From Oricola sp. (lineage in GTDB: Bacteria; Pseudomonadota; Alphaproteobacteria; Rhizobiales; Rhizobiaceae): a stretch of 64,000 bases of DNA. Location of the stretch: NCBI RefSeq assembly GCF_022763245.1, contig NZ_JALEGV010000005.1:240717-304716 (forward strand), read 5' to 3'. Shown in pieces: positions 1 to 64,000 of this stretch (positions are counted from its first letter, which is position 1; each line of letters opens with the position of its first letter). The position numbers were made by a program, and so were the translations under genes. The notes under the pieces were generated by a model, which saw nothing but the letters and a program-made list of their open reading frames with translations, did no database searches and had not been told where the DNA came from.

Positions 1-240
1 GGGCTGCACTTCCTGGACGATGCGGATGAGATTGGTCGCGTCGGTCAGATCGCCATAATGCAGCGATAGGCGCACGTCGCGCTCATGCGGGTCCTGGTAG
101 AGATGGTCGATCCGGCCAGTGTTGAAGGAGGACGACCGGCGCTTGATGCCATGGACGTGATAGCCCTTGTCGAGCAGCAGCTCCGCCAGATAGGCCCCGT
201 CCTGGCCCGTGATCCCGGTAATCAGCGCTGTCTTCGTCAT
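1..240 (-). CDS. gmd: GDP-mannose 4,6-dehydratase, N-terminal 80 residues (cut by window edge)
   Basis: The reading frame starts at an ATG at 240 and runs off the left edge. The N-terminus carries the extended-SDR nucleotide-binding motif GITGQDG (residues 9-15), followed by the sequence around [15 protein letters not shown], which is typical of GDP-mannose 4,6-dehydratase. The enzyme converts GDP-mannose to GDP-4-keto-6-deoxymannose, the first step to GDP-fucose or GDP-rhamnose for surface polysaccharide. It lies 7 bases downstream of the MarR-type EPS regulator gene on the same strand, so the two are probably co-transcribed. The catalytic residues lie outside the window. Confidence 0.93.
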
Positions 241-247
241 CGGCTGC

Positions 248-625
248 CTAGTCTCTTATCTTGAGGTCCAACAGGATGTCGGCATCGTCCTGATGCTCGT
301 CCCGCAGCGCCTCGATCTCCGCCTTCAGCGCCTCGAATTCACGCAGTTTCCGCTTCAGGAACCGCGCCGTCAGCGCGGCCTTTTCCGAGGCACCCTTCGG
401 GGTCAGCAGGTAAGCATAGCGCAGCTTGTTGTCGGCGGCACGGAAGTTCTTGACCTTCACGTGCCCCTTTTCCGCCAGCGCATTCAGGCAGAAATTCACC
501 GCGCCGAGGCTGACGCCCAGCGCCTGGGCAATGTCGCGCTGCGAATATTCCGGATTGTCCTGCAGGAGCCGCAGGACACGGAAGCGTACGTCTTCGCGCT
601 GATCTTGGATCCGGCTCGCCGTCAC
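248..625 (-). CDS. MarR-family EPS-associated transcriptional regulator
   Basis: This 125-residue protein has a winged helix-turn-helix (helices about residues 28-52, wing about 53-73) followed by a charged, probably coiled-coil tail (about 80-112) suited to dimerisation. The form matches the MarR-type regulators regularly found inside exopolysaccharide clusters. It sits between the epimerase and gmd in the same orientation. A 266-base gap separates it from the epimerase gene upstream (626-891); that gap holds no convincing gene and may carry a promoter for this gene and gmd. Its ligand and targets cannot be read from the sequence. Confidence 0.85.
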
Positions 626-891
626 GAGGAAAGCAAGCCCGTCAGAAAGCCAAAGCTACCGCAGCGAGGGTCACTTCGTGGACCGCCCGGGAGTGCGTTT
701 CCGGCAAATGTCGCGACAGTCAATCATGCCTGTTCACGCATGAACGCTTACCCGTTCTTCCCGCAGATACAACCCCTGATTATTGGGGGTGTTCGTTTTC
801 GGGGTCATGGAGAGTGTGCCAGAAGAGACCCGGGCAAGCCTTCGACGAGCAACAGATAGCGGCCAAATGTGACAGCCGCGCGACCCGCGGC

Positions 892-1914
892 CTACAGGCC
901 GTGATATCCGCGGTACCAGTCGACGAAGCGGGCGACGCCCTGCCTGACGGACACTTTTGGCGTGTAGCCCACGGCGCTCTTCAGGCTCGACACGTCCGCC
1001 CAGGTGGCATGGGTGTCGCCCGGCTGCGGCGGCAGCATGACACGCTGAGCGGGCCGGCCGATCGCCTCTTCCAGCGCACCCACGAAATCCATAAGCTGAA
1101 CCGGCGTCGAATTGCCGATATTGTAGATGCGGAACGGCGCCTGTGAAGTCGCGGGATCGGGCGCGTCGCCCGACCAGTCGGGGTCCGGCTCGGCCGGCTG
1201 GTCGCTGGCCGCCACGATGCCGCTGACGATGTCGTCGATGAAGGTGAAATCGCGGCTGTGATCGCCGTTGTTGTAGAGTTCGATCGGTTCGCCGGCGAAG
1301 ATCGCCCTGGCGAATTTCATCGGCGCCATGTCCGGTCGCCCCCAGGGACCGTAGACGGTGAAGAAGCGCAGCCCGGTGGTCGGGAGGCGGAAGAGATGGC
1401 TGTAGGAATGGGCCATCAACTCGTTGGAACGCTTGGTCGCGGCGTAGAGCTGCAGCGGATGGCCGACGCAATGATGCTCGCTATAGGGCATCTGCGTGTT
1501 CGCGCCATAGACCGACGAAGTGGAGGCGTAGGTCAGATGCGCGACACCGCTGTGGCGGCACGCCTCCAGCATGTTGGCGAAACCGACGACATTCGTCTGG
1601 ACGTAGCTCATCGGATTCTCGAGCGAATACCTCACCCCCGCCTGGGCGGCCAGATGGATGACCCGGTCCGGTGCGTGCTCGGCAAAGCAGGCGTTCACCA
1701 GCGCCGTATCGACGATGTCGCCCCGGATGAATCCGTAGCCGGCATTGGTGGAGCGAGCGACCTTGTCGAGCTCGGCTAGCCGCGCTTCCTTCAGCGCTTG
1801 ATCGTAATAGTCGTTGACGGAATCGATGCCGACAACCGTGTCGCCGCGTTCCAGCAGGCGCCTGGCGACGTGGAAACCGATGAAGCCGGCCGTGCCGGTG
1901 ACGAGGATCTTCAT
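892..1914 (-). CDS. NAD-dependent nucleotide-sugar epimerase (UDP-glucuronate epimerase type)
   Basis: A 340-residue extended short-chain dehydrogenase. The start is placed at the ATG at 1914, because the Rossmann motif GTAGFIG (residues 7-13) then follows the usual short beta strand; a longer open frame upstream lacks this logic and overlaps ugd. The catalytic Tyr-Lys pair is Y157/K161 (YAATK), with the Ser region STSSVYG at 131-137. Overall it resembles the UDP-glucuronate 4-epimerase family (LpsL/LspL of rhizobia). It follows UDP-glucose dehydrogenase by 34 bases, which supplies UDP-glucuronate, so the two probably act in sequence to make UDP-galacturonate. Exact substrate is inferred. Confidence 0.88.
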   Translation of the reverse strand: MKILVTGTAGFIGFHVARRLLERGDTVVGIDSVNDYYDQALKEARLAELDKVARSTNAGYGFIRGDIVDTALVNACFAEHAPDRVIHLAAQAGVRYSLENPMSYVQTNVVGFANMLEACRHSGVAHLTYASTSSVYGANTQMPYSEHHCVGHPLQLYAATKRSNELMAHSYSHLFRLPTTGLRFFTVYGPWGRPDMAPMKFARAIFAGEPIELYNNGDHSRDFTFIDDIVSGIVAASDQPAEPDPDWSGDAPDPATSQAPFRIYNIGNSTPVQLMDFVGALEEAIGRPAQRVMLPPQPGDTHATWADVSSLKSAVGYTPKVSVRQGVARFVDWYRGYHGL

Positions 1915-1948
1915 CGGGTCGCGACCCGTTGCAAACGCAGAGACACTG

Positions 1949-3295
1949 TCACTCGGCTGCCTGGCTCGCCGCGTCGGCCAACCAGCCAGTGGATGCGCGG
2001 CCGACGCCTTCATAGGCAAATCCGGCGCTCTCGACCTGGCTCGCATCGTAAATGTTGCGCAGATCGACGAGGACCGCTTCGGCCATCGTTCCGCGCAGGC
2101 GCGCAAAATCGAGCGAGCGGAAGGCGTCCCATTCGGTGACGATCACCAGGGCGTGGCACCCCTCCGCCACCTCGTAAGTGTCGGCGCAGAACGCCACGTC
2201 CTTCAACAACGGCGCAGCCTGCTCCATGCCTTCCGGATCATAGGCGCGAATGTTGGCGCCATGGTCCTGCAGCGCCTGGATGATGCTGAGCGACGGCGCC
2301 TCGCGCATGTCGTCCGTGTTGGGCTTGAACGTCAGGCCCAGAACGCCGATTGTCTTGCCGCGGACGGCGCCGCCGCATGCACGCACCACCTTGCGCGCCA
2401 TGGCACGCTTCCGCTGGTCGTTGATGGCGACGGTGGTCTCGATCAGGCGCATCGGGCTTTCGGCGTCCTGCGCCGTCTTGACCAGCGCCAGCGTGTCCTT
2501 CGGGAAGCACGAGCCGCCGTAGCCAGGACCGGCATGCAGGAATTTCGGGCCGATGCGGCCGTCCATGCCGATGCCGCGCGCCACGTCCTGCACATTCGCG
2601 CCGACGCGCTCGCACAGATCGGCGATCTCGTTGATGAAGGTCACCTTCATCGCCAGGAAGGCGTTGCCCGCATATTTGGTCAGTTCCGCGGTGCGGCGTT
2701 CCATGAACAGCACCGGCGCGGCGTTGAGGAAGAGCGGGCGATAGAGCTCCTGCATGACCGCCTTGGCACGCTCTTCGGTCGTGCCGATGACGATCCGGTC
2801 CGGCCGCTTGAAATCGTCGATCGCCGACCCTTCGCGCAGGAATTCCGGATTGGAGACGACGGCGAAATCCGCCTCGGGATTTTCCCGCCGGATGATCCGC
2901 TCGACCTCGTCGCCGGTGCCGACCGGAACCGTCGATTTCGTCACGACGACGGTGAAGCCCGACATGGCGTTGGCGATCTCGCGGGCGGCCTGTTCGACAT
3001 AGGACAGGTCCGCATAGCCGTCGCCGCGGCGCGAGGGTGTGCCGACGGCGATGAACACGACATCCGCATCGGCCACGGCGGAAGCCAGATCGCCGCTGAA
3101 GCGCAACCGGCCCTGCCTGGCATTGGCCGCCACAAGCGTGTCGAGACCCGGTTCGTAGATCGGAATGCGGCCGGCGCTCAACGCCTCCAGCTTGGCCGGA
3201 TCGTGATCGATGCAGGTCACCGCGTGGCCGAAATCGGCAAAACAGGCGCCTGAAACAAGGCCGACATAGCCGGCGCCGATCATCGTGACTTTCAT
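1949..3295 (-). CDS. ugd: UDP-glucose 6-dehydrogenase
   Basis: A 448-residue enzyme that oxidises UDP-glucose to UDP-glucuronate with two NAD+ in the cytoplasm. The start is the ATG at 3295, giving the classic opening with GAGYVG at residues 7-12. The catalytic cysteine is C263 in GGSCFPKDT, preceded by the conserved EFLREG segment at about 151-156. Length and motif order match the Ugd/RkpK family. It lies between the priming glycosyltransferase gene and the epimerase gene in the same direction and feeds uronic acid into the polysaccharide, and likely into the LPS as well. Confidence 0.96.
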   Translation of the reverse strand: MKVTMIGAGYVGLVSGACFADFGHAVTCIDHDPAKLEALSAGRIPIYEPGLDTLVAANARQGRLRFSGDLASAVADADVVFIAVGTPSRRGDGYADLSYVEQAAREIANAMSGFTVVVTKSTVPVGTGDEVERIIRRENPEADFAVVSNPEFLREGSAIDDFKRPDRIVIGTTEERAKAVMQELYRPLFLNAAPVLFMERRTAELTKYAGNAFLAMKVTFINEIADLCERVGANVQDVARGIGMDGRIGPKFLHAGPGYGGSCFPKDTLALVKTAQDAESPMRLIETTVAINDQRKRAMARKVVRACGGAVRGKTIGVLGLTFKPNTDDMREAPSLSIIQALQDHGANIRAYDPEGMEQAAPLLKDVAFCADTYEVAEGCHALVIVTEWDAFRSLDFARLRGTMAEAVLVDLRNIYDASQVESAGFAYEGVGRASTGWLADAASQAAE

Positions 3296-3462
3296 GGTCG
3301 TTCCTCGCACTTTCCGAGCGTGCCGCGCACCCGCGCGGCAACCGTCAAAACGCAATCCTGCTTATGAACGCCCCGAGGCCTGCCCGCAACAGTTCGATGG
3401 CCGGCCCGAAACGCGTCTCATCGACGCTCCCCGCAAACCGAGACCAATCGACGAGCTGTCGC

Positions 3463-4773
3463 CTATTTGGAGCCTTGACCTCTGAACATGGTCTCGATCG
3501 TGCGCATGAAGATCAGCACGTCGAGCCAGGGCGACAGGTACTTGATGTAGAAGAAGTCGAATTGCAGCTTTTCCAGCACGTCGCCGGATTCCACCACATG
3601 GCCCTGATTGACCTGCGCCCAACCGGAAATGCCGGGCCTGACGACGTGGCGGTACCGGTAGAAGGGCAGTTCTTCTTCGTACCATTGGGAGAGCGGCACC
3701 GCCTCGGGACGCGGACCGATCCAGCTCATCTCGCCCTTCAGGATGTTGAGGATCTGCGGCAACTCGTCGATGCGGTATTTGCGCAGGAAGCGGCCGACCG
3801 GCGTGATCCGCTGGTCGTCATTCTTGGTCTTGGCCGCCTCGCGGTCGCTCGCATCCGTCGGCCCGTCCGCCATCGTGCGGAACTTGTAGACAGTGAACTC
3901 CTCGCCGCGATAGCCGATGCGCGACTGGCAGAAGAAGATCGGGCCGTCGGAGGTCATCTTGATGATCGGGCCGACGATGGCGACGATCAGGCCGAAGAAC
4001 GGCAAGGCGATCAGCGCGGCGGTCCAGTCGATGACCTGCTTGGCGTTGATATAGAGCATGTTCGGCAGGAGCGACCCGAAGGTGTTTTCCGACAGATGTT
4101 CGATCTGGACGCGACCGGTCAGCGATTCCGCCACCTGCTTGGTGTGATAGACGGGAATGCCCGCCAGGGTGGTGTCGGCGAGATATTTTTCCCACTCGTC
4201 GCACAGGTCCGACCGCAAGTCGGCAACGACACCGCCGACATAGGGCAGTTCCTGCGACGGGTCGGAAAGCCGGATCCAGTTCACGTTGCCCAACGCCATC
4301 AAGGCGTCGGCGTTGCCCCCCGGCACGACGGCAAGCTTGGGCGCGATGAAGCGTTCGTTGACCAGCTGGATGAACGTGAACCAGACGAGCGAGAACCCGT
4401 AGCTCGTCAGCAGGACGAAGCGGCTGTAATCGAAGCGGAAGACCAGGAGAACGGCGGCAAGGGCTGCAAACGGCATACTCACCGTCACGAAGGTGTAGAT
4501 GCCCGTCTGCACGCCTGGAAAATTGTAGAGGCGGCGGAGCAGGACGAAGGTGGCCAGCACCGCCAGACCGGATCCGAGCGTCGCATAGAAGATCGTGTCG
4601 GGTACGCGGCCATTCGGCCAATACTGGCCACGCAACATGACCGGAACGATGACACAGAACAGCAGCGCCATCGGAAGCTGGAAACGGATGCGCGTGACGA
4701 AGCGGGGCACGGACGACGTGCGGTCGCGCGCCGTTTCCGACCTGGCATTGTGCAGCGAAAACGCGACGTTCAT
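3463..4773 (-). CDS. Exopolysaccharide priming polyprenyl glycosyl-1-phosphate transferase
   Basis: A 436-residue inner-membrane enzyme. The N-terminal half has about four hydrophobic segments (roughly 32-47, 60-80, 90-112, 118-137) and a further one at about 248-271. The C-terminal bacterial sugar-transferase domain shows KFRTM (297-301), DELPQ (336-340) and GPRP (353-356), the hallmarks of the WbaP/ExoY/PssA group. It should transfer a hexose-1-phosphate to undecaprenyl phosphate and so start the repeat unit. It lies 44 bases downstream of the NusG-like gene, consistent with one EPS operon. Which sugar is transferred is not visible. Confidence 0.93.
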   Translation of the reverse strand: MNVAFSLHNARSETARDRTSSVPRFVTRIRFQLPMALLFCVIVPVMLRGQYWPNGRVPDTIFYATLGSGLAVLATFVLLRRLYNFPGVQTGIYTFVTVSMPFAALAAVLLVFRFDYSRFVLLTSYGFSLVWFTFIQLVNERFIAPKLAVVPGGNADALMALGNVNWIRLSDPSQELPYVGGVVADLRSDLCDEWEKYLADTTLAGIPVYHTKQVAESLTGRVQIEHLSENTFGSLLPNMLYINAKQVIDWTAALIALPFFGLIVAIVGPIIKMTSDGPIFFCQSRIGYRGEEFTVYKFRTMADGPTDASDREAAKTKNDDQRITPVGRFLRKYRIDELPQILNILKGEMSWIGPRPEAVPLSQWYEEELPFYRYRHVVRPGISGWAQVNQGHVVESGDVLEKLQFDFFYIKYLSPWLDVLIFMRTIETMFRGQGSK

Positions 4774-4817
4774 CGGTCTTTCTCTCGCCGTTGCATCGGG
4801 TTGCGCATAGGCCTAGC

Positions 4818-5333
4818 TCACGCCGGAATGAGGTTGTCTTGCGACGTCTTGACCGCGATTGACGAAACGAAACGCATCAGCACCTCGACCCGCCCCCTGT
4901 CGTCCATGGAGATCAGTTCGCCGACCTGTTTGGCAAACGGGCCTGACATCAGTGTGACGGTGTCACCGACCTTCAGTTGCGGCGCATAGCTGACGAAACC
5001 CTCCGCGTCGGAGAAACCCTGAAGCGACTCCACGAAGCCCTTGGGCAACGCGATGGGGCGTTCGTCCTGCATCAAAATGAATTTGACGCCCATCGTTCCG
5101 TTGATGGACTGCCAGCGCACAGTATCGACGCACATGCGCACGAAGACATAGCCCGGAAACAGCGGCGCGGTCTTCGTGATCAGCTTGCGGGCATGGCGGA
5201 TCGTCGCCTTGCGCTTCGGCAGGAAGACCTCGAAAGACTGGTTCTCGAGTTGCTGGGCGGCCAGAGCCTCGCGTGCCGGTCGCGTCGCGACGACATACCA
5301 ACGAGCATCTGTTTTTCCTGTTTCGAACGGCAT
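4818..5333 (-). CDS. NusG-family specialised antitermination protein of the EPS operon
   Basis: A 171-residue NusG paralogue: NGN domain at about 11-107 and a KOW-type segment at about 121-148. The housekeeping NusG is expected next to secE/rplK, so a copy at the head of a polysaccharide operon fits the RfaH/UpxY/LoaP group, which helps RNA polymerase read through long operons. The start is set at the ATG at 5333, preceded by GTGGGG a few bases away; an in-frame TTG at 5348 would add five residues but has no clear ribosome site. A 438-base AT-richer leader precedes it and would be the place for a loading site. Confidence 0.85.
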   Translation of the reverse strand: MPFETGKTDARWYVVATRPAREALAAQQLENQSFEVFLPKRKATIRHARKLITKTAPLFPGYVFVRMCVDTVRWQSINGTMGVKFILMQDERPIALPKGFVESLQGFSDAEGFVSYAPQLKVGDTVTLMSGPFAKQVGELISMDDRGRVEVLMRFVSSIAVKTSQDNLIPA

Positions 5334-5771
5334 ATGCCCCACAACCAAACGTCGCCAACCGGAAATATCAAATTTCTAACCGATGCCCTGTCGGTCAGTA
5401 CCACACGCATGCACACAAATGGAATTCAAGGACACGCCTCTCATCCAATCAAAACCAAAAGACCGTCAATTCTAAGGCGTTCAAATCTCTGTGATGAATT
5501 CTGAAACAGCCTAAATATGCCTATACCGGAATGTATTTCGCGACCGAATAGGCGATCGACACTTCCCTCCCCGCAGACATTTCCGGACCGTTTCTGCTCG
5601 ATTCAGGCGAAAAAAGACTACCGGCCCGTAAAGATCAACCGCAACATCTTGCCGTGCGCATGAGATCACCCCAAAGGCAAGCATCTAGGCTCCGAGTCAC
5701 AGACTCGAACCCCGTAAAATTCGTACTCTTGAAGCCTATGGAGAAGCGGAACCTTGCAGACCCTGCAAGAC
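5334..5771. promoter_or_regulatory. 438-base non-coding leader upstream of the EPS operon
   Basis: No gene is supported here. The stretch is visibly richer in A and T than its surroundings, and it separates the FecR-like gene from the NusG-like gene, so it probably holds the EPS operon promoter. A short dyad, CGAGTC-ACA-GACTCG, lies at 5693-5707, nested inside a wider inverted repeat TAGGCT (5686-5691) / AGCCTA (5733-5738). I cannot assign a -35/-10 pair with confidence. Confidence 0.4.
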
Positions 5772-6305
5772 TCAGTTGCTCGACGCGCTGTCGCCACCAC
5801 TCAGCCCGAACGCGATCCCGGCGATGCCGGCAATCCCGCCAAGAGCGAGAAGGGCAGCCGCGCCCGATCCGCCTCCGGCAGAACCAGCGCCCGCGGCGGC
5901 TGCAGTGCCGGAATCAGGGGCCGGCGCCGGTGCAGGCTCAACACGGGTCAGCATGGCACAGAGCTTTTCGCTCGTGGCGAACAGGGCCAGTTCCGAACTT
6001 GCGCCCATATTCACCTTGCAACCGGTCCCGCCGGCGCTGGAAGAGGCGAAAATGCTGATCTTTGCAGAGGCGTTGGCGCCCGTCAGGACTTGCGACCCGA
6101 GAAACAGGGGCTGGCCTTCCTTGGCCTGGGCCAGACCGTCCTCGACCGAGGCGAGAACCTGGCCCGATCCGGCATCGATCCGGCCGATCGCTTCGGTCAC
6201 ATCGCCGAGAGGTACGGTGCAGGTGCAGGACACATCCTGAGCTGCGACGGGAACAGTCACCGTCGCAAGGAAGGAGAGTGCAAGGGCTGCCTTGAATATT
6301 CTCAT
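5772..6305 (-). CDS. Secreted FecR-like protein with C-terminal glycine-rich anchor
   Basis: A 177-residue protein beginning at the ATG at 6305. Residues 1-22 form a Sec signal peptide ending in VAAQD. The mature part has the pattern of a FecR-type domain, about residues 38-110: G-x-V, then EGQPLFLGSQVLTG, alternating short strands, and SSELALF. An Ala/Pro linker (about 122-130) leads to a Gly/Ala-rich hydrophobic segment (about 145-170) that may be a membrane anchor. Four cysteines (27, 29, 96, 116) could form disulfides. It lies beside the EPS locus in the same orientation, which suggests a role at the envelope. The family call is by eye and moderate. Confidence 0.6.
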   Translation of the reverse strand: MRIFKAALALSFLATVTVPVAAQDVSCTCTVPLGDVTEAIGRIDAGSGQVLASVEDGLAQAKEGQPLFLGSQVLTGANASAKISIFASSSAGGTGCKVNMGASSELALFATSEKLCAMLTRVEPAPAPAPDSGTAAAAGAGSAGGGSGAAALLALGGIAGIAGIAFGLSGGDSASSN

Positions 6306-6634
6306 TGATCGAAGCCTCGGACCTTGGCTTGGCACATGAACACCATATTGATCGTTAACATCATGACAAACCGTGAATCAATCCGAAAGGATTGCCATTT
6401 CTTGCCATTACTCGATGCAAGTGCACACTATTGAAGAAGTGTGACATGCACGCAACGAGCGTTCCGTGCGCCGAAACGCCACATGCAGCGATCTTGATGT
6501 GTTTTTGTTTGTACATGCCGCAGCGCGAAACCACAATGGCAGACGCGTCAATGGCTTGCCCTGATCCAGACGTTTCAGCCGCCGCTGCAATCAAGAATTG
6601 TAACAACCGCCGCCATACGCCGTTTCGCACGCGA
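6306..6634. promoter_or_regulatory. 329-base intergenic region between FecR-like gene and uraH
   Basis: No gene is supported. It lies upstream of the FecR-like gene and downstream of uraH, both on the minus strand. Two features stand out: a hairpin CAATCC-GAAA-GGATTG at 6379-6394, and two copies of TTGCCATT at 6392-6399 and 6402-6409, exactly 10 bases apart. They are 87-104 bases upstream of the FecR-like start, a plausible place for an activator site. Confidence 0.4.
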
Positions 6635-7000
6635 TCAGCTTCCCCGGTAGGTGGAATAGCTCCAGGGCGTGACGAGCAGGGGCACGTGATAGCCGGCCTG
6701 CGGGTCCGAAATGGCGAATCGGAGCGGCACGACATCCAGGAAGGGCGGGTCGGATTGCTCGGGCTCGCCTTTTTCCGTGAAATAGACGGACACCTCGAAA
6801 TGCAGTTCGTAGACGCCCTTCTCCATCTCGTCGGGCCCGAGCAGCAACTCGTCGGTGCGCCCGTCCGCATTGGTGATGGCCTGTTTGACCAGATCGAGCT
6901 TCCCGCTGCCGGGCGGCGCCTTGTAGAGGGTCAGCCGCATGCCCTGTGCGGGCTTGCCGGTGGCCGTGTCGAGGACGTGGGTGGAGAGTTTTCCGGGCAT
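6635..7000 (-). CDS. uraH: 5-hydroxyisourate hydrolase
   Basis: A 121-residue transthyretin-like protein. It begins with the family signature STHVLDTATGKPA (residues 6-18, including H8) and ends in the diagnostic YRGS (118-121); both contribute to the active site. It hydrolyses 5-hydroxyisourate to OHCU, the step after urate oxidation. The gene starts one base after the uraD stop codon, so it is the last gene of the purine-degradation operon and probably translationally coupled to uraD. Confidence 0.97.
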   Translation of the reverse strand: MPGKLSTHVLDTATGKPAQGMRLTLYKAPPGSGKLDLVKQAITNADGRTDELLLGPDEMEKGVYELHFEVSVYFTEKGEPEQSDPPFLDVVPLRFAISDPQAGYHVPLLVTPWSYSTYRGS

Positions 7001-7001
7001 G

Positions 7002-7514
7002 TCAGGCCTCTATCAGATCGTTCAGACGAAACGCGCCGATCCTGGCGATCTGCGCTAGCGCTTCCGTCATCTCCTCTTCCGGCGCGTGATTCAACCGTGC
7101 TTCGAACGACGCCAGGATCGACTGCTTGTCGTGGCCGCGCACGGCAAGGATGAAGGGGAAACCGAAGCGCGCCTTGTAGGCGTCGTTCAGCGCGTGAAAC
7201 CGGGTGAACTCGTCGCTGCTTAACCGATCCAGGCCGGCGCCCTTCTGTTCGGAGGTCGATTCGGCCGTCAACTCGCCGGCCAGCGCCGCCTTGCCGGCGA
7301 GATCCGGATGCGCCTTGATCAGCGCCAGTTGCGGCTCGCGGCCGGCACGATCGATCGCGACGACCATTGCCGCATGCAAGGCCTCGATCGAGGCGAAGGG
7401 ACGTTCGCCGCTCACCGCCTCCGCCACCCAGGGCGAATGCTCGAAGACCGCGCCGAGCGCATCGACGAACTCGGCTTCCGAGCACGTGTTGAGATCGTCG
7501 AGCGCAATCGTCAC
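7002..7514 (-). CDS. uraD: 2-oxo-4-hydroxy-4-carboxy-5-ureidoimidazoline (OHCU) decarboxylase
   Basis: A 170-residue protein that starts at a GTG (7514) overlapping the xdhB stop as GTGA. The active-site histidine is H69 in KAHPDLAG; the FEHSPWVAEA segment (24-33) and the C-terminal region with ILAVRGHDK (122-130) also fit the family. It converts OHCU to S-allantoin, completing the urate-to-allantoin steps together with uraH. The long open frame upstream of the GTG lies inside xdhB and is not part of this gene. Confidence 0.95.
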   Translation of the reverse strand: MTIALDDLNTCSEAEFVDALGAVFEHSPWVAEAVSGERPFASIEALHAAMVVAIDRAGREPQLALIKAHPDLAGKAALAGELTAESTSEQKGAGLDRLSSDEFTRFHALNDAYKARFGFPFILAVRGHDKQSILASFEARLNHAPEEEMTEALAQIARIGAFRLNDLIEA

Positions 7515-9847
7515 GTGGCCGCCCCGCTTCGGGCGCGCATGTCGTCGATGGCGGCCAGGATGTTTTCCGGCGTCGCCGGCGCCTTGAGATTCGGCGACAG
7601 GCCGGCCGCGCCGCAAGAGGCGACCGCGTCGCGGATGGCAAGCCAGACGGCGACGGCCAGCATCAGCGGCGGTTCGCCCACCGCCTTGGAGCGATAGACC
7701 GTCTCCTCGCCATTCGCTGCGTTGTCGAGCAGCGCCACGTTGAACTCCGGCGGCACGTCGCGCGAACCGGGGATCTTGTAGGTGGACGGACCGACCGTGC
7801 GCAGGCGGCCCTTGTCGTCCCACCACAATTCCTCGCAGGTCAGCCAGCCCATGCCCTGAACGAAGGCGCCCTCGATCTGGCCGAGGTCGATCGCCGGATT
7901 GAGCGAGGCGCCGCAATCCTGCAGCAGGTCGGCGCGCAGGCAGCGGCTTTCGCCGGTCAGCGTATCGACGGCCACTTCGGCCACCGCCGCGCCGTAGGTA
8001 TAGTAGAAGAAGGGCCGGCCCTTCAGCGTCTTGGGGTCCCAGTGGATTTTCGGCGTCGCGTAATAGCCTGCCTCCGACAGCTGCACGCGCGCCGCCCATG
8101 TCAGCTTTGCCAGTTCGCCGAAGGACACCGAGCGGTTACCCGCGTGGACGCGCTCCTCGCGGAAGACAATTTCCTCTGCCGCCACGTCGAAATGTCCGGC
8201 GGCGACATTGGCCATGCGGCCGCGGATCGCGGTGGCCGCGTTGTAGGCCGCCATGCCGTTCAGGTCCGAGCCGGTCGAAGCGGCGGTGGCGGAGGTGTTC
8301 GGCACCTTGCCGGTCGTCGTCGCGGTGATCTTCACCTGGTCGATGCCGATCTGGAACACCTCGGCGACCACCTGCGCGACTTTCATGAACAGGCCCTGGC
8401 CCATCTCCGTGCCGCCGTGGTTCAGGTGAACCGAGCCGTCCTGGTAGACATGGACGAGCGCGCCGGCCTGGTTGAGCGAGGTCAGATTGAAGGAGATGCC
8501 GAACTTGACCGGCATGAAGGCAAGCCCGCGCCGCAACAGCGGGTCGGCGGCGTTGTGCGCGTCGATCTCGGCGCGGCGGCGTTCCCATTCCGATGAGCCG
8601 AGCAGCGATTCGGTCACCCAGGTCAGGCGGTTCTGGCTGGTTTCGACCGGCTGACCGTAGGGCGTCACCTCACCGGTTTCCGGGCCGTAATAGTTGCGCA
8701 TGCGCACCGCGGTCGGGTCGAGCTGCAGTTCGCGGGCGATCTGGTCCATGATCGCCTCGATGCCGATGATGCCCTGCGGCCCGCCGAACCCGCGAAAAGC
8801 GGTGTTGGAGACGGTGTTGGTCTTGCAGGCATGGCCGACCAGGCGCGCCGCCGGGACGAAATAGGAATTGTCTGAGTGGGTGAGCGTGCGGGTGATCACC
8901 GGACCGGTCAGGTCCGGCGTGTTGCCGGCGCGCGCCAGGTATTCGATGTCGAGCCCTCTGATGCGCCCGTCTGCGTCGACGCCCACCTTCCAGGACGCGA
9001 CCATGTCGTGGCGCTTGCCGGTCGCGGACATGTCGGTGGAGCGCTTCAGTCGCATCTTGACCGGCTTGCCGGCCTTTCTGGCGAGCAGCGCGGCGGCCGA
9101 CGCGATGATCGTCGGCTGGCTTTCCTTGCCGCCGAACCCGCCGCCCATGCGGCGCGTGAACACGTCGACGGAATTGGCGAGCCCGCCCAGAACATGGGCG
9201 ACGTGATGCTGCACCTCGGTCGGGTGCTGGGTGGAGGAATGGATGACCATGTCGCCGTCCTCGCCGGGGACGGCGTAGGCGATGTGGGTTTCCAGGTAGA
9301 AATGGTCCTGGCCGCCGATCTCGAGCCGGCCCTCGATGACGCGCTCGGCTTCAGCCAGCGCCGCGTCGATGTCGCCCTCGAGCAAGATCTGCGGCGCCAT
9401 GACGTAGGAGCCGCGCGCATGCGCCGTCTCCACGTCGAGCACGGGTTCGAGTTCCTCGATGTCAAGCGCGACCTCTCGGGCGGCCTTGACCGCCTGCTCG
9501 TAGGTCGTGGCCGCGATCGCGCCGATCGGCATGCCGGCATAGTCGACGACGTCTTCGGCAAACAGCGGCTCGCCGGACAGGATCGGGCCGATGTCGTTGT
9601 CGCCGGGAATGTCGCCGGCGGCGACGAAGGCGACGACACCCGGCATCGCCAGCGCCCTGGCCGGATCGACGCCCTTCAGACGGCCATGGGCGACGGGGGA
9701 GACGACGAGGGCCGCGTGCAACGTGCCCGGCAGTTCCACCATGTCGTCGATATAGGACGCCTCGCCGGCGATCTGCTTGGCCGCGCTGTCATGGGCGAGG
9801 CCGTGGCCGACGACCGTGCGCTGGACGGATTTCACGTCGATCGTCAT
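7511..9847 (-). CDS. xdhB: Xanthine dehydrogenase, molybdenum-binding subunit
   Basis: A 778-residue subunit, starting at an ATG (9847) that overlaps the xdhA stop as ATGA. It carries the molybdopterin-domain motifs GGGFGGKE (about residue 206 on), AFRGFGGPQG and GQG, and the C-terminal VGEPP segment that holds the catalytic glutamate. It oxidises hypoxanthine and xanthine to urate with XdhA. An open frame continues upstream on the same strand through the xdhA region but in another frame, so the 9847 start is clear. Confidence 0.97.
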   Translation of the reverse strand: MTIDVKSVQRTVVGHGLAHDSAAKQIAGEASYIDDMVELPGTLHAALVVSPVAHGRLKGVDPARALAMPGVVAFVAAGDIPGDNDIGPILSGEPLFAEDVVDYAGMPIGAIAATTYEQAVKAAREVALDIEELEPVLDVETAHARGSYVMAPQILLEGDIDAALAEAERVIEGRLEIGGQDHFYLETHIAYAVPGEDGDMVIHSSTQHPTEVQHHVAHVLGGLANSVDVFTRRMGGGFGGKESQPTIIASAAALLARKAGKPVKMRLKRSTDMSATGKRHDMVASWKVGVDADGRIRGLDIEYLARAGNTPDLTGPVITRTLTHSDNSYFVPAARLVGHACKTNTVSNTAFRGFGGPQGIIGIEAIMDQIARELQLDPTAVRMRNYYGPETGEVTPYGQPVETSQNRLTWVTESLLGSSEWERRRAEIDAHNAADPLLRRGLAFMPVKFGISFNLTSLNQAGALVHVYQDGSVHLNHGGTEMGQGLFMKVAQVVAEVFQIGIDQVKITATTTGKVPNTSATAASTGSDLNGMAAYNAATAIRGRMANVAAGHFDVAAEEIVFREERVHAGNRSVSFGELAKLTWAARVQLSEAGYYATPKIHWDPKTLKGRPFFYYTYGAAVAEVAVDTLTGESRCLRADLLQDCGASLNPAIDLGQIEGAFVQGMGWLTCEELWWDDKGRLRTVGPSTYKIPGSRDVPPEFNVALLDNAANGEETVYRSKAVGEPPLMLAVAVWLAIRDAVASCGAAGLSPNLKAPATPENILAAIDDMRARSGAAT

Positions 9848-11259
9848 AGCGCCATCACCTCCACGGTTTCGCCGGCCAGGTCGCGCGCGAGCCGCTGCAC
9901 CAGCGCGCCGGCGGTTCGCATGCGGTAATCGGCGCTGCCGCGCCAGTCGCTCAGCGGGGCGAAATCTTCGGACAAGGCCGCGACGGCTTCGGCCTGCGCA
10001 CTCACGTCGAGCGGCTGGCCCAGGAGCTTGTCCTCCGACGCCCTCGCCCGCTTGGGGATCGCCGCCATGCCGCCATAGGCGAAGCGGCAGGCGGTCACCT
10101 TGCCGTCTTCCATGGCGAGCCAGAACGCCCCGCACACCGTGGAGATGTCCTGGTCGTAGCGTTTCGACAGCTTGTAGACGCGGAAGGCCTCGCCCGGCTT
10201 CGGGCGCGGCACGGTGACGGAGACGATCACCTCGTCGGATTTCAGCTCCGTCTTGCGGTAATCGAGGAAGAAATCCTCCAGCGGCAGGCTGCGGCTTCCC
10301 CGCGCCTGCGAGGCCAGCGTGATGGTCGCGCCCAGCGCGATCAAGGCCGGCGGGCCGTCGCCGATCGGGCTTGCCGTGCCGATATTGCCGCCGACCGTGC
10401 CCATGGCGCGGATCTGCGTCGAGCCGAAACGCCGGATCAGGGTGGCCCAGCTCGGATAGTCCTCGCGCACGGCCTCCAGAATCTCGCCCCATGTCACCGC
10501 GGCGCCGAAGGTCCAGGCGTCGGCCGTCTCGTCGATCGCACGCAGTTCGCGCGTCCGGCGCGTCGAGACGATGCGGTCCCAGTCGGAGTGATAATCCGCC
10601 CGCGCGACGCCGAGATCTGTGCCGCCGGCGAGGATGACCGCGTCGGGATGCGCGGCGCGCAGCGCGGTCAGTTCGTCCAGCGTCGCCGGCTGGTGCAGCA
10701 CGGAGCCGTCCGACGACACCTCGCTGTGCCAGTCCGGCAGGTCCGCCGCCATTGCCGGTTCGAGGCCTGCCGCCGCCGCGGTCCGGGCCGCCTCGACGAT
10801 CGGCTTGTAGCCGGTGCAGCGGCACAGATTGCCGGCGAGCGCGTCGTGGATCGCCTCTTCTTCCGGCTGCGGCGTGTTCTCGATCAGCCCGGTCAGCGAC
10901 ATCACGATGCCCGGCGTGCAGAAGCCGCATTGCGATGAGCCGTTGGAGGCCATCGCCTCCTGCAGCGGGGTCATCACACCGTCACGCTTCAGGCCCTCGA
11001 CGGTGGTCAGTTCCACGCCGTCGAGCTGCGCCGCGGTCATGATGCAGGCATTCGCCGCCTGACGGGCGGCGCCGTCGCGGCGAAGCAGCACGGTGCAGGC
11101 GCCGCAATCGCCCTCGGCGCAGCCTTCCTTGGTGCCCTTCAGGCCGAAATGGTTGCGGATCACGTCCAGCGCGGTCGTGTCCGGCCGCCCGGCGAAACTG
11201 ACCGCCTTGCCGTTCAGGACGAAACGGATGCCGTCTTCAGATGCGTGTTGCGATGTCAT
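9844..11259 (-). CDS. xdhA: Xanthine dehydrogenase, iron-sulfur/FAD subunit
   Basis: A 471-residue subunit. The plant-type 2Fe-2S cluster ligands include C47, C52 and C55 (GCAEGDCGAC), with C72; the second cluster uses C111, C114, C146 and C148 (CGFCTPG and CRCTGY). The FAD domain follows, with AGGTDLGV and TVGGNIGTASP. The start is the ATG at 11259, preceded by AAAGGCGAG; an in-frame TTG at 11277 is less likely. It passes electrons from the molybdenum site in XdhB to FAD and NAD+. The maturation factor XdhC is not in this operon. Confidence 0.97.
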   Translation of the reverse strand: MTSQHASEDGIRFVLNGKAVSFAGRPDTTALDVIRNHFGLKGTKEGCAEGDCGACTVLLRRDGAARQAANACIMTAAQLDGVELTTVEGLKRDGVMTPLQEAMASNGSSQCGFCTPGIVMSLTGLIENTPQPEEEAIHDALAGNLCRCTGYKPIVEAARTAAAAGLEPAMAADLPDWHSEVSSDGSVLHQPATLDELTALRAAHPDAVILAGGTDLGVARADYHSDWDRIVSTRRTRELRAIDETADAWTFGAAVTWGEILEAVREDYPSWATLIRRFGSTQIRAMGTVGGNIGTASPIGDGPPALIALGATITLASQARGSRSLPLEDFFLDYRKTELKSDEVIVSVTVPRPKPGEAFRVYKLSKRYDQDISTVCGAFWLAMEDGKVTACRFAYGGMAAIPKRARASEDKLLGQPLDVSAQAEAVAALSEDFAPLSDWRGSADYRMRTAGALVQRLARDLAGETVEVMAL

Positions 11260-11273
11260 GCTCGGCTCGCCTT

Positions 11274-11780
11274 TCAACTGGAAAGGACGTCGATGCGATA
11301 GCGGACGCCCTCATAGTCGTGCTCCTCCAGATTGTTTCCCGCGCCATCCCGGTCGACGACCAGGAAATCGCTCGCCTCTTCGAGCGACAGCAGCGGGTGA
11401 TGCCAGGTGTTCCTGGCGTAGTTGACGCCCTTCCCCGGCGGGCAGATGAAGACCTGCGGCACCCCCGGCGCGCCGTCCTCGTCCACCGCCACCACGGCGA
11501 GGAACGGCCGTGGCGAGAGCGGGAAGAACAGCTGGCTGCCAAGCGGATGGCGTTCCATCATCTTGATGTCGATCGGCGGCGCGAAGGCCTGTCCGCGGAA
11601 GACGCTGACGATGGCGCGCCCGCCCCCGTCGGTCACGTCGATGCCGGCCAGGTCGTGGAAGCGCTCGGTCGAGCCCTGGTTGATGAGCCGCAGTTCCGCG
11701 CCCTCGGTCTCGACGACGTCGCCGAAAGGCGCGAACGCGTCCTTCGACAGGGGACGGACGGTAAGCGGGACGACCGTCAT
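11274..11780 (-). CDS. allA: Ureidoglycolate lyase
   Basis: A 168-residue cupin-like enzyme that splits ureidoglycolate into glyoxylate and urea. Recognisable features include KDAFAPFGDV near the N-terminus, FRGQAF, ERHPLGSQLFFPL, and KGVNYARNTWHHPL near the C-terminus, which are family hallmarks. The start (ATG at 11780) overlaps the puuE stop as ATGA, and xdhA follows after 14 bases. It works after allantoinase and an allantoate-degrading enzyme; the latter is not in the window. Confidence 0.94.
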   Translation of the reverse strand: MTVVPLTVRPLSKDAFAPFGDVVETEGAELRLINQGSTERFHDLAGIDVTDGGGRAIVSVFRGQAFAPPIDIKMMERHPLGSQLFFPLSPRPFLAVVAVDEDGAPGVPQVFICPPGKGVNYARNTWHHPLLSLEEASDFLVVDRDGAGNNLEEHDYEGVRYRIDVLSS

Positions 11781-12706
11781 GCGTTCTCCGGCTTCGGCGG
11801 GTGAGTGTCCCACCAGTGCCGCGCGATCTCGATGCGCCTGGCGACCCAGACGTCGTCATGGCTCTTCACGTAATCGAGGAACCGCGCCAGCGCCGCCGCA
11901 CGGCCGGGTTTGCCGACAAGGCGGCAATGAAGGCCGACGGAGAGCATTTTCGGCGCCCCGGCACGGCCTTCCTCCAGCAGCAGGTCGAAGGAGTCCTTCA
12001 GATAGGTGAAGAACTGGTCGCCGGAATTGAAGCCCTGCGGCGTCGCGAATCGCATGTCGTTGACGTCGAGCGTATAGGGCACGATCAGATGCGGCCCGTT
12101 CGGCCCGTCCACGTAATAGGGCAGTTCGTCGGCGTAGGAATCGGCCGAATAGACGAAACCGCCCTCCTCCATCACGATGTTCAGCGTGTTGTCGGAGGGC
12201 TTGCCCTGGTAGATGCCGAGCGGCCGCTCGCCGGTGATCTCGGTGTGCAGGCGCACCGCCGCGTGGATGTGGGCGCGTTCCGTCGCCTCGTCGAAATCCT
12301 TGTATTCCAGCCAGCGCAGGCCGTGGCTCGCGATTTCCCAGCCGGCCTCCTTCATGGCGGCGACCGCGTCGGGATTTCGCATCATGGCAACCGTCACGCC
12401 ATAGACCGTGACCGGCATGGAGCGCTCGGTAAACAGCCGCCACAGGCGCCAGAACCCGGCGCGCGAGCCGTATTCGTAGAGCGATTCCATGTTGAGATTG
12501 CGCTGGTCCGGCCATGCGTCGGCGCCGACGATTTCCGACAGCAGCTTTTCGGAGGCGGGGTCGCCGTCGAGGATGCTGCTCTCGCCGCCCTCCTCGTAAT
12601 TGACGACGAACTGGACCGCCAGCTTGGCGCCGCCCGGCCATTTGGGATCGGGCGGCGTGCGGCCGTATCCGACGAGATCTCTTGGATAATCGGTTTTTGA
12701 ATACAT
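11777..12706 (-). CDS. puuE: Allantoinase, polysaccharide-deacetylase-like (PuuE)
   Basis: A 309-residue enzyme with the polysaccharide-deacetylase fold rather than the amidohydrolase fold of AllB. Typical segments are YGRTPPDPKWPGGAK near the start, NYEEGGESSILDGD, WEIASHGLRWLEY (metal-binding His region) and GIYQGKPSDNT. It opens S-allantoin to allantoate. It is the first gene of the six-gene purine-degradation operon; only about 40 bases separate its start from the terminator of bioY, so the promoter must be compact or overlap that region. Confidence 0.95.
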   Translation of the reverse strand: MYSKTDYPRDLVGYGRTPPDPKWPGGAKLAVQFVVNYEEGGESSILDGDPASEKLLSEIVGADAWPDQRNLNMESLYEYGSRAGFWRLWRLFTERSMPVTVYGVTVAMMRNPDAVAAMKEAGWEIASHGLRWLEYKDFDEATERAHIHAAVRLHTEITGERPLGIYQGKPSDNTLNIVMEEGGFVYSADSYADELPYYVDGPNGPHLIVPYTLDVNDMRFATPQGFNSGDQFFTYLKDSFDLLLEEGRAGAPKMLSVGLHCRLVGKPGRAAALARFLDYVKSHDDVWVARRIEIARHWWDTHPPKPENA

Positions 12707-12746
12707 GGTCTAATTTTGACCCCGGATTCGCGTTGTTCGCAAGCGC

Positions 12747-12776
12747 AAAAAAAAGCCGCGGACGATGCCGCGGCTT
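12747..12776 (-). terminator. Rho-independent terminator of bioY
   Basis: On the minus strand a 9-bp perfect stem (AAGCCGCGG / CCGCGGCTT, loop of six bases) runs straight into a run of T residues. It lies 23 bases past the bioY stop codon and insulates the purine operon that starts at 12706. Confidence 0.92.
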
Positions 12777-12798
12777 CGATTCGCCCGATGGCGGAATA

Positions 12799-13386
12799 TT
12801 ATTTTCGCCCGAAGAGGCTCCAGAGCGCGGGAACCAGCGCGCCGGCGAGAACCGCCTTGATCATGTCGCTGATGATGAAGGGCCCGACGCCCCATGCCCA
12901 GGCCTTCTCGACGCCGTAGGCCGGGTGGAACGCGATCCACAGCGCGCCGATCACGAGGATCATCAGGGCGCCGACGACGTTGGTGGCGGCCAGCGCGAAG
13001 GGGTTGCGCGACAGGCCGCGATCGGCGGCCCAGCCGGTCAGGCCGGCGGCCAGCACGAAGGCGATCAGGTAGCCGGTGGTCGCGCTCGTCGCGAAATAGG
13101 CCAGACCGCCGCCATTGGTGAAGACCGGAAGGCCCGCAGCGCCCTCGGCGAGATAGGCGAGCAGGGTGGCAACCGCGAGCTTGCGGCCGTAGACGGCGGC
13201 GATCGTGAAGATCGCAAGGCTCTGCATCGTGGTCGGAACCGGCCACATCGGCACCTTCACCTGCCCCGCGACCGCGATCAGCAGCGAGCCGGCGATGGCC
13301 AGGAACGCATACATGGCATAGCGCGTCAGCGTCTCGCGCGGCAGCGCCTGGTGAATCAACGGTCTGGATGCATGGGAGATTGCCAT
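12799..13386 (-). CDS. bioY: Biotin transporter substrate-binding component BioY
   Basis: A 195-residue, very hydrophobic inner-membrane protein with about six membrane segments. It has the BioY features VKVPMWPVPTTMQSLAIF (substrate-region loop), GLPVFTNGGGLAYF and GPFIISDMIKAVLAG near the C-terminus. The start is the ATG at 13386, with an upstream AGGG. BioY binds biotin alone or with the BioM/BioN energy-coupling module; no bioMN genes follow here, so it may act alone or with distant partners. A canonical alphaproteobacterial BioR box is not visible upstream. Confidence 0.95.
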   Translation of the reverse strand: MAISHASRPLIHQALPRETLTRYAMYAFLAIAGSLLIAVAGQVKVPMWPVPTTMQSLAIFTIAAVYGRKLAVATLLAYLAEGAAGLPVFTNGGGLAYFATSATTGYLIAFVLAAGLTGWAADRGLSRNPFALAATNVVGALMILVIGALWIAFHPAYGVEKAWAWGVGPFIISDMIKAVLAGALVPALWSLFGRK

Positions 13387-13458
13387 ATCGGATGCCCTGT
13401 TGAGTGTCTGTTTCCCGGCCCGTCGGAAAAATGGGCCTTCCTTGCCTATATCGGTGAA

Positions 13459-13471
13459 GCTGATAATCAGC
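13459..13471. promoter_or_regulatory. 13-bp palindrome in the bioY / hydrolase divergent region
   Basis: GCTGATAATCAGC is a perfect 6-1-6 dyad between the divergent bioY and metallo-hydrolase genes. It does not match the TTATCKATAA-type BioR consensus. It may be an operator for either gene; the regulator is unknown. Confidence 0.3.
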
Positions 13472-13517
13472 AAGGCGGCCGGCAGCCCGGCCTGTGAAAA
13501 GGGATCCCCAGACACGC

Positions 13518-14426
13518 ATGTCCGACATCGAATTCGACCGCCGCTTCGAGCCGGCACATGGCCAGGCCGTGCCCGTGGCCGACAATATCGTCCGCGTCAC
13601 CGTCAACAATCCGAGCCCGTTCACCTTTCACGGCACCAACAGCTACATCATCGGGCGCGACACGCTGGCCGTCATCGATCCGGGACCGGTCGACGACGCG
13701 CATCTCGCCGCGCTGATCGACGCGATCGGCGGTCGACCGGTCAGCCACATCTTCGTCAGTCACACCCATGCCGACCATTCGCCGCTCGCCGAGCGGCTGA
13801 AGCAGGAATCCGGCGCCGTCACGGCGGCCGAAGGCCCGCACCGCGCCGCACGGCCGCTGCATATCGGCGAGGTCCATCCGCTCGACGCCTCCTCCGACAC
13901 CGCGTTTCGCCCCGACATCCGCCTGGCCGACGGCGACATCATCGACACCGGCGAATGGGCCATCGAGGCGGTGGCCACGCCGGGCCATGCCGCCAATCAC
14001 ATGGCCTTCGCGGTCAAGGGCACCGGCATCGTCTTTTCGGCCGACCACGTGATGGCCTGGGCGACCTCCATCGTCGCGCCGCCCGACGGCGCGATGTCCG
14101 ATTACATGGCCTCGCTGGAGAAGCTCGCGGCACGCGACGACCGCCTCTATCTGCCGGGTCATGGCGGCCCCGTCACGAAGCCCGGGCCTTTCGTCCGCGC
14201 GCTCAGGACGCACCGCAAGATGCGCGAGGCGGCGATCCTCGACCGCGTCCGCAAGGGCAGCCGGACGATCGCCGAGATGGTGCGCGAGATCTATCGCGAC
14301 ACCGATCCGCGCCTGCACGGCGCAGCCGGCCTTTCGGTGCTGGCGCATCTGGAGGATCTCGTCGCCCGGGGCGTGGTGCAGACCGACGGCCCGCCGGCCA
14401 TCGAAGGCATCTTCTACCCAGCCTGA
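13518..14426 (+). CDS. Metallo-beta-lactamase-fold hydrolase (LACTB2-like)
   Basis: A 302-residue hydrolase. The zinc-binding HTHADH motif is at 82-87 and further metal ligands lie in GHAANHM and in the GHGGP segment toward the C-terminus. The last 80 or so residues form a small winged-helix-like tail (REAAILDRV...GLSVLAHLEDLVARGVV), as in the LACTB2/RNase-Z-like subgroup, hinting at a nucleic-acid or ester substrate. The ATG at 13518 is preferred; a GTG at 13494 is possible. It diverges from bioY and converges with the DUF1499 gene. Confidence 0.85.
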   Translation: MSDIEFDRRFEPAHGQAVPVADNIVRVTVNNPSPFTFHGTNSYIIGRDTLAVIDPGPVDDAHLAALIDAIGGRPVSHIFVSHTHADHSPLAERLKQESGAVTAAEGPHRAARPLHIGEVHPLDASSDTAFRPDIRLADGDIIDTGEWAIEAVATPGHAANHMAFAVKGTGIVFSADHVMAWATSIVAPPDGAMSDYMASLEKLAARDDRLYLPGHGGPVTKPGPFVRALRTHRKMREAAILDRVRKGSRTIAEMVREIYRDTDPRLHGAAGLSVLAHLEDLVARGVVQTDGPPAIEGIFYPA

Positions 14427-14433
14427 GCGGAAC

Positions 14434-15237
14434 TCACGCTTCGACGATGCCGATCAGCTGGAAGTCCAGCGTGTCGAGATAGCGCGCGATCAGGCGGGCG
14501 TTCCAGCCGAGGTCGTGGGACACGAAATCGGTGCGTGCGCGCATGTCGATGAAGCTGGTGTCGCCCTCGTCCGTCAGCCGCAGCACCACCGAACCGGGGA
14601 TCGCCAGCACGGGGATCGTGTAGGTGAATTCGAAGATCAGCTCGTCATCGGCGCCGATGCGGCCGCGCCGCGACGCCAGCGTCCAGCCCTGGTTGGCGGC
14701 CGCCGTCAGGATCGTCTCCTCGATCGCCTCCGGCGGCGCCTTGAAGCGCCGGCCGGCCAGATGCGGGTAGCCGTCCCGCATCCGCGAGGCGACGATGGCT
14801 GCCGGGTTGTCGTCCGTCACCCGCACCTCCGCCTCCAGAAGCGGCGGGTCGATCAGGTCGGTCGAGACATCCGCCTGGTGCGGCCGCAACACCCAGCCGA
14901 CGCCGGCGAGCACGAAGGGGGCCAGCGTGAAGGCGGTCAGGAACAGCGCCAGGATCGCCCGGCGTCCGCCCATCGTTCCGCGCATCCACAGGCTGTGCAG
15001 CGCCATGATGATCAGCACCAGTCCGACCAGCGCGATCGTCACCGCGCTGGCGACGAGGTTGAAGAAGGTCGGCGTGTCGACCCATCCCTGGTAGTGGGCG
15101 AGCAGCGAAATCAGCGCCAGGACGGGCGCGAAAATGGCGAAACGCAGCGACCAGCCGGCGGACACGGAGCGCCTGCGCTCCGGCAGGGGGCGCAGGGTCA
15201 GAGGCTTCCGCTTTCGTCCCGCTCTCAAAGTGGCCAT
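14434..15237 (-). CDS. DUF1499 membrane protein
   Basis: A 267-residue protein starting at the ATG at 15237. A basic N-terminus (RKRK) is followed by three hydrophobic segments (about residues 30-47, 56-80, 92-115), then a soluble domain with TDDNPAAIVASRM..GYPHL and the late FSYTIP-like and DMRARTD segments of the DUF1499 family. The function of the family is unknown. It converges on the upstream hydrolase with only a seven-base gap. Confidence 0.75.
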   Translation of the reverse strand: MATLRAGRKRKPLTLRPLPERRRSVSAGWSLRFAIFAPVLALISLLAHYQGWVDTPTFFNLVASAVTIALVGLVLIIMALHSLWMRGTMGGRRAILALFLTAFTLAPFVLAGVGWVLRPHQADVSTDLIDPPLLEAEVRVTDDNPAAIVASRMRDGYPHLAGRRFKAPPEAIEETILTAAANQGWTLASRRGRIGADDELIFEFTYTIPVLAIPGSVVLRLTDEGDTSFIDMRARTDFVSHDLGWNARLIARYLDTLDFQLIGIVEA

Positions 15238-15385
15238 GGCAGCGGCGTTACCGCGAAAACACGCTTTGTGTAAAGCTGATCGAAAAAGTGCCCCATGAAA
15301 TGTCGGCCCGCCCAATTGCGGCCAAACCGTCAGGCGAGTTAGAGACCGCTGGCGGGCCCAAGAAGAAGAAAAGGAAAACGCGCTC

Positions 15386-15784
15386 ATGCAGCCTTCAAAC
15401 ACGCTGGAGACGATCATGATCGAGCGAGCCGGAACGCAAATCGCCACTGGCGAGAAGAACTTCGTCGATCTGGATTCCGTCGAACTGGAACTGGCGATCG
15501 ATCCGAACATCCTGCGCGACGCCGGTTTCGAGGACTGTCTCAAGGCGGCCGCACGCGCCACCGGGTTCGACTTCCTGTTCCAGCTTCCGGCCTTCGACCA
15601 GGTGCCGGGACAGCGCATCGCGGTTCTGTCGACCGACAGCGGCCGTGACCTTCTCTATGCGGTCTTGGGCGATTCCGGCGCCGAGATCGAAATCATCCCC
15701 GAAGAAGCCATGCGCGCCGAGATCCGCGATTTCGCGGAATCCTTCATGGACGTGTTCCTGCGGATCGGCGACAAGCAGAGCTGA
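15386..15784 (+). CDS. Conserved-looking acidic hypothetical protein, 132 residues
   Basis: I do not recognise this protein. It is acidic, soluble, without signal peptide or membrane segment, and has one internal cysteine (in FEDCLK). A good purine-rich ribosome site (AAAAGGAAAA) precedes the ATG, and codon use is like its neighbours, so it is probably real. It is divergent from the DUF1499 gene and converges with ppdK ten bases away. Confidence 0.65.
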   Translation: MQPSNTLETIMIERAGTQIATGEKNFVDLDSVELELAIDPNILRDAGFEDCLKAAARATGFDFLFQLPAFDQVPGQRIAVLSTDSGRDLLYAVLGDSGAEIEIIPEEAMRAEIRDFAESFMDVFLRIGDKQS

Positions 15785-15794
15785 CCGCGCTTTC

Positions 15795-18467
15795 TCAGGG
15801 GCGCTCGCCGGTTCCGTTGGCGAGCGTCGCCTGCGCGGCGGCAAGGCGTGCGACCGGCACGCGATAGGGCGAGCACGACACGTAGTGCAGCCCGACCGTC
15901 TCACAGAAATGGATCGACGCGGGTTCGCCGCCATGCTCGCCGCAAATGCCGAGCGTGATGTCCGGCCGCGTGCGCTGGCCGCGTTCGGCCGCCATCTGGA
16001 TGAATTCGCCGACACCTTCGACGTCGATGGTGATGAACGGGTCGCGATCGATGACGCCCTTGCGCAGATATTCGTTCAGATAGAGGCCCGCGTCGTCGCG
16101 CGAGATGCCGAAGGTGGACTGCGTCAGGTCGTTGGTGCCGAATGAGAAGAATTCGGAGCTTTCGGCGATCTTGTCGGCGCGGATCGCCGCGCGCGGCAAT
16201 TCGATCATCGTGCCGACCAGATACTCGATCTTGCCGCCCCATTCCTTCATCACCGCGTCGGCGACGACGTCGATGCGGTCCTTGACGAATTTGAGTTCGC
16301 GCTCATAGGCGACCAGCGGCACCATGATTTCCGGCACGACCTTTTCGCCGGTCTTCTCGCCCGCTTCCATCACCGCCTTGAAGATCGCGCGCGCCTGCAT
16401 CTCGATCATCTCGGGATAGCAGATCGCCAGGCGCACGCCACGATTGCCGAGCATCGGGTTGATCTCGTGCAGGTCCTCGACCTTCTGGCGGATGCGTTCC
16501 GCGTCGATGCCGAGCGCCTCGGCGACGTGGTCCAGTTCGCGGCCCGGGCGCGGCAGGAATTCGTGCAGCGGCGGGTCGAACAGGCGGATGGTCACCGGCA
16601 GGCCGCGCATGATCTCGAAGAGTTCGAGGAAATCGGCCTCCTGCGCCGTCTGCATGGCGGCCAGCGCCTCTTCGCGCGCGCCTTCGTCGTCGGCGAGGAT
16701 GAAGCTCTGGACCGCGCGGATGCGGTCCTCGTCGTTGAACATGCGCTCCGTACGGCACAGGCCGATGCCCTCCGCGCCGAAGCCGCGCGCCGTCTTGGCG
16801 TCTTCCGGGGTCTCGGCATTGGCGCGCACGGTCATGCGGCGGATTTCGTCGGCCCATTTCATCAGCGTGGCGAAATCGCCGGACAGTTCCGGCTGCACGG
16901 TCGGCAGGGCGCCGAGCAGCACCTGGCCCTCGGTGCCGTCGATGGTGATGATGTCGCCGGCCTTCAGCGTGCGGCCGCCGGTCAGCATCACGCCGCGTTC
17001 GGTGTTGATGCGGATGGCGCCGGCGCCCGAGATGCAGGGCTTGCCCATGCCGCGCGCGACCACCGCCGCATGACTGGTCGTGCCGCCATGGGTCGTCAGG
17101 ATGCCCTGGGCGGCATGCATGCCGTGGATGTCCTCCGGGCTCGTTTCCGGCCGCACGAGGATGGTCTTGCGCCCCTGGCTCGCCGCCTCGACTGCGTCCT
17201 CGGAGGTGAACACGATCTCGCCCGTCGCCGCCCCCGGCGAAGCCGCCAGCCCGCGCCCGATGACGGTCCGCTCGACATCCGGGCTGATCGCCGGGTGCAG
17301 GAACTGCTCCAGCGACGCCGGATCGATCCGCCTGAGCGCCTCGGTCTTGGAGATCAACCCGTTGTTCGCCATCGCCACCGCTATACAAACCCCAGCCCGA
17401 GCCCCCCTCTTTCCGTCGCGGGTCTGGAGGAGCCATAGTTTGCCGGCTTCGACGGTGAATTCGATGTCCTGCATCTCGCGGAAATGGTTTTCCAGCCGCA
17501 GGGCTACCTCTTTCAGCTCCTGGAACGTGACCGGCATGGCGTCGTCCATGGCGACCAGGCCAGTGCCGGCCGCTTGCGCCTTGGTCAAGGGATGCGGCGT
17601 GCGCAATCCGGCGACGACGTCCTCGCCCTGCGCATTCGGCAGGTACTCGCCGTAGAGATGGTTCTCTCCGGTCGAAGGATCGCGCGTGAAGGCCACGCCG
17701 GTCGCCGACCCCTCACCCAGATTGCCGAACACCATGGATTGGACTGTCACGGCTGTGCCCCAGCCTTCCGGGATGTTGTGCAACGTCCGGTACGTCACCG
17801 CGCGCGGGTTCATCCAGCTGCGCATGACGGCGCCGATCGCGGCCCAGAGCTGGTCGCGAGGATCTTGCGGGAATTCCTCGTCCAGTTCACGAGCGATCGC
17901 GCTCTTGTACTCCCCGATCACCCGCTTCCAGTCCGCTGCGTCGAGATCGCCGTCGCGGCTGACGCCGCGTTTCTCTTTCGCCGCGTCGAGCACGTCCTCG
18001 AACACAGAAACATCGAGACCCATGACGACATTGGCGTACATCTGGATGAAACGGCGATAGGAATCGTAGGCGAAAGCCGAATTGCCGCTCGCTTCCGCCA
18101 GCGCCTCGACGGTTTCATCGTTGAGGCCTAGATTGAGGACGGTGTCGAGCATGCCGGGCATGGACTCGCGGGATCCGGAACGCACCGAGACCAGAAGCGG
18201 ATTGCGTTGGCCGCCGAACGCCTTTCCGGTCAGCCGTTCCAACACCTCGAGCGCGCGATCGGCGTCCCGCCGCAATTCGTCGGGAAGGGTGTGGGTGTGG
18301 GCGTAGTAGTGTCGGCAGGCGTCGGTGGCGATGGTGAACCCGGGGGGCACGGGCAGGCCCAATCGCGCCATCTCCGCGAGGCTGGCGCCTTTTCCGCCCA
18401 GCCGATCGCGATCGCGCGCGCTGCCGTCCGCCTTTCCTCCTCCGAAAGCACAAATCCAGTTCGTCAT
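15795..18467 (-). CDS. ppdK: Pyruvate, phosphate dikinase
   Basis: An 890-residue enzyme, the usual PPDK length. The N-terminal ATP-grasp region holds LGGKGASLAEM and SVRSGSRESMPGM; the swivelling phosphohistidine is H466 in GGTTSHAAVVARGMGKPC; the C-terminal PEP/pyruvate barrel ends with the catalytic C842 in GICGEHGGEP. It interconverts pyruvate, ATP and phosphate with PEP, AMP and pyrophosphate, for gluconeogenesis or anaplerosis. The start at 18467 (MTNWICAFGGGKA) is preferred over an in-frame upstream start at 18515. In many rhizobia a related gene neighbours central metabolism genes; here it follows smc. Confidence 0.96.
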   Translation of the reverse strand: MTNWICAFGGGKADGSARDRDRLGGKGASLAEMARLGLPVPPGFTIATDACRHYYAHTHTLPDELRRDADRALEVLERLTGKAFGGQRNPLLVSVRSGSRESMPGMLDTVLNLGLNDETVEALAEASGNSAFAYDSYRRFIQMYANVVMGLDVSVFEDVLDAAKEKRGVSRDGDLDAADWKRVIGEYKSAIARELDEEFPQDPRDQLWAAIGAVMRSWMNPRAVTYRTLHNIPEGWGTAVTVQSMVFGNLGEGSATGVAFTRDPSTGENHLYGEYLPNAQGEDVVAGLRTPHPLTKAQAAGTGLVAMDDAMPVTFQELKEVALRLENHFREMQDIEFTVEAGKLWLLQTRDGKRGARAGVCIAVAMANNGLISKTEALRRIDPASLEQFLHPAISPDVERTVIGRGLAASPGAATGEIVFTSEDAVEAASQGRKTILVRPETSPEDIHGMHAAQGILTTHGGTTSHAAVVARGMGKPCISGAGAIRINTERGVMLTGGRTLKAGDIITIDGTEGQVLLGALPTVQPELSGDFATLMKWADEIRRMTVRANAETPEDAKTARGFGAEGIGLCRTERMFNDEDRIRAVQSFILADDEGAREEALAAMQTAQEADFLELFEIMRGLPVTIRLFDPPLHEFLPRPGRELDHVAEALGIDAERIRQKVEDLHEINPMLGNRGVRLAICYPEMIEMQARAIFKAVMEAGEKTGEKVVPEIMVPLVAYERELKFVKDRIDVVADAVMKEWGGKIEYLVGTMIELPRAAIRADKIAESSEFFSFGTNDLTQSTFGISRDDAGLYLNEYLRKGVIDRDPFITIDVEGVGEFIQMAAERGQRTRPDITLGICGEHGGEPASIHFCETVGLHYVSCSPYRVPVARLAAAQATLANGTGERP

Positions 18468-18611
18468 GCGGCCTCGGCCATTCCTCTCCCGGTCTTCACG
18501 CGCGGCATCCTCCATGCCGCCTCACCGAAGCCCCTTGCATAGCGTATTCGGGGTGAACCGCGCGAGAACTTTTTTGCAGTGCAGCATTCGCGGTTAACCG
18601 ATGCGCGGCGA

Positions 18612-21600
18612 TCAGACCGCCTCGCGCAGTTCCTCGGCCTGTTGGAGATCGACCGACACGAGCTGCGAGACACCCTGCTCGGCCATGGTGACGCCGAACA
18701 GACGGTCCATGCGCGCCATGGTGATCGGGTTGTGCGTGATGATGACGAAGCGCGTGTCGGTATCCTTGGACATCTGGTCCATCAGATTGCAGTACCGCTC
18801 GACATTGTGGTCGTCGAGCGGGGCGTCGACCTCGTCGAGCACGCAGATCGGCGCCGGATTGGTCAGGAAGACGGCGAAGATCAGCGCCATGGCGGTCAGC
18901 GCCTGCTCGCCGCCGGATAGCAGCGTCATGGTCTGCGGCTTCTTGCCGGGCGGACGGGCGATGATTTCAAGACCTGCCTCGAGCGGATCGTCGCTTTCGA
19001 TGAGCTGCAATTCCGCCGTGCCGCCGCCGAACAGATGGGTGAACAGCCGACGGAAATGCTCATCGACCACGCCGAACGCGTCCAGAAGCCGCTCGCGGCC
19101 CTCGCGGTTCAAGCTGCCGATGGCAGCACGCAATTCGCGGATCGCCTCGATCACGTCGTCGCGCTCGCGCACGAGTGTCTCCAGACGTTCGATCAGTTCG
19201 GCCTGCTCTTCCTCTGCGCGCAAATTGACCGCGCCGAGCCGTTCGCGCTCGATCTTGAGGCGTTCGAGCCGACGCTCGACGTTGTCGACATCGGGCGGCG
19301 GCGCGTCGGGCGCGAGGCCTGAGAGCTTCACGGCTTCATGCGGGGCGCAGTTCAGCGCCTCATGGATGCGGCCCTCGATTTCCTTGCGACGATCCACGGA
19401 TGCGGTCAGGCGCTCCTCGGCACGGGCGCGTTCCTCGCGGCCGCCCGACAGCGCGGTAATGGCGTCGGTCGCCGCCTTGTCGGCCTCGCGCGACGCCGTT
19501 TCTGCGAGCGCCAGCTTGTCGCCTGCTTCCTTGCGTGCCTGTTCGGCCGTCTCGATCTCGCGCACCAACTGGCGTCGGCGCAACGGCATCTCGTCAGGCG
19601 CATCTTCCAGCGCGGCCAATTCCTTGCCGGTTTCGTCTCGTCGTGCAGCAAGGACACCCATCTGCTTGTCGGCATTGGCGCCGCGCGATCGCCAGTTCTC
19701 GCGCTCGGACCGCAAGGCGGTCAGTCGGCGCTGGCGCGACTCGCGCTCACGGGCGAAAGACTGGTGATTGGCACGCGCCTCCGTCAAGGCCGCGCGCTCG
19801 GTCGTCACGATGACGGACTGCTTCTCGACGGCCGTGTCGAGGGCTGACAGGTCCGGCTCGGCGGCCAACGCCGTTTCGGCCTCCGCCTGGACTCCGGCCG
19901 CTTCCTCGATGTCGGCTTTGGCGCGCGTGAGGCTCTCCTCGAGCACGGCCTTGCGCTTCGACAATTCGCCGGTGGCGCGTTCGGCGGCCGTCAATGCTTC
20001 CCGGGCGTCTCGCGCCCCCTTCTGGGCACCGCGCAATGCCTCGCGTGCGTTCTTCTCCGCCTCGACAGCAGCAGCGGTCGCCTGTTTGCGTTCGGCGACG
20101 TCGGCCTCGCAGGACCGCAAGGCCTTCGTAGCCTCGACGATCTCGGCGTCCAGCTCGGCCAAGCGGTTCTTCTGCGCGAGCCGCTGGGCAGCCGGTGTCG
20201 GCGCATCGGCACGGGCGGTGTAACCATCCCAACGCCACAGGGCGCCGTCCCTGGTCACCAACCGCTGCCCCGCCTTCAGGGTCGCGTGGAGCGCCTCGCC
20301 CTGCTCGACGCTGTCGACGATGCCGATCTGGTTCAAGGCACGGTGCAATGCCGGTGGCGCATCGACACGGGCGGCGAGCGATGTCACGCCCGACGGCAAG
20401 TCAGGATCGTCCTCAAGCGGAGCGATCCCTGCCCAAAAGGCCGGCGCGCTGGAATCGAGAGGAAGATCAAGATCGTCGCCCAGCGCGGCACCGAGCGCGG
20501 CCTCGAAGCCCTTGGCGACCTTCATCTGTTCGACGACGGCAGGAAAGAGACTGCTGCCGCCCGCATTGAGCATTTTCGCCAGGGTCTGCGCTTCGGCTTC
20601 CAGCCGGTTGAGAGCCGCCTTTGCGTCCTGCAGGGCAGGCTGGCGGGCGCTCTCGGCCTCGCGGGCGGCGGATACGGCTTGCTCCGCCTCGACAGCGACC
20701 CGCTCGGCAGTCACCACGGCGGCTTCGGCAGCTTCCAGCAACACACGCTTTTCGGCCGGATCGGCCAACGTCTTGATGCGGCCCTCGATATCTGCCAACT
20801 CGCCTGCAAGCCGGTTCTGCTGCGCGACCAGCCGGTCGGAGCGCTCGCGCGTCTCGCGAATGCGGCGTTCCAGCTGCGTTCGAAGCGCTCCGGCTTCCGC
20901 CCGTTCACCAGTCAGTCGGGCAAGTTCGGCCTCGGAGCGACCGAGAGCGGCTTCCGCCTGTTCGAACAGCCGCTTGAGTTCCGTCTCGCGCTCGCCGGTG
21001 GATTCCTCCAGACCTGAGAGTTCTGACTCTTCAGCGTCGAGACGGCCGATCGCCGTGGCGTTCTCCTGCTTCATCGCCTCCTCGCGGGCGATGTCTGCGG
21101 AGAGCTGCGACAGCCGGCTCTGCAATTCCGTGCGGCGCGCCTCCTGCCGGCGCGCGTCCTCGTCGAGCTGACTGAGCGCGATTGTCAGCCGCTGGAGCGC
21201 GGCGGCGGACGCCGCTTCGGCTTCCCGCAATTCCGGCAGTTTGCGCTGCGCGATAGCCTGGACCTTGGCAGCCTCCATCTGAAGCTGTGCCCGTTCGCCG
21301 ACCAGCGACGTGGCCTTGGCGAGGGTCGACTGGGCGTCCGCTTCCTGGGCCTTCGCAAGGGTCCATTTTAGATGCAGGAGCGTCGCTTCGGCTTCGCGAA
21401 TGTCGCGAGACAGCCCCTTGAAACGGTTGGCCTGACGGGCCTGTCGCTTCAAGCTCTCGATTTGGCTTTCCAGTTCGCCGACCACGTCTTCGAGACGTTC
21501 GAGATTGGTTTCGGCGGCACGCAAGCGCAGTTCTGCATCATGGCGGCGAGAATGAAGGCCGGAGATACCGGCTGCCTCTTCCAGAAGCGCGCGGCGCGCC

Positions 21601-22073
21601 TGGGGCTTTGCCTGGATCAGTTCGCCAATGCGGCCCTGTCCGACCATGGAGGGCGATCGGGCGCCGGTGGACTGGTCGGCGAACAGAAGCTGGACGTCCT
21701 TTGCCCGCGCATCCTTGCCGTTGATCTTGTAGGCGGATCCCGCCTCGCGCTCGATGCGCCGGGTGACCTGCAGCAGGTCGTCATGATTGAAGGCCGCCGG
21801 TGCCGTGCGGTCGGTGTTGTCGAGGAACAGCGAGACTTCGGCCGTGTTGCGCGACGGACGCGTGCCCGAGCCAGAGAAGATCACGTCGTCCATGCCGGAC
21901 GCGCGCATGTTCTTGTAGGAGTTCTCCCCCATCACCCAGCGCAGTGCTTCGACAAGATTGGACTTGCCGCAGCCATTCGGCCCGACCACGCCGGTCAGGC
22001 CGCTCTCGATGATGAACTCCGTCGGTTCGACGAAGGACTTGAACCCCAGAAGGCGGAGCTTCTCAAAGCGCAT
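18612..22073 (-). CDS. smc: Chromosome segregation protein SMC
   Basis: An 1153-residue condensin ATPase. Walker A is GPNGCGKSN (31-39); the ABC signature LLSGGEQ and Walker B CVLDEVDAPLDD lie in the last 105 residues. Two long coiled coils flank a hinge around residues 500-640. It compacts and segregates the chromosome. The gene is followed, within 145 bases, by ppdK and preceded by a DsbA-like gene; all are on the minus strand. An arrangement of dsbA-like gene then smc is common in alphaproteobacteria. Confidence 0.97.
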   Translation of the reverse strand: MRFEKLRLLGFKSFVEPTEFIIESGLTGVVGPNGCGKSNLVEALRWVMGENSYKNMRASGMDDVIFSGSGTRPSRNTAEVSLFLDNTDRTAPAAFNHDDLLQVTRRIEREAGSAYKINGKDARAKDVQLLFADQSTGARSPSMVGQGRIGELIQAKPQARRALLEEAAGISGLHSRRHDAELRLRAAETNLERLEDVVGELESQIESLKRQARQANRFKGLSRDIREAEATLLHLKWTLAKAQEADAQSTLAKATSLVGERAQLQMEAAKVQAIAQRKLPELREAEAASAAALQRLTIALSQLDEDARRQEARRTELQSRLSQLSADIAREEAMKQENATAIGRLDAEESELSGLEESTGERETELKRLFEQAEAALGRSEAELARLTGERAEAGALRTQLERRIRETRERSDRLVAQQNRLAGELADIEGRIKTLADPAEKRVLLEAAEAAVVTAERVAVEAEQAVSAAREAESARQPALQDAKAALNRLEAEAQTLAKMLNAGGSSLFPAVVEQMKVAKGFEAALGAALGDDLDLPLDSSAPAFWAGIAPLEDDPDLPSGVTSLAARVDAPPALHRALNQIGIVDSVEQGEALHATLKAGQRLVTRDGALWRWDGYTARADAPTPAAQRLAQKNRLAELDAEIVEATKALRSCEADVAERKQATAAAVEAEKNAREALRGAQKGARDAREALTAAERATGELSKRKAVLEESLTRAKADIEEAAGVQAEAETALAAEPDLSALDTAVEKQSVIVTTERAALTEARANHQSFARERESRQRRLTALRSERENWRSRGANADKQMGVLAARRDETGKELAALEDAPDEMPLRRRQLVREIETAEQARKEAGDKLALAETASREADKAATDAITALSGGREERARAEERLTASVDRRKEIEGRIHEALNCAPHEAVKLSGLAPDAPPPDVDNVERRLERLKIERERLGAVNLRAEEEQAELIERLETLVRERDDVIEAIRELRAAIGSLNREGRERLLDAFGVVDEHFRRLFTHLFGGGTAELQLIESDDPLEAGLEIIARPPGKKPQTMTLLSGGEQALTAMALIFAVFLTNPAPICVLDEVDAPLDDHNVERYCNLMDQMSKDTDTRFVIITHNPITMARMDRLFGVTMAEQGVSQLVSVDLQQAEELREAV

Positions 22074-22090
22074 CAGCGCCCCCGCCCGTC

Positions 22091-22124
22091 ATGCCGGACC
22101 CGCGCGACCATGACGCGCGGGCAT
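22091..22124. repeat. GC-rich intergenic hairpin between dsbA-like gene and smc
   Basis: CCCGCGCG (22099-22106) pairs with CGCGCGGG (22114-22121) around a seven-base loop, flanked by a shorter ATGC/GCAT pairing. There is no T run, so it is not a simple terminator. Its sequence style is like the short palindromic intergenic repeats of rhizobial genomes. Copy number cannot be judged from one window. Confidence 0.45.
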
Positions 22125-22136
22125 CCATTCCCGTCG

Positions 22137-22796
22137 TCAGGCAAGTGCGTCGAGAATGGCCGACATCTGGTCAACAGTCAGGGCTCCGGAATACTTGGTT
22201 CCGTTGATGAAGAACGTCGGGGTCGCATTGACGCCAAACTCGTCGGAAGCGCGATCCCGCGTGGCATTGATGTCATCCAGAAGCTTCTGGTTGGTCAAGC
22301 AGGCCTCGAAGCTCTCCTGTGTAAAACCGGCGAGCTTGGCGATGTTCTCCAGCGGCGGGCGGGCGTTCTGCACGAAAGCCCATTGCGCCTGCTGCTTGAA
22401 CAGCACGTCAACCATCGCGAAATACTTGCCTTCCGGTGCGCAGCGGGCCAGCATGAAACCGGCCGCGGCGCGCGGATCGAGCGGGAATTCGCGCAGGATG
22501 AACCGCACCTTGCCGGTGTCGATGTAGTTTTCCTTGATCGTCGGAAACGTCGTCGCGTGGAAATGAGCGCAGTGGCTGCAGGTCATCGACGCGTATTCCA
22601 CGACAGTGATCGGCGCATCCTCGGCGCCTTCCACCTGATCCTCGAGCACGCCCGGCTTCAGGAGATCGTCCATATCGACGGTGCCCTTGGCCTCCGGCGC
22701 TTTCTGGGCAAGGGCGAGGCTCGGGGCAGCGAGGGTCGCGCCAGCCGCGGCGGCAGTCAGCAATACGGTGCGGCGGGTCGGGAAGATGTCAGCCAT
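22137..22796 (-). CDS. DsbA-family periplasmic thiol oxidoreductase
   Basis: A 219-residue exported protein. The signal peptide (about 1-30) has a twin-arginine pair before a long Ala-rich core (TRRTVLLTAAAAGAT), so export by Tat is possible. The active site is C73-S-H-C76 in SMTCSHCAHFH and the cis-Pro loop is in NATPTFFING. It probably oxidises or isomerises disulfides in the periplasm. It is 63 bases upstream of smc and shares its direction. Confidence 0.92.
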   Translation of the reverse strand: MADIFPTRRTVLLTAAAAGATLAAPSLALAQKAPEAKGTVDMDDLLKPGVLEDQVEGAEDAPITVVEYASMTCSHCAHFHATTFPTIKENYIDTGKVRFILREFPLDPRAAAGFMLARCAPEGKYFAMVDVLFKQQAQWAFVQNARPPLENIAKLAGFTQESFEACLTNQKLLDDINATRDRASDEFGVNATPTFFINGTKYSGALTVDQMSAILDALA

Positions 22797-22923
22797 CGGG
22801 GTCAGTCTCCGAAATCGTTTGGTTTGAGCCGATATATGGCAAGGATTGGGTCAGGACCATGGCCTTTTTCTGCTGAACCCGACCTGAACGTCTCGTTTCG
22901 GTCAACGCTGCGTCAACAAAGCG

Positions 22924-23346
22924 TTATCCTGACAGATGCAGCACCACCTGCCGGCGGTGCGGACGGTCGCGATGTTCGAACAGGTAGATGCCCTGCCAGG
23001 AGCCGAGCGCGAGGCGGCCGTCAGCCACCGGAATGCCGATAGAGACCTGCGTCAGGGCCGCCTTGATGTGGGCCGGCATGTCGTCCGGCCCCTCGGTGGT
23101 GTGAGTGATCCAGCGCATCGACGGGTCGTTCGACGGCGGCACGAGTCGGCGGAAGAAGGCATCCAGGTCACGCTGGACATCGGGATCGGCGTTCTCCTGG
23201 ATGAGCAGCGAGCAGGAGGTGTGACGCACGAAGACGGTCAGAAGTCCCTCCCGCACGCCGCATTCGGCAACGAAACCGGCCACCCGGCCGGTGAACTCGT
23301 AAAGGCCGGGGCCCTCCGTCGTGACCGTAATCGTCGTCTGCGTCAT
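22924..23346 (-). CDS. YjbQ-family protein (UPF0047)
   Basis: A 140-residue protein with the family signature: FVRHTSCSLLIQENADPDV, then ITHTTEGPDDMPAHIKAAL, and the ending GSWQGIYLFEHRD. Members show weak thiamine-phosphate synthase activity in some bacteria, but the physiological role is unsettled. The start ATG overlaps the stop of the LysE gene as ATGA, so the two genes are one operon. Confidence 0.93.
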   Translation of the reverse strand: MTQTTITVTTEGPGLYEFTGRVAGFVAECGVREGLLTVFVRHTSCSLLIQENADPDVQRDLDAFFRRLVPPSNDPSMRWITHTTEGPDDMPAHIKAALTQVSIGIPVADGRLALGSWQGIYLFEHRDRPHRRQVVLHLSG

Positions 23347-23954
23347 CGTGCCGTGAACGCCAGCTTGGCGCCGAGCGCCACGAAGGCCGCGGCAAAGCTG
23401 CGACGCATCCAGGCCATGATGCGGGTGCTTGCCAGCACACGCGCGCGCACGGCTGCGGCCGCAAACCCGTATCCGACGAAGACGACGAATGTCATCGCCA
23501 TGAAGACCGCCGAGAGTTCGATCATCACGGCGAGCGCGTTGGCGGCGGCCGGATCGACGAATTGCGGCAGGAAGGCGAGGAAGAAGATCGAGAGCTTCGG
23601 GTTGAGGACGTTGATCAAGGTTCCCGTGACCGCGATGCGCGGCAGGCCGGCCGGCTCATTGCCGGGCTCGATCTTCAGGGCGCCGCGATCGCGCACGGTC
23701 TGCCAGGCGAGCCAGAGCAGATAGGCGACGCCGGCGAATTTCACCACTTGGAACGCAAGGGCGCTGGCATGCAGCAGCGCTGCGACGCCGAGAATGGCGG
23801 CAAGCATGTGCGGGAGGATGCCAATGGTGCAGCCGAAGGCTGCGGCGACGCTGGCCATGCGCCCCCGCGCCAGCGCCACCGCCAGCGTGTAGACCACACC
23901 GGTTCCGGGCGCGACGACGACGATCAGGGCGGTCAGAAGGAATTCCGGGCTCAT
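23343..23954 (-). CDS. LysE/RhtB-family amino-acid exporter
   Basis: A 203-residue protein with five or six membrane segments. It has the family pattern: APGTGVVYTLAVALARG near residue 15, then a segment with AGVAYLLWLAWQTVRDR, and NPKLSIFFLAFLPQFVDP in the middle. It should export amino acids or related small solutes across the inner membrane. It overlaps the yjbQ-like gene by four bases; a candidate promoter lies just upstream at 23982-24009. Confidence 0.9.
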   Translation of the reverse strand: MSPEFLLTALIVVVAPGTGVVYTLAVALARGRMASVAAAFGCTIGILPHMLAAILGVAALLHASALAFQVVKFAGVAYLLWLAWQTVRDRGALKIEPGNEPAGLPRIAVTGTLINVLNPKLSIFFLAFLPQFVDPAAANALAVMIELSAVFMAMTFVVFVGYGFAAAAVRARVLASTRIMAWMRRSFAAAFVALGAKLAFTAR

Positions 23955-23981
23955 GGGCTTGCCTCGTGGTTGAATGGCCGG

Positions 23982-24009
23982 ACGCTAGCGATGCCGCGCA
24001 GCCTGTCAA
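23982..24009 (-). promoter_or_regulatory. Candidate sigma-70 promoter of the LysE-YjbQ operon
   Basis: On the minus strand TTGACA (24009-24004) is followed after 16 bases by TAGCGT (23987-23982), about 28 bases upstream of the LysE start. The -35 box is perfect; the -10 box is weak. Confidence 0.35.
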
Positions 24010-24133
24010 CCACACGCCGCACCCTTGATGCGCGACAGCCGTCGGCAATTTCGGCGCGACGCTGACAATCGTCAACGACATCGCCGCTGCATCCTTCACA
24101 GTTGCGGGACGCGAGGAAAAGTGGAGCGCCGCA

Positions 24134-24601
24134 ATGCCCGATTTCAAGCTGATCGAGGTCCAGGAACGGCCCTATGTTTATGTGGATTGTTCATGCGCGA
24201 TGGATCCTCCGGCCATTAGCGAGACCATGGGCAAGGCCTTCCAGACCGTCTTCGGCTTCATGCAGGAGAACGGCCTGACCGCAACGGACGGCGCGCTGTC
24301 GGTCTATTACACCTACAATCCCGAGACGGTGGATTTCCGCGTCGGGTTCTTCGTCTCGGCCGAAGACGCGAAGAAAGCCTCCGGCGCAGTCAAGGGCGAC
24401 GTGACGCCGGCCGGCCGCGTGGTCCATTTCACCCACCACGGCTCCTATGCGAAGCTCTCGGAAAGCTATGGCGCGTTGATGGTCTGGCTGGAACAGGAGG
24501 GCCTGCCGCTTGGATCGCCGACCTGGGAGGTCTACACCAACGGCCCGGAAACCGTGCCTGAAGACCAGCTTGTCACCGAGATCTATGTCGGCCTCGCCTG
24601 A
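24134..24601 (+). CDS. GyrI-like effector-binding domain protein
   Basis: A 155-residue stand-alone GyrI-like/AraC effector-binding domain without a DNA-binding part. The alternating pattern with FRVGFFVSAEDA, GRVVHFTHHGSYAKLSESYGALM and the closing PEDQLVTEIYVGL fits the family. Such proteins bind small molecules or, for SbmC/GyrI, protect gyrase. It is followed by a flavodoxin gene after 19 bases and ung further on, all on the plus strand. Confidence 0.85.
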   Translation: MPDFKLIEVQERPYVYVDCSCAMDPPAISETMGKAFQTVFGFMQENGLTATDGALSVYYTYNPETVDFRVGFFVSAEDAKKASGAVKGDVTPAGRVVHFTHHGSYAKLSESYGALMVWLEQEGLPLGSPTWEVYTNGPETVPEDQLVTEIYVGLA

Positions 24602-24620
24602 CTGAAGGAGATCGCCCGCC

Positions 24621-25100
24621 ATGCCCAAATGCCTCGTGGTCTATTACAGCCGCACCGGACACACCGAAGGCGTCGCCAAGGCGCTCGCCGACAAGCTCGG
24701 GGCCGACATCGACCCAATCCGCGAACCGCGCAAGAGACGCGGTTTCTGGGAATACTGGAAATCGGGCCGCGAGGCCTTTCTCGGCATCCTGCCCGCCATC
24801 GAGCCTGTCAGCCACGACCCGGCGGACTACGACATCGTCGTGCTCGGGTCGCCGGTCTGGGCGTCGCGCCCGTCAACGCCAATGCTTGCCTTCCTTGCCG
24901 CTCACAAGAACGAACTCAAGGCGATCGCCTGTTTCGTGACGCTGGGCGGATCGGGCGCGCAGAAGACGCTGCAGCGCATGGCCGACGCCGCCGGCACGCC
25001 CGCCTTCGCCACCTTCTCGGCCACCGAAGGGGAGTTGCGCTCCGGCGCCTGGAAGGATGAGTTCGAGCGCTTCGCCGGGGAAATCGTCCGGCGGGCCTGA
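24621..25100 (+). CDS. Flavodoxin-family protein
   Basis: A 159-residue protein with the N-terminal FMN-phosphate loop [15 protein letters not shown] (residues 8-22) and the isoalloxazine-side loop [11 protein letters not shown] (74-84). It is probably an FMN-dependent electron carrier or quinone reductase in the cytoplasm. A good ribosome site (GAAGGAG) precedes the ATG. It is likely co-transcribed with the GyrI-like gene. Confidence 0.9.
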
Positions 25101-25173
25101 CAAAGCCGTGCCGTGTCGGTTAGCCTGCCGGCACCGACGACCGGGGCAACAGGCACGAGGCATCGCCAGGCGC

Positions 25174-25857
25174 ATGATCAAGCTGAACTCGAGCTGGCTG
25201 ACGCCGCTCCAAGGCGAATTCGACAGCCTCTATATGGGCGAGCTGAGACGCTTCCTCGTCGCCGAGAAGGCGGCCGGCAAGCAGATCTTTCCGCCCGGTG
25301 GCGAATGGTTCCACGCGCTCGACGCAACGCCACTCGACCAGGTGCGCGTGGTGATCCTCGGCCAAGACCCCTATCACGGGCCTGGTCAGGCGCATGGCCT
25401 GTGCTTCTCGGTGCGGCCCGGCGTTCGCATCCCGCCCTCCCTCGTCAACATCTACAAGGAGTTGCGCGACGATCTGGGCATCGCGCCGGCCACACACGGC
25501 AATCTGGAGGCCTGGGCGAACCAGGGCGTGCTGCTCTTGAACGCGGTGCTGACTGTGGAAGCTCACCGCGCCGCCTCGCATCAGGGCAAGGGCTGGGAGC
25601 GTTTCACGGACGCCGTCATCCGGCTCGTCAACGACCGCGACCAGCCGGCCGTCTTCATCCTGTGGGGCTCCTATGCGCAAAGGAAGGCCGCCTTCGTCGA
25701 CCGCACCCGCCATCTGGTGCTGAAATCGCCGCACCCCTCGCCACTGTCGGCGCATAACGGGTTCTTCGGTTCGAAGCCCTTCTCGCAGACCAACCGCTTC
25801 CTGGAAGACCACGGGATGGCGCCGATCGACTGGCAATTGCCGGCAGCGGCGGAGTAA
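25174..25857 (+). CDS. ung: Uracil-DNA glycosylase, family 1
   Basis: A 227-residue enzyme that removes uracil from DNA. The catalytic water-activating loop GQDPYHG is at 63-69 (D65) and the second motif [11 protein letters not shown] begins at H187. The ATG at 25174 gives a normal N-terminus; longer in-frame extensions overlap the flavodoxin gene and are not favoured. It converges with the esterase gene. Confidence 0.97.
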
Positions 25858-25924
25858 GCGGACGGGGAACGGTGCACCCGCAAGACAGTTCAACGATTGG
25901 CAAGCTCCTCGGCAAGTGCCCCGT

Positions 25925-27007
25925 TCATCTCTTGCATCCGCTATCGATCCAGCCCTTCGCGATCCCCGCGGCGAGCGCGATGCTTTGGCGCGCCTGGCGG
26001 GAGCGGAAACGTTCGAGGTGGTGGCGGGGGCTGTCCCAATAGTTGACACGCACGGGTACGGCGGCCGCATCCGCCTGTTCGGCGAGCCGCACGGCGTCGT
26101 CGAAATGCATGTCGTGGCGGCTACAGTGGACCGCGATCGGCGGGAAGCCCTGCAGTTCGGCATAGGCCGGCGAGGCCGCCGGGTCAGTCGGCAAGGTCTC
26201 GCCCAGATAGAGCCGCGCGGCGAAGGCGGCGGTTTCCATGCGGAACGGACTGTCGCTGGACACGCCCTTGGTGACATAGGACCAGCCACGCATGGCCAGA
26301 TCCGTCCAGGGCGAGAACAGGAGCGCGCCGGCGGGCATCGGTGCGCCGCGTCCGCGCAGTTCGACGAGCATCGACAGGAGCAGGGTCGCGCCAGCGGAAT
26401 CACCGCCGACGACGATACGCGATGGCGCATGCCCCTCCCCGACCAGCGACAGGTAGTGGTCGCACAAATCCTCTACCGGAAGCGGGAACGGGTTTTCGGG
26501 CGCAAGGCGGTGCTCGCCCATCACGGCGACCGCGTCGAAACCGGCGGCGATGTCGTCGGCGATCGCCTTCTGGCGGGGCGTCGGCGGAAGCATGAACCCG
26601 CCACCAGCGACATAGAAGAAGAGCGGCTGCGCAGGATCTCGTGCGCCTTGAACAAGGGCCGCGGCCGATGTCGCCGGACGCAACCGGGCGGGCCACATGT
26701 GGCTTGCCATGTACAGGATGCCGTCGCCTTCCGGCAGGATGGACCAGGCGCCGTCCGCGGTGGCCGTGCGCAGGCGCTCAAGCCATGCGAGCGCTGCGGC
26801 ATCGTTCTCGATCGCCACGGCGCGGCGGATCAGCCGGGCGAGCCACCATTTTGTGATCAGATTCTCGCCGCGCGCCATCAGCGTGTCGGCCGCCTTCAAA
26901 GCCGGACCGGTCGCCCGGCCGACGCGAAAGGCGATTTCGCGGGCCTCCAGCGCCCTCAATGTGTTATCAGCGTCGTGAGGTAAGGCAATCTGACCCGCAA
27001 CAGCCAC
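25925..27007 (-). CDS. Alpha/beta-hydrolase, hormone-sensitive-lipase family, with altered oxyanion motif
   Basis: A 360-residue esterase/lipase-type protein. The nucleophile elbow is GDSAG (202-206), the acid is likely in CSRHDMHFDDA and the histidine in DSPRHHLERF. The oxyanion-hole motif is AGGG (134-137) where the family normally has HGGG. It begins at a GTG (27007) preceded by AGGAG nine bases away. A hundred-residue N-terminal extension precedes the catalytic core. It is divergent from the LuxR-type gene with a 43-base gap. Substrate unknown. Confidence 0.8.
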   Translation of the reverse strand: MAVAGQIALPHDADNTLRALEAREIAFRVGRATGPALKAADTLMARGENLITKWWLARLIRRAVAIENDAAALAWLERLRTATADGAWSILPEGDGILYMASHMWPARLRPATSAAALVQGARDPAQPLFFYVAGGGFMLPPTPRQKAIADDIAAGFDAVAVMGEHRLAPENPFPLPVEDLCDHYLSLVGEGHAPSRIVVGGDSAGATLLLSMLVELRGRGAPMPAGALLFSPWTDLAMRGWSYVTKGVSSDSPFRMETAAFAARLYLGETLPTDPAASPAYAELQGFPPIAVHCSRHDMHFDDAVRLAEQADAAAVPVRVNYWDSPRHHLERFRSRQARQSIALAAGIAKGWIDSGCKR

Positions 27008-27050
27008 GGCACCATTCTCCTATCGGCTTCATGGCAGGAATAGCACGGGG

Positions 27051-27482
27051 GTGACATTGGGCAAAAAAGACGACGACGACCGGACCAGCGGCGGAAAGTT
27101 GGTAGAGACCGACCAACTGGGTGCATTTTTCGCGAAGCTGCACTTCAATGGCACGCCGCTGCGCTCGGAGCCCCTGTGGGAAGAGCGCGTCCGCGAGATC
27201 ATCACCTGGTTGCCGGACCCCATGCGCAAGGAAATGCTGGACACCGTCTCGCGGGTCGGGACCAGCGGCGCGGCGCCCGATCTGGAAACCTTCGCCGCCG
27301 ATCACGGGCTGACGCCGGCAGAAACACGGCTGGTCGAAAGCCTGCTTGCAGGCGCCAGTGTCGCCGAACACGCCGAATCGCTCGGCATTTCCAACAATAC
27401 GGCGCGTGTGCACATGCAGCGCGTGCTGGAAAAGACCGGCGCACGCCGCCAGGCCGAACTCGTGCGCATGTTGCTTGCCTGA
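27051..27482 (+). CDS. Small LuxR-type (solo) transcriptional regulator
   Basis: A 143-residue protein. The first 75 residues are a charged region I do not recognise; the last 60 form a LuxR-type helix-turn-helix (LTPAETRLVESLLAGASVAEHAESLGISNNTAR, given in part). There is no autoinducer-binding or receiver domain, so it is a solo HTH protein. The GTG at 27051 follows AGGAA by ten bases; a TTG at 27057 is an alternative. A 24-bp dyad lies 43 bases past its stop, upstream of the porin gene, and is a candidate target. Confidence 0.8.
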   Translation: MTLGKKDDDDRTSGGKLVETDQLGAFFAKLHFNGTPLRSEPLWEERVREIITWLPDPMRKEMLDTVSRVGTSGAAPDLETFAADHGLTPAETRLVESLLAGASVAEHAESLGISNNTARVHMQRVLEKTGARRQAELVRMLLA

Positions 27483-27525
27483 CACACCGGCGCAAACCCG
27501 CCGCCGGACGGCAACAAATTGACCA

Positions 27526-27549
27526 TGCGTAATGCATATGCATGACGCA
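27526..27549. promoter_or_regulatory. 24-bp near-perfect dyad operator upstream of the porin gene
   Basis: The core ATGCATATGCAT (27532-27543) is a perfect 12-bp palindrome; outer arms TGCGT (27526-27530) and ACGCA (27545-27549) are also complementary, leaving one mismatched pair (27531/27544). It starts two bases after a TTGACC box (27519-27524) and lies 58 bases before the porin ATG, so it overlaps the expected promoter. Confidence 0.65.
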
Positions 27550-27607
27550 GCACCCCGCCAAATCCGCTTGTCTCCCAATCGGCAACCATCAGCGGCGGGG
27601 GACCTCG

Positions 27608-28834
27608 ATGAGACACTACGCATTGGCTGCGGCGATTCCGGCTGCAGCGCTGGGGATCACGGTATCGAGCGCGGCGCTGGCCGAGGAAGTCGTCGATCGC
27701 GATTTCGGCATTCTGGCGCGCATCTTGGCGGGTCAAGACGGGCCGCCGCCGGACGCCGCCACAACTGCGGAATATGTCCGCATCTGCGAGACCTATAGCG
27801 GCGGCTTTTTCTATATCCCGGGAACGGAAACCTGCCTGAGGATCACCGGCGGCGTCGACTACCAGTACTCGAGAATAGAAAACACCCATTCCGTGGGCGG
27901 CGGCACGAAGGTGCTTTCGGGCGGGGGACCGGGCTTGGAAGTCTTCGGCGCGCGCTTCGGCAGTTGGATCGAACGTGACGGCATGAAGCTGGATTTCCGC
28001 GCCAGCGTCCGGGACGCCACCCGCAAGGACAGCTATGGCGGCTTCGACATCTATGGCGGCTATGAGGGCGCCTGGGGCAAGGAAAGCTATTCCGACAATC
28101 CGATGGTGGGCTATGACGACGTCACCGCCGTCGGCTTCACCTATCTTCAACCGCTCCCCGGGCCGAACACGGGCGTCATCGCCGACGATCCGGGCTTCGG
28201 CCTGCAATCCGATGGCGAATTGAACAACAGCTGGCATCGCGTCAATCTCGGGTTGAAGATCGCAAGCCCGTTCGGTGCCGCGCCGTCGGACGACGGCAGC
28301 GGCTATGCGGGCTTCAAGATCAAGCACCGCATCGGCGCCTTCATCGAGACGCTGGACACCGAGGCCTCCGGGCGCACCGACCTCACCTATGGCGGATCGG
28401 TCTATTCCGGCTACAACCAGAGCTACGAGCTGGACGCCAAGGACCGCTATGTCGGCATGCGCCTCGGCACGCGGGTGAGCCTGCCCTCGCAGTTGGACGG
28501 CAAGCTGCGGTTCGCCGTGTCGGGCGATCTCTATCTGGGCTACCACACCGGCGAAGGCTATTACTCGCAATACACCGAGGTGAGCGGCTCGCCGCTGACC
28601 CAGACCGACAGCTATTCGAAGGACGGGTTCACCGTCGGCGCAGGTCTGTCGGCCTCAGCGACCTACAAATTCGCCTCGGGATGGAAAATCGGTGCGAATG
28701 CGGAGTGGTCCTGCCTGCCGGACGTGACCAGCTTCAAGGCGCCGCAGAACCCTGACGAGCAGGACTATGCCGGCTTCTCCTCCGAGCGTGCGACGCGCAT
28801 CTTCACCGGCATCCGGCTGACGCGCTCGTTCTGA
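27608..28834 (+). CDS. Outer-membrane porin (Porin_2 type)
   Basis: A 408-residue exported protein. Signal peptide 1-26 (ends SSAALAEE). The early segment [21 protein letters not shown], with two cysteines, is the hallmark of alphaproteobacterial porins of the Omp2/RopA type; alternating aromatic strands follow and the last residue is phenylalanine, as needed for BAM assembly. It should form a general diffusion channel. The ATG at 27608 is chosen because the signal peptide begins there. A terminator follows at 28838-28863. An operator-like dyad lies upstream. Confidence 0.9.
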
Positions 28835-28837
28835 CCG

Positions 28838-28863
28838 GACGGGGCCTTCGCGCCCCGTCTTTT
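28838..28863 (+). terminator. Rho-independent terminator of the porin gene
   Basis: GACGGGGC (28838-28845) pairs perfectly with GCCCCGTC (28852-28859) around a six-base loop and is followed by TTTT. It lies three bases after the porin stop. Confidence 0.9.
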
Positions 28864-28912
28864 CCGGCGCGTGCCGGCGTGATAGCGGTCAGGTCTCACT
28901 CGGAGCCCCTCC

Positions 28913-29542
28913 ATGAGCCTCGACACGCTGCTTGTCTTCATTCCCGCCTGTTTCGCCCTGAACATGACCTTCGGGCCGAGCAACCTGCTGGCGCTGACCA
29001 ATGGCGTGCGCGAGGGCGTCGGGCGAGCGGCGACCGCGGCGCTGGGCCGCATGGTCGCCTATGCGACCCTGATCGCGATCACCGGCGTCGGGCTCGGTGC
29101 GCTGCTGGCGACCTCGGCGGCGGCGTTCTCCGTCGTGAAATGGGCAGGCGCGGCCTATCTCGTCTGGCTCGGCGTGAAAATCATGCGCTCGAAGTCGACC
29201 TTGACCGGTGCCGATCCGGCCGCGACGCCGCGCCGACCTCTCGCCAGCCTCGCCCGGCAGGAATTCCTCGTCGGGATCAGCAATCCCAAGGCGATCGTCA
29301 TCTTCACCGCCTTCTTTCCGCAATTCGTCGATGCGGAGCGCTACATGGCAAGCTTCGCGCTGCTTGGCGGGCTGTTCCTCCTGTTCGAAATGTGCGCTGT
29401 CGCCGCGTATGCCTATGCCGGTCGGCATCTTGGCCGCTTCGCCCGGCACCCGCGTGCCGGCGACTGGCTGAACCGGACGAGCGGCGGCATGATGATCGGC
29501 TTCGGCCTGCTGCTGGCCCTGGCGCGCCGGCCGGCTGTCTAG
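28913..29542 (+). CDS. LysE/RhtB-family exporter
   Basis: A 209-residue membrane protein with about six membrane segments. It shows NMTFGPSNLLALTNG near residue 17, AGAAYLVWLGVKIMRSKS in the middle and the family motif ISNPKAIVIFTAFFPQFVD. It should export amino acids or similar solutes. It is a second LysE-type gene in the window, distinct from the one at 23.3-23.9 kb. It lies downstream of the porin terminator and probably has its own promoter. Confidence 0.9.
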   Translation: MSLDTLLVFIPACFALNMTFGPSNLLALTNGVREGVGRAATAALGRMVAYATLIAITGVGLGALLATSAAAFSVVKWAGAAYLVWLGVKIMRSKSTLTGADPAATPRRPLASLARQEFLVGISNPKAIVIFTAFFPQFVDAERYMASFALLGGLFLLFEMCAVAAYAYAGRHLGRFARHPRAGDWLNRTSGGMMIGFGLLLALARRPAV

Positions 29543-29735
29543 GCCGGTCGAAAACTGCACTGCCGGTACAGTAATTCGGCGGCTCGCCGCAGACCGCCGG
29601 GCGCCGCTCTAGGCAACTAACTGATTTAGAAGGATAATTCTTTTCGCAGTTGCTGGACCACGGGCTTTCTATCGCCCGATGGCGTGTCGTTGCATGGTTG
29701 GCGCATCAAAACGAAGCGTTCAGACGAGACACGAC

Positions 29736-30338
29736 ATGACAATGCATTCCCATCCCCTCATCCGCGCGGCGACGCCGCAGGACGCGCCGATCCTGGCGCG
29801 GCTCATCGACATCGCCGGCGAAGGCATTCCCAACTGGCTCTGGTCTGGCATGGCCGAAGACGGCCAATCAGCGCTCGAACTCGGCACGGAACGCGCGCGG
29901 CGCGACACCGGCGGGTTTTCCTGGCGCAACGCGCTCGTCGCCGAACGCGACGGCGACATCGCAGCGATGATGCTCGGCTACGAGATCACCGCCCCCTCCG
30001 ACGCCAACCTGGCCGCAACGCCTGACATGCCGGAGGCCTTCCGCCCGTTCATCGAACTGGAGCACCGCTCCGTCGGCAGCTTTTATGTGAACGCACTCGC
30101 CACCTTGCCCGGCCGACGCGGATACGGCCTCGGAAGCAAGCTCCTGCGAGCCGCCGAGGATAAAGCGGCGGCGGCCGGCATTCGGCAAATGAGCATCCAG
30201 GCCTATGAGCAGAATACGGGCGCGGTGCGGCTCTACGAACGGCTCGGATATGCGATCGCCGACGCCCGACCGGTGCTGCTGCACCCTTGCCAGCCCTATT
30301 ATGACGGGCGGATCGTGCTGATGCTGAAGGACATCTGA
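29736..30338 (+). CDS. GNAT-family N-acetyltransferase
   Basis: A 200-residue enzyme. The acetyl-CoA loop is in LPGRRGYGLGSKLL (about 116-129, R/Q-x-x-G-x-G/A type), and the following NTGAVRLYERLGY segment is the typical GNAT strand-helix near the C-terminus. The acceptor is unknown. The ATG at 29736 is chosen; 29742 is also in frame. About 190 bases without a gene precede it. Confidence 0.88.
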   Translation: MTMHSHPLIRAATPQDAPILARLIDIAGEGIPNWLWSGMAEDGQSALELGTERARRDTGGFSWRNALVAERDGDIAAMMLGYEITAPSDANLAATPDMPEAFRPFIELEHRSVGSFYVNALATLPGRRGYGLGSKLLRAAEDKAAAAGIRQMSIQAYEQNTGAVRLYERLGYAIADARPVLLHPCQPYYDGRIVLMLKDI

Positions 30339-30360
30339 GGCATGGACGGTGCCGTGAGCC

Positions 30361-30594
30361 CTATTTCGCGGCGACCAGCGGCGCCGCCAGCTTCAGACCG
30401 GCGATGATGAAGGGTGTCGCATGCATGAGCAGGTCGAAGATGTCGATCGGCTTTGCCAGCGTCCCGGCTGCCAGCATCTTGAGCTTCTCCCAGATATGCG
30501 GCTCCGGCACGAAGGGTGCGAGGCCGAGCGTCAGGCAGGCGATGATGACGATGCTCCAGGGAAGCTGGTCGAGCAGATTGGCAAGCGATTGCAT
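30361..30594 (-). CDS. Small inner-membrane protein (annotated elsewhere as RND-transporter-like)
   Basis: A 77-residue protein with two hydrophobic segments (about residues 11-29 and 57-75) separated by a loop holding PEPHIWEKLKMLAAG. Short proteins of this pattern are widespread in alphaproteobacteria and often labelled RND transporter, although they are far too short to be one. The function is unknown. Confidence 0.7.
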   Translation of the reverse strand: MQSLANLLDQLPWSIVIIACLTLGLAPFVPEPHIWEKLKMLAAGTLAKPIDIFDLLMHATPFIIAGLKLAAPLVAAK

Positions 30595-30741
30595 CGGGCG
30601 GCGAAACTCCGGTTTGCGAACGGGCGAAGTGGTCGATCGCGATATCGGGCCGGTCGGTTCCGATTACCATGGCGGTCAGTGACGCTGGGCCATTTTGCCG
30701 CAAGTGCGGAGGCCTCTATCGGCCATCGCATGCTGAAGACT

Positions 30742-32040
30742 TCAAACGCCCTCGCCCGGCTGGGCGTCGCGCAGGATGCGCTCGACGAGTTCGACCGCGT
30801 CGGAGCGTGTGCTCATCAGAAAGACGACGCCGCCAGGCTCACCGAGCGCGATGGCGCGCGCCATAGCCTGCTCCGTGTCGTCGGCCTGTTCCCAGGCGTT
30901 GCGCGGAAAGCCCGATCGGTCAAGACCTTCGGCGAGCAAGCCCGCGATCTCGCCCGCGGCCCGGCCGCGACGATAGGTCGGTTCCTCATAGAGGATGACG
31001 TGATCGAAATTCTCGCGCGCGACGTCGCCGATCCTGCGCAGATGCTCGTCAGGACGATTGCCGACGCAGGACAGGGCGGCGACGCGCCGGCCGCCTCCAG
31101 AGAAACGGGCCACGGTGCCCGCGGCATTAGCGATGATGGAGGCTTCGAAGCCGCGATCGACCGCCAGCGTAAACGGATGGCCGTTGAAGAAGGTCAACCG
31201 ACCGGGATTGTGCTCGCGGCCGCCCTGGAAGCCGACGAGGCCGTCCCGTACTGCGGCAGGTTCTACGCCAATCGACAGGGTTAGGGCGGCGGCGGCGTGT
31301 ACGTCGTCGATGAACATGTCGGACATCGCGGAAAGGGTGACCGGCATGTCGGCGAGCGGCGCGATGACGACGGGCTCATGTCCCGCCTGGCGCCAGACGA
31401 CGACATCCGCGTCGTCGGCGCCGACGATGTGGCCGCCGGCGGCGGCGTGCGCGGCCAGCGCGGGGTGGGTGATCCGGCGGGCGAACAGGGTGACGCGCTG
31501 CGGCCGGTAGCGGGCGGCAAGCGCAAGGCAACGCGCGTCCTCGGCGTTGAGAACGACATGGCGGCCATTGTCCGCGACCCGCGCCTTGAGGCGGGCCATC
31601 GCGTCCTGGGTGGCGATGCCGTCGGCGCCGACGTGATCATAGCCGACATTGAGCAGCGCCGCCGCTCGGACAGGACGCATCGACAGGCCGTTGCGCTTCA
31701 GCCCGCCGCGCGCCGTCTCCAGCACGGCGGCGGTGACGCGGTCGTCACGCAGCACGATCCTGTGGCCGCGAACGCCGGCCTGATCGCCCGTCGCGACGAC
31801 CTTTCCGGCAACCGACACGCCGTCGGTCGTCACCAGACCGACCGTATGGCCGGCTTCCGTCAGGATCGCTGCGACAAGGCGTGAGGTGGTCGTCTTGCCC
31901 TTGGTGCCGGTGATCATGAAGGTGGGCAGATGGGCGAAGCGCAGGCCGCGCAGGCGCGACATGACCTGATTGCGGATACGAAGCCGGAAGAACCGTTCGG
32001 CCGCCTGCAAGCCCAATTGGAACCTATTGCGCCGCTTCAC
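30742..32040 (-). CDS. Mur-ligase-family protein resembling the C-terminal half of cyanophycin synthetase
   Basis: A 432-residue ATP-dependent ligase-like protein. The P-loop is GTKGKTT (45-51), followed by VGLVTTDGVSVAGKVVATGD and AAVLETARGGL, a run typical of the Mur-ligase half of CphA. The ATP-grasp domain that precedes this half in CphA is absent. It starts at GTG (32040) after GGGGAGG. It lies 98 bases downstream of the DUF930 gene on the same strand. It may add an amino acid to a small acceptor; the substrate is unknown. Confidence 0.75.
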   Translation of the reverse strand: MKRRNRFQLGLQAAERFFRLRIRNQVMSRLRGLRFAHLPTFMITGTKGKTTTSRLVAAILTEAGHTVGLVTTDGVSVAGKVVATGDQAGVRGHRIVLRDDRVTAAVLETARGGLKRNGLSMRPVRAAALLNVGYDHVGADGIATQDAMARLKARVADNGRHVVLNAEDARCLALAARYRPQRVTLFARRITHPALAAHAAAGGHIVGADDADVVVWRQAGHEPVVIAPLADMPVTLSAMSDMFIDDVHAAAALTLSIGVEPAAVRDGLVGFQGGREHNPGRLTFFNGHPFTLAVDRGFEASIIANAAGTVARFSGGGRRVAALSCVGNRPDEHLRRIGDVARENFDHVILYEEPTYRRGRAAGEIAGLLAEGLDRSGFPRNAWEQADDTEQAMARAIALGEPGGVVFLMSTRSDAVELVERILRDAQPGEGV

Positions 32041-32138
32041 CTGGGAAAACCTCCCCGTCTCTGCGCATCCTGCCCCGGATCATCCCCATACAGCGAGGAA
32101 CCGTTCAGCGCCAAGCGTGTTCGTGCGATGCGCACAGT

Positions 32139-33122
32139 TCAATAGGCCGGGAAACCGCGGCTCTCCCATTGGCTGCGCGGGATCGGCGCGCCGACATGCA
32201 GCGCGAAGGAGACGACCCGCGTGACGTCCTCGTCGACCTCGCAGAGGAAGCTCAGATCGTACCATTGCCCGGTCGCCCGGAAGGCGCCGCGGCGCACCTC
32301 CATCACCGTGCCCTCCGGCAGGCGGTAGGTCGGCAGGATGTCGGGCCAGAGCGGCGGCGTGGCGTGGCGCAACTGTTCGCGCAGCTCGCTGGCGCACAAT
32401 TCGCCGGCCCGCAGGCCGCGCGGCAGGCCGGCCATCGCCGTGGTCGCGACGACGCTGCCGGTCGCCGCCTCCGAATAGAGCGTGCGCGCCTCCTCCAGTT
32501 CGGGCAGCGGCTCGACCAGCGTGATCTCGGCTTCTCCGGCATCCTCGGTCTGGGGCTCTTCCGGAGCGGGTTCGTCGGGCGGCGTCTCCGGCTCGCGCGC
32601 CGTGCCGCCATCCTCGGTGGCGCGGGGCCCGGAATCCTGCTCGCCGAACTCGAAGACCGGACGCAGGGTGGGGATGGGCACCTGTTGGTCTTCCTCCCCC
32701 GCGCTGGCCTGTTGCTGAGCGGGCTCTTCCTGGGGTTGCTCTTCCTGGGGCTGCTCTTCTTCCGTCTGCTCCTCCTCGGCCGGCGTCTCTTCCGGCGGAG
32801 GCTCCTCTTCCTGCTGTTCCTCCTCGGGCGCCGCCTCTGGTTCCGGCGGCGGGACCAGCGCGACGGCTATGGCCTGCGGCTGTTGCGGTTCCACCTGCGG
32901 CAGCGGCAGGCCGAAAACGAGGATCAGGGCGATGAGCGCATGCACGCCGACGGAGACGGGAACGCCCCAGCCGCCGCGGCGGCGCGAAGCTGCCGGCGAC
33001 GGCTCGTCACGATCCGGGCCGGCCATCTCGATCGACAGCGCAGGCGCATCCGCCGGGTCTGCCGCCTGCGGGGCGGGCACGACATCCGGAATGGCGTCCT
33101 TGGAGCGGATGTCTTCAGACAT
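32139..33122 (-). CDS. TonB-like envelope protein with C-terminal DUF930 domain
   Basis: A 327-residue protein. A cytoplasmic N-terminus with RRRGG precedes one membrane segment (about 53-72). A long Glu/Pro/Gln-rich linker (about 78-205) follows, in the style of TonB and TolA. The C-terminal hundred residues form a DUF930 domain (AGELCASELREQLRHATPP onward, with WESRGFPAY at the end). It is probably anchored in the inner membrane with the C-terminal domain in the periplasm. Its role is unknown. Confidence 0.78.
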   Translation of the reverse strand: MSEDIRSKDAIPDVVPAPQAADPADAPALSIEMAGPDRDEPSPAASRRRGGWGVPVSVGVHALIALILVFGLPLPQVEPQQPQAIAVALVPPPEPEAAPEEEQQEEEPPPEETPAEEEQTEEEQPQEEQPQEEPAQQQASAGEEDQQVPIPTLRPVFEFGEQDSGPRATEDGGTAREPETPPDEPAPEEPQTEDAGEAEITLVEPLPELEEARTLYSEAATGSVVATTAMAGLPRGLRAGELCASELREQLRHATPPLWPDILPTYRLPEGTVMEVRRGAFRATGQWYDLSFLCEVDEDVTRVVSFALHVGAPIPRSQWESRGFPAY

Positions 33123-33415
33123 GGCCGATCATTACCGTTTCGTGGACCGTATGCATCGAAGGCCTGCATATCGGGATGAGGTCGGGTCGTCGACGGGCGT
33201 GGGCGACACGATCGCGTTGACGGCGTCTTTGCGGCCCATTTGTGGCCTGCCCGTGACCCCGGCAAGAGGTGGCGCCAAAGAACGGCAAAAGCGCCGACCA
33301 TCTCCGGTGAACACAGCGTCTCCCCTGCGCTGCCGCCTCGGGCAGGAATCGGGTGTCGGCAGCCATGGTTCCGGGTTCCCTGTGCGCCCGTGCAGTCACG
33401 CAAGGGAGACATGCG

Positions 33416-34168
33416 ATGCAACTGGAAGACAAGACGATCATCATCACCGGCGCCAGCAGCGGCATCGGCGCGGCGGCGGCCGCGATCTTCGCCGCCAAGG
33501 GAGCCCGGCTCGTGATCGCGGCGCGGCGCAGGGACCGGCTGGAAGCGGTCGCCGCCGACATCGCCCGCAAGGGCGGCAAGGCGATCGCGCTTGACGGCGA
33601 CGTGCGCGACGAGGCCTTCGCGGCCAGGCTCGTGGACACCGCACGCCGTGAGTTCGGCGGGCTGGACGGCGCGTTCAACAATGCGGGAACCACGGGCCGT
33701 CTCGGCCCGGTCGCGCAGATGGACCGCGACAATTGGCGCTCCGTACTGGCGGTCAATCTCGACAGCGCCTTCTTCGCCGCCAAGCATCAGATCCCCGCAC
33801 TGAAGCAACAGGGCGGCGGCTCGATCGTCTTCACCTCCTCCTTCGTCGGTCACACGATCGGCCTGCCCGGCATGGGGGCCTATGCCGCGGCCAAGGCGGG
33901 GCTCGTCGGCCTCGCCCAGGTGCTCGCGACCGAGCACGGCGCGGACGGCATTCGCGTCAACGCGTTGCTGCCGGGCGGCACAATGACCGAGATGGCCGGC
34001 GACGACGCGCAGTTCCATGACGCCGTACGGCAGATGCACGCGCTGAAGCGCATGGCCGACCCCGAGGAGATCGCGCGCGCGGCGATGTTCCTTCTGTCCG
34101 ACCAATCGAGCTTCGTGACCGGGACGGCCATGCTCGCCGACGGCGGCAACTCCATCACCAAGCTCTGA
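33416..34168 (+). CDS. SDR-family oxidoreductase
   Basis: A 250-residue classical short-chain dehydrogenase. Cofactor motif TGASSGIG at 11-18, NNAG at 88-91, catalytic Y156 and K160 (YAAAK), with SS at 141-142. The run of basic residues RRRDR after the second strand suggests NADP preference. The start is the ATG at 33416, eight bases after AAGGGAG. It is divergent from the DUF930 gene, and converges with the methyltransferase gene. Substrate unknown. Confidence 0.9.
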   Translation: MQLEDKTIIITGASSGIGAAAAAIFAAKGARLVIAARRRDRLEAVAADIARKGGKAIALDGDVRDEAFAARLVDTARREFGGLDGAFNNAGTTGRLGPVAQMDRDNWRSVLAVNLDSAFFAAKHQIPALKQQGGGSIVFTSSFVGHTIGLPGMGAYAAAKAGLVGLAQVLATEHGADGIRVNALLPGGTMTEMAGDDAQFHDAVRQMHALKRMADPEEIARAAMFLLSDQSSFVTGTAMLADGGNSITKL

Positions 34169-34171
34169 CCG

Positions 34172-34912
34172 TCAGGCAGGCTTGCCGTAGACGGAGGTGA
34201 AGCGGCGCGGGCTCATCAGCCGTAAAAGGCGCTTCCTGTTGCCGCGAAGCATGGCGAAGGCAGCGGCGAAATCGTCGCCGACCTCGCGCCATGCCGCCGT
34301 CAGGGCGCGTTCCCCGGCTGCGCTCCTCATTCCGGCGCGGCGATGGGCCAGCCATTCCCGAATGCCGCGCCGCCTGCCCTTGAACACGACGCCGCAGCCA
34401 TAATCGGTATCGACGGTGACATAGAAGAGATCGTCATTGTCGCGCACGAAATCGAGGAAGGCCTTGTAGGTGACGCCGCACCAGGGGCCCTCGACGAAAT
34501 CCGGCCGGGCAAGATCCGCATCCGGCGGGTCGCAATCATGCACCACCAGCGCGCCGCCGTCGCGGACAAGCGCGAATGACGCCGCGATGTCGCGGATCGC
34601 GCAGGCATAGGTGTGATGCGCGTCGACCATGATGACGTCGAAGGTCGGACCGTCGGCGCGAATGCGCGCGATCGCATCGGCGATGTCCTCTCCACCCACG
34701 GGATAATCGACCGGCTCACCGTCATCGGCCGGCTTGACGTCCTGGCGATAGACAATGCGGCGGCAGGTCTCGAACCCGGACCGGCGCGCAGCCGGGTAGA
34801 TGCCACCCGTCAATCCGGTGGTGATCTCCAGATAGGTGCGGTAGCCGAAGCGACGCGCCAGGATCTTCACAATATCGAGCTTGCCAAGCTGCGGCGGCCT
34901 TCCTGCAGTCAT
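34172..34912 (-). CDS. Class I SAM-dependent methyltransferase-like protein
   Basis: A 246-residue protein with a Rossmann-type methyltransferase core: YLEITTGLTGGIYPAA (motif I region, somewhat degenerate), FDVIMVDAHHTYACAIRDI (acidic loop and motif II) and GGALVVHDCDPP. It resembles the Methyltransf_24 group often found with polysaccharide or glycosyltransferase genes. The start at 34912 follows GAGAGG by eight bases. Its gene is 26 bases downstream of the transglutaminase gene. Confidence 0.75.
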   Translation of the reverse strand: MTAGRPPQLGKLDIVKILARRFGYRTYLEITTGLTGGIYPAARRSGFETCRRIVYRQDVKPADDGEPVDYPVGGEDIADAIARIRADGPTFDVIMVDAHHTYACAIRDIAASFALVRDGGALVVHDCDPPDADLARPDFVEGPWCGVTYKAFLDFVRDNDDLFYVTVDTDYGCGVVFKGRRRGIREWLAHRRAGMRSAAGERALTAAWREVGDDFAAAFAMLRGNRKRLLRLMSPRRFTSVYGKPA

Positions 34913-34938
34913 CGCGCGATCCTCTCGCTGCACGGCCC

Positions 34939-35757
34939 CTAGGACGGTTTTGCCTCGATCTTGAGACGATAGTCCAGCGTCGATGAAATGTCGGAACCCC
35001 AGAACCCGCCTTCGACCGGCATGGTCGAGGCCTGGTCAGGGGCGGCGGCGAGCCCGACATGGCCGTCGCCGACGGGCGTGCCATGGGTCGGATCGTAGCC
35101 GCGCCACCCCGCCCCCGGCAGAAAGACTTCCGGCCAGGCATGCATGTGGCGGCGACCATCGAGCCGCTCGGAAAATGCCTGGTAGCCGCTGACGAAGCGC
35201 GCCGGGATGCCGAGCGAGCGGCAGGCCTCCATGAACAGCACGGCGAGATCGCGACACGCCCCGCGGCCCAGCCGCAAGGTCTCGGCTGCCCCGTGGGCGT
35301 CGCCGTCCGGCCGGATGTGCCGGTCGATGCGTTCGTGCAGCGCCTCGTTCAGACCGTCGAGAAACGGCATGACCCGCCAGCCGCATGCCGCGGCGAGATC
35401 ACTGGCAAAGGCCTCGACGGAGGGCGCATCCTCGCGAGCCAGAAAGCCGGCCATCGACGGCTGCGACCATGGCAAAGGCGGCAGGTCCTGCACGATGGCT
35501 GGTGGCGCGGACGTCTCGCAGTCGAACCGGCTCACGATCTTCAGGATCGAGGTTTCGCCGGCAAAGCCCAGTCGAGTGACCGGCGTGCCGAAGCCGTCGA
35601 TCCCCTCCTCCCGCCACACCGGCGCGGGCTCGATCTCGATGGACTGGGACAGCGTGACGACATCATCTGCGCGCGGTGTAAGCCGCAGCAGATGATCTCC
35701 GAGCCGCACCGGCGCGGAATAGCGGTAGGCGGTTTCGTGATGGACGGAGAGGTGCAT
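34939..35757 (-). CDS. Transglutaminase-like cysteine peptidase family protein
   Basis: A 272-residue protein with the bacterial transglutaminase N-terminal region (HHETAYRYSAPVRLGDHLLRLTPR) and a catalytic triad C168 (GRGACRDLA), H206 (MHAWPEVFLP) and D222 (YDPTHG). Members are probable amidases or peptidases. There is no signal peptide. It lies upstream of the methyltransferase gene on the same strand. Confidence 0.92.
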   Translation of the reverse strand: MHLSVHHETAYRYSAPVRLGDHLLRLTPRADDVVTLSQSIEIEPAPVWREEGIDGFGTPVTRLGFAGETSILKIVSRFDCETSAPPAIVQDLPPLPWSQPSMAGFLAREDAPSVEAFASDLAAACGWRVMPFLDGLNEALHERIDRHIRPDGDAHGAAETLRLGRGACRDLAVLFMEACRSLGIPARFVSGYQAFSERLDGRRHMHAWPEVFLPGAGWRGYDPTHGTPVGDGHVGLAAAPDQASTMPVEGGFWGSDISSTLDYRLKIEAKPS

Positions 35758-35867
35758 TGCTTCGCTTGCCCAGTTCCGTTCGAAACTCAGCAGGATGCAG
35801 TGTCTTTGGCAACGAACAAGGCAAATTTTCCCGCGGACTCAACCGTCGGACAAGAGCGGAAATACGC

Positions 35868-36140
35868 CTATGCGGCCGATCTGCGGAGGCGGCCCTGTTC
35901 CTTCATTTCCCTGTGCAGATTGATCGAATCCACATCGAAGCCGTTGGGCCAGGTCAGAACGCCGTTCGACAGGAAAACACGGGCGAATTCAGATGTATCG
36001 GCGAGCGGCTCGACCATCGCGCCCTGAGCATCGAGCAGCCACCCGAAATCCGCCTCTCCCGCATCGCCGTTCGAAAAACGCACGTCGATCCGGTGGTCGG
36101 CAATGGGCTTTGCTTCGACGATCTTGACGATATCAATCAT
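35868..36140 (-). CDS. DUF2442 protein, partner of the DUF4160 gene
   Basis: A 90-residue protein with the DUF2442 pattern: short strands VRFSNGDAGEADFG, then DTSEFARVFLSNGVLTWPNGFDVDSINLH. The ATG at 36140 overlaps the DUF4160 stop as ATGA. DUF4160 and DUF2442 genes are commonly found as neighbours and have been suggested, not shown, to be toxin-antitoxin-like. The role is unknown. Confidence 0.85.
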   Translation of the reverse strand: MIDIVKIVEAKPIADHRIDVRFSNGDAGEADFGWLLDAQGAMVEPLADTSEFARVFLSNGVLTWPNGFDVDSINLHREMKEQGRLRRSAA

Positions 36141-36403
36141 TCGACGTCGGCTCCGGGCACCTGGTTGAAAGGCTGGTGAAGTCTGCCACGTTCCCAATTG
36201 TCCAACAAGGCAGGCCGACGCGCGTCGATCCACTCGGACACGATGCGTTCGGCCTTTCTCGGCAACGCCCCGCCAATGACCTCGCCCGTGGCGAGGTCGA
36301 AAAGCGCTTCCTGTCCCTGGTAGATCGCATGCAGATGCGGCGGATTGTGATCGCGCCAATACATCTGGATGACGATGCCGAAGAAGATCGAAATCGTCGG
36401 CAT
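36137..36403 (-). CDS. DUF4160 protein
   Basis: An 88-residue protein with the full DUF4160 signature: MPTISIFFGIVIQMYWRDHN then PPHLHAIY, the acidic strand, and LDNWERGRLHQP near the end. Its ATG lies nine bases after the rpoD stop, with no strong ribosome site, so read-through from rpoD is likely. It overlaps the DUF2442 gene by four bases. Confidence 0.88.
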   Translation of the reverse strand: MPTISIFFGIVIQMYWRDHNPPHLHAIYQGQEALFDLATGEVIGGALPRKAERIVSEWIDARRPALLDNWERGRLHQPFNQVPGADVE

Positions 36404-36412
36404 CGTTCGGGA

Positions 36413-38458
<2,046 letters not shown>

Positions 38459-38769
38459 ATAAGTCTCGTCTCCGACGAAGGCGATTAAGGGCCGCAGTCC
38501 CGCCCGGTTCCATCCAACGTTTCGATGAACGCCACATCCCGATCCCGGAAAGCCGGGACCAGCCATACGTGAAGGTCGTTAACTGCCAATTACCCCTAAT
38601 CTAGGAGCGCTTCGCGCCAATCCAAGCTGGCGCGACCGAATCTGATCCCCAAAACCACGCTTTTTCCCGGGGGCCGGCCCGGACCCTTGTTGATTCCCGC
38701 GATTCGTCCGGGCGTCAACACCTGTGCGAGTGATTCGTGCAAAAAACTCGCCTGACGCGGAAAAGCCGA
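38459..38769. promoter_or_regulatory. 311-base leader between dnaG and rpoD
   Basis: No gene is supported. A candidate promoter for rpoD lies at 38598-38625, a hairpin GTCCCGGCTTTCCGGGAT-like dyad is at about 38540-38555, and a GC-rich tract is near 38670-38700. Long leaders before rpoD with their own promoters are common. Confidence 0.4.
38598..38625 (-). promoter_or_regulatory. Candidate promoter of rpoD
   Basis: On the minus strand CTTGGAT is followed by TAGATT with a 16-base spacer between TTGGAT and TAGATT. The CTTG start also fits a sigma-32-like -35 element, so a heat-shock promoter is possible. It lies about 140 bases upstream of the start codon. Confidence 0.35.
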
Positions 38770-40689
38770 TCAAAAGGACCGCATTGGACGTCCCGACGAG
38801 ATGCCGAAGCCCTCGATCAGGGCCTCAAGCGATTCGCTTTCGTCGATTTCCTTGCGCAGGTCTGCAAGGCGGCCGAAATTGAAGTCGGTCGCGTCGCTGG
38901 CGAGCGCCGCCTCGGCGGCACGCAGTTCGCGGCGCAACGCACGCGCGCGGCGATGCAGGCGCAGCGCCTGGCGGAAGCCTTCCAGCGCGTCCTCGTCGGC
39001 GGCAGCCTCGGTGGCCGTCCACAGCCGGGCCCGGCGGACAAGCGCATCCATCGCGGCGACCGTTTCGGCCTGGCGCTGCAGCGCGGGATGCTGCTGCAGT
39101 TCCTCGCGGCTGCGCCGCCGGCCGGTGGCGCACGCCTCCAGAATGGCGCTGCGCAACTGTTCGAGGCCGGCGTGGGCGAGTTCGAGGCCCGTGAAATCGT
39201 CGAAATGGCCGGCCAGGATGTCGGGATGGCTGAGCACGGCGGAGACGAGTGCGGCCTCGCGCAATGGCATTTCGCCGCCGCCGGCCGACAGCAGGCGCGA
39301 GCGGGTCAGGCTTTCGGAAATCGCCAGCCGGCCGCCCGCAGCGCCGCCGCGACCCCGGCCATAGCGCGCATCGCCCTTGGAACCGCCACGGCGGCTCTCG
39401 CGCGGGGCGCCGAAATGGGCGTTGATGCGCTCGCGCATCGCCTGGCCGTAATGGCGACGCACGCTCTCGTCCTGGATCTGCGCCGTCGCCTCGCGCAGCA
39501 TCTTCTCCAGTTCGGCGCGGCGCTCCGGCGTGTCGAACACACGACCGGCGGTCTCGCGCGACCATAGCATGTCGGCCAGCGGCTTGGCAGCCTTCAGCAC
39601 GGCATCGAAGGCCTCTCGCCCACCGGCCTTGACCAGATCGTCGGGATCCTTGCCCTCGGGCAGCAGGGCGTAGCGCACCGAACGGCCGGGTTTGATGCCG
39701 GGCAGTGCCAGATCGAGCGAGCGGAAGGCGGCGCGCAGGCCGGCCTTGTCGCCGTCGAAACAGAGGACCGGCTCCGACGTCACCCGCCAGAGCAGGGCCA
39801 GTTGATCCTCCGTCAGCGCCGTGCCGAGCGGCGCGACGGCATTGGTGATGCCGGCCTGATCGAGGGCGATGACATCCATGTAGCCTTCGACGGCGACGAT
39901 GGTTCCGGCATCACGAACCGCTTCGCGGGCGCGGCGGAAATTGTAGAGGACCCGGCCCTTGTGGAAGAGTTCGGTCTCCGGCGAGTTCAGATATTTCGCC
40001 GGCACGTCGGGCGACAGCGCCCTGCCCCCGAAGGCGATGGTGCGTCCGCGCGCATCCTCGATCGGAAACATGATGCGGTCGCGGAACCGGTCAAAGGAAA
40101 CCGGGATGTCGTCGCCAAAGACGACGAGCCCGCAGGCTTCAATCTGTTCCTTCGTCGCGCCGCGGCCCGCGAGATGCTCCTTCAGCGCGTTGCGGCTGTC
40201 CGGCGCGTAGCCGAGGCGGAACTTCTTCTGCGTCTGGCCGGTCAGGCCGCGATCGCGCAGATAGGCGCGGGCCTTGGCGCCGGGCTGGTCCTGCAGCTTC
40301 GCCTCGAAGAAGGCCACGGCCATCTCCATGACGTCGTTGAGCGTGGCGCGCACCTGCTCGCGACGCTCGGCCTCCGGATCGGGCTGCGGCATCGGCACGC
40401 CGGCCATGTCGGCGATCTGCTGGACGGCATCCGGGAAGGAAACGCCGTCGAGTTCGGTGATGAAGCGGAAATGGTCGCCCGACACGCCGCAGCCGAAGCA
40501 GTGATAGCGACCCTTCTTGTCCTCGCAGTGGAAGCTCGGCGTCTTCTCGCCATGGAAGGGGCAGCAGGCCCAGTAATCGCCGCGGCTGGTGTTCGTCTTG
40601 CGCTTGTCCCACGCCACACGCCGCGCGATCACGTCGGAAATCGGCACGCGATCGCGGATCTCGTCGAGGAAGGATTGGGAAAAGCGCAT
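38770..40689 (-). CDS. dnaG: DNA primase
   Basis: A 639-residue primase. The N-terminal zinc finger is C43, H46, C64, C67 (CCPFH and CFGC); the TOPRIM core has VEGYMDV and FDGDKAG; the C-terminal helicase-binding domain follows a low-complexity Arg/Gly linker at about 435-455. It makes RNA primers for replication and binds DnaB by its C-terminus. It is upstream of rpoD in the same direction. Confidence 0.97.
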   Translation of the reverse strand: MRFSQSFLDEIRDRVPISDVIARRVAWDKRKTNTSRGDYWACCPFHGEKTPSFHCEDKKGRYHCFGCGVSGDHFRFITELDGVSFPDAVQQIADMAGVPMPQPDPEAERREQVRATLNDVMEMAVAFFEAKLQDQPGAKARAYLRDRGLTGQTQKKFRLGYAPDSRNALKEHLAGRGATKEQIEACGLVVFGDDIPVSFDRFRDRIMFPIEDARGRTIAFGGRALSPDVPAKYLNSPETELFHKGRVLYNFRRAREAVRDAGTIVAVEGYMDVIALDQAGITNAVAPLGTALTEDQLALLWRVTSEPVLCFDGDKAGLRAAFRSLDLALPGIKPGRSVRYALLPEGKDPDDLVKAGGREAFDAVLKAAKPLADMLWSRETAGRVFDTPERRAELEKMLREATAQIQDESVRRHYGQAMRERINAHFGAPRESRRGGSKGDARYGRGRGGAAGGRLAISESLTRSRLLSAGGGEMPLREAALVSAVLSHPDILAGHFDDFTGLELAHAGLEQLRSAILEACATGRRRSREELQQHPALQRQAETVAAMDALVRRARLWTATEAAADEDALEGFRQALRLHRRARALRRELRAAEAALASDATDFNFGRLADLRKEIDESESLEALIEGFGISSGRPMRSF

Positions 40690-40856
40690 CGGCGTCCTTT
40701 GTGGGAATCGGTTCTTCTATACAGGGCGGCCCGGATGCGAACCAGCGGCGCGGCGCGCGTGCCCGCTATTCACAGGCGAGACACGAAAGCGCGTCGCCTC
40801 TTTGCAGGGGACAAGGCGTTGCGGCAGCGGCATTATGCCCCGAACGGAGGTGCGCG

Positions 40857-41219
40857 ATGCTGAACTATCTCACCCTGATCTTCCTGTGCCAACTGATCGG
40901 CGAGGCTTTCGTCGCGGCGACCGGGCTGCCCGTGCCGGGGCCGGTGGTCGGCATGGCGCTGCTGTTTGCCGGGCTCGTGTTCAAGGGCGCGATCCCGAAG
41001 GATCTCGACACGGTGTCGGGCGCGCTTCTGGCCAATCTGTCGCTGCTGTTCGTGCCGGCGGGAACCGGCATCATGGTGCATCTGGCGCTGCTCGGCAGCG
41101 ACGGCGTCGCGGTGTCGGTGGCCCTGATCGTCTCGACCGTTGCGACGATCGCGGTGACCGGCCTGGTGATGCAGGCGCTGACGGCCCGCCAGCGGAAGGG
41201 CGAGAGCGATGCCGGGTGA
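40857..41219 (+). CDS. CidA/LrgA-family membrane protein
   Basis: A 120-residue protein with four membrane segments and the family sequence FVAATGLPVPGPVVGMALLF near residue 18, followed by LSLLFVPAGTGIM. The start at 40857 is clear from the CGGAGG ribosome site six bases upstream. It overlaps the LrgB-family gene by 11 bases. Such pairs act as holin-like or solute-export modules; in plants and some bacteria the fusion exports glycolate. Confidence 0.92.
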   Translation: MLNYLTLIFLCQLIGEAFVAATGLPVPGPVVGMALLFAGLVFKGAIPKDLDTVSGALLANLSLLFVPAGTGIMVHLALLGSDGVAVSVALIVSTVATIAVTGLVMQALTARQRKGESDAG

Positions 41220-41943
41220 TCTGCAAACCGAATTGCAGGGCGTCTGGGTCTACCTGTCAGCGAGCCCGCTTCTGCACCTGACGCTGACGCTTGCCGCCTA
41301 CCAGGCCGGCATGTGGCTCTACAGGCGTGCGGGCATGAACCCGCTGGTCAATCCGGTGCTGTTCGCCGTGGTGGTCCTGGTGGGCATCCTGATGGCCACC
41401 GGCACATCCTACGAGACCTATTTCGAGGGCGCGCAGTTCGTGCATTTCCTGCTCGGGCCGGCGACGGTGGCGCTCGCCATACCGCTCTATCGGCAGTTTC
41501 ACCGGGTGCGCGAATCGGCGCTCGCCATCGCGGTGAGCCTGCTTGTCGGCTCGACCTTTGCCGCGATCAGCGCAATGGGGATCGCCTGGGCGCTCGGCGC
41601 CGGCGAGGAGACCATCCTCTCCATCGGACCCAAATCGGTGACCGCTGCGGTCGCGATGGGCATTTCGGAACGGCTTGGCGGACTGCCGTCGCTGACGGCG
41701 GTGCTGGTGATCGCCACCGGCATTCTCGGCGCCGCGCTCGGACCGCTGGCGCTCAATCTGGCCGGGGTGAAGGACTGGGCGTCGCGCGGCTTCGCCATGG
41801 GCACCGGCGCCCATGGCATCGGCACCGCGCGGGCGTTGCAGGTCAACGAGATCGCCGGCGCATTCGCCGGCCTCGCCATGGGCCTCAACGCGCTGGCGAC
41901 AGCCATATTGCTGCCGCTCGCCTGGGCATTCTTTCAACGATAA
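41209..41943 (+). CDS. LrgB-family membrane protein
   Basis: A 244-residue membrane protein with about seven hydrophobic segments and the family pattern NPLVNPVLFAVV, LGPATVALAIPLYRQ, PKSVTAAVAMGIS and GTGAHGIGTARAL. It starts inside the end of the CidA-like gene (11-base overlap) and is probably translated coupled to it. The two form one transport or membrane-permeabilising unit. Confidence 0.94.
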   Translation: MPGDLQTELQGVWVYLSASPLLHLTLTLAAYQAGMWLYRRAGMNPLVNPVLFAVVVLVGILMATGTSYETYFEGAQFVHFLLGPATVALAIPLYRQFHRVRESALAIAVSLLVGSTFAAISAMGIAWALGAGEETILSIGPKSVTAAVAMGISERLGGLPSLTAVLVIATGILGAALGPLALNLAGVKDWASRGFAMGTGAHGIGTARALQVNEIAGAFAGLAMGLNALATAILLPLAWAFFQR

Positions 41944-41963
41944 GGCCACGGCCGGGAGCCGCC

Positions 41964-42782
41964 ATGCTCGAACTGCCACACACGTCACATGTCGAGGGCA
42001 ACGCCATCCGATGGGGCAAAATCGGTCGCGGGGCGCCGCTGATCGCGCTGCATGGCACGCCGTTTTCCTCGCAGGTCTGGCGACGGATCGTCCCGCTCCT
42101 CGCCGACCACTGGACCGTGCATTACTTCGACATGGCCGGGTATGGGCAATCGGAAATGCGGCCCGGACAAGACGTGTCGCTGGGGGTTCAGAACCGGATC
42201 CTGGCGGCGCTCACCGCCGAATGGGGACTGTCGAGACCGCATGTGCTGGCACATGATTTCGGCGGAGCGACCGCGCTTCGCGGATATTTTCTCGACGGGC
42301 TGCGCTACGCGTCGCTCACCATTTTCGACGCCGTCGCGCTTCGGCCCTGGGGATCGCCCTTCGTGCAGCATGTGCGCCAGCACGAAGCCGCCTTCGCCGG
42401 CATGCCGGACTACATGCACCGGGCGCTTCTGAAAGCCTATCTGGAGACCGCCGCCTATCGCCCACTGTCCGCAGAGGCGCTGGAGGTCTACTCGGCGCCA
42501 TGGCTTGGAGAGATCGGGCAACCGGCCTTCTACCGGCAAATCGCGCAAATGGACCAGGCCTTCACCGACGAGGTCCAGTCACACTATCGGCCGCTCGATT
42601 GTCCGGTCACGGTTCTTTGGGGCGAAGAGGACGCATGGATCCCCTCCGCGAAGGGACAGGAACTGGCCGGCCTCATCTCCGACGGCAACGTCATTGCGAT
42701 CGCCGATGCCGGCCACCTGGTTCAGGAGGACCGGCCGGAGGCCATCGTTGCGGCCATGCTGCGGCAGGTTCGCGACATGTGA
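41964..42782 (+). CDS. Alpha/beta hydrolase with aspartate nucleophile (epoxide hydrolase/dehalogenase type)
   Basis: A 272-residue hydrolase. The oxyanion region is LHGTPF and the nucleophile elbow reads AHDFGG, with Asp in place of Ser, as in epoxide hydrolases and haloalkane dehalogenases. The acid is likely in WGEEDAWIP and the histidine in ADAGHLVQED. A cap region lies between about 130 and 200. It follows lrgB by 20 bases and may be in the same operon. Substrate unknown. Confidence 0.85.
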   Translation: MLELPHTSHVEGNAIRWGKIGRGAPLIALHGTPFSSQVWRRIVPLLADHWTVHYFDMAGYGQSEMRPGQDVSLGVQNRILAALTAEWGLSRPHVLAHDFGGATALRGYFLDGLRYASLTIFDAVALRPWGSPFVQHVRQHEAAFAGMPDYMHRALLKAYLETAAYRPLSAEALEVYSAPWLGEIGQPAFYRQIAQMDQAFTDEVQSHYRPLDCPVTVLWGEEDAWIPSAKGQELAGLISDGNVIAIADAGHLVQEDRPEAIVAAMLRQVRDM

Positions 42783-42822
42783 GAGACAAAGCGGACCGAA
42801 TGGTGGCCGCCGGGGCCCGCGC

Positions 42823-43275
42823 CTATTGCGACAGGATGCCCTTCACCACGCCGGAGGCCTTGGAGAAATCCATCTGGCCGGCGAAACGCTCCTTCAGCGT
42901 CGACATGCATTTGCCCACGTCGCGCAGACCTTCGGCGCCGGTTTCCCGAACGACGTTCTGGCAGGCCTGCTCGACCTCGGCTTCGCACATCTGCTTGGGC
43001 AGGAACTCGAGGATGACCGCCGATTCCCGGCGCTCCTGATCGGCCAGTTCCAGCCGGCCGGCCTCCTCGTAGGTATGCGCCGACTCGCGACGCTGCTTGA
43101 TCATCTTGACCAGGATCTCGCTGATTTCCTCGTCGGAGACCGGGTCCTTGCCCGCCGACCGGTTCGCGATGTCACGATCCTTCACCGCCGCTGAAATCAG
43201 CCGCAATGTGGAAACACGACATTTGTCCTGGGATTTTTGAGCATCTTTGAGCGCAGCCTGAATCGCTTCGCGCAT
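42823..43275 (-). CDS. GatB/YqeY-domain protein
   Basis: A 150-residue helical protein with the full YqeY pattern: MREAIQAALKDAQKSQDK at the start, TLRLISAAVKDRDIA, then EILVKMIKQRRESAHTYEEAGR and EFLPKQMCEAEVEQ. It resembles the tRNA-binding tail of the GatB amidotransferase subunit, but it acts alone; the role is not settled. It is divergent from carA, a conserved arrangement in alphaproteobacteria. Confidence 0.95.
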   Translation of the reverse strand: MREAIQAALKDAQKSQDKCRVSTLRLISAAVKDRDIANRSAGKDPVSDEEISEILVKMIKQRRESAHTYEEAGRLELADQERRESAVILEFLPKQMCEAEVEQACQNVVRETGAEGLRDVGKCMSTLKERFAGQMDFSKASGVVKGILSQ

Positions 43276-43372
43276 CGTAAAAACTCCCCGATGGTCGCCG
43301 GACCATAGCGCCGTTCAAAACGCAAAGCAAGGGCGAGATACATCGATAACTTGTTGATATCTAAGTGCTTTT

Positions 43373-43381
43373 TTATCCACA
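43373..43381 (+). other. Consensus DnaA box upstream of carA
   Basis: TTATCCACA matches the consensus DnaA box exactly and lies in the most AT-rich part of the yqeY-carA intergenic region. About one exact 9-mer match per two windows of this size is expected by chance when counting both strands, so it is not decisive. Confidence 0.4.
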
Positions 43382-43419
43382 GCCATATTGTGAACACGGC
43401 TGTAACATAAAAAAGCCGT
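43379..43419 (+). promoter_or_regulatory. Two mutually exclusive hairpins in the region upstream of carA
   Basis: ACAGCC (43379-43384) can pair with GGCTGT (43398-43403), or ACGGCT (43396-43401) can pair with AGCCGT (43414-43419). They share 43396-43403, so only one forms at a time. No T run follows, so it is not a classic terminator. A TTGACA box lies at 43444-43449. Confidence 0.3.
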
Positions 43420-43551
43420 AAACCGCTGCGATCCAAAAATCACTTGACAGAAGCGTGTTTCCGGTCGTCCCGCGGTGTTTCCAGCGCGTGCATATGGTGA
43501 TACACGCCCGTCACGGCAAGATGCCACCCAATCAAACATTCGAGAACCCGC

Positions 43552-44784
43552 ATGACCGAGCCCTCCGCAGCCGCAGAACAGCACACGACCCCAGCCTGGA
43601 CGATCGAGACCCCGACCGCCCTGCTCGTCCTCGCCGACGGGACGGTTCTTGAGGGCAAGGGCTTCGGCGCGACGGGCGCCGTGGAAGCGGAAGTCTGCTT
43701 CAACACCGCGATCACCGGTTACCAGGAAATCCTGACTGACCCGTCCTATGCCGGCCAGATCGTCACCTTCACCTTCCCGCATATCGGCAATATCGGCGCC
43801 AATGGCGAGGACATCGAGGATCTGACCCCGGCCCGGCGCGCCGGCGCGGTCGGCGCCGTGTTCAAGGCCGACATCACGGACCCGTCCAACTATCGCGCCG
43901 CCGAGCATCTCGACGCGTGGCTGAAGGCGCGCGGCATCATCGCGCTCGCCGGCATCGACACGCGGGCGCTCACCGCCCACATCCGCGAGCATGGCGTGCC
44001 GAACGCGGTCATCGCGCATGAACCCTCCGGCCAGTTCGACATCGACGCGCTGAAGGCCCGGGCGAAAGCCTGGTGCGGCCTCGTCGGCCTCGACCTCGCA
44101 AAGGAGGTGACCTCCGGCCAGTCATCGACCTGGGACGAGGCGCCCTGGGTCTGGGACGAGGGTTACGGCCATCACACAGTCGGCGACGGCGACATCCACA
44201 TCGTCGCGCTCGACTATGGGGTGAAGCGCAACATCCTGCGTCTGTTCTCCGGTCTCGGCGCAAAGGTCACCATCCTGCCCGGCACGGCGAGTGCCGACGA
44301 GGTGCTGGCGCAGAAGCCGGACGGCATCTTCCTGTCCAACGGTCCGGGCGACCCGGCGGCGACGGGCGAATACGCTGTGCCGACCATCCAGAAGCTGCTG
44401 GAAACCGGCATTCCGGTCTTCGGCATCTGCCTCGGCCACCAGATGCTGGCGCTGGCGCTGGGCGGCAAGACCGTGAAGATGCACCAGGGCCATCACGGCG
44501 CAAACCACCCGGTCAAGGATCACACCACCGGCAAGGTGGAGATCGTGTCGATGAACCATGGCTTCGCGGTCGATGCGGCCTCGCTGCCGGACGGCGTTAC
44601 CGAGACCCACGTCTCGCTGTTCGACGGGTCCAATTGCGGCCTTGCCGTCGCCGGCAAGCCGGTGTTCTCGGTGCAGCACCATCCCGAGGCCTCGCCCGGC
44701 CCGCAGGACAGCCACTACCTGTTCCGCCGCTTCGTCAACCTGATCCGCGCGAAGCGCGGCGAAGAGGCGCTTGCGGAACGTTAG
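43552..44784 (+). CDS. carA: Carbamoyl-phosphate synthase, small (glutaminase) subunit
   Basis: A 410-residue subunit. The N-terminal domain has FNTAITGYQEILTDPSYAGQ; the C-terminal glutaminase domain has C293 in GICLGHQ and HHPEASPGP with the catalytic His and Glu. It supplies ammonia from glutamine to CarB for arginine and pyrimidine synthesis. carB is not adjacent but about 9 kb away on the same strand, as in many rhizobia. Confidence 0.98.
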   Translation: MTEPSAAAEQHTTPAWTIETPTALLVLADGTVLEGKGFGATGAVEAEVCFNTAITGYQEILTDPSYAGQIVTFTFPHIGNIGANGEDIEDLTPARRAGAVGAVFKADITDPSNYRAAEHLDAWLKARGIIALAGIDTRALTAHIREHGVPNAVIAHEPSGQFDIDALKARAKAWCGLVGLDLAKEVTSGQSSTWDEAPWVWDEGYGHHTVGDGDIHIVALDYGVKRNILRLFSGLGAKVTILPGTASADEVLAQKPDGIFLSNGPGDPAATGEYAVPTIQKLLETGIPVFGICLGHQMLALALGGKTVKMHQGHHGANHPVKDHTTGKVEIVSMNHGFAVDAASLPDGVTETHVSLFDGSNCGLAVAGKPVFSVQHHPEASPGPQDSHYLFRRFVNLIRAKRGEEALAER

Positions 44785-44796
44785 GACCGCCGGCGC

Positions 44797-45438
44797 TCAG
44801 CCGTCCGCCGCGGCGAAATGCGCGATCTGATCGTCATACGCCTTGACGAAAGCCGGGCGGGCAGTGGCCCGTTCGACATAGGCGCGGCAGACCGGATACT
44901 CGCCCAGCCCGCCGGCCCTCTCGACGGAACGAAGCACGTCGGACATGAGGATGTCGGCGATTGAGAAATCGCCGGCGATCCACTCCCGGCCCGCCAGCGC
45001 GGTCTCCATGCGGCTGAGGCGGCCGTCGAGGAACTTCTCGAGCCCCTTGCGGCCGGGCGTCTCGGTCGTGTCGCCGGAAAATCTGAAGATCATCAGAGGC
45101 AGGCTTGCCATCTCGACGGAATTCAGCGCCGCGAAGACCCATTGGGTGACACGGGCTCGACCGGCCGGATCCTCGGGCATCAGCGCCGGACTCATGGCGC
45201 CGAGATGCAGGAGGATCGCGCCGCTTTCGAAGATCGAGACGTCCCGGTCCTGCAGCCACGGTACCTGACCGAAGGGCTGGTGCGCGAAATGCTCCGCGCT
45301 CCGCTCGGCGAAGGACACGCTTTCCACCCGATACGGCAGGCCGGCCTCTTCGAGGGCCCAGCGCACCCGCAGGTCGCGGACGAAACCGCGCGGTGCGTCC
45401 GGAACCCAGTCATAGGTGAAAAGAACAAGTTCGCTCAT
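44797..45438 (-). CDS. Glutathione S-transferase family protein
   Basis: A 213-residue protein. The N-terminal thioredoxin-fold domain has FGQVPWLQDRDVSIFESGAILLHLG, including the cis-Pro and the glutathione-binding ESGAI; the C-terminal helical domain has WIAGDFSIADILMSDVLR. The start is the ATG at 45438. It converges with carA. Substrate unknown. Confidence 0.9.
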   Translation of the reverse strand: MSELVLFTYDWVPDAPRGFVRDLRVRWALEEAGLPYRVESVSFAERSAEHFAHQPFGQVPWLQDRDVSIFESGAILLHLGAMSPALMPEDPAGRARVTQWVFAALNSVEMASLPLMIFRFSGDTTETPGRKGLEKFLDGRLSRMETALAGREWIAGDFSIADILMSDVLRSVERAGGLGEYPVCRAYVERATARPAFVKAYDDQIAHFAAADG

Positions 45439-45623
45439 GCGTGTCTCCAGGGTTCGCGTGCGTGAACACCCGCCGCAACCTCCATATCGCGGCAAGCGCA
45501 GGTTGAGTTGATATCAACACAAAATACGCAAGTCAAAGGCGGTTCGGGACGTCGGCAGCCCTGCTTCGGGCGCGAAGGCACCGCCTTGCTTCCCTAATTC
45601 GCGCGATCGGCTAATCTGACAGC

Positions 45624-46943
45624 ATGGAGAGCTACGACATTACGGACTGGGGGCAGCGGCTGGGAGATTTCGTCCGCTTTCTGCAAGGCTATGTCGCGCA
45701 GCCCTGGACGCTCTACCAGTTCGCCATCATCGTCGCCTCCTTCGGCGTCGCATATCTGCTGTCGCTTCGCATCGAACCGGCGCTGGAGGAGCGCGCGCGC
45801 CGCATCAAGGGCAATCCGGGCCTGCTTCGGATCATCATCGCCTTCATGCGCCGCACCGAATGGGCGATGTTCCTCATCTTCGTGGCGCTGGCCCGCGAGC
45901 TGATCCTGCAGACGACATGGCCGAGCCGCAGCTACATGCTGTCGCTGGCGCTGGTGCTCGGCTTCACCTGGTTTGCCGCGTCGGTGGCGACGCGCATCAT
46001 CCGAAGCCGTGCGTTGGCGCGGTTCGTGGCGCTGTGCATTTTCCTCTATGTCGCCGCCGGCGTTCTGGACATCCGCGATTCGACCGCTGCGATCCTCGAC
46101 GGGCTGGCCATCAATCTCGGCGAGTTCCGCCTGTCCGTGCTGTTCGTCATCAAGGCCGTGGCGGTGGTGGTCGTGCTGTTGTGGGCGGCGAGCATCCTCG
46201 GCGGATTCATCGACACAAGAATCTCGAAGACCACCGACCTGTCGCCCTCCTTCAAGGTGCTGGCCGGCAAGATGATCCGCATCGCGCTGACCGTGCTTGC
46301 CGGGATGGTCGCGCTCAACACGATCGGCATCGACCTGACCGCGCTCACCGTGTTTTCCGGCGCGGTCGGCGTCGGCATCGGCTTCGGCCTGCAGAAGGTC
46401 GTCTCCAACTTCATCTCCGGCGTGATCATCCTCGCCGACCGGTCGATCAAGCCGGGCGACACGATCGAACTCGGCGACACGTTCGGCTGGATCCGCGAGC
46501 TGCACGCCCGGTTCGTCTCCGTCATCACGCGAGACGGGCGCGAATATCTGATCCCGAACGAGGACCTGATCACCCATCAGGTCGTCAACTGGTCGTTCTC
46601 CGACATGTTCATCCGCGTGGACGTCGATTTCGGCGTTTCCTACGACAGCGACCCGCACGAGGTGACGCGCATCGCCATCGAGGCGGCCAGCACCGTGGAG
46701 CGCGTCGCCAATCACAAGAAGCCCGTTTGCTGGATGACAGCCTTCGGCTCCTCGTCGCTCGACTTCAAGCTGAGATTCTGGATCTCCGATCCGCAGAACG
46801 GCCTGACCAACATTCGCGGCCAGGTGCTGCTGGCGTTGTGGGACGCCTTCAAGGAGGCCGGCATTGCCATCCCCTTCCCGCATCGCGAGATCATCATGCG
46901 CACGCCGGTGGAGGTGGTCGACAAGTCGGGGCGGGACGATTAG
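45624..46943 (+). CDS. Mechanosensitive ion channel, MscS family
   Basis: A 439-residue membrane protein with several N-terminal membrane segments, and the pore helix region GAVGVGIGFGLQKVVSNFISGVIILADRSIKPGD in part. The cytoplasmic beta domain follows, with IPNEDLITHQVVNWSF. It is longer than E. coli MscS (286 residues) by extra N-terminal helices. It opens on membrane stretch to release solutes. Its stop overlaps the stop of the next gene by four bases. Confidence 0.93.
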   Translation: MESYDITDWGQRLGDFVRFLQGYVAQPWTLYQFAIIVASFGVAYLLSLRIEPALEERARRIKGNPGLLRIIIAFMRRTEWAMFLIFVALARELILQTTWPSRSYMLSLALVLGFTWFAASVATRIIRSRALARFVALCIFLYVAAGVLDIRDSTAAILDGLAINLGEFRLSVLFVIKAVAVVVVLLWAASILGGFIDTRISKTTDLSPSFKVLAGKMIRIALTVLAGMVALNTIGIDLTALTVFSGAVGVGIGFGLQKVVSNFISGVIILADRSIKPGDTIELGDTFGWIRELHARFVSVITRDGREYLIPNEDLITHQVVNWSFSDMFIRVDVDFGVSYDSDPHEVTRIAIEAASTVERVANHKKPVCWMTAFGSSSLDFKLRFWISDPQNGLTNIRGQVLLALWDAFKEAGIAIPFPHREIIMRTPVEVVDKSGRDD

Positions 46944-47944
46944 CCGACGCTCAGCAGAAGCCTGACAAGGGCGGTCTGCGAACTGACGCCGGTTTTCTCG
47001 TAGAGCCGGGCCAGGTGCGTTCGCGCCGTGTTGACGCTGATCCCCAAGGCTTCTGCAGCACTCTTCAAACCCATGCCATTGGCAATGTGAAACGCCACGC
47101 GCCGCTGACCGTCGGACAGCCCGAAAACCATCTGGGCGACCGAGAGCCGATGATCCAGCGAGCCGTCGCTGTCGAATGTGAGGTATGTCGTGCAGTCGCG
47201 GACCGAGACATGCACGACCGCGACGCCGCCATCATCCGTGTCGCCCAGCACGGCCGGGTATCGGAAGGGCCCGCCTGTTTGGTCGCCGAAGCGGCGAAGC
47301 TCGAAGAAACCGTGATAACGGCCCGCCTGCGCGATGGCCGCCTGCAGCGTCCGGTCCCACTCCCTGCGACGTGCCCGCACCCGCCCCGTAGACACGGTCA
47401 GAAGCGGGTGGTCCTTCAGTTTCTCCAGCGTCTCCGGACTTGCCCACAAGACACGACCATTCGCGTCAACGGACAGCGTGTCCTTCTCGGCCTTGTCGTG
47501 ACGCAATTCGACGAATGAGGAATAGGCGATCTTCCAGCTCCCCTTGTCGCGTTCGAGGATGCGCGTTTCGAAACACTCCCACGTGGCGCCGGCCCGGTTC
47601 TCCGCCCATTGATCGTAGACGACCCACGCCGTGTTGCCGTCGATCGATATCTGGAGATTGTCCTTGCGAAACCGGACCATGTCGCAGCCGAGGTCGTTCT
47701 CGAGAACATGCTTCATGTCGGCCGCGATTGCCGGCCAGCCGCTTTCGACGCTCAGCCCCGTGCGGGCGTTGACGCACATGGAGTGCGCCCGGTCGTCCTG
47801 GACCCAGCATTTCGCCCAGGCTTCGAAGTCGCCGTCGACGAATGCCTGCGTCTCGGCGTGAATCACCGCGGCGATCGCGGTCTCCTCATCAGCGGCGCCG
47901 GATGTCGAAACAGGGAAGGCAACGGCTTCGGCCATGCGGTTCAT
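46940..47944 (-). CDS. LuxR-type regulator with N-terminal NTF2/SnoaL-like domain
   Basis: A 334-residue protein. Residues about 15-140 have an NTF2/SnoaL-like pattern (AVIHAETQAFVDGDFEAWAKCW to the WKIAYSSF strand). Residues about 155-255 resemble the degenerate PAS-like region seen in many LuxR proteins (GRVLWASPETLEKL). The C-terminal 60 residues form a LuxR helix-turn-helix (LGISVNTARTHLARLYEKTGV). The ATG at 47944 is one base after the stop of the small upstream gene. Ligand unknown. Confidence 0.8.
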   Translation of the reverse strand: MNRMAEAVAFPVSTSGAADEETAIAAVIHAETQAFVDGDFEAWAKCWVQDDRAHSMCVNARTGLSVESGWPAIAADMKHVLENDLGCDMVRFRKDNLQISIDGNTAWVVYDQWAENRAGATWECFETRILERDKGSWKIAYSSFVELRHDKAEKDTLSVDANGRVLWASPETLEKLKDHPLLTVSTGRVRARRREWDRTLQAAIAQAGRYHGFFELRRFGDQTGGPFRYPAVLGDTDDGGVAVVHVSVRDCTTYLTFDSDGSLDHRLSVAQMVFGLSDGQRRVAFHIANGMGLKSAAEALGISVNTARTHLARLYEKTGVSSQTALVRLLLSVG

Positions 47945-47945
47945 G

Positions 47946-48161
47946 CTAGCCCCGTTGCGCTTCCGGCGCAAAGACGACCGCTCGGTGCCGCCGGGTGCGA
48001 AGCCCGATCCACGCCTCGGTCAAACGGGCGCGCAGCCGAGAGAGACGCCAGAACACGTTCGGGCCATGCAGGTCGTAAAAGGCATCTACTTCGGATTGGC
48101 CGGTCTTGCTGGCGTGATGTTCCTGGAATGCCTGACCTGAAAGGAAAAGCGTCGGGTCCAT
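47946..48161 (-). CDS. Small hypothetical protein translationally linked to the NTF2-LuxR gene
   Basis: A 71-residue basic protein I do not recognise; it has a C-terminal Arg-rich stretch (SRLRARLTEAWIGLRTRRHR). The ATG at 48161 is preceded by a strong AGGAG ribosome site seven bases away, which makes it more likely to be real. Its TAG stop lies one base before the ATG of the LuxR-type gene, pointing to translational coupling. Confidence 0.55.
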   Translation of the reverse strand: MDPTLFLSGQAFQEHHASKTGQSEVDAFYDLHGPNVFWRLSRLRARLTEAWIGLRTRRHRAVVFAPEAQRG

Positions 48162-48338
48162 TGTCGGCTCCTGGGTTCGGTGAAGTTTCCGAACACAGGA
48201 TGCGCCAGCCAACGCGGTTCGTTCGTCATGCGAAACGACCACAGAAGGCATTTTCTCTCGAACAGCCGTTCCGACCGGCAGAGCACGATGGCGGGAGTGC
48301 CGCTAAGGCCCTCCTGACCGCGTTTGCAAGGACACCCG

Positions 48339-48965
48339 CTAGCGACGCGGGTGACGATGCCCTTCAGCCACCGGATCGTCCGGATCGACGGCGATCTCCG
48401 GCGCGTCGCCGGCAGCCACGGCCATGGGCGCGGCATCGCCCTGACGGGTCGCGGCAACACCGCGCCTGCGCGACGAACCGGCGAGCCCCCTGCCCGCCTT
48501 GCGTCCGCCCTGCGCCAGCAACAAGGCGATCACGAAGCCGATGCCGGCCCAGATGAAGCCGGTCGCCGTCACCGGGACGCCCGGGCGGAAATCCTGCCAC
48601 GCGCCCTTCACCAGTTCGGCGTCGCTCTCGCCGAACATCGCGATCGGCAGGGCCGGCTCCGGCCAGCTCTCAAAACGGTCGGCCTGACGCTCCAGCGTGT
48701 CGAAGCGATGGATCGTCTTGGTCATCGACGCGCCGCGGTCCCGCAGGAAATCATCCGAGGAGGCGCGGTAGGAAGACAGCGCCTGCGCCCGGGAGAGGCC
48801 GTTGCGCGCGGCGTCGGCCTCGAAATCGGCGACGATGGCGCGCAGTTCCTGCAGGGCGCCACCGAGGCGCTGTCGATATTGCTGCGTGAACTCCGGCGCC
48901 TGGGACGTCACCACGCCGCCGGCGACGCCGACGGCGACCACCAAGGTTCGAGCAAACCAGACCAT
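48339..48965 (-). CDS. DUF2937 membrane protein
   Basis: A 208-residue protein. It opens with a membrane segment (MVWFARTLVVAVGVAGGVVTS, in part) followed by the family motif SQAPEFTQQYRQRLGGAL, a coiled-coil region, and a second membrane segment (about 134-150). A basic tail (RRRG) follows. The DUF2937 family is of unknown function. The ATG at 48965 is preferred to an upstream TTG at 48983. Confidence 0.8.
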   Translation of the reverse strand: MVWFARTLVVAVGVAGGVVTSQAPEFTQQYRQRLGGALQELRAIVADFEADAARNGLSRAQALSSYRASSDDFLRDRGASMTKTIHRFDTLERQADRFESWPEPALPIAMFGESDAELVKGAWQDFRPGVPVTATGFIWAGIGFVIALLLAQGGRKAGRGLAGSSRRRGVAATRQGDAAPMAVAAGDAPEIAVDPDDPVAEGHRHPRR

Positions 48966-49082
48966 GCATCCATCCCCATCCAATCCGCAGCTTTCCTTCT
49001 ACAGGCGGCCGAGAAAAATTGCACGACAAGGTTGCGGGTCGCGCCGCCCGGCGCGATGATCGGCGCCGTTGGAGGCACTCAC

Positions 49083-50081
49083 ATGAAAACCATACGTTTG
49101 GGAAAGGACGGCCCCGCCGTCTCGCGACTGGGGCTCGGCTGCATGGCCATGGCCGGCACCTACGGTCCGCCGGACCATTCCGAAAGCATCGCCACGATCC
49201 AGGCCGCGCTCGACGCGGGCGTCACGCTGATCGACACCGGCGATTTCTACGGCATGGGCTCCAACGAGATGCTGATCGGCGAGGCCGTGAAGGGGCGCCC
49301 CCGCGACAGTTTCAAGGTCAGCGTCAAGTTCGGCGCGCTACGCAGTCCGGACGGCGCCTGGAACGGCTATGACGCGCGCCCGGCGGCCGTGAAGAACTTC
49401 CTCGCCTACACGCTGACGCGCCTCGGCCTCGACCATATCGACATCTACCGTCCGGCCCGTCTGGACCCCAACGTGCCGATCGAGGAGACGGTCGGCGCGA
49501 TCAGAGATCTCATCGACGCCGGTTACGTGCGGCATGTGGGACTGTCGGAAGTCGGGCCGGAGACGATCCGCCGGGCCGCGGCCGAGGCGCCGATCAGCGA
49601 CCTGCAGATCGAGTATTCGCTGGTGTCGCGCGGGATCGAGGACGCGATCCTGCCGATCTGCCGGGAACTCGGCATCGGCGTCACCGCCTACGGCATCCTC
49701 TCGCGCGGCATGTTCGGCGGGGCCTGGACACCGGGTTCGGCGGGCGCGCGCAAGGGCGACATCCGCTCGCGCATGCCGCGCTACGAGGCCGACAACGCCG
49801 AACGCAACTTCGCGCTGGTGGAGGCACTGCGCGGGGTCGCGCAGGCCCGCGGTTTGACGGTCGCGCAAGCCGCTATCGCCTGGGTCGCGGCGCAGGGCGA
49901 CGACATCGTGCCGCTGATGGGGCCACGCACCATGGCGCAACTGACGGATTCGCTCGGCGCGGCGGACGCTGAACTGACGCCCGCCGATCTCGCCGAGATC
50001 GAGGCGGCAGTGCCGAAGGGCGCCATCGCCGGCGCGCGCTACAATGCCCCGCAGATGGCGATGCTCGACAGCGAGAGCTGA
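49083..50081 (+). CDS. Aldo/keto reductase
   Basis: A 332-residue NADPH-dependent reductase with a TIM-barrel fold. Features: GLGCMAMAG near the start, DTGDFYG (about 53-59, with the catalytic Asp and Tyr), VSVKFG (catalytic Lys), and IDIYRPARLDPNVPIEETVGA. In this last segment the His found in many members is replaced by Pro-Ala, as is usual in this subgroup. The start at 49083 follows GGAGG by 7 bases. Substrate unknown. Confidence 0.9.
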   Translation: MKTIRLGKDGPAVSRLGLGCMAMAGTYGPPDHSESIATIQAALDAGVTLIDTGDFYGMGSNEMLIGEAVKGRPRDSFKVSVKFGALRSPDGAWNGYDARPAAVKNFLAYTLTRLGLDHIDIYRPARLDPNVPIEETVGAIRDLIDAGYVRHVGLSEVGPETIRRAAAEAPISDLQIEYSLVSRGIEDAILPICRELGIGVTAYGILSRGMFGGAWTPGSAGARKGDIRSRMPRYEADNAERNFALVEALRGVAQARGLTVAQAAIAWVAAQGDDIVPLMGPRTMAQLTDSLGAADAELTPADLAEIEAAVPKGAIAGARYNAPQMAMLDSES

Positions 50082-50087
50082 CGCCGC

Positions 50088-50759
50088 CTATTGCGGCACA
50101 GCGTCGGAAGCAACGGCTTCCCGGCCCTTCGGCGTGAGCTGGTAGATGCCGCGATCGACGCGTTCGAACCAGCCATAGTGATCGTCGGCCATGATCGGTC
50201 GGGCGCGGGCGACACCGGTCGCCTTCGCCACCTCCGAGGCCTTGGCGGGGCCCGCGGCGAGCAGGAAGACGGCGATGCGCATCGCGTCCTGCCGATAGGC
50301 CGTGACGATGGTGGTGCGCGTCGAGCCGCCCTGGTTGGGATCGCCGATACGGCGGGCGAATTCGCGCAGCAGCCTGTCCGACTTCGGCCTCGACTTGCGC
50401 GGCGCGTAGGGCCCGGGATCGAGGTGGATCTCGCAGAACCCGTCCTCCATGCGCACGCTGATCAGGCCGAGACCGAGACGGCGGCAGAGTTTCATGTTGG
50501 ATTTCAGCGCCGACAGGAAGGCGCGGCCCTTGCCGCGCGGGGCCGCGACATAGACCGCGTCGCTGATCGCCAGCCGGTCGATCGCCTGGTGGAACAGCGA
50601 CAGGGTGAAGCCGGTCTTCAGTTCGACGATCACAGGCGGCTCGTCGCCGCGCACCGCCATGACGTCGCAGGCGCCGATCTCGGATTTGACCTCGTAACCC
50701 TGGGCCTCCAGCAGCGCCTTGACCGGGGGATAGAGGTCGGTCTCCTTCAGCTTCGCCAC
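50088..50759 (-). CDS. DUF2161 protein with PD-(D/E)XK nuclease-like core
   Basis: A 223-residue protein starting at GTG. The N-terminal half shows a PD-(D/E)XK pattern: D32 in IGACDVMAV, then E46-x-K48 in VIVELKTGF. The C-terminal half has a winged-helix-like region (LLAAGPAKASEVAKATGVARA...). It may act on nucleic acids, but there is no experimental basis. It lies ten bases downstream of the metallopeptidase gene on the same strand. Confidence 0.78.
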   Translation of the reverse strand: MAKLKETDLYPPVKALLEAQGYEVKSEIGACDVMAVRGDEPPVIVELKTGFTLSLFHQAIDRLAISDAVYVAAPRGKGRAFLSALKSNMKLCRRLGLGLISVRMEDGFCEIHLDPGPYAPRKSRPKSDRLLREFARRIGDPNQGGSTRTTIVTAYRQDAMRIAVFLLAAGPAKASEVAKATGVARARPIMADDHYGWFERVDRGIYQLTPKGREAVASDAVPQ

Positions 50760-50769
50760 GCCGCCGGCG

Positions 50770-51693
50770 TCACACCGGGTTGTTGAAGGTGTCGCAGTCG
50801 GTCAGCTTGCCGGACTGGAAGCCGCGATTGAACCATTCGCGCCGCTGTGCGGAGGTGCCGTGGTTGAAGCTCTCGGGCACGACATAGCCCTGAGTGCGGC
50901 GCTGGATCGCGTCGTCGCCGATCTGGGTCGCGGCGTTCAGCGCCTCCTCCAGGTCGCCTTGCTCGAGCAGGCCCTCCTTGGCGTAATAGTGGCCCCAGAT
51001 GCCGGCGAAACAGTCGGCCTGCAATTCCACGCGCACCGACATGGCGTTGGCCTCGGCGGCGCTCATGGTGCGGCGCAGCCGGTTGAACTCGGGCAGCACG
51101 CCGATGATGTTCTGGACATGGTGGCCGACCTCGTGGGCGACGACATAGGCCTGCGCGAAATCGCCCGACGCCTTGAAGCGCCGCGCCAGTTCGTCGAAAA
51201 AGTCCAGGTCAAGATAGAGCTTGTTGTCGCCCGGGCAGTAGAACGGGCCCGACGCCGCGCTGGCGAAACCGCAGGCCGAGCGGACCTGGCCCTCGAACAG
51301 GACGAGGATCGGCTCGGGATATTTCTTGCCATTGGCCTCGAAAACGCCGCCCCAGACATCCTCGGTTTCGGCGAGCACGGTGGCGACGAATTGCGTCATC
51401 TCGTCATTGCGCGTGGTGCCGGTCGGGGCCTGCGTGGTCTGGGTCCGCGGCAGCATCTGGTCGAGAGAGCCGGACCCGCCGCCCGCCAGGATAGCCAGCG
51501 GGTCGATACCGAGGAAGCGAAGGCCGAAGAACAGGATGACGAGGATCACGATCCCGCCGATGCCACCCCCGCCGGTGCGCACCGTGCGGCCGGTCGACGG
51601 GATGCGGACGCGCGGGCGCGCGGAGGTGCGACGCGTGCGGGTGCCGCGCATGTCCTGAATATTGGTGCTCTGGCGGCGGCCTTCCCAACGCAT
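50770..51693 (-). CDS. YpfJ-family zinc metallopeptidase-like membrane protein
   Basis: A 307-residue protein. An Arg-rich N-terminus is followed by one membrane segment (about 44-60), then the zinc-binding HEVGHH motif in a domain that also has the VRVELQADCFAGIWGHYY region. The family is also called putative neutral zinc metallopeptidase. The start at 51693 follows GGGAGAAG. Substrate unknown. Confidence 0.9.
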   Translation of the reverse strand: MRWEGRRQSTNIQDMRGTRTRRTSARPRVRIPSTGRTVRTGGGGIGGIVILVILFFGLRFLGIDPLAILAGGGSGSLDQMLPRTQTTQAPTGTTRNDEMTQFVATVLAETEDVWGGVFEANGKKYPEPILVLFEGQVRSACGFASAASGPFYCPGDNKLYLDLDFFDELARRFKASGDFAQAYVVAHEVGHHVQNIIGVLPEFNRLRRTMSAAEANAMSVRVELQADCFAGIWGHYYAKEGLLEQGDLEEALNAATQIGDDAIQRRTQGYVVPESFNHGTSAQRREWFNRGFQSGKLTDCDTFNNPV

Positions 51694-51854
51694 GATCTTC
51701 TCCCGACACGATTGCTGCATCTTTGGCGCATCGAGGTGCAAGCATCAAGACACGGCCCGTCGGAGAGACAACCTCCGAACCGCCACAATCGTTCCCGGCG
51801 CGCCGGAAGGCCGTCGGCAGCGGAGGCCGAACCCAGGCTCTGTGCGCCTCACCC

Positions 51855-53024
51855 TCAGGCGGGATGCGAACGCCGGCGCAGGACGTCGGCGGCGAGGGTC
51901 GCCAGCGTGACGAGCAGGACGCAGACGCTGACGACGGGCAGCCATTTCGCCTCGGCCACGGCGAGGAGCTGGGCGCCGATCAGGCCGCCGGACGCGATCC
52001 CCAGATAGATCACCGAGGCGTGCAGCGGCATCGTCAGGTGCAGCAGTTGCGGGGCGGCCGCGACCAGCCGGCTGGTCTGGGCCGACGGGAAGCTCCAGCC
52101 GACCAGCCCCCAGGGAAACATCAGGATCGTGAGCATGATGGCCGCCATGCGCGACGGCAGAAGACCGAGGGTCAGCGCGATGGCGGTCGCCAGTGTCAGC
52201 GCGCCGAGAATGGCGATCACCACCGTCCTGGTGGCGCCCAGCCGGTCGCCCAGCCAGCCGGCAAGCGCGTTTCCGGTGACCGCGCCGACACCGAAGACGA
52301 GCAACAGCAGGGGCACGGTGTCGCGCGACATGCCCGCGCCCTCCATGGCCAGCGGTGCCATGTAGGCGATCAGGGTGAAGTTGGCCGACACGTAGAGCCA
52401 GCTGACGGCGAGCGCAGGCAGGACGCCCGGATGGCCGATAGCAAGCACGCGCTCGCCCAGCGACAGGCGCATGCCGGCAATGTCGTGCGGCAGGCGGAAC
52501 CAGAGGATGACGAGGCAGGTCATCGCCAGCGCCGCGACGAACAGGAAAGTGAAGCGCCAGCCGACCAGGTTTCCGATCAGCGCGCCGAGCGGCGCGCCGA
52601 AGGCGACGGCGAAAGTGGTCCCGGCGATGACGATCGAGACCGCCCTCGCCCGGCGCTGCGGGTCCGACAGCGCAACGGCCGTGGCCTGTGCGGTGGAGGC
52701 GAAGAGCCCGGTGAAGGCGCCCATGACGATCTGTGCGAGCATCAGCATCGTGTAGGACCCGGCGGAGGCCGCGGCGAGATTGGCGACCATGAACGCGATC
52801 AGCGCCATGCCGATGACGCGGCGCCGGTCGATCGTGCCCGTCACGGTCGCCAGAACCGGCGTGCCGATGGCGTAGGACAACGAGAAGGCTGTCATCAGGA
52901 GGCCCGCCTGCGAGACGCTGACGCCGACGCTGTCGGCGATCAGCGGCAGCAGCCCGGCGAAGACAAAAGCGACCGTGGAGGTGGCGAAAGCGCCGACCGC
53001 CAGCCAGATGAGGCGAGGATCCAT
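51855..53024 (-). CDS. MFS transporter of the drug/sugar-efflux type
   Basis: A 389-residue membrane protein with 12 predicted membrane segments and the family motif GTIDRRRVIGMALIAF between segments 2 and 3. It resembles the AraJ/YdhP group of MFS proteins. It is divergent from an ArsR-type gene with a perfect 18-bp palindrome in between, which suggests that the regulator controls it. Substrate unknown. Confidence 0.9.
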   Translation of the reverse strand: MDPRLIWLAVGAFATSTVAFVFAGLLPLIADSVGVSVSQAGLLMTAFSLSYAIGTPVLATVTGTIDRRRVIGMALIAFMVANLAAASAGSYTMLMLAQIVMGAFTGLFASTAQATAVALSDPQRRARAVSIVIAGTTFAVAFGAPLGALIGNLVGWRFTFLFVAALAMTCLVILWFRLPHDIAGMRLSLGERVLAIGHPGVLPALAVSWLYVSANFTLIAYMAPLAMEGAGMSRDTVPLLLLVFGVGAVTGNALAGWLGDRLGATRTVVIAILGALTLATAIALTLGLLPSRMAAIMLTILMFPWGLVGWSFPSAQTSRLVAAAPQLLHLTMPLHASVIYLGIASGGLIGAQLLAVAEAKWLPVVSVCVLLVTLATLAADVLRRRSHPA

Positions 53025-53061
53025 TGGGGGTCTCTTGGAATGAGGTGTCTTGGGAAGACTT

Positions 53062-53079
53062 GTTCAAGAATTCTTGAAC
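53062..53079. promoter_or_regulatory. 18-bp perfect palindrome: likely ArsR-type operator
   Basis: GTTCAAGAATTCTTGAAC is a perfect palindrome centred between the divergent MFS and ArsR-type genes (38 bases from the MFS start and 22 bases from the ArsR start). A further half-site TTGAAC lies at 53083-53088. The position fits joint repression of both genes. Confidence 0.75.
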
Positions 53080-53100
53080 CATTGAACATTCTGAGGCAGG

Positions 53101-53487
53101 ATGTCAATCACCATGGGAACGCCGTCAGCGAAGGGAGGCGCTGCACGCATGCATATTGCCCATCCCGCAAGGGACCAGATCGAACTCGCCGCCGTGCTGG
53201 CCGCGCTCGGCGACCCGACACGGCTCGCCATCCTCGTCGAACTGGCGCGCAGCGGCGCCCGCTCGCTGCCCTGCGGCGCCTTTTGCCATCTCGGCTCCAA
53301 GACGCGGCTGAGCTACCATTTTGCGCGTTTGCGCGAGGCGGGCATCACCCACACCGAAATCTGCGGCACCAACCGTCTGGTAAGCCTGCGGCGCGGCGAC
53401 CTCGACGCGCTGTTTCCGGGACTGATCGACGCGGTGCTGGCGGCAGCGTCCGAGCCTGAGCTGCGTATCGCAACCATCCACAGCTGA
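53101..53487 (+). CDS. ArsR-family transcriptional regulator
   Basis: A 128-residue winged-helix protein with the ArsR pattern LAALGDPTRLAILVELARSG and a recognition helix region TRLSYHFARLREAGI. Two cysteines (in LPCGAFCHLG) near the DNA-binding helices could sense metals or thiols, although the canonical ELCVCDL motif is absent. It probably represses itself and the divergent MFS gene through the palindrome at 53062-53079. Confidence 0.88.
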   Translation: MSITMGTPSAKGGAARMHIAHPARDQIELAAVLAALGDPTRLAILVELARSGARSLPCGAFCHLGSKTRLSYHFARLREAGITHTEICGTNRLVSLRRGDLDALFPGLIDAVLAAASEPELRIATIHS

Positions 53488-53643
53488 GCGCAATCAGCGA
53501 AGGGTTTGCGTTGAATTTTCCGCCGCAGGGGGTTCCGCCATCGGGCGCTTTACCCTATAGGCCCGGTCTAGCCTGAAAAACGAGAATCTGAGCACCGGAT
53601 GAGCCAAGTTCATCCGGTCATTTTGCACGAACCGGACTGACCC

Positions 53644-57147
<3,504 letters not shown>

Positions 57148-57148
57148 T

Positions 57149-57177
57149 TTGACCAGGATTATTCATGCGCATATCTT
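57149..57177 (+). promoter_or_regulatory. Predicted ccdAB promoter
   Basis: TTGACC (57149-57154) and TATCTT (57172-57177) are separated by 17 bases. The expected transcript start is at 57183-57186, coinciding with the ATG at 57184, so the ccdA mRNA may be leaderless. Confidence 0.55.
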
Positions 57178-57185
57178 ATGCGCAT
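57165..57185. promoter_or_regulatory. Tandem 8-bp palindromes: likely CcdA/CcdB autoregulatory operator
   Basis: Two identical copies of the palindrome ATGCGCAT lie at 57165-57172 and 57178-57185, with ATCTT between them. They bracket the -10 box and cover the predicted start site and start codon of ccdA, as expected for autorepression of a type II toxin-antitoxin operon. Confidence 0.7.
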
Positions 57186-57423
57186 GAACGAGAGCAAACC
57201 GATCAAGCGCAGCAGCGCGAACCTGTCGGTGTCTTCCGACCTCATCGCCGAGGCGAAGGCGCTCGACATCAACCTGTCGCGCGCGGCGGAAGACGGGATC
57301 TCGAAGGCGGTTCGGGAAGAAAAAACCCGCCGCTGGAAGGAAGACAACGCCGAGGCGATCGCGGACTGGAACCGCTGGGTCGCCGAACACGGTTTGCCGC
57401 TCGCCAAATACCGCATGTTCTGA
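57184..57423 (+). CDS. ccdA: CcdA-like antitoxin
   Basis: A 79-residue protein (81 if the ATG at 57178 is used). The N-terminal half is a ribbon-helix-helix-like DNA-binding part (KRSSANLSVSSDLIAEAKALDIN) and the C-terminal half has the toxin-binding pattern WKEDNAEAIADWNRWVAEHGLPLAKYR, close to F-plasmid CcdA. It neutralises CcdB and represses the operon. The stop overlaps the ccdB start (TGATG). Confidence 0.92.
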   Translation: MNESKPIKRSSANLSVSSDLIAEAKALDINLSRAAEDGISKAVREEKTRRWKEDNAEAIADWNRWVAEHGLPLAKYRMF

Positions 57424-57716
57424 TGGCGCGCTACGACGTCCATCCCTTCGATGGCGCCTACGCGCTGGATGTCCAGTCCGAAATCGTGGACATGTTCGAG
57501 ACGCGCACGGTGGTACCGCTGTTGCCGAGAGGCGTCGTGCCCACCGCGCTGCCCCGCCTCCATCCCGTGTTCAAGATCGAGAACGTGGAATACACGATGG
57601 CGACACACTTCGTCGCGGCGGTTCCCAAGACAGCGCTGAAACCTCGAGTCGCCAATCTCGCGCACGAACACGACCGGATCGTCGCCGCGCTCGACATGCT
57701 GTTCCATGGCTTTTGA
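57423..57716 (+). CDS. ccdB: CcdB-like toxin
   Basis: A 97-residue protein similar in length and pattern to CcdB: DVQSEIVD near residue 17, VVPLLPRG, RLHPVFKIE, MATHFVAAVP and VANLAHEHDRIVAALDMLF. F-plasmid CcdB poisons gyrase and needs its final Trp-Gly-Ile; this protein ends His-Gly-Phe, so the Trp is missing. It may still be toxic with another fit or be attenuated. The next gene starts inside its last codons. Confidence 0.9.
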   Translation: MARYDVHPFDGAYALDVQSEIVDMFETRTVVPLLPRGVVPTALPRLHPVFKIENVEYTMATHFVAAVPKTALKPRVANLAHEHDRIVAALDMLFHGF

Positions 57717-58203
57717 CGATCCTGCCACGCGCGACGATTTCGGCTATCATGATCCGGGCCTGGGCACGCTGCGGGACGACTGGAACATCGAGGCGTGGTG
57801 CGGACGGCTCGACTACGACGGCGATCACTGCGACCTGACCCTCTACGAGACCGAGGCGGACGGATTTCCCGATGCCGATCCGAGGCCGTCGGGCCTTGGC
57901 CGGCTGCGCGATGTGCAGGCGCGGATGACGACGCATTTCCTGCCGCGCGCCATCGAGGCCGTGATCGCCGCGCGCACGGCCCGGCTGAACTGGCGGGACG
58001 GGCCGCCGGCGGATCGCTGGGGGCCGGTCGAAGTGGCGGTGGAAACCGACAATTCGCTCTGGCTTTCGGTCTATGAGGGCGAGACGGACGAGTATTCCCT
58101 GTGGATCGTCGCCTTCGACGATTCCGATCTGCCAAGAGAGGTCCGGCGGACATCCTATGTGGCCGCGCAGACGCGTCTGTCACAGGCCGGCAGAATGGTG
58201 TGA
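57706..58203 (+). CDS. Unrecognised acidic protein coupled to ccdB
   Basis: A 165-residue, strongly acidic and Trp-containing soluble protein that I cannot assign. The C-terminal half has repeating strand-like segments (VEVAVETDNSLWLSVYEGE then YSLWIVAFDD). Its ATG lies in the last codons of ccdB (11-base overlap), so it is expressed with the toxin-antitoxin pair. It might be a third module component or a cargo gene. No function is proposed. Confidence 0.7.
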   Translation: MAFDDPATRDDFGYHDPGLGTLRDDWNIEAWCGRLDYDGDHCDLTLYETEADGFPDADPRPSGLGRLRDVQARMTTHFLPRAIEAVIAARTARLNWRDGPPADRWGPVEVAVETDNSLWLSVYEGETDEYSLWIVAFDDSDLPREVRRTSYVAAQTRLSQAGRMV

Positions 58204-58244
58204 AACGCGGCGCTCGGCACAACTTCGCCCCCATGATCGCCCCT

Positions 58245-58273
58245 TTGCAAGCGTTGCGATTTGGGCCTATAGT
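58245..58273 (+). promoter_or_regulatory. Strong sigma-70-type promoter upstream of greA
   Basis: TTGCAA (58245-58250) and TATAGT (58268-58273) are separated by exactly 17 bases. The transcript should start at about 58280, some 110 bases before the greA ATG. Confidence 0.65.
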
Positions 58274-58291
58274 CGCCCGCTGAAGACGTGG

Positions 58292-58330
58292 CGGTTCCTG
58301 AGCGTTCGCTCCGGGGGCCGTTTTGTTTTG
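58292..58330 (+). terminator. Attenuator-like intrinsic terminator in the greA leader
   Basis: An imperfect stem pairs 58292-58303 with 58308-58320 (11 pairs, one mismatch, one bulge, loop GTTC) and runs directly into TTTTGTTTTG. It begins only about 12 bases after the predicted start, so it would end most transcripts as an RNA of about 50 bases. A second hairpin CCGGCG/CGCCGG follows at 58335-58353. Confidence 0.65.
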
Positions 58331-58388
58331 TGCTCCGGCGGAACGCGCGCCGGGCCGCACTTGGGGCCAAGAAGAAGGAACGGGCCAA

Positions 58389-58862
58389 ATGGATAAAGCG
58401 CCGATGACCGCGAACGGATTCGCGTCCCTCAAGGAGGAGTTGCGCTGGCGCCAGCAGGAAGAACGCCCACGGATCATCGAGGCGATCTCGGAAGCGCGTG
58501 CGCATGGCGACCTCTCCGAAAACGCGGAATACCATGCCGCCAAGGAAGCGCAGTCCCACAACGAGGGCCGCATCGCCGAGTTGGAAGACCTGATCAGCCG
58601 CGCCGAGGTGATCGACATCTCCAAACTGTCGGGCTCACGCGTGAAGTTCGGCGCCACCGTGACGCTGGCCGACGAGGACACCGACGAGGAGAAGGTCTAC
58701 CAGATCGTCGGCGACCAGGAAGCCGACGTGAAGGCCGGGCGCATCTCGATCTCTTCGCCGATCGCGCGCGCGCTGATCGGCAAGGACGAAGGCGATTCCG
58801 TCGAGGTGCAGGCGCCGGGCGGCGCGCACAGCTACGAAATCGTCAAGGTCACATGGATCTGA
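58389..58862 (+). CDS. greA: Transcription elongation factor GreA
   Basis: A 157-residue factor. The N-terminal coiled coil has the acidic tip [21 protein letters not shown] (in part, with the conserved D-x-x-E-N), which enters the RNA polymerase secondary channel and stimulates cleavage of backtracked RNA. The C-terminal FKBP-like domain has [18 protein letters not shown]. The start is the ATG at 58389 after AAGGAACGG. Its leader looks attenuated (see 58292-58330). Confidence 0.97.
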
Positions 58863-58913
58863 CGCATCCGCGTACGCATCGCTGAAAACCCGTCTTGGTG
58901 AAAAACCGGCCCC

Positions 58914-59999
58914 ATGGCTCCCCGTTACGTCCCGGTGTCGGACACTGAAGTGATCGCAACGAATTTCGCCAGGCGCAATTCGGGCGGCACGACGGCGGTC
59001 ATCCAGCTGGTGCCTGAGCAGGCCAAGACGCTCAAGATCGCCGTGCTCGGCCAGTTGCTGACCGACAAGGTTCCGCGGCTGCGGCTTCGCCTTCGTGACC
59101 TGCCGGCGCTGTGGCGCCGGCCGAAGGCCAGGCCGTTTCGCATCTATCACTGCCGCCGCAACAACGAGATGATCTTCGGCATGATCCTGCGCGACGTGCT
59201 GCGCATGCCGATCCGGCTGATCTTCAACTCCGCCGCGCAGCGCGATCACAAGCCGGCGACCAAGTGGATGATCCGCCGCATGGACGCTGTGATCGCCACG
59301 AGCCGGGAATCCGGCAGTTACCTCAAGGTGCCCCACACCGTGGTCATGCACGGCACCGACATCGAGCGCTTCCATCCGCCCGTGTCGCCCGAGGACGATT
59401 TCGCCGCTGCCGGTCTGCCGGGCAAATACTGCGTCGGCTGCACCGGCCGGATCCGCCACCAGAAAGGCACCGACCTTTTCGTCGACGCGATGATCGCGCT
59501 GCTGCCGCGCCATCCCAACTGGACAGCGGTCATCACCGGGCAGATCACCTCCGACAACACGGCGTTTGCGGACGAGCTCAAGCAGCGCATCCGCGCGGCG
59601 GGGCTCTCCGAGCGCATCGTCTTTCTGGGCGAAGTGCCGGATATCGCCCGCTGGTATCGCCGCATGCATCTCTTCGTCGCTCCGTCGCGCAACGAAGGTT
59701 TCGGCCTCACGCCGCTGGAAGCGATGGCATCACAGACCCCGGTCGTCGCCAGCACCGCCGGCTCCTATCGCGCGATGATCCGCGAGGGCGTCAACGGATC
59801 GATCTTCCCGGCCGGTGATCTCGAAGCGCTGACCGCCAGGCTGGAGCCGTATTTCGCCGACCCGGACATGGCCGCGCGCCACGGTGACGCTGCGCTCGAC
59901 GTCGTGCGCGCGGACTTCTCGCTCGCCGCCGAGGCAAGCGGCATCCGCGAGGTCTATTACGCCTTGTGGGCGAGCGCGGCGCCGGGCCTTGCAAAGTAG
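58914..59999 (+). CDS. Glycosyltransferase family 4 protein (LpcC-like LPS core mannosyltransferase)
   Basis: A 361-residue glycosyltransferase. The C-terminal GT4 nucleotide-sugar motif is EGFGLTPLEAMASQTPVVAS; the middle has VGCTGRIRHQKGTDLFVDAM. The first 90 residues are a basic N-terminal region. Position next to greA and overall pattern suggest the rhizobial LpcC, which adds mannose to the inner Kdo of LPS. The GT4 call is firm, the LpcC call is inference. Confidence 0.75.
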   Translation: MAPRYVPVSDTEVIATNFARRNSGGTTAVIQLVPEQAKTLKIAVLGQLLTDKVPRLRLRLRDLPALWRRPKARPFRIYHCRRNNEMIFGMILRDVLRMPIRLIFNSAAQRDHKPATKWMIRRMDAVIATSRESGSYLKVPHTVVMHGTDIERFHPPVSPEDDFAAAGLPGKYCVGCTGRIRHQKGTDLFVDAMIALLPRHPNWTAVITGQITSDNTAFADELKQRIRAAGLSERIVFLGEVPDIARWYRRMHLFVAPSRNEGFGLTPLEAMASQTPVVASTAGSYRAMIREGVNGSIFPAGDLEALTARLEPYFADPDMAARHGDAALDVVRADFSLAAEASGIREVYYALWASAAPGLAK

Positions 60000-60146
60000 A
60001 CGCGGCGCAAAGCCCTCGATACGGCTCGCGCGGGCCGGCAAGACACCTTTCTATCCGGAATTCCACGGTATATGAGGGGCGGGTCCGGCGGCGTTCAGCA
60101 TTGCCGCCGGCATCTTGAACCTCAGAGCCGGACGCTGTTGATCCCG

Positions 60147-60881
60147 ATGTCACCACCTTCAGTCTCAATCGTCATTCCGTGCCGAAACGAAGCCGAGAAC
60201 CTGCCGATCCTGCTGGACGAAATCCGTACCGCGATGCAGGGCCGCGACTACGAGGTGATCGTGGTCAATGACGGCTCGACCGACGGCACCGCCGACGTCC
60301 TTGCGCAGGAAGCGGCACGGCCCGACTTCACGCTCCGCCATCTGCGCCACGACCGTTCGAGCGGTCAGAGCCTGGCGCTTCGATCCGGGGCGTTTGCGGC
60401 ACGCGGCGAGATCGTGGCGACCATCGACGGCGATTGCCAGAACGACCCGCAATACATTCCCGTGCTGATCGACGCGCTGGTCGGAGCTGGCGCGGAAACC
60501 GGCATTGCCGCAGGGCAGCGTCTCAAGCGCCGCGATTCGAAGGCCAAGCAGTTGGCCTCGCGCTTCGCCAACTGGCTGCGCGGCTCGATCCTGAAGGACA
60601 ATACGCGCGATTCAGGCTGCGGGCTGAAGGCCGTGCGCAGCGACATCATGCGACGCCTGCCCTTCTTCAACGGCACGCATCGCTTCCTGCCGGCGCTGGT
60701 CATCCAGGAAGGCTACGGCGTCGTTCACTGCGACGTCGTCGACCGGTCGCGGCGGCACGGACAATCGAATTACGGGATCATGGACCGGGGCCTGCGCGGC
60801 GCGCTCGACCTCGCCGGCGTCTGGTGGCTGGGACGGCGACGCAAGGTCGTGCCGCGCGTGGAGGAAATCACCCATGGCTGA
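60147..60881 (+). CDS. Glycosyltransferase family 2 (polyprenyl-phosphate sugar synthase type)
   Basis: A 244-residue enzyme of the dolichol-phosphate-mannose-synthase type: IPCRNEAENLP near the start, VVNDGSTDGTADVL, ATIDGDCQNDPQYIP (DxD region) and RRHGQSNYGIMDRGLRG near the end. It lacks membrane segments. It probably makes a polyprenyl-phosphate sugar for envelope glycosylation, for example of lipid A or LPS core. The gene overlaps the LAB_N gene by eight bases. Confidence 0.88.
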   Translation: MSPPSVSIVIPCRNEAENLPILLDEIRTAMQGRDYEVIVVNDGSTDGTADVLAQEAARPDFTLRHLRHDRSSGQSLALRSGAFAARGEIVATIDGDCQNDPQYIPVLIDALVGAGAETGIAAGQRLKRRDSKAKQLASRFANWLRGSILKDNTRDSGCGLKAVRSDIMRRLPFFNGTHRFLPALVIQEGYGVVHCDVVDRSRRHGQSNYGIMDRGLRGALDLAGVWWLGRRRKVVPRVEEITHG

Positions 60882-61206
60882 GTTCGTGCACGCGCTTCTG
60901 GCCTGGTTGAACGACGTCTTCGTCCAATCCTTCGACGCCTGGGTGGCGCTCGGTTTCATCGCGCAGATCTGCTTCACCATGCGGTTCGTGGTCCAGTGGA
61001 TCGCGTCTGAACGTGCGAAGCGCTCTGTCATGCCGATCGCGTTCTGGTTCTTCTCGCTGGCCGGCGGAAGCCTGCTCCTGATCTACGCCATCCAGCGCAA
61101 GGATCCGGTCTTCATCGCCGGACAGGGGTTCGGCCTGATCGTCTATGTCCGCAATCTCTGGCTCATCGCCAACGAGTACAAGGCCGCCCTGCCCAATCCG
61201 GATTGA
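60874..61206 (+). CDS. LAB_N (lipid-A-disaccharide-synthase N-terminal) domain membrane protein
   Basis: A 110-residue protein with three hydrophobic segments and the LAB_N pattern FIAQICFTMRFVVQWIASERAKRSVMPIAFWFFSL in part, then GQGFGLIVYVRNLWLI. Such proteins regularly neighbour GT2 genes and may act as flippase or partner of polyprenyl-linked sugars. It starts inside the end of the GT2 gene. Confidence 0.9.
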   Translation: MAEFVHALLAWLNDVFVQSFDAWVALGFIAQICFTMRFVVQWIASERAKRSVMPIAFWFFSLAGGSLLLIYAIQRKDPVFIAGQGFGLIVYVRNLWLIANEYKAALPNPD

Positions 61207-61212
61207 GGCCGC

Positions 61213-61716
61213 TCAGGCCGCACCCGCATTCGACGCGTCTTCGGCGTCGAAGGCGATCAGCCCTTCATCCTTGACCTTGCGAATCGTCAGCGCGGAACGC
61301 ACCGTGTCGACATTGTCGCTGGCGGTCAGTTCCTCCAGCACGAAACGCTGGAAGGTGCTGAAATCGGGCGCGACGCAATGCAGCAGGAAGTCGCTCTCGC
61401 CGGACACCATCCAGGCCTCGCGCACCAGCGGCCAATGCTCGGTCAGGGCGGCGAAGGCCTTCAGTTCGGCGTCTGACTGGTGGTGCAGGCCGACCAGACA
61501 GAAGGCGACGATCTCGCGGCCCAGCTTCGCTGCATCCAGGACGGCGCGGTAGCGCGCGATGACGCCCGCCTCTTCCAGGCGGCGCACGCGGCGCAGACAG
61601 GGCGGCGCCGACACGCCGACCCGGCTTGCGAGCTCGACATTGGTCATGCGCCCGTCATCCTGCAACTCGCGCAGGATGGCGAGATCGATGGAATCGAGTT
61701 CGAGGGCGTCCTTCAT
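61213..61716 (-). CDS. Lrp/AsnC-family transcriptional regulator
   Basis: A 167-residue protein. N-terminal helix-turn-helix (DSIDLAILRELQDDGRMTNVELASRVGVS in part) is followed by the RAM ligand-binding domain, in which GESDFLLHCVAPD is typical. It probably senses an amino acid. It is divergent from trxB with a 181-base region that holds a hairpin at 61864-61879. Confidence 0.92.
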   Translation of the reverse strand: MKDALELDSIDLAILRELQDDGRMTNVELASRVGVSAPPCLRRVRRLEEAGVIARYRAVLDAAKLGREIVAFCLVGLHHQSDAELKAFAALTEHWPLVREAWMVSGESDFLLHCVAPDFSTFQRFVLEELTASDNVDTVRSALTIRKVKDEGLIAFDAEDASNAGAA

Positions 61717-61863
61717 GGCAAGAGGAATATGGCCTGCCGCCGAAAGCCGCAACAGGAATGGACGGCTTTGCGCCTTTCGCGCCGCCCGAACGCTCTCTTC
61801 GCGCGCGACGGACTTGCGCCACGGAGGCCACGCACCTTAATAACGCTTGGAAATCACGGATAC

Positions 61864-61879
61864 GCGGACAGGCGTCCGC
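61864..61879 (+). promoter_or_regulatory. Hairpin ahead of the trxB ribosome site
   Basis: GCGGAC-AGGC-GTCCGC is a perfect 6-bp stem 18 bases upstream of the trxB ATG. It may be an operator for the divergent Lrp regulator or a structure in the trxB leader. Confidence 0.3.
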
Positions 61880-61897
61880 ATGCTATAAGGTGGACCC

Positions 61898-62875
61898 ATG
61901 ACGACTACGAAACACAGCCCGGTGCTGATCATCGGATCGGGACCGGCCGGCTATACCGCCGGCATCTACACCGCGCGCGCCATGCTGAGCCCCGTCCTCG
62001 TCGCCGGCATGGAACAGGGCGGCCAGCTGATGATCACCACCGATGTGGAGAACTATCCCGGCTACGCCGAACCCGTCATGGGCCCGTGGATGATGGAACA
62101 GATGCTGGAGCAGGCGAAGAACGTCGGCACCGAGGTCATCAACGACGTCATCACCGAGGTCGATCTGGACGCGCGCCCGTTCCGGGCCGTCGGTGACAGC
62201 GGCACGATCTACACCGCCGACGCACTGATCATCGCCACCGGCGCACAGGCCAAGTGGCTCGGCATCGACAGCGAGAAGACCTACATGGGCTACGGCGTTT
62301 CGGCCTGCGCCACCTGCGACGGCTTCTTCTATCGCGGCAAGGACGTCATCGTCGTCGGCGGCGGCAACTCGGCGGTGGAGGAATCGCTCTATCTCGCCAA
62401 TCTCGCCAAGTCTGTGACGCTGGTGCATCGCCGCAACGAATTGCGCTCGGAAAAGATCCTGCAGGAGCGCCTCTTCGCCAAGGAGAACGTGACCATCCTG
62501 TGGGACACGGTGATCGACGAGATTCTCGGCGCGAAGACCAACCCTGCCCTGCCCGCCGCCGTCAACGGCGCGCGGCTGAAGAACGTCAAGACGGGCGAGA
62601 CGACCGAGATGGCGGTCGACGGCGTGTTCGTGGCCATCGGTCACGCGCCTGCGGTCTCGCTCTTCGAGGGCAAGCTGAAGACGAAGCCGAACGGCTATCT
62701 GTGGACCGCGCCTGATTCGACGGCGACCAATGTGCCCGGCGTGTTCGCCGCCGGCGACGTGACCGACGACATCTATCGCCAGGCCGTCACCGCCGCGGGC
62801 ATGGGCTGCATGGCGGCGCTTGAAGTGGAACGCTATCTCGCGGCGCAGGACGCGGAACTGCAGGCGGCCGAATAG
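61898..62875 (+). CDS. trxB: Thioredoxin reductase
   Basis: A 325-residue flavoenzyme. FAD-binding GSGPAG at 13-18, redox-active C137-A-T-C140 (ACATCDG), NADPH-binding GGGNSAVEE at about 154-162, and the C-terminal FAD motif GVFAAGDVTD. It reduces thioredoxin with NADPH. The ATG follows AAGGTGG. The LysR gene follows 25 bases later, probably in the same transcript. Confidence 0.97.
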   Translation: MTTTKHSPVLIIGSGPAGYTAGIYTARAMLSPVLVAGMEQGGQLMITTDVENYPGYAEPVMGPWMMEQMLEQAKNVGTEVINDVITEVDLDARPFRAVGDSGTIYTADALIIATGAQAKWLGIDSEKTYMGYGVSACATCDGFFYRGKDVIVVGGGNSAVEESLYLANLAKSVTLVHRRNELRSEKILQERLFAKENVTILWDTVIDEILGAKTNPALPAAVNGARLKNVKTGETTEMAVDGVFVAIGHAPAVSLFEGKLKTKPNGYLWTAPDSTATNVPGVFAAGDVTDDIYRQAVTAAGMGCMAALEVERYLAAQDAELQAAE

Positions 62876-62900
62876 GCCGCCCGCATCGGGGGAGACGGGG

Positions 62901-63797
62901 ATGCCGCTCGACTGGGACAAATTGCGCGTGTTTCATGCCGCCGCCGAGGCCGGGTCGTTCACCCATGCCGGCGAGACGCTGCACATGTCGCAATCGGCCG
63001 TCAGCCGCCAGGTCTCCGCACTCGAGCACGAGGTCGGCGTCGCGCTGTTCAACCGCCACGCGCGCGGGCTGGTGCTGACGGAACAGGGCGAATTGCTGTT
63101 CCGCACGGCCAACGAGGTCTTCGTCAAGCTGGAGACGGTGCGCGCGCAACTGTCCGAATCGACCGAGCGCCCCTCCGGCCAGTTGCGGGTGACGACGACG
63201 GTCGGTCTCGGCTCCGGCTGGCTGACCTATCGCGTGCAGGATTTCCTGGAGCTCTATCCTGAAATTCAGCTGCACCTGATGCTGTCGAACGAGGAACTCG
63301 ACCTCAACATGCGGCAGGCGGATTGCGCGATCCGGCTGCGCGCGCCGTCACAGCCCGACCTGATCCAGCGCAAGCTGTTCACGGTGCATTTCCACGTCTA
63401 TGCCTCGCCGGCCTATGTGAACAAGCATGGCCGACCGGAGAAGCCCGAGGATCTCGACAACCACCGGATCATCGGCTTCGCCGAGCCCGCACCTGCCTAT
63501 CTGATGGAAATGCGCTCGTTCCTGACGCTCGGGCGCCCTGACGGCAAGCCGCGGGTTCCGGTTCTCGACATCAACTCGATCATGTCGATCAAGCGGGCCG
63601 TTCAGCGCGGCATCGGCATCGCCATGTTGCCGGACTACGCCGTTGAGCGAGACGCAGGGCTCGTGCAGTTGCTCGTCGATACCGAACTGCCGGCCTTCGA
63701 CACCTACTTCGTGTACCCGGAAGCCTTGCGCAACAGCGCCAAACTGCAGGCTTTCCGTGATTTCCTGATTTCCAAGGCGCGTAGCTGGGCCTACTGA
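62901..63797 (+). CDS. LysR-family transcriptional regulator
   Basis: A 298-residue regulator. The N-terminal helix-turn-helix is FHAAAEAGSFTHAGETLHMSQSAVSRQVSALE in part; the C-terminal 200 residues form the ligand-binding domain (RVTTTVGLGSGWLTYRVQDFLELYPEI). It follows trxB in the same direction, a neighbourhood conserved in rhizobia. Target and ligand unknown. Confidence 0.94.
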   Translation: MPLDWDKLRVFHAAAEAGSFTHAGETLHMSQSAVSRQVSALEHEVGVALFNRHARGLVLTEQGELLFRTANEVFVKLETVRAQLSESTERPSGQLRVTTTVGLGSGWLTYRVQDFLELYPEIQLHLMLSNEELDLNMRQADCAIRLRAPSQPDLIQRKLFTVHFHVYASPAYVNKHGRPEKPEDLDNHRIIGFAEPAPAYLMEMRSFLTLGRPDGKPRVPVLDINSIMSIKRAVQRGIGIAMLPDYAVERDAGLVQLLVDTELPAFDTYFVYPEALRNSAKLQAFRDFLISKARSWAY

Positions 63798-63841
63798 GCG
63801 CCGTCACGAATCTCGCATTGTGCGACGAACCGCTCTCCGAG

Positions 63842-63860
63842 CTATGCACTCAATGCATAG
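63842..63860. promoter_or_regulatory. Inverted repeat downstream of the LysR gene
   Basis: CTATGCA-CTCAA-TGCATAG has a 7-bp perfect stem, followed by further ATGCA-type repeats (63863-63870). It contains a T-N11-A LysR-type spacing. It lies between converging genes, so its role is unclear. Confidence 0.3.
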
Positions 63861-63916
63861 GTGCAATGCACAAGAGTACATTGTGTTCATGCGGCTCCGC
63901 CAGCATATTGGTCTTG

Positions 63917-64000
63917 TCAAGAACGAGCCGTATCCTCCTCCCACGGACGTTCGAGATTTCGAATGAGAAGGCTATCCTCCTCCCAGCCTTCCCATGACCA
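63917..64000 (-). CDS. C-terminal 27 residues of an unknown minus-strand protein (cut by window edge)
   Basis: A frame open from the right edge to a TGA at 63917-63919 reads an acidic, Trp-rich tail with the motif WEED twice, 14 residues apart. The 13-base direct repeat TATCCTCCTCCCA (63931-63943 and 63973-63985) encodes the repeat. It is too short to identify; it could also be a chance frame. Confidence 0.4.
   Translation of the reverse strand, partial: WSWEGWEEDSLLIRNLERPWEEDTARS

Follow-up and report, generated by a model that had tools for sequence, protein, structure and literature searches.

Organisation of the greA leader

The window, by which we mean the whole 64,000-nucleotide (nt) stretch of DNA analysed here, contains greA, the gene of a factor that rescues RNA polymerase. 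It has a single match in its own genome, starts at 58389, as called in the initial annotation, and encodes a product with the expected Pfam domains. The leader in front of it is made of a promoter-like hexamer pair, a hairpin with a T-rich tail and a longer stretch that contains a Shine–Dalgarno-like motif (Table 1). Further upstream, the ccdA–ccdB pair and an open reading frame (ORF) at 57706–58203 separate the leader from a gene that we take, from its translation, to be carB; this ORF is the nearest to the leader, is co-directional with greA and has no Pfam match.

Table 1 Features of the greA leader and its upstream neighbours in the window
Feature	Position	Strand	Basis and remarks
Predicted −35 element, TTGCAA	58245–58250	+	Promoter-motif scan
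Predicted −10 element, TATAGT	58268–58273	+	Promoter-motif scan; 17-base spacer to TTGCAA
Predicted short leader RNA	58280–58331	+	About 50–52 nt, from the predicted +1 to where the T tract ends
Predicted intrinsic-terminator hairpin, CGGTTCCTGAGC-GTTC-GCTCCGGGGGCCG	58292–58320	+	Folding; 12 pairs, one bulged C
T tract, TTTTGTTTTG	58321–58331	+	Read from sequence; one G interrupting
Second hairpin of the initial annotation	58330–58360	+	Folds, yet no better than composition predicts
Shine–Dalgarno-like motif of greA, AGAAGGA	58373–58379	+	Sequence motif
greA, transcription elongation factor	58389–58862	+	157 aa; ATG at 58389; Pfam GreA_GreB_N, GreA_GreB
carB (presumed)	53644–57147	+	Ends 1241 nt upstream of greA, 1.1 kb before the hairpin
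ccdA–ccdB toxin–antitoxin pair	57178–57716	+	Pfam CcdA 96.6 bits, CcdB 85.3 bits

The TTGCAA-N17-TATAGT pair (58245–58273) and a stem-loop close to the predicted start, followed by a T-rich tail, had both been pointed out in the initial annotation, and both stand out from shuffled sequence: two overlapping promoter-like matches fall within 57800–59200, against a mean of 0.2 in shuffles, and the 53 nt from 58280 to 58332 fold at −25.5 kcal/mol (z = −3.83), a stability that none of 200 shuffles equals. The stem-loop also recurs in relatives, as described below. Its core, GGTTCC...GGGGGCC, occupies 58293–58319 and is extended by an outer pair, C58292–G58320, after which the tail reads GTTTTGTTTTG. 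A simple consensus terminator scan of the region returns no terminator, presumably because the tail is interrupted and the stem bulged, and folding was used instead. The predicted transcription start (+1) was placed 7 nt after the −10 element, at 58280 in the window; counted from there, the hairpin begins between +8 (outer pairs) and +13 (core), the T tract ends at about +52 and the greA 5′ untranslated region (UTR) measures 109 nt. Taken as a whole, 58280–58400 has a fold z of only −0.65. The second hairpin, which the initial annotation had listed as a further part of the leader, finds no support as a functional element: it folds, but the stretch after the T tract shows no excess over composition (z = +0.5 in the window, with a mean of −0.9 over 43 leaders, the window's included).

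An Rfam search of the window gives no family at the gathering threshold. A match at 58290–58331 to ctRNA_p42d (RF00489), an antisense RNA of repABC plasmids, reaches 14.4 bits where the cut-off is 50 (E = 3.6) and was set aside as chance level.

Recurrence across the Rhizobiaceae

Regions upstream of greA were compared in 61 Rhizobiaceae genomes, the window's own and 60 others, with 29 of 40 genomes, each from another family of the same order, as an outgroup. The family name follows GTDB usage, together with the identity of some leaders with named ones (L007 with Aquibium L031, L029 with Brucella endophytica L043, and L013 with L035 of a Mesorhizobium MAG). A leader was taken to have the full arrangement if a hairpin of −12 kcal/mol or better is followed by a T tract and preceded, 8–25 nt upstream, by a −10 element of at least 5 of 7 points.

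The initial annotation had let its proposal depend on the stem being kept in relatives, and in most of them a hairpin recurs: hairpin and T tract are present in 56 of the 61 Rhizobiaceae leaders, against 140 of 1220 dinucleotide shuffles, and the full arrangement in 43, against 1 of 1220. In the outgroup, 9 of 29 loci have hairpin and T tract and none has the full arrangement (50 and 2, respectively, of their 580 shuffles), so that the full arrangement separates the Rhizobiaceae from the other families with a Fisher p of 1.4e-11. Among 52 loci taken as non-Rhizobiaceae by the titles of their records, 19 have the hairpin and none has it with a −10 element; in a sample of the phylum, the classifier is passed by 3 of 73 greA leaders outside the class and by 4 of 21 within it, all four from the window's family. 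Among named loci, the full arrangement is present in, for example, Ciceribacter, Endobacterium, Ensifer, Shinella, Mesorhizobium, Agrobacterium and Hoeflea marina, whereas in Rhizobium SEMIA4064, Hoeflea C1, Roseitalea, Antarcticirhabdus, Ahrensia, Aureimonas and a Rhizobiaceae MAG (L072) the hairpin is present without a −10 element that satisfies the rule. By the same rule the full arrangement is absent from 18 of the 61, some of which retain the hairpin, with no recognisable promoter, right behind carB.

The predicted hairpin RNAs have a mean z of −3.3 over the 43 full leaders, 40 of them below −2, and a Shine–Dalgarno-like motif is found in 56 of the 61 Rhizobiaceae leaders. The −10 sequence TATAGT is identical in all six genomes of the window's genus, five of which also carry the TTGCA core of the −35 element 16 or 17 nt away. 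Over the 43 leaders, the best −35 match averages 3.5 of 6 positions, compared with 2.4 in shuffles, and 29 have an extended −10 element (TGn), a motif that the scoring itself favours.

Two loci titled as from a Rhodobacteraceae MAG (L045, L053) encode a GreA 77–78% identical to the window's, and their labels may be wrong; L045 has a full rhizobial-type leader. Of three reduced genomes of the family (L120/G011, L200/G135, L135/G049), two, of 1.1 and 1.5 Mb, pass the leader classifier. The third, AT-rich and 1.5 Mb in size, has no hairpin, and its carB ends 180 nt upstream of greA.

Linkage of the hairpin to greA

A covariance model of the rhizobial hairpin, hereafter R1, which counts the window sequence among its members, matches the window at 58287–58332 with 51.1 bits (E = 1.9e-10). 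This is the best site in its own genome, where the next scores 23.1 bits (E = 0.07), with 150 of 3211 first-look candidates scored; as judged by R1, the strong hairpin is single-copy there and linked to greA. Across the family, 136 of 199 genomes, representing 81 of 109 genera, have an R1 match at E 0.01 or better. Among the 111 family matches listed with at least 33 bits, 104 were examined against the position of greA, the other 7 falling outside the count. All but three of these 104 lie on the same strand as greA and less than 250 nt upstream of it (101 matches), and the three exceptions (33–34.4 bits) each occur as a second site in a genome that has a greA-linked match as well. In 289 genomes of the class, R1 matches at E 0.01 or better in 30, the window's own genome included. 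The 19 class loci fetched from outside that genome have no greA within about 1.5 kb on either side and score at best 36.9 bits, and we take them to be chance terminators.

Spacing between predicted start and T tract

In 42 of the 43 full leaders (in the remaining one the measuring rule recognises no T tract), the predicted +1 and the end of the T tract are separated by 42–58 nt, with a median of 53 and a standard deviation of 2.8. The distance from the end of the T tract to the greA ATG is variable, unlike this one (median 57, standard deviation 17). An RNA of about 50 bases, as the initial annotation had expected, is therefore borne out as a predicted length, with 52 nt in the window. The classifier rule limits this spacing, so we repeated the measurement with an unrestricted −10 search reaching 130 nt upstream: a −10 element of at least 5 points is found in 45 of the 56 hairpin leaders, and 40 of the 45 give an RNA of 45–60 nt, compared with 41 of 310 −10 matches in 1120 shuffles.

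Only 2–17 nt (median 9) precede the hairpin, and these bases are not conserved, which leaves no room there for an aptamer or a leader peptide; neither a sensor RNA nor an antiterminator was found before the terminator, within those 2–17 nt or by Rfam match. Riboswitches, T-boxes and leader-peptide attenuators likewise place a terminator in a 5′ UTR, but the rhizobial leader differs from them in having no sensor RNA before the terminator and no Rfam family. The natural reading would then be that any input acts by way of the polymerase.

Stem sequence and covariation

The stem sequence is common, not invariant: GGTTCC occurs in 32 of the 56 hairpins found by folding alone and GG[T/C]NCC in 39. 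In the 44 of 61 leaders that can be anchored on the stem, the lower stem and the T tract are rich in information, while the 5′ tail, the loop and the downstream stretch carry little, the anchor pattern itself demanding GG and constraining its neighbours, so that information there is inflated. No conserved unpaired seed is found in these 44 leaders. Folded one by one, 47 hairpins have as their third pair U–G (19), U–A (17) or C–G (4) and as their tenth G–C (19), C–G (8) or A–U (7), in folds that choose their pairs by themselves and of which a few are misanchored.

Paired base changes across relatives, which the initial annotation had proposed to look for, appear in one alignment and not in another. 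The plain MAFFT alignment A1 comprises 48 leaders chosen by sequence pattern (50 of 166 distinct loci matched; a spurious row, L061, and duplicates were left out), and its conservation is partly built in by that selection. RNAalifold finds only four pairs on A1, and by eye the position of the bulge differs between clades. For a 13-pair structure on A1, six pairs are changed on both sides, no excess over the 5.2 in shuffles (174 of 500), and the percentage paired is 68.6, against 70.5. On the structure-fitted alignment A2, 10 of the 13 pairs are changed on both sides, against 6.2 in shuffles (0 of 500), and the percentage paired is not above shuffles (70.8 versus 70.7). When leaders are aligned within a clade (A3, 13 rows; A4, 11 rows), the lower stem is almost invariant. 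Support from covariation is thus mixed, and our argument rests on the stability and position of the hairpin instead.

Upstream neighbours and the probable owner of the predicted terminator

The hairpin could be the ordinary terminator of an upstream gene, perhaps ancestrally carB, that stands before greA by accident. Indeed, carB ends at most 500 nt upstream of greA in 16 of the 61 Rhizobiaceae, and in four genera (L018, L117, L121, L126) a GGTTCC- or GGTCC-type hairpin with a T tract and no recognisable promoter stands directly behind carB, where it would be a carB–greA intercistronic terminator. The full arrangement, however, is found in 5 of the 16 carB-adjacent genomes, against 37 of the 44 for which the stretch examined contains no carB (p = 0.0002); these make up 37 of the 43 full leaders. 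The one remaining genome is the window's own, in which carB ends 1.1 kb before the hairpin, behind ccdAB and another ORF.

For 42 of the 43 full leaders (all except the window's own), the longest frame in about 1.2 kb upstream was scanned against Pfam, a procedure that could miss an intervening short gene; 28 have a match at or above the cut-off and 14 have none. Of the 28 confirmed genes, 11 run towards greA (carB in four, Tle1-like in two, and TPR, GGDEF, bPH_2, aminotransferase and DUF4282), as the terminator of an upstream gene would allow, and 17 diverge from it (GSDH, radical SAM, EamA, DAO, FMN_red, DUF3775). A divergent neighbour leaves no upstream gene that would seem to require this terminator, and the −10 element, moreover, sits upstream of the hairpin at a nearly fixed distance. 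We regard a terminator borrowed from an upstream gene as quite unlikely; since 17 of the 28 confirmed genes point away, the hairpin most likely ends greA's own transcript. The upstream neighbour varies within the window's genus: in two of its genomes (L003, L004), though not in the window, a Tle1-like phospholipase-domain ORF ends 170–192 nt upstream of greA.

Promoter, hairpin and T tract together also resemble a minimal small-RNA gene, and the unit might be one, with its own promoter and a full terminator, another promoter driving greA. A survey of S. meliloti reports 173 trans small RNAs and 379 leader transcripts (PMC2873474). Yet only 1 of the 43 leaders has a −10-like hexamer in the interval from T tract to Shine–Dalgarno motif, near chance (28 of 860 shuffles), and there is little conserved sequence in the 5′ tail and the loop, the places expected to hold a seed. 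An independent small-RNA gene is therefore, in our judgement, improbable, if slightly less so than a terminator serving an upstream gene. The rarity of such hexamers downstream of the hairpin, taken with the divergent neighbours, makes it most likely instead that the polymerases making greA mRNA have to cross the hairpin.

T tract and proposed partial termination

Leader sites with at least 7 Ts of 9 were collected from 85 loci, nearly all Rhizobiaceae, giving 74 distinct sites. The tract is broken by one base after 3–5 Ts in 51 of these, compared with 6 of the 48 non-leader sites that this rule picks out in those loci and the window (p = 4e-10), a weak control in that many of these 48 may be something other than true terminators. 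A run of 6–8 Ts lies near the hairpin end in 11 of the 56 hairpin leaders, so the weak tail is not general; the idea that leader T tracts never hold six Ts in a row was ruled out by these 11.

The presence of a T-rich tract directly after the hairpin at all 74 sites bears on a further reading, in which the hairpin does not terminate at all and, as a 5′-UTR structure, protects the greA mRNA or tunes its translation. Hairpins at the 5′ end can stabilise mRNA, but with that tract in place we consider this reading very improbable.

Termination at the hairpin would be partial. We infer this mostly from the need to express greA, because transcripts from this promoter must cross the hairpin and the gene must be expressed; all 101 genomes surveyed contain greA, one of them as a mere fragment, which makes a full block of transcription unlikely. 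The simplest form of a leaky hairpin would be a fixed, unregulated partial terminator that lowers greA output and involves no feedback. Both the lack of a sensor RNA before the hairpin and the often early break of the T tract fit such a brake; the recurrence and narrow spacing seem to go beyond the needs of a weak brake, while being compatible with one, and we treat it as a serious possibility.

Proposed mechanism

The reading that we favour, and hold to be probable, is that the greA leader contains a leaky promoter-proximal attenuator, which frees a short RNA while part of the polymerases read on. It builds on what can be read from the genomes themselves, namely how the parts are ordered and spaced, how often they recur, the linkage to greA, the single copy in the window's genome, the rarity of a second promoter-like −10 element between hairpin and gene and the often divergent neighbours. 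In this scheme, the −35/−10 pair fires and transcription starts near 58280. The hairpin and its interrupted T tract, ending about 52 nt after the start, would terminate many transcripts early, releasing the short leader RNA, and the remaining polymerases would continue into greA. Early termination would in this way set the amount of GreA, and the decision to stop or go on would lie with the polymerase and the factors on it. By analogy with GraL of E. coli, at which termination rises with catalytically active GreA, GreA itself would probably be the input, exerting negative feedback on its own level.

Relation to GraL and other leaders

In E. coli, about two thirds of the transcripts stop at the GraL terminator, and GraL drops about fourfold without GreA, an effect that needs catalytically active GreA (PMC6829880). 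The feedback is seen in vivo and not in vitro, the text leaving the accessory factor unidentified, and it weakens when the 5′ tail is scrambled or the two arms of the hairpin are swapped (PMC6829880). GraL is further marked by about one third read-through, scattered 3′ ends and action in trans (nudE).

The rhizobial leader shares with GraL the gene, the promoter, the short distance from the start, a single intrinsic terminator with a T tract and the long stretch to greA; in both, an intrinsic terminator lies in the greA 5′ UTR downstream of a greA promoter, here as predicted from sequence. The E. coli K-12 greA leader passes the same classifier, its T tract ending at +53 by the same rule, and the predicted lengths here (52 nt for the window's leader and a median of 53 for the 42 leaders measured) fall within the 49–59 nt given for GraL from P1 (PMC6829880). 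The two differ in that the rhizobial T tract is often broken early, that one promoter is found in the rhizobial leader and two in E. coli, and that the need for the 5′ tail described for E. coli (PMC6829880) finds no support here, the rhizobial 5′ tail not being conserved. Nor is there recognisable sequence similarity: the E. coli hairpin matches R1 with only 3.7 bits (E = 8.7), and because of this we do not file the leader as a member of the GraL family. The same geometry without sequence similarity probably reflects a separate origin, or else divergence beyond recognition. Our best reading, by analogy, is that the rhizobial leader would work like GraL; the GraL-like attenuated leader suggested in the initial annotation stands as anatomy, through its recurrence, its predicted length of about 53 nt and its GraL geometry, and is not recognisable as a sequence relative.

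A bolder proposal, which we put forward only tentatively, is that Enterobacteria and Rhizobiaceae independently evolved a leaky terminator about 53 nt from the greA start, where the polymerase, in early elongation, would read its own GreA occupancy, lowering greA when GreA is plentiful. If this is true, the core of the sensor would be a fixed distance, while nearly every other feature could vary. As far as we found, GraL is an enterobacterial case, with its mechanism unsolved in the account of PMC6829880. A second, sequence-unrelated leader of the same geometry would show which features matter, that is, the distance from the start, the terminator and the lack of a sensor RNA, and the rhizobial leader would give an independent system for finding the missing factor.

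Premature terminators in greA and rnk leaders were predicted in silico by Naville and Gautheret in 2010, from Proteobacteria to Clostridia (PMC2965389). Their attenuators resemble the present one in placing a premature terminator in the greA leader, but their models each have a clear antiterminator (PMC2965389), in contrast to the 2–17 nt before the rhizobial hairpin. The organisms named in section 11 of that paper and in its figure legend are enterobacteria, Pseudomonas, bacilli and Yersinia, and rhizobia are not among them (PMC2965389). The initial annotation's remark that such a leader is not described in alphaproteobacteria thus holds for the titles and abstract starts returned by our searches, and is qualified by these earlier predictions. 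What was known already is GraL in E. coli and the in silico terminators of greA and rnk leaders (PMC2965389); what appears new, by our searches, is the rhizobial leader.

Those searches, which covered titles and the starts of abstracts, returned no description of a rhizobial greA leader. The S. meliloti greA gene presumably carries the tag SMc01217. As a whole word, greA has no occurrence in the main texts of PMC2873474, PMC7717549, PMC10117765, PMC7566282, PMC3738593, PMC2704228 and PMC10469942. An RNA of about 53 nt is predicted in many well-studied rhizobia, and existing small-RNA data could confirm it.

Elsewhere in the window, a gene for a LysR regulator (Pfam) at 62898–63797 adjoins a gene that, judged from its translation, is thioredoxin-reductase-like. 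Judged by synteny, this regulator may be LsrB/VtlR, whose gene lies beside the AbcR small RNA genes in rhizobia.
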